Part shown: in pieces, positions 1-21,128 of the stretch
Position numbering within the stretch: position 1 is the stretch's first letter
How the letters are laid out: every line of letters starts with the position of its first letter
IMG/VR virus record: IMGVR_UViG_3300025417_000109
Location: 1 to 21,128 of that record
Direction: 5' to 3' (one strand)
Origin: a virus
Length of the DNA stretch: 21,128 nucleotides
Notes under the pieces: model-generated
The model's database searches: none
Seen by the model: only the letters and a program-made list of their open reading frames with translations
What the model was told of the DNA's origin: nothing
Program-made: the position numbers and the translations under genes

Positions 1-102
1 ATATAAAACTATATTACCTAGGGAACTATTCAAGCGAATAATTCACGCTTATTTATAACTTACTACCTTGACCCTAAATCCTAAGCAGATGAAAGACAGA
101 TC

Positions 103-699
103 GTGACTGTAACCTTGACCAAAGATAAATCCTTAAAACCCTTAACAGAAAAGGAACAGACGTTCCTAAAGGGAATCTTCGAAGGTAAATCGCAAATAGA
201 GTCTTACAAAAACGCTTATAGCAAACACCACCTAACAAACCAGCAGGCCAATTCTCAACTATTCAGAGTCTTAAACAGAGAACACATTAAACGACACATA
301 GCAGAACATAAGAAGGCAGGAGCGTTGGGTTTAACCCTAACCCTACAAGAGAGAAGGCTAAGACTAGCAGAGATAATCAACGACAGATCTGCTAGCTACT
401 CAGACGTCATAAAAGCTATAATGGCAGATTCAGCTTTGGCAGGCGATATTGGACAACGACTCGAATTGACCGAATTGACCAAAGAAGGCTCGTCCCTTTC
501 TCGTCTTAAAAACTCGTCGATTCAGGACAAAATTGCCTTTCTACGCCAGCAACGTGAAAGGGAACGCACCGAGCAGGCTAGACCTGACCAAACCTACACA
601 GACCCTGCACCTGCCTTACCTGACCAGACAGAGCCTGCACCTGCCGAGCCTATACCCCTAGAGATCATGCCACCTGACCAGACCAGCCCAGCCATTTAA
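103..699 (+). CDS. Terminase small subunit (TerS-like)
   Basis: Probable DNA-recognition subunit of the packaging motor, 198 aa, read from a GTG start. The ATG at 89 meets a stop after five codons, so it is not used. The N-terminal half (about residues 15-75) has the Terminase_2-type layout: a 'LTEKEQTFLKGIFEG' helix, an 'ESYKNAYS' helix and an 'NREHIKRHI' helix, fitting an HTH DNA-binding domain. A central helical part with 'RRLRLAEII' and a terminal 'IQDKIAFLRQQR' helix could mediate oligomerisation. The last 40 residues are a proline-rich, probably disordered tail with PDQT repeats, longer than usual for the family. It sits directly upstream of the large terminase, which supports the call. 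Arg is mostly AGA/AGG. Family assignment is by pattern and position only. Confidence 0.7.
   Translation: MTVTLTKDKSLKPLTEKEQTFLKGIFEGKSQIESYKNAYSKHHLTNQQANSQLFRVLNREHIKRHIAEHKKAGALGLTLTLQERRLRLAEIINDRSASYSDVIKAIMADSALAGDIGQRLELTELTKEGSSLSRLKNSSIQDKIAFLRQQRERERTEQARPDQTYTDPAPALPDQTEPAPAEPIPLEIMPPDQTSPAI
581..692 (+). repeat. Imperfect Pro-rich repeats in the TerS tail
   Basis: CCTGACCA occurs three times (583, 619, 673) and CCTGACCAGAC exactly twice (619 and 673). CCTGCACCTGCC occurs twice between them. In protein these give three PDQT units and two DPAPA/EPAPA units. The repeats look like slippage or duplication products that lengthen a disordered tail. Confidence 0.6.
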
Positions 700-786
700 A
701 AACCATGCCAGAGTAGGGAGTCCAAGTACTAAAACTAAGCCAATCTCAAATAAATATAGACCTATACACCAAAAAATAAAAAAATA

Positions 787-821
787 TTACATAAACTGGT
801 CGATACTAAGTATTTATGTAA
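787..821 (+). promoter_or_regulatory. Perfect 9-bp inverted repeat upstream of the large terminase
   Basis: TTACATAAA (787-795) and TTTATGTAA (813-821) are perfect reverse complements separated by 17 bases, ending 12 bases before the TerL ATG. A second, shorter pair (AACAAAT at 820-826 and ATTTGTT at 856-862) brackets the start codon. The 134-base gap 700-833 is otherwise A-rich and has no convincing gene or sigma-70 promoter. The element could be an operator, an mRNA structure controlling TerL translation, or part of a packaging site. There is no U-run, so a terminator is unlikely. Confidence 0.4.
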
Positions 822-833
822 CAAATCAACCCT

Positions 834-2291
834 ATGGTTCAAAAAAATAATAATAATTTGTTAGAAGTAGTCGATACGCCAGGAGATATTGAAAAAGAGT
901 TTATTAGTTTATGGACGTATTTTAGTGAGGTATTTATACCTGAAAACAAGATACAGTTACCACTTAAACCTTTTCATAAGAGTATTTGTGATACGTTACA
1001 AGATGCGTACTTGGGGTTGTTGCCATCTCATATCCAATATGTGATTATTAACATCGCACCTAGAACGGGTAAGACCAAGATATTAGAAGCCTGTTACACA
1101 TGGGGGATAGGGTATTTCCCTGATTCTCAGATAATCCATTGTTCGTATAGTGCGGATATAGCACAGGTTAATTTGGATTATGTGGGTAAGGTTATGGAAA
1201 GGGATTGGTATGTTAGCTTGTTTGGGAATCTGTTGGATAGTAAGAGGGCTGATAAGATTACCACAGTATTTGATGGTAACATCTATGCACAAGGCACTCA
1301 GGGCACGATTACGGGCAAAGGTGGTGGCCTTAAAAGGCCAGCAGGGGGTATAATAGGGGTAGATGACCCTGCGAAGCCAGATGATGCCTTATCGAAGAAC
1401 AGAAGTGCCGAAGTGAGGCAATGGATAGAGACCACGCTTAAGAACAGAAGAAATTCTGACAGGTACTGTCCGATTATCATAAATGCTCAAAGGTTGAGTC
1501 CTGATGACCTTTGCGGATACCTGCTTTCTACATATCCTAACCAATGCCTGCTTTTGAAATTTCCTGCGTTGGTTAATGACATTTCTACCATACCTGAGAC
1601 AATTAGTACCGATACCTTACTTGGGTTAAAAAATACTAGGGTTGGGCGGTATGTATTGGCATCTCAGTATCAGCAAGAACCCGTGGCTCAGGGTGGTAAC
1701 TTGATTCAGGTAGAATCCTTACGCAGGCATGACAATGAGTTACTTGAATGGGAAGATAAAATTATGACCTGCGATACCGCTATTAAGAAAGGGCAGGGTA
1801 ATGACTGGTATGTAATACAATGCTGGGCAAAGCATAGGGGTAAGGCATATTTGTTGGATCAGATCAGAGGTAAATGGACTTTGCCTGAGTTTGTGCGTAC
1901 CGCAGCCGTATTCTATAGAAAACATTGTGAAGAGCAAAAAGACTTCCCAGTTAGCAGATTTATGATCGAAGAGGCCGGGTCGGGGCCGGGAATCATGCAA
2001 AGTTTAGGTGAGATTGGAATTCCCACCACAGGTCTAGTCAGTGTTAAGGACAAAGGTAGCCGTATTAACGATATATTAGCTTTCGTTGATTCGGGCATGG
2101 TTTACATTCCAAGAGAGGAATCGAATCCGTGGGTATCCGAGTTTTTGATGGAGTTATCCTCATTTACTCAGGACGATACCCATGCTCACGATGACCAAGT
2201 CGATGCTTTTGCGGACGGGGTAAATCAATTACTGGGTAGCGGTCTATCCATTCTTGATGTGTTAGATAGCTTAAACAATTTACAAAGATGA
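834..2291 (+). CDS. Terminase large subunit (ATPase-nuclease)
   Basis: Packaging motor, 485 aa, full family length. The ATPase domain occupies about residues 1-230: Walker A 'APRTGKTK' (75-82), Walker B 'GGIIGVDD' (171-178, acidic pair 177-178) and a coupling-type motif 'NAQRL' (217-221). The RNase H-like nuclease domain begins near residue 300: 'MTCDTA' supplies Asp314, 'MIEEAGSG' supplies Glu379/380, and 'HDDQVDA' (452-458) supplies the last acidic cluster. It powers DNA translocation through the portal and cuts concatemers. The ATG is preceded by no Shine-Dalgarno sequence. The stop overlaps the next gene by 4 bases (ATGA). Arginine is almost all AGA/AGG, unlike the capsid genes downstream. 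Confidence 0.95.
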   Translation: MVQKNNNNLLEVVDTPGDIEKEFISLWTYFSEVFIPENKIQLPLKPFHKSICDTLQDAYLGLLPSHIQYVIINIAPRTGKTKILEACYTWGIGYFPDSQIIHCSYSADIAQVNLDYVGKVMERDWYVSLFGNLLDSKRADKITTVFDGNIYAQGTQGTITGKGGGLKRPAGGIIGVDDPAKPDDALSKNRSAEVRQWIETTLKNRRNSDRYCPIIINAQRLSPDDLCGYLLSTYPNQCLLLKFPALVNDISTIPETISTDTLLGLKNTRVGRYVLASQYQQEPVAQGGNLIQVESLRRHDNELLEWEDKIMTCDTAIKKGQGNDWYVIQCWAKHRGKAYLLDQIRGKWTLPEFVRTAAVFYRKHCEEQKDFPVSRFMIEEAGSGPGIMQSLGEIGIPTTGLVSVKDKGSRINDILAFVDSGMVYIPREESNPWVSEFLMELSSFTQDDTHAHDDQVDAFADGVNQLLGSGLSILDVLDSLNNLQR

Positions 2292-3232
2292 GGGCAAAGC
2301 AGCTAAAGTTTACAGTTGCCGATATTGCCAATTACCAAAAGGTAGATCGTAAAGTCATATACCGAGACATCAAAAGAGGTAAATTCGACCCTTATTACTT
2401 ACCCAGTTTAGCCAGATATTTATTATACACGAAAAAAAGAAAGAAAGTTAAAAATACTATGAGCATGATATTCAACGACCAAAGCTATTCCAAAACGAAT
2501 ACCTACAATCCAGATACCCCAGATCACAAAACTGATGGTCAATCTGTTTTCACTCTTAACGGCAATGATTGCGTAGCTACTTTTAACAACTGCACCTTTG
2601 ACGGGTCAGATGTTCATTGGGGTTTCAAAGCAACCGCATCTTTAGCTCCAGATGGAACAACTCCGATTGTCATCAATGGTGCTTATTACAATAATTGCAC
2701 CTTTATTGATGGTCTTGAACGTGCCTATGACCAAGTCAGGGGTGGTAATGTTGTATTTACCGATTGCAAATTTATCAATACTGGCAAGTACCGAAAAATA
2801 GTTAAAAACGCATTGGAAGTTAGTTCATTTTGTGACTGCGGTTTAAAAGCTGGGGTATTCAATGTTGAGTTTATTCGTTGCTCAATCAATGACGTGCTAC
2901 TTGGCGATTATTCGATCTATGATCAGATCAAACGCCCCAAAACCCGTGGAATTAGCTTTGATAGCTGCGTAAACCCTAATGGGGGGCCTATTTTTGTCCG
3001 TGGTTGGTATGCTGATGCCAATACAATTTGGTCAAAGAATACACTTCTTGATGTAAATATACATCCAGCATGGATGACAACCGCTTACTTTGATTTTGAA
3101 ATGAAATACGGGGATAATCGTAAAGATCTCCCCGGTGAATTTGTTATAACTCCTGTAGAACTAACGCCTGTTACAAATCCCTTTGCCCAGCAATCGGGTT
3201 CTTTGACAACGCACGTTGTAAGTCAGAGTTAG
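2288..3232 (+). CDS. HTH-like N-terminus joined to a beta-helix-like protein
   Basis: 314 aa, unrecognised as a family. Residues 1-57 look like a small excisionase/MerR-style HTH ('TVADIANYQKVDRKVIYRDI', then a Lys/Arg-rich end). From Met58 (2459) the character changes to a Cys/Asn/Thr-rich beta repeat with turns such as 'FNNCTFDG', 'YNNCTFIDG', 'FTDCKFIN' and 'FIRCSIND', typical of right-handed parallel beta-helices in phage fibres and decoration proteins. No signal peptide or membrane segment is seen. The start overlaps the TerL stop (ATGA). The last 62 bases overlap the 3' end of the convergent glycosyltransferase. A second start at ATG 2459 would give a 257-aa beta-helix protein without the HTH. 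The function is unknown; a virion decoration or glycan-binding role is a guess. Confidence 0.6.
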   Translation: MRAKQLKFTVADIANYQKVDRKVIYRDIKRGKFDPYYLPSLARYLLYTKKRKKVKNTMSMIFNDQSYSKTNTYNPDTPDHKTDGQSVFTLNGNDCVATFNNCTFDGSDVHWGFKATASLAPDGTTPIVINGAYYNNCTFIDGLERAYDQVRGGNVVFTDCKFINTGKYRKIVKNALEVSSFCDCGLKAGVFNVEFIRCSINDVLLGDYSIYDQIKRPKTRGISFDSCVNPNGGPIFVRGWYADANTIWSKNTLLDVNIHPAWMTTAYFDFEMKYGDNRKDLPGEFVITPVELTPVTNPFAQQSGSLTTHVVSQS

Positions 3233-3986
3233 ACTTATTTAACTGATCTTTCATATCCTCTAACTTTCCGTTGAGGTGTAAAAAGTCGGTAGTCCCGATA
3301 TGCCCTAGTTGGCATAGAGGGTCTAACCATGCACTTCCGCCACATTTCAACCATCTATAGCAAAGATAATAGTCCTCGGTAATATACCTTGGATATTTAT
3401 CTCCAAACCATAAATCATCTACTACGCCCATACTGAATACATCGTGCATAACGTCTTTGTATTCAAAGGGTGTGGAGTTTTCGTCAGAGTAGTAGGCGAT
3501 TTCTGGAAAGTGAGCGATGATGAAGTCGATTACCTTCATCTTGTGTAACAGAAATCCAGTACCAAGTGACATAGCTGGGAGTAGTCCTTGAGAGTTTGGT
3601 GTATCACTATTAAATTCACCTACCCAAGTAAGTGGTATTTGTTTCTTAGGATAAGCACCGCCTACCATATCTACATCATGGGAAAGGATTCGTTCAATCT
3701 GTTGAGGGCCAGCATTTATATCAGAATCAATCCATAAAACCTGACTTGCAGGTGTCTGTCTGGCTAACCAGAGCAGAGCATTACGGGCTTTGGCTAAACC
3801 AAAACCGCCTATTTTACGGACTATGAACTTATAACCAGCTATCTCGTTATGCGATAGATACGCAAGTATCTGGGAGGTTTCCCATCTGATAGAACCAGTC
3901 ATGGGAACGCCTACGAACACTAACTTTGGATCTCGGTCAGCAGGTTTGACGTGCTTGCCGTATATTTCATTGTGGGGGACAGGCAT
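3171..3986 (-). CDS. GT-A-fold glycosyltransferase, family 2-like
   Basis: The only gene on the minus strand, 271 aa. It shows the layout of small phage glycosyltransferases: N-terminal beta strand 'LVFVGVP' (22-28), 'KARNALLW' (66-73), a DxD metal/nucleotide-sugar motif 'WIDSDIN' (85-91), 'GGAYPKK' (109-115), 'SLGTGFLLHK' (140-149), acidic 'TEDYYLCYRW' (203-212) and a late 'LGHIGTTDF' (227-235) whose His could be a metal ligand. The last 30 residues form a Lys/Gln-rich helix. It would transfer a sugar from a nucleotide sugar to phage DNA, a virion protein or a host glycan; the substrate is not visible. It lies antisense between packaging and portal genes, converging on the beta-helix gene with a 62-base overlap, so it must use its own promoter in the 3987-4090 gap. 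Confidence 0.8.
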   Translation of the reverse strand: MPVPHNEIYGKHVKPADRDPKLVFVGVPMTGSIRWETSQILAYLSHNEIAGYKFIVRKIGGFGLAKARNALLWLARQTPASQVLWIDSDINAGPQQIERILSHDVDMVGGAYPKKQIPLTWVGEFNSDTPNSQGLLPAMSLGTGFLLHKMKVIDFIIAHFPEIAYYSDENSTPFEYKDVMHDVFSMGVVDDLWFGDKYPRYITEDYYLCYRWLKCGGSAWLDPLCQLGHIGTTDFLHLNGKLEDMKDQLNKSNSDLQRALSKNPIAGQRDL

Positions 3987-4015
3987 ATTCTTTTTGTTGC
4001 CTTAAATTCTTTATG

Positions 4016-4026
4016 CGTCAATGACG
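4016..4026. promoter_or_regulatory. Dyad in the divergent gap between glycosyltransferase and portal genes
   Basis: CGTCAATGACG is a perfect 5-bp dyad around a central A. It lies in the 104-base gap (3987-4090) from which the glycosyltransferase reads leftward and the portal rightward. Nearby, AACCTTT occurs twice (4050-4056 and 4071-4077). The position suits a regulator binding site, but no clear -35/-10 pair was found and the arm is short, so chance is possible. Confidence 0.25.
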
Positions 4027-4090
4027 TAAATATGTATTCGTTAATTTCCAACCTTTCGGGGTGCGTTGTTAACCTTTAAATTCTATAACT

Positions 4091-5737
4091 TTGTTCGACT
4101 CTCCTCAAATCTTAGACCAACACGGAAACCCAATTGCTGATCGTACTAATTCTGTACCTTCAGGTATTGGTCAAGATCTTATCGAGAAATTTAATAGCGA
4201 ACTAGCATCAATTAAACAACAAGCAGATAATATTGACCGCTTAAACGGAGTTATGGGCGGTTATTCAGGTCTTGTACAAGGTTTAAATTTTCAAGGACAA
4301 TTTGCTGGTTATCCATATTCACCAGAAACAATTTCTCAGCCTTACACATTAGCAAATGCTAATGCTTATGTTCCACTTTCACTAAATCGTATTCTGTTGT
4401 CATACTCATACATGACGCAGGGTCTTTTTAGAACTGTAGTCTGTCAGCCTGTTGATGATGCAATGCGTGGTGGTTTTCAGATTAAAGCTCCAGAACTTTC
4501 ACAAGAAGAAATTACGCAGTTGCAGCGTGTGATGTCACGAAATCGCAGTCAGCATGACATGCGTAAGATTGCAAAAACTATAGGCGGTTGGGTAAATTAC
4601 AATGCGTGTGCAAACCTTGCTCGTTCAGATATGTCAGCTATTAAGCATCTCGCTTACTGGGGTAGATTATACGGTGGATCTGGCCTTATTGTTAATACTG
4701 ATCAAGATTTCCAAAAAGAATTGGATATTGAAGCTATCAGACCTGATTCTCCTTTAGTATTCATTCCTGCTGATAGATGGGAATTGATTTTATCTAATCA
4801 AAACATTTTTGATTACAAGAATGGTATTCCGTATAATTATTATGGATACCCATTACACGCATCTCGTGTTGTAAAATTTATTTGGGCAGAAGCACCATCA
4901 TATATTCGCCTTCGTTTACAAGGTTGGGGTATGTCTGAGATGGAACAATGTATTCGTGCCGTAAATTCTTTCTTAAAGTTCGAAAATCTTATTTTTGAAT
5001 TACTAGATGAAGCCAAGATAGACGTATGGAAGATGAAAGGTTTTAATACCTCTCTTGCTTCCTCGACTGCTACTCAGCGTGTTCAACAAGCAATCATTCT
5101 TCAGAATCAGTTGAAGAATTATCAGAACGCAATCGTCATGGACGCTGAAGATGATTATGAGCAAAAGAATCTTGGTGCTATATTTACCGGACTTGCAAAC
5201 GTCTGGGAACAACTTCGCCTAAACCTGTGCGCGGCACTCAAAATCCCTAAGAATAAATTATTTGGTGAATCGTCCGGAGGCTTCAGTTCAGGCGAGGACT
5301 CTTTAGAAAATTATAACTCCATAGTTGAAGGTTTGCGTGAAGAAATGACTCCAGCGATCCTCGACGTTGTCAGCTTACGTTGCCAACAACTATTTGGTTT
5401 TATTCCAGAAGAAATTGATATCGCATGGAAACCACTTCGTGTTCTTAGCGGTAATGAGGCAGAAGATGTTAAAACTAAAAAGCAAACTCGTATCATGGAA
5501 CGCTTCGAAGCTGGTCTTTCGACTGCTCAAGAAGCTAGTGAAGAACTTAAGATCGAAGGATTACTTGGTGTAGATACCGATGTACTCACAGGAGTGCGTG
5601 ACGTAGAACCTATTGAAATGATGAAGATAAAAGCTGATAAACAAAAAGCTAAGTCTGGCATCGAAGGGGCTAAGAAAGATTTCGGTAAGGCAAAAACTAA
5701 TGCAGAGGCTAAAAAGAAGATTTTAGTAAACGACTAA
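4091..5737 (+). CDS. Portal protein, DUF1073 type
   Basis: Forms the dodecameric DNA channel at the head vertex. 548 aa, in the usual range. Features of the DUF1073 (Acb1-N-named) portal family include 'QGLFRTVVCQPVDDAMRGGF', then 'LAYWGRLYGGSGLIVN', the long stem helix region 'GWGMSEMEQCIRAVNSFLKF' followed by 'KIDVWKMKGF', and near the C-terminus 'LFGESSGGFSSGEDSLENY'. The final 40 residues are Lys/Ala-rich and charged. The start is TTG at 4091: an in-frame TAA lies at 4070-4072, and the first in-frame ATG would remove 55 residues. It ends in TAATG, overlapping the Mu F-like gene by one base. The placement before a Mu F-like gene and a DUF2213 gene is the common order for this head type. 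Confidence 0.88.
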   Translation: MFDSPQILDQHGNPIADRTNSVPSGIGQDLIEKFNSELASIKQQADNIDRLNGVMGGYSGLVQGLNFQGQFAGYPYSPETISQPYTLANANAYVPLSLNRILLSYSYMTQGLFRTVVCQPVDDAMRGGFQIKAPELSQEEITQLQRVMSRNRSQHDMRKIAKTIGGWVNYNACANLARSDMSAIKHLAYWGRLYGGSGLIVNTDQDFQKELDIEAIRPDSPLVFIPADRWELILSNQNIFDYKNGIPYNYYGYPLHASRVVKFIWAEAPSYIRLRLQGWGMSEMEQCIRAVNSFLKFENLIFELLDEAKIDVWKMKGFNTSLASSTATQRVQQAIILQNQLKNYQNAIVMDAEDDYEQKNLGAIFTGLANVWEQLRLNLCAALKIPKNKLFGESSGGFSSGEDSLENYNSIVEGLREEMTPAILDVVSLRCQQLFGFIPEEIDIAWKPLRVLSGNEAEDVKTKKQTRIMERFEAGLSTAQEASEELKIEGLLGVDTDVLTGVRDVEPIEMMKIKADKQKAKSGIEGAKKDFGKAKTNAEAKKKILVND

Positions 5738-6756
5738 TGCAAGTAACCTTTGAGCCATTAGTTTACCCCGAAAGATGGTGCGTTTCTCTTGAACAAGAAC
5801 TAACCGCATTGGTTGATGATGTCATTTTCAAGCCATTAAATGACATTGTGGAAGTTGATGGACTTTTCGAAGAAAGACCAAATTATGATGTATCTAAATA
5901 TGGTCTAGTTGAGTCTCCGCTAATAGCAGCGTTAAATGAAGGTACTATTTGGTACGTTGGTGATACATTTTATGGCAATCTTAACTCCAAATTGAGTAAA
6001 GATTTGAGATCTTTAGGTGCTAAGTTTGATACAAAAACCAATACCTTTGTGCTTTCTATAGATAAAATGCCTTATTCGTTAAGGTCTGCTTTGATAGGAT
6101 CTAAAGCAAAAGCTAAAGAAATACACGATAAGTCGATCGCATTGCTTACTGTTATTATAGGATTTATCAAAGAAAGTAAGACAATGGGTCTGAACATTTA
6201 CCCATTTTTGCAGTCCATTAGCGATAAGGCTAAAAACGCATTTGATAACAGTATTCCTGAGACAGAAGAAGAAAAGAATCAAATATCACAAAGCGTTTTG
6301 AATCAAATACATGCAGAAGCATTTGAGTCGCTTGATGAAGCAATCAGAGAGTTTTCAATTCAAACTGCCAAAGATTTGCAAAAGTGTATAGTGGATAATC
6401 AGAAAAAGTATAACGGAAGAACCGATAAGCTCAAAGATTGTATCAGGTTGTATCGTGGTATTTTAAAAAGACATTCTAATCTTTTATCCTCACAACAGGC
6501 TTCGATTTTGATAGCTAAATATATCAAAGAAAGAGCTAAAGCATTTGGTTCAACAGGTTATATTTGGAACACAAAATTAGATGCCAGAGTAAGACATAGC
6601 CATGAAAGGCTAGAAGGTCAGGTATTTAACTGGGATGATCCACCAATAGTTGACTTAAACACAGGCAGACGGGCAAATCCGGGCGAGGACTATAATTGCC
6701 GATGCTCTGCTAAAATACTTTTAAACACCTTGAAAGAAGAAGGCGTTTTGGCGTGA
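5737..6756 (+). CDS. Head morphogenesis protein, Mu gpF / SPP1 gp7-like
   Basis: Minor head protein thought to be carried inside the capsid near the portal. 339 aa. The C-terminal Mu F domain is clear: 'TKLDARVRHSHERLEGQVF' (279-297), then 'NWDDPP' and 'ANPGEDYNCRC' (313-323), including the conserved His, Gly and Cys positions. The N-terminal two thirds are mainly helical and weakly conserved, with a charged helix at 175-225. The ATG overlaps the portal stop by one base, and the gene ends in GTGA overlapping the next small gene, indicating translational coupling. No separate regulation is visible. Confidence 0.88.
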   Translation: MQVTFEPLVYPERWCVSLEQELTALVDDVIFKPLNDIVEVDGLFEERPNYDVSKYGLVESPLIAALNEGTIWYVGDTFYGNLNSKLSKDLRSLGAKFDTKTNTFVLSIDKMPYSLRSALIGSKAKAKEIHDKSIALLTVIIGFIKESKTMGLNIYPFLQSISDKAKNAFDNSIPETEEEKNQISQSVLNQIHAEAFESLDEAIREFSIQTAKDLQKCIVDNQKKYNGRTDKLKDCIRLYRGILKRHSNLLSSQQASILIAKYIKERAKAFGSTGYIWNTKLDARVRHSHERLEGQVFNWDDPPIVDLNTGRRANPGEDYNCRCSAKILLNTLKEEGVLA

Positions 6757-6959
6757 AAATAGATCAACAACTTACAGTTTCTCAGCTCAAGGCTAACCAC
6801 AAAGCTCTTTTAGAAGATATACAAAGTTCTGAAAGAAAGCGAGCTAGGCTTGACACAAGTATAAAACGTCGCAAACAAAGATTGAATCGGTTAGAGTCCC
6901 AAATTGCCCTAATTGGCAATTCCGACATAGCCCTTCCTGTTATGTCTGACTCTTACTGA
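6753..6959 (+). CDS. Small coiled-coil protein
   Basis: 68 aa with a GTG start overlapping the Mu F-like gene stop by 4 bases. Nearly the whole chain (residues 5-55) is a charged amphipathic helix rich in Lys, Arg, Gln and Leu ('SSERKRARLDTSIKRRKQRL'), ending in a short 'IALPVMSDSY' tail. It could be a small scaffold, assembly or head-interior protein by position, but no family is recognised. Its last bases overlap the apparent beginning of the DUF2213 frame, so coupled translation or a frame change into that gene is possible. Confidence 0.6.
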   Translation: MKIDQQLTVSQLKANHKALLEDIQSSERKRARLDTSIKRRKQRLNRLESQIALIGNSDIALPVMSDSY

Positions 6960-8115
6960 ACCAATAATCGAATCCAACACCTCTCAAGATGATGCACTCA
7001 TCTTTACTGAGCGTGTAAACTTAGTCGCTTCTGGTAAGCGATTTAAATGTTATTTTATGGAGCCGGGCCTTGTTAATTACAAGGACGTGCAAGGTGGCGA
7101 TGTCGAGTTGATTAAAAAAGAAACAATCGACGAAGCACTTAATACATTAATTGGGTGTCCATTAACAATAGGACACATACCAACAACCATAACGGATTTT
7201 AAAGACGTAGCCACAGGCTATGTCGATCATGCTGAATACGACGCCGAGAAAGGCTGGTTTGTTTGTGAAGGTTCTGTCGATAACGACAAAGCTCGTGACA
7301 TGATCTCAAAACATAAAGGCGTATCAGTAGGAACAAAACTGAACAGCAAAGATTTCGGTTCAGGTGGTACATGGCATAACATTCCTTTCGGCAGAGAAAT
7401 TAAAAAATTTAAATTTCATCATCTAGCGATAGTACCGCCTGATCAAAGGCCACGCTTCGAAGATGCTGAAATCAGGTTAAATTCTAAAAACATAAAAACT
7501 ATGAAACCGTTCCAGTGGATTAAGTCGCTGACTAAACAAGAAAAAACGGAGCATGTTAGCGAACTTGCTCCTACTGCTCGCATCGACATCGGTGATGGCA
7601 AATCAGCTACCATACAAGAGATGGTAGAAATTGCTCGTGATAATATGTGTCATTCAGTACATCACGATGATCATATCGAGCACGAAGGTATCCGTTACAA
7701 TGTTGCTCATTTGATTCATGCTTACAAGCAACATCATGGTGGTGCAATTCACGCTACACACGTTGCTCCAAGTGCTCCATTACATCGTGACGATTGTGCT
7801 CCGGGCGTAATGCATTTAGCTCGCCCACACGATGCTTCAAAAATGGAAGGTGGCAAGATGACTGACGTATCAGAAAAAGTCACAGAGCCAAAAGAAGAAG
7901 CAATCCGTCCTCATTCTACAGAAGCAAAGGCAGAAGTAGTCGATGCAGAAAAACAAGCAGACTTAGATCGTGCTAATGCAGCAGCAAAAGAACGCGCTAA
8001 TTCTTCTTTCAAAGCTATTGCTGAAGCTCAGGCACAAGCAGTACAACAACTTTCTCGTCCGAATAGTTCCGGGTCACTTTCAGACCGGATTGCTAAAGGG
8101 AAGAAGTTATTCTGA
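6946..8115 (+). CDS. DUF2213 protein: putative prohead protease plus scaffold-like tail
   Basis: Capsid maturation protein by family and position. The first ATG is at 7057 (352 aa), but the same frame is open back to 6931 and its product upstream of that ATG ('LIFTERVNLVASGKRFKCYF') continues the DUF2213 domain. The true start must therefore be non-standard; CTG 6946 (389 aa) is a placeholder. Numbered from the 7057 ATG, the domain holds 'TIGHIPTT' (His40), 'GVSVGTKL' (Ser90) and 'KFHHLAIVPPDQRPRF' (120-134), resembling a herpes/HK97-type His/Ser protease core (inference). Residues 199-258 are strikingly His-rich. The C-terminal 85 residues are Glu/Ala/Lys-rich and helical, as expected of a scaffold. 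It lies before the cement and capsid genes. Confidence 0.78.
   Translation: MTLTEPIIESNTSQDDALIFTERVNLVASGKRFKCYFMEPGLVNYKDVQGGDVELIKKETIDEALNTLIGCPLTIGHIPTTITDFKDVATGYVDHAEYDAEKGWFVCEGSVDNDKARDMISKHKGVSVGTKLNSKDFGSGGTWHNIPFGREIKKFKFHHLAIVPPDQRPRFEDAEIRLNSKNIKTMKPFQWIKSLTKQEKTEHVSELAPTARIDIGDGKSATIQEMVEIARDNMCHSVHHDDHIEHEGIRYNVAHLIHAYKQHHGGAIHATHVAPSAPLHRDDCAPGVMHLARPHDASKMEGGKMTDVSEKVTEPKEEAIRPHSTEAKAEVVDAEKQADLDRANAAAKERANSSFKAIAEAQAQAVQQLSRPNSSGSLSDRIAKGKKLF
7845..7853 (+). promoter_or_regulatory. Internal ribosome binding site inside the DUF2213 gene
   Basis: GGAAGGTGG lies 4 bases before an in-frame ATG at 7858, with AGG spaced 7 bases from it. It is one of the best Shine-Dalgarno matches in a window where most starts have none. 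It would start an 85-aa product. Confidence 0.4.
7858..8115 (+). CDS. Possible nested scaffold protein (internal start)
   Basis: Alternative 85-aa product from ATG 7858 in the same frame as the DUF2213 gene, beginning 'MTDVSEKVTEPKEE' and ending 'SLSDRIAKGKKLF'. It contains the whole helical Ala/Glu/Gln-rich C-terminus and none of the protease-like part. Protease genes with a nested scaffold made from an internal start are known (lambda C/Nu3). The supporting sign here is the Shine-Dalgarno sequence in front of the ATG and the sharp change in composition at this point. Expression is inferred. Confidence 0.4.
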   Translation: MTDVSEKVTEPKEEAIRPHSTEAKAEVVDAEKQADLDRANAAAKERANSSFKAIAEAQAQAVQQLSRPNSSGSLSDRIAKGKKLF

Positions 8116-8157
8116 TTCCTTAAAGCAAAATCTGATAACAACCAAAAATAGATAGTC

Positions 8158-8673
8158 ATGTCTAACTTATCATTAAATCAAAATCAGTTCGTTCAAACTC
8201 CGGCCATCGGTCAGGTTGCTCGCCAACCCAACATTGACACGGAAACTTGCCAAATCAACCCAAACACAACCGCACCTGTTATTGCAGTAGGTTGCTCAGT
8301 TAAGTTGATTGCTAATTCTGGATCACAAATCATCGTTGATGTTTGCTCCAGTCCTTCAGATGGCCCAGTATATGGTGTCATTTCATATAACTTACGCGGA
8401 AATTATTATAGCGCAGGTTCTCAAGTTGAAGTTGCTGGTATCGGCAATATTATCCAACTCAAGACTTCTGCTGCCGTAAATCGTGGTCAGCGTGTTTCAG
8501 TTACTAACCCAAGCACTTCAACAAATGATGCTACGGTTGCTGCTGATACAACTGCTGGTGATTATACAATCGGTACTGCTCTTACACAAGCAAGCGGTGC
8601 AAACCAATTAATCTCTGTTAAAGTAACCACGGGTTATAACAACTCGACTGGTAACGTAACAATCGCTCCTTAA
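8158..8673 (+). CDS. Capsid cement/decoration protein (DUF2190-like)
   Basis: 171 aa, mostly beta structure, rich in Thr, Asn, Val and Gly, with no coiled coil. The central portion 'VGCSVKLIANSGSQIIVDVC' followed by 'DGPVYGVISYN' and 'AGSQVEVAGIGNIIQLKTSA', then 'NRGQRVSVT', matches the parallel-strand pattern of DUF2190 structural cement proteins. These bind the outside of the capsid shell and stabilise it. It lies directly before the major capsid gene, the usual place. Arg codons are CGC/CGT, as in the capsid gene, consistent with high expression. The start has no clear Shine-Dalgarno sequence. Confidence 0.75.
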   Translation: MSNLSLNQNQFVQTPAIGQVARQPNIDTETCQINPNTTAPVIAVGCSVKLIANSGSQIIVDVCSSPSDGPVYGVISYNLRGNYYSAGSQVEVAGIGNIIQLKTSAAVNRGQRVSVTNPSTSTNDATVAADTTAGDYTIGTALTQASGANQLISVKVTTGYNNSTGNVTIAP

Positions 8674-8697
8674 TTAACCGCCTAGAAACTTTAAACT

Positions 8698-8705
8698 AAA
8701 AGGAA
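8698..8705 (+). promoter_or_regulatory. Ribosome binding site of the major capsid gene
   Basis: AAAAGGAA sits 9-16 bases before the ATG at 8715, in a short A/T-rich leader. It is notable because most genes here lack such a site, and this one serves the protein needed in the largest amount. Confidence 0.5.
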
Positions 8706-8714
8706 TTAAATAAT

Positions 8715-9860
8715 ATGAATAGCGTTTTCTTTCGCGGTACAGGTAAAATTGCAGAACCCGGATATGAAGCAAAGCCTTTCGAAGTCGTTAGAAATAACGA
8801 AATTTGCGAAGCTCAGTTTCTTTCCCCTCGCAATGTAAGTGGTCGCTCAATCTTTGTTGATGGCAACAATTCAAGCGGTCAAATTGATGCTCGTCTTAAT
8901 GCAGTAGGTGACGTTGCTGATTCAGCAACTGGTTACCAGATTGCTATCGACACATTAACTTACATCAAAAAGCAGCTAACAGAACAAAAGTTCTATACCA
9001 CAACTCCTTCGGATTATATTCCAGTTGTTGTAGGTGATGGTGCATTTGCTTCTGATATCTTAACAAATCGTACATACGAAGTTGCTGATGGCTTTGAAAC
9101 AGGCAACCTACGCACTGGTGCATCTGACTCACGTCTAGCATCTGTTGACGTTGCAGTTGATGGTGTAAGTGCTTACGTCCAAAACTGGGCAAAAGGCATC
9201 CAATACACAATCTTCGATGTTGAACAAGCTCTTCGTGCTAACAACTGGGATATCATCGAACGCAAACATGCAGCTCGTAAAAAGAACTGGGATCTTGGTA
9301 TTCAAAAGATTGCCTTCTTAGGTTCTGATTCCGATACCCGTATTCCGGGCTTACTCACAAATACAAGTATCAACACAAACACCAGCTTAATTACTAGCCC
9401 AATTAGCCAATTAAATGCTGCTGGTTTACAGACATTTGTAACGACTCTAATCCAAACCTACTTTGCTAATACTAATAGTACTGCAATGCCAAACCGCTTC
9501 GTAATTCCTTACGGCGATTGGACAGGTTTACCAGCACTTACAACAGGTACAGTTGGTACATATCCAGTACCATTAATCGAATATCTAACTAAAGCGTTCC
9601 AAATGGCAGTAGCTCCAATGGAAAAAGACTTCAAGATTATGCCACTCGCTTATTGCGATGCTGCAAACAATCCTGCTGGTCTTCACTATTACATGCTCTA
9701 CCGTGATGATGCAGAATCAGTACGCATGGATATTCCTGTACCATATACAACCACACAAGCTAACTCATTGAACAACTTTGCGTTCTCTGACACCGCTTAT
9801 GGTCAGTACACAGGTACTATTGTTTATCGTAACCTCGAAGTTCTACGCTTCCAATACTAA
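8715..9860 (+). CDS. Major capsid protein, DUF2184/HK97-fold type
   Basis: 381 aa shell protein. The N-terminal arm is followed by 'DARLNAVGDVADSATGYQIA', then 'NWAKGIQYTIFDVEQALRAN', 'WDIIERKHAARKKNWDLGIQ', 'AFLGSDSDTRIPGLL', 'FVIPYGDWTGLPAL' and 'MLYRDDAESVRMDIPVPYTT', the typical order of DUF2184 major capsid proteins of HK97 fold. The size and the position after protease and cement genes agree. Arg is almost always CGT or CGC (about 16 of 17 codons), a strong contrast to the terminase gene and a sign of high expression. The end of the gene forms the 5' arm of a terminator-like hairpin. Confidence 0.88.
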   Translation: MNSVFFRGTGKIAEPGYEAKPFEVVRNNEICEAQFLSPRNVSGRSIFVDGNNSSGQIDARLNAVGDVADSATGYQIAIDTLTYIKKQLTEQKFYTTTPSDYIPVVVGDGAFASDILTNRTYEVADGFETGNLRTGASDSRLASVDVAVDGVSAYVQNWAKGIQYTIFDVEQALRANNWDIIERKHAARKKNWDLGIQKIAFLGSDSDTRIPGLLTNTSINTNTSLITSPISQLNAAGLQTFVTTLIQTYFANTNSTAMPNRFVIPYGDWTGLPALTTGTVGTYPVPLIEYLTKAFQMAVAPMEKDFKIMPLAYCDAANNPAGLHYYMLYRDDAESVRMDIPVPYTTTQANSLNNFAFSDTAYGQYTGTIVYRNLEVLRFQY

Positions 9861-9878
9861 TTGGAAGCTAGGCTTTTT
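9847..9878 (+). terminator. Hairpin overlapping the end of the major capsid gene
   Basis: GCTTCCAAT (9847-9855) pairs perfectly with ATTGGAAGC (9860-9868) across the loop ACTA, giving a 9-bp stem. Five bases later comes a run of five T (9874-9878). The stem includes the last MCP codons and the loop contains the stop codon. It could be a rho-independent terminator or attenuator that lowers transcription into the tail genes, or an mRNA-stabilising hairpin. The T-run is short and offset, so partial termination is more likely. Confidence 0.55.
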
Positions 9879-9900
9879 AACCTAAACCCACACATACAAA

Positions 9901-10290
9901 ATGCTCACATCAGAAGCCAATCAAGCAGACACTAAGGCGGTCGCTTCCGAACCCGTAACTCCTCAAGAGAAGCTCGTTCGTATCTTCAATAAAAACAAAA
10001 GCCGTTTCGGTTCTTATACTCATGAAGTATGGAGAATCGAAGGCGGTGAATTCAAAGACGTTCCAGCAGATTTAGCTGAAAAATGGACTAAGATGTTTCC
10101 AGAAAACATAGTCTATGCTAATTCTATGGAACACATGAAAGGCGTTGATAACGCTATTGAAGAAGCAACCAAAAAAGCAGAAACACTTTCTCAAGAAAAT
10201 CAGGAATTGAATGATAGGATTAAAAACCTAGAAGCAATGATGAAGTCCCTTGAAGAAGGTCATAAGCCTCGTAAGAGCAAGAACTCTTAA
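9901..10290 (+). CDS. Hypothetical head protein with C-terminal coiled coil
   Basis: 129 aa, no family recognised. Residues 20-75 look like a small folded domain ('EKLVRIFNKNKSRFGSYTHE', then 'KMFPENIVYA'). Residues 80-122 form a clear heptad-like coiled coil ('NAIEEATKKAETLSQENQEL'), followed by a basic 'KPRKSKNS' end. The gene sits between the major capsid gene and the DUF4054 connector, as do small accessory head proteins in related phages. It begins 22 bases after the T-run of the capsid-gene hairpin and is followed by a 2-base gap before the next start. Confidence 0.6.
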   Translation: MLTSEANQADTKAVASEPVTPQEKLVRIFNKNKSRFGSYTHEVWRIEGGEFKDVPADLAEKWTKMFPENIVYANSMEHMKGVDNAIEEATKKAETLSQENQELNDRIKNLEAMMKSLEEGHKPRKSKNS

Positions 10291-10292
10291 TT

Positions 10293-10985
10293 GTGTCCTT
10301 TACTATTCCATCTGTTAGTGATTTCAAATCGCAATTCCAGCGTGATTTCCCATATGCAGTACCTGCGTATGGGGCATCAGGAACTGCCGTCATTAGCGGA
10401 GGAGTAGTAACATCAATTTCTCTCGGAGCCGGTGGGGTTGGTTACGCCACCAATCCCTTAGTCTCGGTGGGGGCGGCTCCGGGAGATTTAGGCACAGGCG
10501 CAACTGCAATTGCCACTATTTCTGGCGGATCTGTAACAGGATTCACAGTTGTAACGGGCGGTTCAAATTATGGATTAACTCCAATCATCACTATTTCTGG
10601 TGGTGCTGGAGATAATACAGATCTGACAAAAGTAACAGATAATGACATTAACGGAGCACTTTTTGATGCTCAGTTTAATGTTAATCAGGCTCTCTTCACT
10701 AACCAAGCTGAGTTCAGTCGAGCTTTTCTCTACCTAACTGCACACCAATTAGTAGAAAAGCTGCTGGCAGCACAAGAGGGCATGGGCAGCCAATACAGTT
10801 GGTTGACGATATCCAAAAGCATAGACTCCGTATCTGAAGGATTTCAGATCCCAGACCGGATAGCCAAGGACCCAATGCTCTCTCACTTTAGCAAAACACG
10901 ATATGGAGCTTTCTATCTCCAGATCATCAGCCCACAACTTATTGCAAATGTACTCGCTGCACCACGAGTTTCATTACCTAACTAA
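10293..10985 (+). CDS. Head-tail connector, DUF4054 type, with inserted Gly-rich repeats
   Basis: Probable adaptor between portal and tail, 230 aa, GTG start just after the preceding stop. The DUF4054 fold is split: 'FKSQFQRDFPYA' (11-22) should run directly into 'TDLTKVTDNDINGALFDAQF' (109-128), but 86 residues intervene. The rest is typical: 'FLYLTAHQLVEKLL', 'ISKSIDSVSEGFQIP' and 'DPMLSHFSKTRYGAFYLQII'. The insert has two units with 'GGVVTSISLGAGGVGYATNP' and 'GGSVTGFTVVTGGSNYGLTP', the same kind found in the sheath and J proteins. It would project from the neck as an extra beta domain. The stop overlaps the next ATG by one base (TAATG). Confidence 0.75.
   Translation: MSFTIPSVSDFKSQFQRDFPYAVPAYGASGTAVISGGVVTSISLGAGGVGYATNPLVSVGAAPGDLGTGATAIATISGGSVTGFTVVTGGSNYGLTPIITISGGAGDNTDLTKVTDNDINGALFDAQFNVNQALFTNQAEFSRAFLYLTAHQLVEKLLAAQEGMGSQYSWLTISKSIDSVSEGFQIPDRIAKDPMLSHFSKTRYGAFYLQIISPQLIANVLAAPRVSLPN
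10359..10616 (+). repeat. Gly-rich GSGY-type double repeat inserted in the connector gene
   Basis: Residues 23-108 of the connector. Two units of about 40 residues, each with a 'GG.VT.....' strand, a 'GG..Y' turn, a Pro and a final beta strand ending in Gly-rich sequence. Removing it would rejoin the conserved DUF4054 N-terminal helix to its next helix. Confidence 0.7.
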
Positions 10986-11488
10986 TGGAAGCTGAAATAA
11001 CATTCGACACGACTGGTTTAAGAGAACTTTTTAAGAATCTCTATAAACGCACGTCTGTAAATGTTGGTGTCACCAAAGATAAAAACGATCGTGATGATGG
11101 TTTTCAAACAAACTCACAGATTGCAGAAGTACACGAATTTGGTGGATTTATTAATGGCATGGATGATGAAGGTAACGATGTACAAATCGAAATACCTGAA
11201 CGTCCTATTATGCGTTTAGCTATACCTGCTTTTTTGCCTGCAAAACTTAAAACGTATCAAGGCGATATGGGTAGTTTTACGCCATTAGATCCATTAACAG
11301 AGTTTGTAGGAATTAAGGCAGTAGAAGTTATACAAGAAAACTTCCAAGAAGCAGGTATGCCTAAAAAATGGGCAGGCATCGCTCCTTTAACCATTGAACG
11401 CCGTGAAGCTAGAGGAAACTTTGATATTACACCTCTTGATGATACGGGTCAGTTAAAGAATTCATTTGGATATGAGGTGGTCAAATGA
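10985..11488 (+). CDS. Tail completion / virion morphogenesis protein (gpG-like)
   Basis: 167 aa, one-base overlap with the connector stop. It has the landmarks of the phage virion morphogenesis (Mu gpG, HK97 gp10-like) group: 'SQIAEVHEFGG' (44-54), 'IPERPIMRLAIPAF' (69-82), a helix 'GIKAVEVIQENFQEAG', then 'WAGIAPLTIERRE' and the C-terminal 'PLDDTGQLKNSFGYEVV'. These proteins close the neck or end the tail and act as a ring at the head-tail joint. It ends in an ATGA overlap with the next gene, indicating one transcription and translation unit of neck genes. Confidence 0.78.
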   Translation: MEAEITFDTTGLRELFKNLYKRTSVNVGVTKDKNDRDDGFQTNSQIAEVHEFGGFINGMDDEGNDVQIEIPERPIMRLAIPAFLPAKLKTYQGDMGSFTPLDPLTEFVGIKAVEVIQENFQEAGMPKKWAGIAPLTIERREARGNFDITPLDDTGQLKNSFGYEVVK

Positions 11489-11913
11489 TTACCCCTATCG
11501 CACAATTTCCAGTAGTTAATGGCCCTATTATTAGTGCTGGTAAGAAAAATCTTACTTACACGAATACGGCTCCGCAGGCTAATTATACTGTTCAAGGTTG
11601 GTCGCAACCAATGCTTATGCTTATTAATAGCGTAAGAATCAAAGAAGGCGACGCTATAACAGTTTCTCGCGAGTTTAAGACTCAGGGCTTCCTTACACCA
11701 GAAAAAGGCCAGAAACTTGAATTAAAATGGGAAGGTGAGCGTTCTTGGAGACATTACAACTTGTTTTGCGTAACTGATCCAAACTTACAAACCAACGATC
11801 AAGTTGTCATTAACTCAATTCCATTTCGTGTAATGCACAAATGGCAATTTCAGAATTTCGGTTATTATAAATATAAACTAGTACAGGATTATACAAGTGA
11901 AACCGAAACCTGA
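11485..11913 (+). CDS. Probable neck protein, unknown family
   Basis: 142 aa, starts in the ATGA overlap with the gene upstream. Predicted to be all beta: 'MLMLINSVRIKEGDAITVSR', 'LTPEKGQKLELKWEGERSW', 'INSIPFRVMHKWQF' and aromatic-rich 'NFGYYKYKLVQDY'. No signal peptide, membrane segment or catalytic motif. Its position between a gpG-like protein and a neck terminator-like protein makes a head-closure or tail-joining role likely, but no family is recognised with confidence. Confidence 0.65.
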   Translation: MITPIAQFPVVNGPIISAGKKNLTYTNTAPQANYTVQGWSQPMLMLINSVRIKEGDAITVSREFKTQGFLTPEKGQKLELKWEGERSWRHYNLFCVTDPNLQTNDQVVINSIPFRVMHKWQFQNFGYYKYKLVQDYTSETET

Positions 11914-12442
11914 AATCATCAATTTACTTGTTAAGTTGATAAAGGATCAACTTGCCTTAGATAACAACCACGTTGTTACCTACAATCAGCGTGTACCTAT
12001 ACCGCCTGATGATGGCATTTTTGTAGCTATTGGTATTAAGGGTGAAAGACTTTACGGAACTAGTACAGGTTACGATCAAGGCACAATCCCTAGTACTCAA
12101 TTAGACCAACCACAGACTCCTGTTTTGAACGAGGTATTAACGCAAAACACACAGGAAATCTATTCCATACAAATCATGTCTAGGAATAATGATGCCCGTG
12201 CTCGTAGGCACGAAATAGTGTTTGCATTAAATTCCACTCAGGCTGAACAAATGCAGGAGAAATATGGATTCAAAATTGGCAATCAACCTACAACTTTCAA
12301 TGATGTTTCTATGGGCGAAGGAGCTTCTCGGCTAACTCGCTACGCTTTAACTTTTAATGTACTTTCTGCTTATGGCAGAACACTCCCAGTGGATTATTAC
12401 GATTCATTTGCAGGATCTCCAGAACTTATAACTCAACCTTAA
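11897..12442 (+). CDS. Neck/tail terminator-like protein (gp12-like)
   Basis: 181 aa from GTG 11897, overlapping the previous gene by 17 bases. The start 'MKPKPEIINLLVKLIKDQL' is a natural N-terminal helix and no later ATG keeps it. The pattern 'IPPDDGIFVAIGIKGERLYG', 'TQEIYSIQIMSRNNDARARR', 'EIVFALNS' and 'ASRLTRYALTFNVLSAYGR' resembles phage neck terminator proteins (gp12-like domain), which cap the tail tube and sheath before head joining. The gene is directly upstream of the tail sheath, where a terminator is expected. Assignment is by pattern and order. Confidence 0.65.
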   Translation: MKPKPEIINLLVKLIKDQLALDNNHVVTYNQRVPIPPDDGIFVAIGIKGERLYGTSTGYDQGTIPSTQLDQPQTPVLNEVLTQNTQEIYSIQIMSRNNDARARRHEIVFALNSTQAEQMQEKYGFKIGNQPTTFNDVSMGEGASRLTRYALTFNVLSAYGRTLPVDYYDSFAGSPELITQP

Positions 12443-12454
12443 CGTATAAATCTT

Positions 12455-13843
12455 ATGTCGATTAGTATCTCAGACTTCGTTAATTTTACAGTGCAACTCC
12501 CCGGAGCTGCACTTCCTGCGTATAATGTTAATTCATTAACATTGTTTACCAGAGACACGCCTATATCAGGCAATACAGTATATGGCTATGGTGCAGCAGC
12601 AACTGCTACTGAAACGGCAGGCACAATTAATCCATCAACAGGTATTGCACTCGTTAGTGGCGGTACAGGATATTTAACTCCTCCTATAGTAACTCTTATT
12701 GGTGGTGGATCAGGTGCTAATTTTAAACCAGCAACTGTAACGGCTCAAGTAGCTGGCGGTGCAGTAACAGGATTTACTGTTGTTGATGGTGGTAGCGGTT
12801 ATACAAGCAATCCAACTGTAGTAATTTCAAGTGGATTTGGCGTATTTGTTGATCCAATTAGCGTTGGTACAGTATTCGGAACTTCTTCTGAAACTTATCA
12901 AATGGCAGTATCAGTATTTAGCCAAACACCTAATATTTTAACAGGTGGCGGTCAGTTGTTCATTTATCCAATGGCATCTGGCATGACATTAACACAAGCT
13001 ATTAATGCTTTTGCTACAACTAACTACACTGGTGGAATTATTTACTGCCAAGGTACTGGTAGCGCATTTACCTCAAGTGATGTTATTGCTGCTGCTAATA
13101 CAGTACAGGCTTTAAATCCGCCTTCATTGCTATATGCTCCAACAAATCTGTTAACAGACATTTATAGCGGTGGTATGTCTTATACCATCCAATCAAATAG
13201 TTGCACACAGACACGCTTAATGATTAATACCAATAGCGTGGTAATGGCTCAGTTAATGTCTGCTGCTTATGCTTCTCGTTTACAAGGAACTAACTTCAAT
13301 GGTTCCAATACAACGATTACAATGAATTTGAAGCAATTAACTGGTATTACTCCTGATCCGTTAATTAATCAAACTGTAGCAAATCAATGTAACACAGTTG
13401 GTGTAGATTATTATGCTTATGTCCAAGGTATTCCTGAAGTTGTTTCAACTGGCGGAAATGGATATTCAGATAATGTTTACAATCTCACTTGGTTATTAGG
13501 TGCATTACAAGTAGCTTGCTTTAACTTTTTAGGACAAACACCTACAAAAATTCCACAAACAGAAGCTGGTATGACTTCATTAAAAAATGTTGTATCTGGA
13601 GTTCTTGCACAAGCAGTTAACAATGGATTTTTAGCACCGGGTACATGGACTGGAACTACATTTGGTAATCCAGCATCGTTAAAAGCTAATATCTCGCAAT
13701 TTGGATATTATGTTTATTCATTACCAGTATCTCAACAATTAGATGCTCAACGCCAAGCTCGTATAGCTCCAGTACTTCAAATTGCTATCAAATATGCTGG
13801 TGCAATCCAAAGCGTAAACGGAATTATCTACATTAACTATTAA
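12455..13843 (+). CDS. Contractile tail sheath protein with inserted Gly-rich repeats
   Basis: 462 aa, DUF3383-like tail sheath. Typical blocks: 'ISISDFVNFTVQLPGAALPA' start, 'SLTLFTRDTP' (27-36), 'FGTSSETYQMAVSVFSQTPN' (141-160), 'FIYPM', 'FATTNYTGGIIYCQG', 'AQLMSAAYASRLQGTNFNGS', 'TMNLKQLTGITPDPLINQTV', 'NQCNTVGVDYYAYV' and 'AGAIQSVNGIIYINY' at the end. Many copies wrap the tube and contract to drive it through the envelope. Between 'FTRDTPISG' and 'VFVDPISVGTVFG' lie about 87 residues (42-128) of two Gly-rich repeats not expected in the family, ending 'TGFTVVDGGSGYTSNPTVVI'. On the assembled tail these would form a repeated surface feature. Tail tube gene follows 11 bases later. Confidence 0.85.
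   Translation: MSISISDFVNFTVQLPGAALPAYNVNSLTLFTRDTPISGNTVYGYGAAATATETAGTINPSTGIALVSGGTGYLTPPIVTLIGGGSGANFKPATVTAQVAGGAVTGFTVVDGGSGYTSNPTVVISSGFGVFVDPISVGTVFGTSSETYQMAVSVFSQTPNILTGGGQLFIYPMASGMTLTQAINAFATTNYTGGIIYCQGTGSAFTSSDVIAAANTVQALNPPSLLYAPTNLLTDIYSGGMSYTIQSNSCTQTRLMINTNSVVMAQLMSAAYASRLQGTNFNGSNTTITMNLKQLTGITPDPLINQTVANQCNTVGVDYYAYVQGIPEVVSTGGNGYSDNVYNLTWLLGALQVACFNFLGQTPTKIPQTEAGMTSLKNVVSGVLAQAVNNGFLAPGTWTGTTFGNPASLKANISQFGYYVYSLPVSQQLDAQRQARIAPVLQIAIKYAGAIQSVNGIIYINY
12578..12838 (+). repeat. Gly-rich GSGY-type double repeat inserted in the sheath gene
   Basis: Residues 42-128 of the sheath. Unit one contains 'ALVSGGTGYLTPPIVTLIGG' and unit two 'GGAVTGFTVVDGGSGYTSNP'. The second unit shares 'GG.VTGFTVV.GGS.Y' with the connector repeat and 'SGYTSNPTV' exactly with the J repeat. 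Confidence 0.7.
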
Positions 13844-13854
13844 TCTTATAAGTC

Positions 13855-14331
13855 ATGGAAATCTCTCTAAACGGAAGTGATGTTATCAACATCAACGGAA
13901 CACTACAACGCGACTTTGCTGATGGCGATGTTGGCGTTTTAACACTACCAAACGAATTAGTGCAGATGAAGCCGGGCAAAAACGGTAATACCGTTATTGC
14001 TTTCAGCGCAACTGGTCAATTAGGCGAATTAACTCTTCGTTTTATTCGTGGTAGCTTTAATGACCAATATATCAACGCACAATATCGTGCATTTGTTTTT
14101 GACCCTGCTTCATATGTTACAATGGAAGCAGTTGTTACTAAACAAATCGGTGATGGTAACGGCAATATCACTTCAGACTCTTATGTCTTAACTGGTGGTG
14201 TTATCCAATCTATCCCAGAAGTTAAGAGCAACGTAGAAGGCGATACAGACCAAGGCGTTACTATTTGGAAATTACGTTTTGCGAAAGTTGAACGTCAAGT
14301 ATCCTCATCTACAGTTAGCTTAGCAGTATAA
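13855..14331 (+). CDS. Tail tube protein (DUF3277-like)
   Basis: 158 aa, the normal length for this tube family. Motifs in order: 'INGTLQRDFADGDVGVLTLP', 'VQMKPGKNGNTVIAFSATGQ', 'GELTLRFIRGSFNDQYIN', 'GDGNGNITSDSYVLTGGVIQ' and 'EVKSNVEGDTDQGVTIWKLR'. It stacks as hexameric rings inside the sheath and conducts DNA. It lies between the sheath and the tail assembly chaperone, the standard order. Arg is CGT/CGC throughout, like the major capsid gene, consistent with high demand. No Shine-Dalgarno sequence precedes the ATG. Confidence 0.85.
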   Translation: MEISLNGSDVININGTLQRDFADGDVGVLTLPNELVQMKPGKNGNTVIAFSATGQLGELTLRFIRGSFNDQYINAQYRAFVFDPASYVTMEAVVTKQIGDGNGNITSDSYVLTGGVIQSIPEVKSNVEGDTDQGVTIWKLRFAKVERQVSSSTVSLAV

Positions 14332-14335
14332 TTCT

Positions 14336-14788
14336 ATGAAAGATATCCCCCTATCTAGTGGCGCAGTACTCGGCTTTCAAATCGCAAGATTTAAAGAAGG
14401 CATGAGATTATGGAATGTTGTATTCAAGGAACTTATTGGAGTTCCTTTTGGGCAAACAGGTGGCAGCTTTGATTTACAATCTTTTTTCCAGCTTGAACCA
14501 AGCCAGATCAAAGATGCAGTACTCAAAGTTGCTACTTCTGAGGAAGTACAGGCAGAAATCTGGAAGTGTATGCAATCATGCACTTATAAAGGAGTTAATG
14601 ATAGTGCTGGCTTGAAGATAACTGAAGCCACATTTGAATCTGAAACCAATAGAGCAGACTTTCTTCCTGTCGCTTGGGAGGTGGCGACCAATAACCTAAT
14701 CCCTTTTTTCAAAAACCTCGGATCGCTGTTATCAACCCCAAGCGAACCAGCAGCCAATGGAACCGAGCAAAAATCAGAGACGAACTAA
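14336..14788 (+). CDS. Tail assembly chaperone, short (G-type) product
   Basis: 150 aa. Acts with the tape measure during tail assembly and is not expected in the finished virion. The folded part (1-125) contains 'LGFQIARFKEGMRLWNVVFK', 'SFFQLEPSQIKDAVLKVA' and 'EIWKCMQSCTYKG'. The last 25 residues in this frame are low complexity ('TPSEPAANGTEQKSETN'), as often seen beyond a frameshift site. The placement between tube and tape measure is diagnostic of the lambda G/GT-type pair. T TTT TTC at 14704-14710 falls on codons 124-125 and would let ribosomes slip back one base to make the longer product. Confidence 0.78.
   Translation: MKDIPLSSGAVLGFQIARFKEGMRLWNVVFKELIGVPFGQTGGSFDLQSFFQLEPSQIKDAVLKVATSEEVQAEIWKCMQSCTYKGVNDSAGLKITEATFESETNRADFLPVAWEVATNNLIPFFKNLGSLLSTPSEPAANGTEQKSETN
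14704..14710 (+). promoter_or_regulatory. Candidate -1 ribosomal frameshift site TTTTTTC
   Basis: The heptamer reads T TTT TTC in the zero frame (Phe124-Phe125), fits the X XXY YYZ rule and allows both tRNAs to re-pair one base back. The -1 frame is open from 14695, just upstream, to 14949. Less good alternatives are CAAAAAC at 14710-14716 and GCAAAAA at 14767-14773. Confidence 0.6.
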
Positions 14789-14952
14789 ATCCTGAAACTA
14801 GAATTGCCCTTCAGCTAAACAGTAAAGGAGTAGGCACTCTAAACGAAATTTTAGAAATGCCTACTGATTTGGTTCTTGATGCATGGCATTTCCATATTTG
14901 TCAGGCTGAAATAGAAGAAACGGAAAGAGAACTTAACAAGGATCAAAGGTAA
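14710..14952 (+). CDS. Tail assembly chaperone, -1 frame extension (T-type domain)
   Basis: Open -1 frame of 80 codons without a usable start before Met near its middle. Joined at 14710 to the first 125 codons it gives a 205-aa fusion. Its protein is typical of the T half of tail chaperones: 'NPETRIALQLNSKGVGTLNE', then 'EMPTDLVLDAWHFHICQAEI' and 'EETERELNKDQR'. It ends with TAATG, overlapping the tape measure ATG by one base, showing that it belongs to the operon. The fusion product binds the tape measure in better studied phages. The same pattern could in principle come from a sequencing error, but the arrangement is standard. Confidence 0.75.
   Translation, partial: QKPRIAVINPKRTSSQWNRAKIRDELNPETRIALQLNSKGVGTLNEILEMPTDLVLDAWHFHICQAEIEETERELNKDQR
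14938..14942 (+). promoter_or_regulatory. Ribosome binding site of the tape measure gene
   Basis: AAGGA lies 9 bases before the ATG at 14952, inside the -1 frame chaperone extension. Confidence 0.4.
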
Positions 14953-16634
14953 TGGCTTCAGGAACTAAAATTGCAGATTTCTTCGTAAAGATTGGCTTTG
15001 ATGTCTCTAAAATTGGAGACCTCAAGGCAGTCACCGAACAACTAAATGCAGCAGCTACACAAGCTAATGCTTTAGCTGCAAATCTTGCCAATGTAGAAAA
15101 GTCATTAAAAAGGCTACAAGTACCTGCTGCTTTAAAGCCATTTGTTAAAGAAAGCAAAGCCAAGGATAAAGCAGATCAAAAGAAAAAGTCTGCCTTTCCT
15201 GACGAAGAAAGAATAGGCCCTCCTCTTGCATTATTTAAGATGCATATGGAGCAACAAAAACTTGCTCAAAAAGAAGCTGATAAGGCTCAAAAAGAATCCG
15301 ATAAGCAAGCCAAGGATCAAGAGCGTCAATTAATACGCACTCAAAGGATTGAAGAAAGATCATATAAAGAAAAGTTAAAGCAAAAATTAACTTTAGAAAA
15401 ATTACGTCTAAAAGAAGAAAAAGACGCAGATAAAGAGATAGTTAAACAAGGAAAATTATTAGGTAAATTTGCAGAAGGTAATGTTTCTGTAATGGATCTT
15501 GTTCAAACTTTTGGAGAACTTGATGCAGTAGCAGTAGCATTTAGTGCAGTTACTATAGGTGCGGTTGCAGGTTTAGTTAAATTATCTAATTGGGCTACAC
15601 AAACTGTAGAACAGTTATTCAAATTTAAATTAGCTACAGGTCTTTCAACACAAGAATTACAACAATGGCAATATGCTGCTGCCAAGGCAGGGGTTAATGG
15701 TGCTGAAGTAGCTAATTCATTAAAAAGCATACAAACTGCACAAGCTCAAATAGCATTAGGGCAAGGAAACATAGCACCTTGGGCATTATTAGGAATTAAT
15801 CCTAATCAAGATCCAAATAAAGCACTTTGGGAAATACACGAAAGAATTAAAGAAAGCGGTGGTATGGCTCCGGGCATGGCTCGTTTGCTTACATCGCAAC
15901 TTGGCATTTCGGAAGAAATGTTTCAATTCCTTCGTAGAGACAATCTTGAATTAGATGAATTAAATAGAAAATTAAGATTATCAGATACCGCAGTTAAGTC
16001 TTTTGATAAATTTAACCAAGCAAGCGGTCAGCTAAGTGCAAACTTTTCTGCTTTAGGAATAAACATAGCTAGATTATTTACGCCATTTGTAAAATTCTTT
16101 ACTGAAGTTTTATCGCAAACAATTAATGATTTGGCTACAATCTTAGGATATATAGATGATTTTACTGAATCAGGTTTAGATGATTGGATGGCTAATGCAT
16201 TTAAAAAAGGATTGCCTTATTTAGATAAAATAATTGCTGCTTTAGAATGGATAGGTCAATGGACATCAGGATCTACTTCTAAAAATAAATTTGGTGAATT
16301 TAAAAATAGTTCAGCAGTTGAGCAAAATGCTCAAAATTTAGCTACATCTAATGCAACATTATCTACGCCATCATCTACTTCAAATACATCAAAAAGTGCT
16401 CCTTGGTGGACTAACTTAGAAGATTCAGTCTTGAAAAGTTTATTTGTACCAACACAAGGTGGCAATAAATCAACTATATCAAGTCAAAAAACTGTTAATG
16501 TTACTATGAATATTGATGGATCAAAAGATCCTAAAGCAGTTGCAGATTATGCTGCTGCTGCCATTAGAAAGCATATGAACGATCAACATTCTTTAGTATC
16601 TGATTTAAGTTCAGTTGGCTCTTTTGTAACATAA
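14952..16634 (+). CDS. Tail tape measure protein
   Basis: 560 aa. Sets tail length and occupies the tube lumen. Residues 1-60 are Ala-rich helical. Residues 95-170 are a highly charged coiled coil (Lys/Glu/Gln: 'KEADKAQKESDKQAKDQERQ'). A hydrophobic segment 'AVAVAFSAVTIGAVAGLVKL' near 190-212 could insert in the host membrane. The centre has 'LSTQELQQWQYAAAKAGVNG', common in tape measures of small myoviruses. The C-terminal third is Ser/Thr-rich, ending 'TMNIDGSKDPKAVADYAAAA'. At the usual 1.5 angstrom per residue this predicts a tail of roughly 80-85 nm. No lytic transglycosylase or peptidase motif is evident. It overlaps the chaperone extension by one base. Confidence 0.85.
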   Translation: MASGTKIADFFVKIGFDVSKIGDLKAVTEQLNAAATQANALAANLANVEKSLKRLQVPAALKPFVKESKAKDKADQKKKSAFPDEERIGPPLALFKMHMEQQKLAQKEADKAQKESDKQAKDQERQLIRTQRIEERSYKEKLKQKLTLEKLRLKEEKDADKEIVKQGKLLGKFAEGNVSVMDLVQTFGELDAVAVAFSAVTIGAVAGLVKLSNWATQTVEQLFKFKLATGLSTQELQQWQYAAAKAGVNGAEVANSLKSIQTAQAQIALGQGNIAPWALLGINPNQDPNKALWEIHERIKESGGMAPGMARLLTSQLGISEEMFQFLRRDNLELDELNRKLRLSDTAVKSFDKFNQASGQLSANFSALGINIARLFTPFVKFFTEVLSQTINDLATILGYIDDFTESGLDDWMANAFKKGLPYLDKIIAALEWIGQWTSGSTSKNKFGEFKNSSAVEQNAQNLATSNATLSTPSSTSNTSKSAPWWTNLEDSVLKSLFVPTQGGNKSTISSQKTVNVTMNIDGSKDPKAVADYAAAAIRKHMNDQHSLVSDLSSVGSFVT

Positions 16635-16638
16635 TACT

Positions 16639-17484
16639 ATGGCAACAAATACCATACCAAGCGACAATCCTAGCATATTTGATAATCTGAGTTTAGCTCA
16701 GGATCTTGTGTATGCTTATCCGTCTCCATTGCCTAATGGTATTGCTGGACTTGTATTCGATATTCGTGGCGAAGAACGTATGGAATTTAGGTCTGAAATT
16801 ACAGATCATTGGGTTGAAGATAATACCGCTATTCACGATCAAATATCTTTGTATCCTGAAAAAGTAACTCTAAAAGGCATCATAGGTATCATAGCTTATC
16901 AGCAGCCATTAACTTCAAGAGCACCTACTCAAAACAATCCTGCATTGCCTTTAGTATCAAATCTTCAGCCTACGTTTACTGAAGGAACTTTACAAGCTAT
17001 TGCTCAATCATCTGCACCTACTATTAATTCAGTAGCTCCAGCAGTAACAAGTTTATATCAATATTACTTAGGTGCTGGAAATCAGGGTAAAAATAATCAG
17101 CAAGCATCTTTAGAAACAAGACAAGAGCAGATTGTAGGATTTTTGTATCAATTATGGAAAGGTCGCCAAATATTTACAGTTGAGACACCTTGGGGTATTT
17201 TAACTCAAATGGCTATTGAGTCTTGCGAACCAATGCAAGATGAGACCACGGAAAACCTTACATATATTTCTATAACATTTAAAAAGTTAAGATTTGCTGG
17301 AGAAGTTATAAGCCAAACAAGTACAGTTGTAGGAAGGTTAGGTGCTGCTGAATTTGAAGTTAATCCATTTGTTCAAGGCAATACGGCTCAACAACAAATT
17401 ACCACACAAGCCCAAGATCAACTATTACAAAATTGGAAAATGGCTTCTGGTTTGGATAAACCAATAACAACAGGAAATCCTTAA
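16639..17484 (+). CDS. Dit-like baseplate adaptor protein
   Basis: 281 aa. The segment 'FDIRGEERMEFRSEITDHWV' followed by 'EDNTAIHDQISLYPEKVTLK' (about 41-80) matches the N-terminal domain of Dit-like baseplate proteins of small myoviruses, where 'SEITDHPVE...' and 'P..l.l.G.i' are conserved. A Gln/Ala-rich linker (90-155) leads to a second beta part with 'GFLYQLWKGRQIFTVETPWG' and 'ENLTYISITFKKLRFA'. It would link the tail tube to the central hub. It follows the tape measure and precedes the plug, hub and spike genes with 3-base spacing to the next gene. Confidence 0.72.
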   Translation: MATNTIPSDNPSIFDNLSLAQDLVYAYPSPLPNGIAGLVFDIRGEERMEFRSEITDHWVEDNTAIHDQISLYPEKVTLKGIIGIIAYQQPLTSRAPTQNNPALPLVSNLQPTFTEGTLQAIAQSSAPTINSVAPAVTSLYQYYLGAGNQGKNNQQASLETRQEQIVGFLYQLWKGRQIFTVETPWGILTQMAIESCEPMQDETTENLTYISITFKKLRFAGEVISQTSTVVGRLGAAEFEVNPFVQGNTAQQQITTQAQDQLLQNWKMASGLDKPITTGNP

Positions 17485-17487
17485 GTT

Positions 17488-17844
17488 ATGCAAAAAATAT
17501 CAGGAATTACAGACGCTCCATGCCAAATATTTAGTTTGGCTATACCTGATGGTTCTACTGCAAATATTACCATTGCATATAGACCTGAACAACAAGGTTG
17601 GTTTTTTGATTTATATTGGAACGCTAAAAGCCCTCAATTTCAAATACTGGGCAGAAGAATAACAACATTTCCTAATCTTTTAAGGCAATTTGAAACGCAA
17701 TTAAGTTTTGGTTTGGCATGTGTAACAAGCGATGGATATGAACCATTAAATCTTAATGATTTTCAATCAGGATACGCTACTTTTTATTTATTAGATCAAA
17801 CTGATATTGCTACTATTGAAAGTTCTGTCTTTGTTGGCTCGTGA
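17488..17844 (+). CDS. Baseplate plug protein, Pam3 gp18-like
   Basis: 118 aa. Compact beta protein with 'IFSLAIPDGSTANITIAYRP', 'QQGWFFDLYWNAKSPQFQIL', 'GRRITTFPNLLRQF', 'FGLACVTSDGYEPLNLNDF' and 'GYATFYLLDQTDI'. This pattern is that of the small baseplate plug family named after cyanophage Pam3 gp18, which closes the end of the tube until contraction. The size agrees. It ends with GTGA, overlapping the hub gene by 4 bases. Confidence 0.72.
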   Translation: MQKISGITDAPCQIFSLAIPDGSTANITIAYRPEQQGWFFDLYWNAKSPQFQILGRRITTFPNLLRQFETQLSFGLACVTSDGYEPLNLNDFQSGYATFYLLDQTDIATIESSVFVGS

Positions 17845-18800
17845 AATTAAATCGCATATACAATTTGCAGGTACAAGTTGGCCCTTACACTAAGCCAGAA
17901 AAAGGGAACACCAAAGGTGCGAGTTCTTCGCAGCCCTATGTGTCTTTTGCGACTAAATATGTAAACATTAAGTTGCCGTTTACTTTAGAGTTTACTGTAA
18001 GACGTGAAAATTTAGCTACTGCACAGACGGCTAATTTTAAGATTTATAATTTAGCTCCTAAAACTAGAGATCAAATCTACAAAGAATGGTTTGATGGCTG
18101 GAAATATAGTGGTATTCAGTTAGCAGCAGGCTATAAAGACAATTTCGTTCCCATAATTTTTACAGGAACGGTAAGGCAGGCTTACACGCAACGTACAGGC
18201 CGTACCAATATGGTTACGGAAATTGAGGCTTATGACGGCGGTTTTGCTCAAGCAAATAGCTATTCTAACATAGCTTTTAGTCCCGGTGCTTCCATGAAGG
18301 AAGTAATTACTCGTTTAAATTCTGACCTTATCGGAGCTTATCCAACACCTGTTATTGGAAATATACCTACAATAATAAATCAAAGAGCATCGGTTTATAC
18401 TGGCCCTACTTTTAATCTTTTACAAAAAATTAGTCCTGTAGGAACTAATATAACCATAGATAACAATCAGCTTAAAGTATTAGGCAATAATGATGGTTTC
18501 TTGGTTAATGAAACAATTTTTAATATAAACTCTAGTACGGGTCTTTTAGATGTACCTATCCGTGAAGGTGTGTTTATTAAATGCAAAATGCTTTTTGAGC
18601 CTCGTTTAACTATTGGTCAAATAGTCAGACTTACGAGCGAAGACCTTCCTCAGTACAATGGCGATTATCCAGTACAAGGATTAGTCCATGAAGGAATTAT
18701 ATCAGATGCCGTAAATGGCCCTTGCACCACTACTGTAAGCCTATACTTAGGGCCGGGTGGGGTTAAATACATAACAGGCGGAGTAACCTTACCTTCATAA
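17841..18800 (+). CDS. Baseplate hub protein
   Basis: 319 aa, GTG start in the GTGA overlap with the plug gene. An N-terminal domain with 'LPFTLEFTVRRENLATAQTA' then 'NFKIYNLAPKTRDQIYKEW' and 'GIQLAAGYKDNFVPIIFTGT' is typical of myovirus hub proteins of gp44/gpD-like fold. A later domain has 'NITIDNNQLKVLGNN', 'GVFIKCKMLFEPRLTIGQIV' and 'YNGDYPVQGLVHEG', which also recur in this family. It forms the trimeric hub that carries the spike. The stop overlaps the spike ATG by one base. Confidence 0.78.
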   Translation: MKLNRIYNLQVQVGPYTKPEKGNTKGASSSQPYVSFATKYVNIKLPFTLEFTVRRENLATAQTANFKIYNLAPKTRDQIYKEWFDGWKYSGIQLAAGYKDNFVPIIFTGTVRQAYTQRTGRTNMVTEIEAYDGGFAQANSYSNIAFSPGASMKEVITRLNSDLIGAYPTPVIGNIPTIINQRASVYTGPTFNLLQKISPVGTNITIDNNQLKVLGNNDGFLVNETIFNINSSTGLLDVPIREGVFIKCKMLFEPRLTIGQIVRLTSEDLPQYNGDYPVQGLVHEGIISDAVNGPCTTTVSLYLGPGGVKYITGGVTLPS

Positions 18801-19483
18801 TGTCATCAGTTACAAACATAGCCAATACATTACCAAGGTCTGCTCCAGACCTAAAGTTATTGCTTTCTCAAGTAACAAGAGAGCTATCTGCTGGTTTGGC
18901 AGTTGCACAAACTGCTACTATAAATAAGTTTTATTCAGATACGCAAACTGCTGATGTTCAAATAAATATGTCCATGATTCTTCAGTATCTTACTGATGAC
19001 AATGGGAACAATCAGCCTGTTTTAGCTTCATATCCACCCTTTGCAGGAGTGCCAGTTATAACTTTAGGTGGCGGTGGAGGTGCAGTAACTTTTCCTATTA
19101 CGGCTGGCGATCAATGCATGTTAGTGTTTATTGATCGTGATATTGATAATTGGTGGCTATCGGGAACGCAGGGATTACCGCCTAATACGACTAGATTACA
19201 CAACTTTTCAGATGCAGTTGCTATAGTTGGTCTTAGAAGTAAAACCAAAAGCCTTTCTAGCTATTCTACGACAGATACTCAGCTTTATGGCCCTGCTGGT
19301 AATACTGGCCCTACTGTTTCATTAGATAGTTCCAAGGTAGGCATTTATAATGCCTCTACGAGCCTATTGACTGTAATGAATGATATTATTACTGCTCTAA
19401 GAGCATTAAATGGCAAAACTGGGCCAGATTGTACTACTCAGATAAATGCAGCTAATGATGCTATAACTTCCTTACTTAAATGA
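18800..19483 (+). CDS. Baseplate spike protein, gp138/gp5-type OB fold
   Basis: 227 aa. The N-terminal OB-fold domain (about 25-130) shows 'RELSAGLAVAQTATINKFYS', 'QTADVQINM', 'PFAGVPVITLGGGGGAVTFP', 'ITAGDQCMLVFIDRDIDNWW' and 'LHNFSDAVAIVGLR', the signature of phage gp138 N-terminal/spike proteins. The C-terminal part is short with Gly/Asn/Thr repeats and a helical end ('ITALRALNGKTGPDCTTQIN'). It lacks the long needle and metal-binding HxH tip of larger spikes. Overlaps hub by one base and the next gene by 4 bases (ATGA). Confidence 0.82.
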   Translation: MSSVTNIANTLPRSAPDLKLLLSQVTRELSAGLAVAQTATINKFYSDTQTADVQINMSMILQYLTDDNGNNQPVLASYPPFAGVPVITLGGGGGAVTFPITAGDQCMLVFIDRDIDNWWLSGTQGLPPNTTRLHNFSDAVAIVGLRSKTKSLSSYSTTDTQLYGPAGNTGPTVSLDSSKVGIYNASTSLLTVMNDIITALRALNGKTGPDCTTQINAANDAITSLLK

Positions 19484-19854
19484 GTGCACCATCAATGATT
19501 TTCAGGGGTTTAACCCCGACAGGAGACTGGGTATTCGGTCAGGGAAATAGTAGCTACTTAACCAATAATGCTGCCATAGCTTTAAATATACAGACTGCTT
19601 TAAAATTATTTTTAAACGATGCTTTTTGGGCAGCTAATCAAGGAATTGATTGGATCAATCTATTAGGCAATTTAAACACGGAAAACGCTATTTTAACTCA
19701 AATTCGCAATACTATAGCTAATTGCTATGGGGTTGTTCAGATAACGAGCGTAAATGCAAATCTCAATCGTTCGCAACGATTGTTGACCGTAAGTTATAAC
19801 ATATCCACCATTTATTCTACAAATATCTCAAGTTCGACATCGCTATCCATTTAA
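19480..19854 (+). CDS. Baseplate wedge / sheath initiator, gp25-like
   Basis: 124 aa, close to the family length. 'FRGLTPTGDWVFGQGNSSYL', 'NIQTALKLFLNDAFWAANQG', 'IDWINLLGN', a helix 'NAILTQIRNTIANCYGVVQI' and 'QRLLTVSYNISTIYS' fit the GPW/gp25 group of short baseplate proteins that start sheath polymerisation. It lies between spike and J-like gene, as expected. The start overlaps the spike gene by 4 bases. Its C-terminus is a Ser/Thr/Ile stretch. Confidence 0.75.
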   Translation: MSAPSMIFRGLTPTGDWVFGQGNSSYLTNNAAIALNIQTALKLFLNDAFWAANQGIDWINLLGNLNTENAILTQIRNTIANCYGVVQITSVNANLNRSQRLLTVSYNISTIYSTNISSSTSLSI

Positions 19855-19859
19855 CGACG

Positions 19860-19902
19860 ATGCCCAACTAATAGATTCTTATTCCCAATACTATTGATTC
19901 AA
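19860..19902 (+). repeat. Imperfect tandem duplication at the 5' end of the J-like gene
   Basis: ATGCCCAACTAATAGATTC (19860-19878) resembles ATTCCCAATACTATTGATTC (19881-19900) with several differences. The first copy has the ATG but two stops. The second has ATT in place of ATG and leads into the conserved reading frame. Confidence 0.5.
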
Positions 19903-21128
19903 ACGGCCTTCAGATCCAGACGATTTCGGAAATTATAAGCGAAATCGAGTACGGAACTGTCGATTATCCGGGCTATCTGACAATTTTTCCGGGAGCAAAT
20001 GTTAATGCTAATTCTCCAGATTCAAATTTAATTAACATTTTTGCACAGGCTAAATTGGATATGCTTCAATTTGCCGAACAAGTTAATTCACAATTTGATC
20101 CTGATCAAGCGGTAGGTACGATTTTAGATGCTCGTTGTGCTATTAATGGTGTTGTTCGTTTAGCTGGTAGCTATACTCAACAACTAATACAAATTACTGT
20201 TTCTGCTCCAGTAACAATTTATGGATTAAGTAGTACACCTACTTCTCCTTTTACTGTAGCAGATGCTCAAGGTAATCAATATCAGCTTTTGACAGATGCT
20301 ACAATTACTAGCCCAAGTACATATCCATATACTGCTACTTATGCTTTTCAGGCAGCCTTAATTGGACCAGTTCAATCTGCGGTAAATAGTATTACAAATA
20401 TAGTTACTGTTACTTCAAATGTTACGGCAGTAAATAATAGTTCTTTATACACTACACTAGGGCAAAATGAAGAAACTGACGCAGAATTAAGACTTCGCAG
20501 ATCTCTTTCGGTATCACTTCCATCTAAAGGTTATTTAGCAGGATTAGAAGGCGGTCTTTTAAGTATTGATGGAGTAAATTATGTTCAAGTATTAGAAAAT
20601 ACTGGATCTACTGTTAATACACAAGGTGTAGCACCTCATGGAATTTGGGTTACTGTTGCTACAAGCATAGCATTAACCAGCATACAATCTAACAATAAAA
20701 CTTTAGCTTATAATATAGCTAATGTAATTTATAACAAAAGAAATGCAGGTTGTGCTCAAACCAATACAGGTGCTTGTGCTACTGCTACGGCATCAGCTTC
20801 TGGATCTACAGTTACTGTAACTATTGGATCTGGCGGTTCTGGTTTTATTTATCCACCATTAGTAACATTAACTGGTGGCGGTGGTACATATACTTCTGCT
20901 ACTGCTACAATTTCTTCAGGCACAATAACTGCAATTACAGTATCTGGAGCTAGTGGATATACATCTAATCCTACTGTTCATATAAATCCTTACACAACTG
21001 AGGTCGATATTACACAATTAGATAATAATATATTTCCTGTATATTTTGATTCTCCTGTTGTTAAAAATATTTATTTTAAAGCACTCCTTTATTTTTTTTT
21101 GTATTTTACTTGCTTTAATTATTTTAAT
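19875..21128 (+). CDS. Baseplate J-like wedge protein (partial, non-ATG start)
   Basis: Open to the right edge, 418 codons visible. The frame carries 'IDSNGLQIQTISEIISEIE', 'NSPDSNLINIFAQAKLDMLQ', 'FDPDQAVGTILDARCAINGV', 'ETDAELRLRRSLSVSLPSKG', 'SIDGVNYVQVLENTG' and 'APHGIWVTV', the order of gp47/gpJ-type wedge proteins. No ATG, GTG or TTG precedes the conserved start without a stop: the in-frame ATG at 19860 is followed after three codons by TAA TAG. ATT at 19875 or 19881 is therefore the likely start. Near the end an insert (20769-20990) of the Gly-rich repeat type splits 'NKRNAGC' from 'TEVDITQLDNNIFPVYFDSP'. The final 40 bases are T-rich and may be poor sequence. Confidence 0.78.
   Translation, partial: MLIPNTIDSNGLQIQTISEIISEIEYGTVDYPGYLTIFPGANVNANSPDSNLINIFAQAKLDMLQFAEQVNSQFDPDQAVGTILDARCAINGVVRLAGSYTQQLIQITVSAPVTIYGLSSTPTSPFTVADAQGNQYQLLTDATITSPSTYPYTATYAFQAALIGPVQSAVNSITNIVTVTSNVTAVNNSSLYTTLGQNEETDAELRLRRSLSVSLPSKGYLAGLEGGLLSIDGVNYVQVLENTGSTVNTQGVAPHGIWVTVATSIALTSIQSNNKTLAYNIANVIYNKRNAGCAQTNTGACATATASASGSTVTVTIGSGGSGFIYPPLVTLTGGGGTYTSATATISSGTITAITVSGASGYTSNPTVHINPYTTEVDITQLDNNIFPVYFDSPVVKNIYFKALLYFFLYFTCFNYFN
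20769..20990 (+). repeat. Gly-rich GSGY-type double repeat inserted in the J-like gene
   Basis: Residues 299-372 counted from ATT 19875. Unit one holds 'TVTIGSGGSGFIYPPLVTLT' and unit two 'TITAITVSGASGYTSNPTVH'. It lies where other J proteins run directly from the 'GCG' loop into their last beta domain. Confidence 0.7.

Follow-up and report, generated by a model that had tools for sequence, protein, structure and literature searches.

Genes and modules at the locus

The window analysed here, that is, the whole stretch of 21,128 nucleotides, is a 21-kb piece of an IMG/VR virus record and contains a block of head and contractile-tail genes. Its source is an uncultured freshwater XM1-like myophage. 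Three genes of this block, coding for a head-tail connector, the tail sheath and a baseplate J protein, each carry one copy of a module with the signature GxGY-x3-P-x-V. One module is a pair of similar units with a length of about 75 to 85 residues, and a single unit is half of it. The genes concerned, together with a fourth one that bears the module in relatives, are as follows.

10293-10985, plus strand: DUF4054 head-tail connector (adaptor), module-bearing, between the capsid and sheath genes (PF13262 at residues 111-212, E 1.1e-8)
10359-10613, plus strand: connector module, units 10401-10469 and 10527-10595, flanked by an N-terminal FxRDFPYA segment and a segment starting with VTDxDI
12455-13843, plus strand: DUF3383 / phrog_205 tail sheath, module-bearing (PF11863, E 1.5e-36)
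12581-12835, plus strand: sheath module, units 12620-12697 and 12758-12826, residues 43-127
19480-19854, plus strand: gp25-like sheath initiator, without module (phrog_120, E 5.8e-19), empty site near 19518/19519
19875-21128, plus strand: baseplate J / wedge protein (XM1 gp16-like), module-bearing (phrog_6, E 6.9e-24; XM1 gp16 chain, E 1.4e-4)
20757-20990, plus strand: J module, units 20802-20870 and 20919-20984, at the turn following IYNKRNAGC

The J gene is incomplete, as the window stops within it, and its reading frame is open from 19875, upstream of 20055. Between 19855 and 19960 there is no ATG, GTG or TTG from the preceding stop to the conserved J N-terminus (ILIPNTIDSNG...), and the sequence of the relative L006 is identical to the window over this region; translation of J possibly starts at ATT or another unusual codon. 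At 21080-21128 the end of the window no longer matches the J gene of L006, which is either an error at the contig end or true divergence. In addition, a frame of 271 amino acids lies on the minus strand at 3171-3986 within the forward structural block, and a reading of its translation makes it a candidate glycosyltransferase.

Homology of the three modules

The modules of the connector, the sheath and the J protein are homologous. In pairwise BLASTP of the modules (SEG off, database size set to 1e6), the E-values are 1e-8 for connector and sheath, 1e-3 for connector and J, and 6e-4 for sheath and J, with an identity of 47 to 49% between the sheath and connector modules. Profile searches across genes give much the same picture, using HMMs each trained on the modules of one gene in relatives with the clade of the window excluded. 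The connector HMM detects the window modules of sheath and J at 2.9e-16 and 2.1e-11, the sheath HMM those of connector and J at 8e-15 and 8.3e-15, and the J HMM those of connector and sheath at 2.7e-17 and 2.5e-15. An earlier note, made from the DNA alone, had proposed one repeat module shared by three unrelated host proteins, with two units in each, and had suggested an HMM as the check; the cross-gene alignments and E-values of about 1e-11 to 1e-17 support the proposal, two units are seen in all three genes, and the strings it quoted are present as described (SGYTSNPTV in sheath and J, TGFTVV in connector and sheath). Chance or compositional likeness of glycine-rich sequence deserves consideration here, since the content of glycine and threonine is high and the HMMER bias corrections amount to about 16 to 25 bits. 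However, the best of 6,000 residue shuffles of the same composition reach only about 11 bits while the real modules score 37 to 92 bits, so that composition is ruled out as the cause; the modules also share a confidently predicted fold and have clean insertion boundaries. We therefore reject compositional resemblance by the shuffle test, and its probability is practically negligible.

Occupied and empty sites in relatives

Based on a comparison set of 88 loci with sheath homologues, the module is shown to be an optional insert at one fixed site per gene, in three virion genes of the window and in four among relatives. Module-bearing and module-free genes share both flanks, and the site in each gene is essentially fixed throughout the 88 loci. 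Counting full-length genes, the module occurs in 29 of 60 connectors, 39 of 85 sheaths, 6 of 45 gp25-like genes and 13 of 39 J genes, figures that are not independent as many loci are near-identical. Empty sites are found in the connectors of L024, L067, L056, L058, L085, L083 and L066, in the sheaths of L055, L054, L024, L056, L085, L066, L057 and L023, and in the J genes of L048, L054, L024, L056, L085, L066, L023 and L057. The earlier note had considered the segments to be insertions, a reading that would fail if they were core parts of nearly all homologues; the clean empty sites for all three genes, with both flanks retained, bear out insertion.

The sites are occupied in various combinations. 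Connector, sheath and J all carry the module in the window as well as in L006, L037, L043, L040 and L044, and L016 has it in all four genes including the gp25-like one. L048 has modules in connector and sheath with a module-free J, L055 in connector and J with a module-free sheath, and L054 in the connector only. Two tandem modules are present in the J gene of L040 (L040:15598-16083), and over the 70-kb record of L040 the module is confined to connector, sheath and J. For the gp25-like gene, six relatives (L010, L015, L016, L021, L022 and L028) have the module at the site that is empty in the window, the insert being 77 to 78 residues long where the window has a bare turn.

Predicted structure

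AlphaFold2 predicts a confident all-beta domain for 41 modules (pLDDT 91.7, pTM 0.80). In the model of the full sheath (pLDDT 89.8), the module forms a stretch of its own, flanked by the predicted strands 28-32 and 129-131. The module is thus predicted to be an autonomously folding beta domain, and structure prediction upholds its earlier description as a domain of its own. Among solved structures, the best relative of the window sheath is that of the Vibrio phage XM1 (7kh1), which the sheath model matches with Z 38.2 over 344 residues at 3.8 A, and both the sequence family (DUF3383) and the fold of the window sheath are those of an XM1-type contractile sheath. Searches of the module against PDB give weak matches, with a best chain of E 2.0 by Foldseek and Z of at most 2.9 by VIA, neither of which proves a new fold; the VIA matches include some Ig-containing chains at Z 2 to 2.9 (weak), and a sequence search of PDB with the module profile finds nothing credible. 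In BFVD, 27 viral predicted structures are matched at E <= 1e-3, and those with names include cyanophage neck (S-RIM32 neck protein), structural and baseplate wedge proteins.

Occurrence beyond the clade

On the whole, the module family is shown by sequence searches to be widespread in phage virion proteins, to occur in some bacterial proteins, and to be unnamed in the libraries searched. With the gp25 module as tblastn query at the loose limit of E 10, 360 phage records are found, mostly cyanophages, and the sheath module gives no tblastn match against phages at E 1e-3, for which the low-complexity filter or the E limit is perhaps responsible. A degenerate DNA pattern detects at least 120 viral and at least 118 genome stretches, almost all of which are confirmed by HMM. 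Among cultured cyanophages, the module HMM matches two large proteins of Syn9 annotated as baseplate wedge or fibre-like virion proteins together with gp14, and in P-HM2 it matches gp7, a second protein annotated as gp7 and, weakly, gp8. The spread of the module over one virion, which the earlier note regarded as the unusual part, is therefore already shared with cultured cyanophages.

In a Pfam survey of 86 viral and 60 genome-derived module proteins (for the genome set, families among the best 25 listed), the host families include gp8, T4 neck protein, gp15, tail tube, sheath, baseplate wedge, SU10 adaptor, cement and SusD. In the hosts read individually, the Pfam match lies apart from the module, or the module interrupts it or overlaps its edge. 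The host proteins of the virion are of outward-facing classes, as would be expected for the exposed positions proposed earlier. None of the matches listed for the window hosts and for the viral and genome-derived proteins is to a Pfam or NCBIfam family modelling the module itself, and typical motif strings of the module are not found in the open-licence papers searched. In one case (L246:2347-3198) the module lies inside or beside a Kordia DUF2589 protein, which is not an obvious surface protein.

The tail tube deserves attention, since Ig domains on tail tubes would clash with the sheath (PMC8718954). In the XM1-like clade the module is present in the sheath and is not found in the tail tube. 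Five records have the module in a TTP_11 tail tube, and these show no PF04984 or PF11863 match, bearing in mind that they are fragments and that other sheath families exist; PF11863 is detected in both myophage positive-control records. Because an Ig domain on the tube would clash with a sheath, modules on tubes in records without a sheath match are what surface exposure predicts.

Evolutionary history

On the tree of sheath cores, the fewest changes needed are two for the connector, one for the sheath, two for gp25 and two for J, where gain and loss are not told apart. The modules group by gene, with 7 changes against 23.8 in shuffles, on a module tree built from a short alignment of 78 columns; for none of the genes do AU tests reject one common origin of its modules (p 0.05 to 0.47). 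When each window module is compared by BLAST with 623 modules, viral and bacterial modules from outside score as high as or higher than those of the same virion. Copies in the same genome are thus no closer to one another than to outside copies, which is not the pattern of recent intragenomic mobility.

Recent hopping of one module among the genes of the same phage, as the earlier note suggested, would account for the common strings SGYTSNPTV and TGFTVV and for the level of identity between the sheath and connector modules. But the grouping by gene, the equal closeness of unrelated viral and bacterial modules, and the fixed sites with few changes per gene all stand against it, and we consider it very unlikely. 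Because outside modules score at least as high as same-virion ones, the shared strings are, as judged from sequence scores, a family consensus and no sign of recent transfer among these genes. We infer that the module was acquired a few times long ago, each time separately and from a large pool outside the phage, and was then inherited vertically. Given a tree of so few columns, on which no gene rejects one origin of its modules, an old duplication of the module within the phage may also have occurred.

Three local observations concern recombination. The dS of the connector module is low between the window and L016, and module-specific recombination was considered for it and rejected: identity is equally high in the region preceding the gene and declines only past it, as at an ordinary recombination boundary. 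Right after the connector gene (10985-11488), identity between the window and L016 drops from about 85% to about 50%, marking such a boundary. In another pair, the sheaths L007:3161-4567 and L021:513-1922 show a single difference in a sliding comparison, a patch of about 24 bases that lies in the module between the units and is a local replacement by recombination or by another mechanism.

The module is kept under purifying selection, though as a rule the core of the host protein is more tightly constrained. The dN/dS of the module is 0.06-0.49 in 16 gene pairs, which are not independent, and exceeds that of the host core in 14 of the 16.

Possible function

The explanation that we favour, at slightly better than even confidence, is a two-repeat optional beta domain displayed promiscuously at the virion surface for weak multivalent contacts, with copies acquired separately and then inherited vertically. 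In the assembled virion, the module would stick out from neck, sheath and baseplate. It would be present in about 150 copies, an estimate that assumes XM1 stoichiometry (12 adaptors, 6 sheath subunits per ring and 12 wedge J proteins) and a tail length that scales with the 560-residue putative tape measure. These copies would give weak multivalent contacts, most likely to surface or environmental polysaccharide, and would thereby favour retention or adsorption, in line with what has been proposed for the Ig-like domains of phages. They would have been gained one by one from the large outside pool and passed on vertically, not by hopping within the phage. The display role is inferred from the classes of host proteins and from the proposal for phage Ig-like domains (PMC9230969, PMC8718954); by the same analogy the module may bind glycans, and it is probably a general-purpose surface patch. 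Protection and virion-to-virion contact are further possible roles, proposed in the earlier note. The bacterial module hosts are not all clearly exported.

Purifying selection fits a purely structural or stabilising role as well, and the module might act as a clamp that stabilises the virion through neighbouring neck, sheath and baseplate subunits and binds nothing outside. Extra sheath domains have been suggested as tail stabilisers (PMC9230969), the Ig domain of lambda gpV adds a small intra-ring contact (PMC8718954), and all four host genes of the clade serve tail assembly. Against such a role stand the occurrence of the module at unrelated sites in many unrelated proteins, its absence from at least one of the genes in close relatives, and the many tandem copies in cyanophage fibre-like proteins; we judge a clamp unlikely. 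Alternatively, the module could be a soluble domain that chance recombination has spread, that surface turns tolerate and that brings little benefit. The excess of its dN/dS over the host core points in this direction, as does the module-free gp25-like gene of the window where relatives have the insert; the same dN/dS values nevertheless lie well under 1, and sites and copies persist even where sheaths have diverged to about 50 to 60% identity, and we judge a mere passenger unlikely. Returning to surface display, we give about an even chance to a wider reading, namely that the module belongs to a large unnamed family of promiscuous domains, a non-Ig equivalent of the Ig-like domains of phages, for which no solved relative is recognised and which is present in many outward-facing virion classes (cement, adaptor, neck, terminator, siphophage tube, sheath, sheath initiator, wedge and fibres) as well as in bacterial surface proteins.

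If this is true, a common building block of the phage exterior, found in cultured cyanophages and in many metagenomic viruses, has neither a family model, nor a solved structure, nor an assigned function. In the freshwater clade, natural variants with and without the module exist at four fixed sites of one tail, and they make the roles of accessory surface domains directly testable by removal. What is new may be the breadth of this unnamed promiscuous domain together with the natural presence/absence series of the clade.

Comparison with known systems

A known system alike in manner of working is that of the phage Ig-like domains Big_1, Big_2 and FN3 (Fraser et al. 2006, as cited in PMC8718954 and PMC9230969), which are likewise optional and promiscuous extras and occur on various virion proteins, tail tube and sheath among them. 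The difference is that our module has no Ig-family profile match, neither in the three window hosts (Pfam, E <= 1) nor in 86 viral module proteins (E <= 1e-3), and no convincing fold match. The XM1 gp6 sheath (7kh1) has the same sheath core as the window sheath and also bears a lineage-specific inserted domain; the XM1 insert resembles FliD D3 (PMC10457771), whereas that of the window is the GxGY module. In the T4-like sheath of phiM9 (KP881232), the module HMM matches residues 92-177 weakly in two places (i-Evalues 0.002 and 0.051) and the sheath also has a BFVD match at E 7e-3, which is no more than suggestive of homology to the module, in a divergent 'GYxxGD' variant.

The T4-like cyanophages share the module itself, in GxGY-repeat virion proteins that include the gp14 neck Hc2, the gp7 wedge and giant fibre-like proteins (phrog_701, phrog_460, phrog_708 and phrog_19630). 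These match the two-unit HMM, with E-values down to 1e-91 for the Syn9 protein at L213 35763-49901, have the same predicted fold in BFVD, and likewise involve several virion genes per phage. Unlike the window phage, the cyanophages often have many tandem copies in very large proteins, while the window phage carries single two-unit modules on compact tail proteins, including the sheath and, in its relatives, the gp25-like protein.
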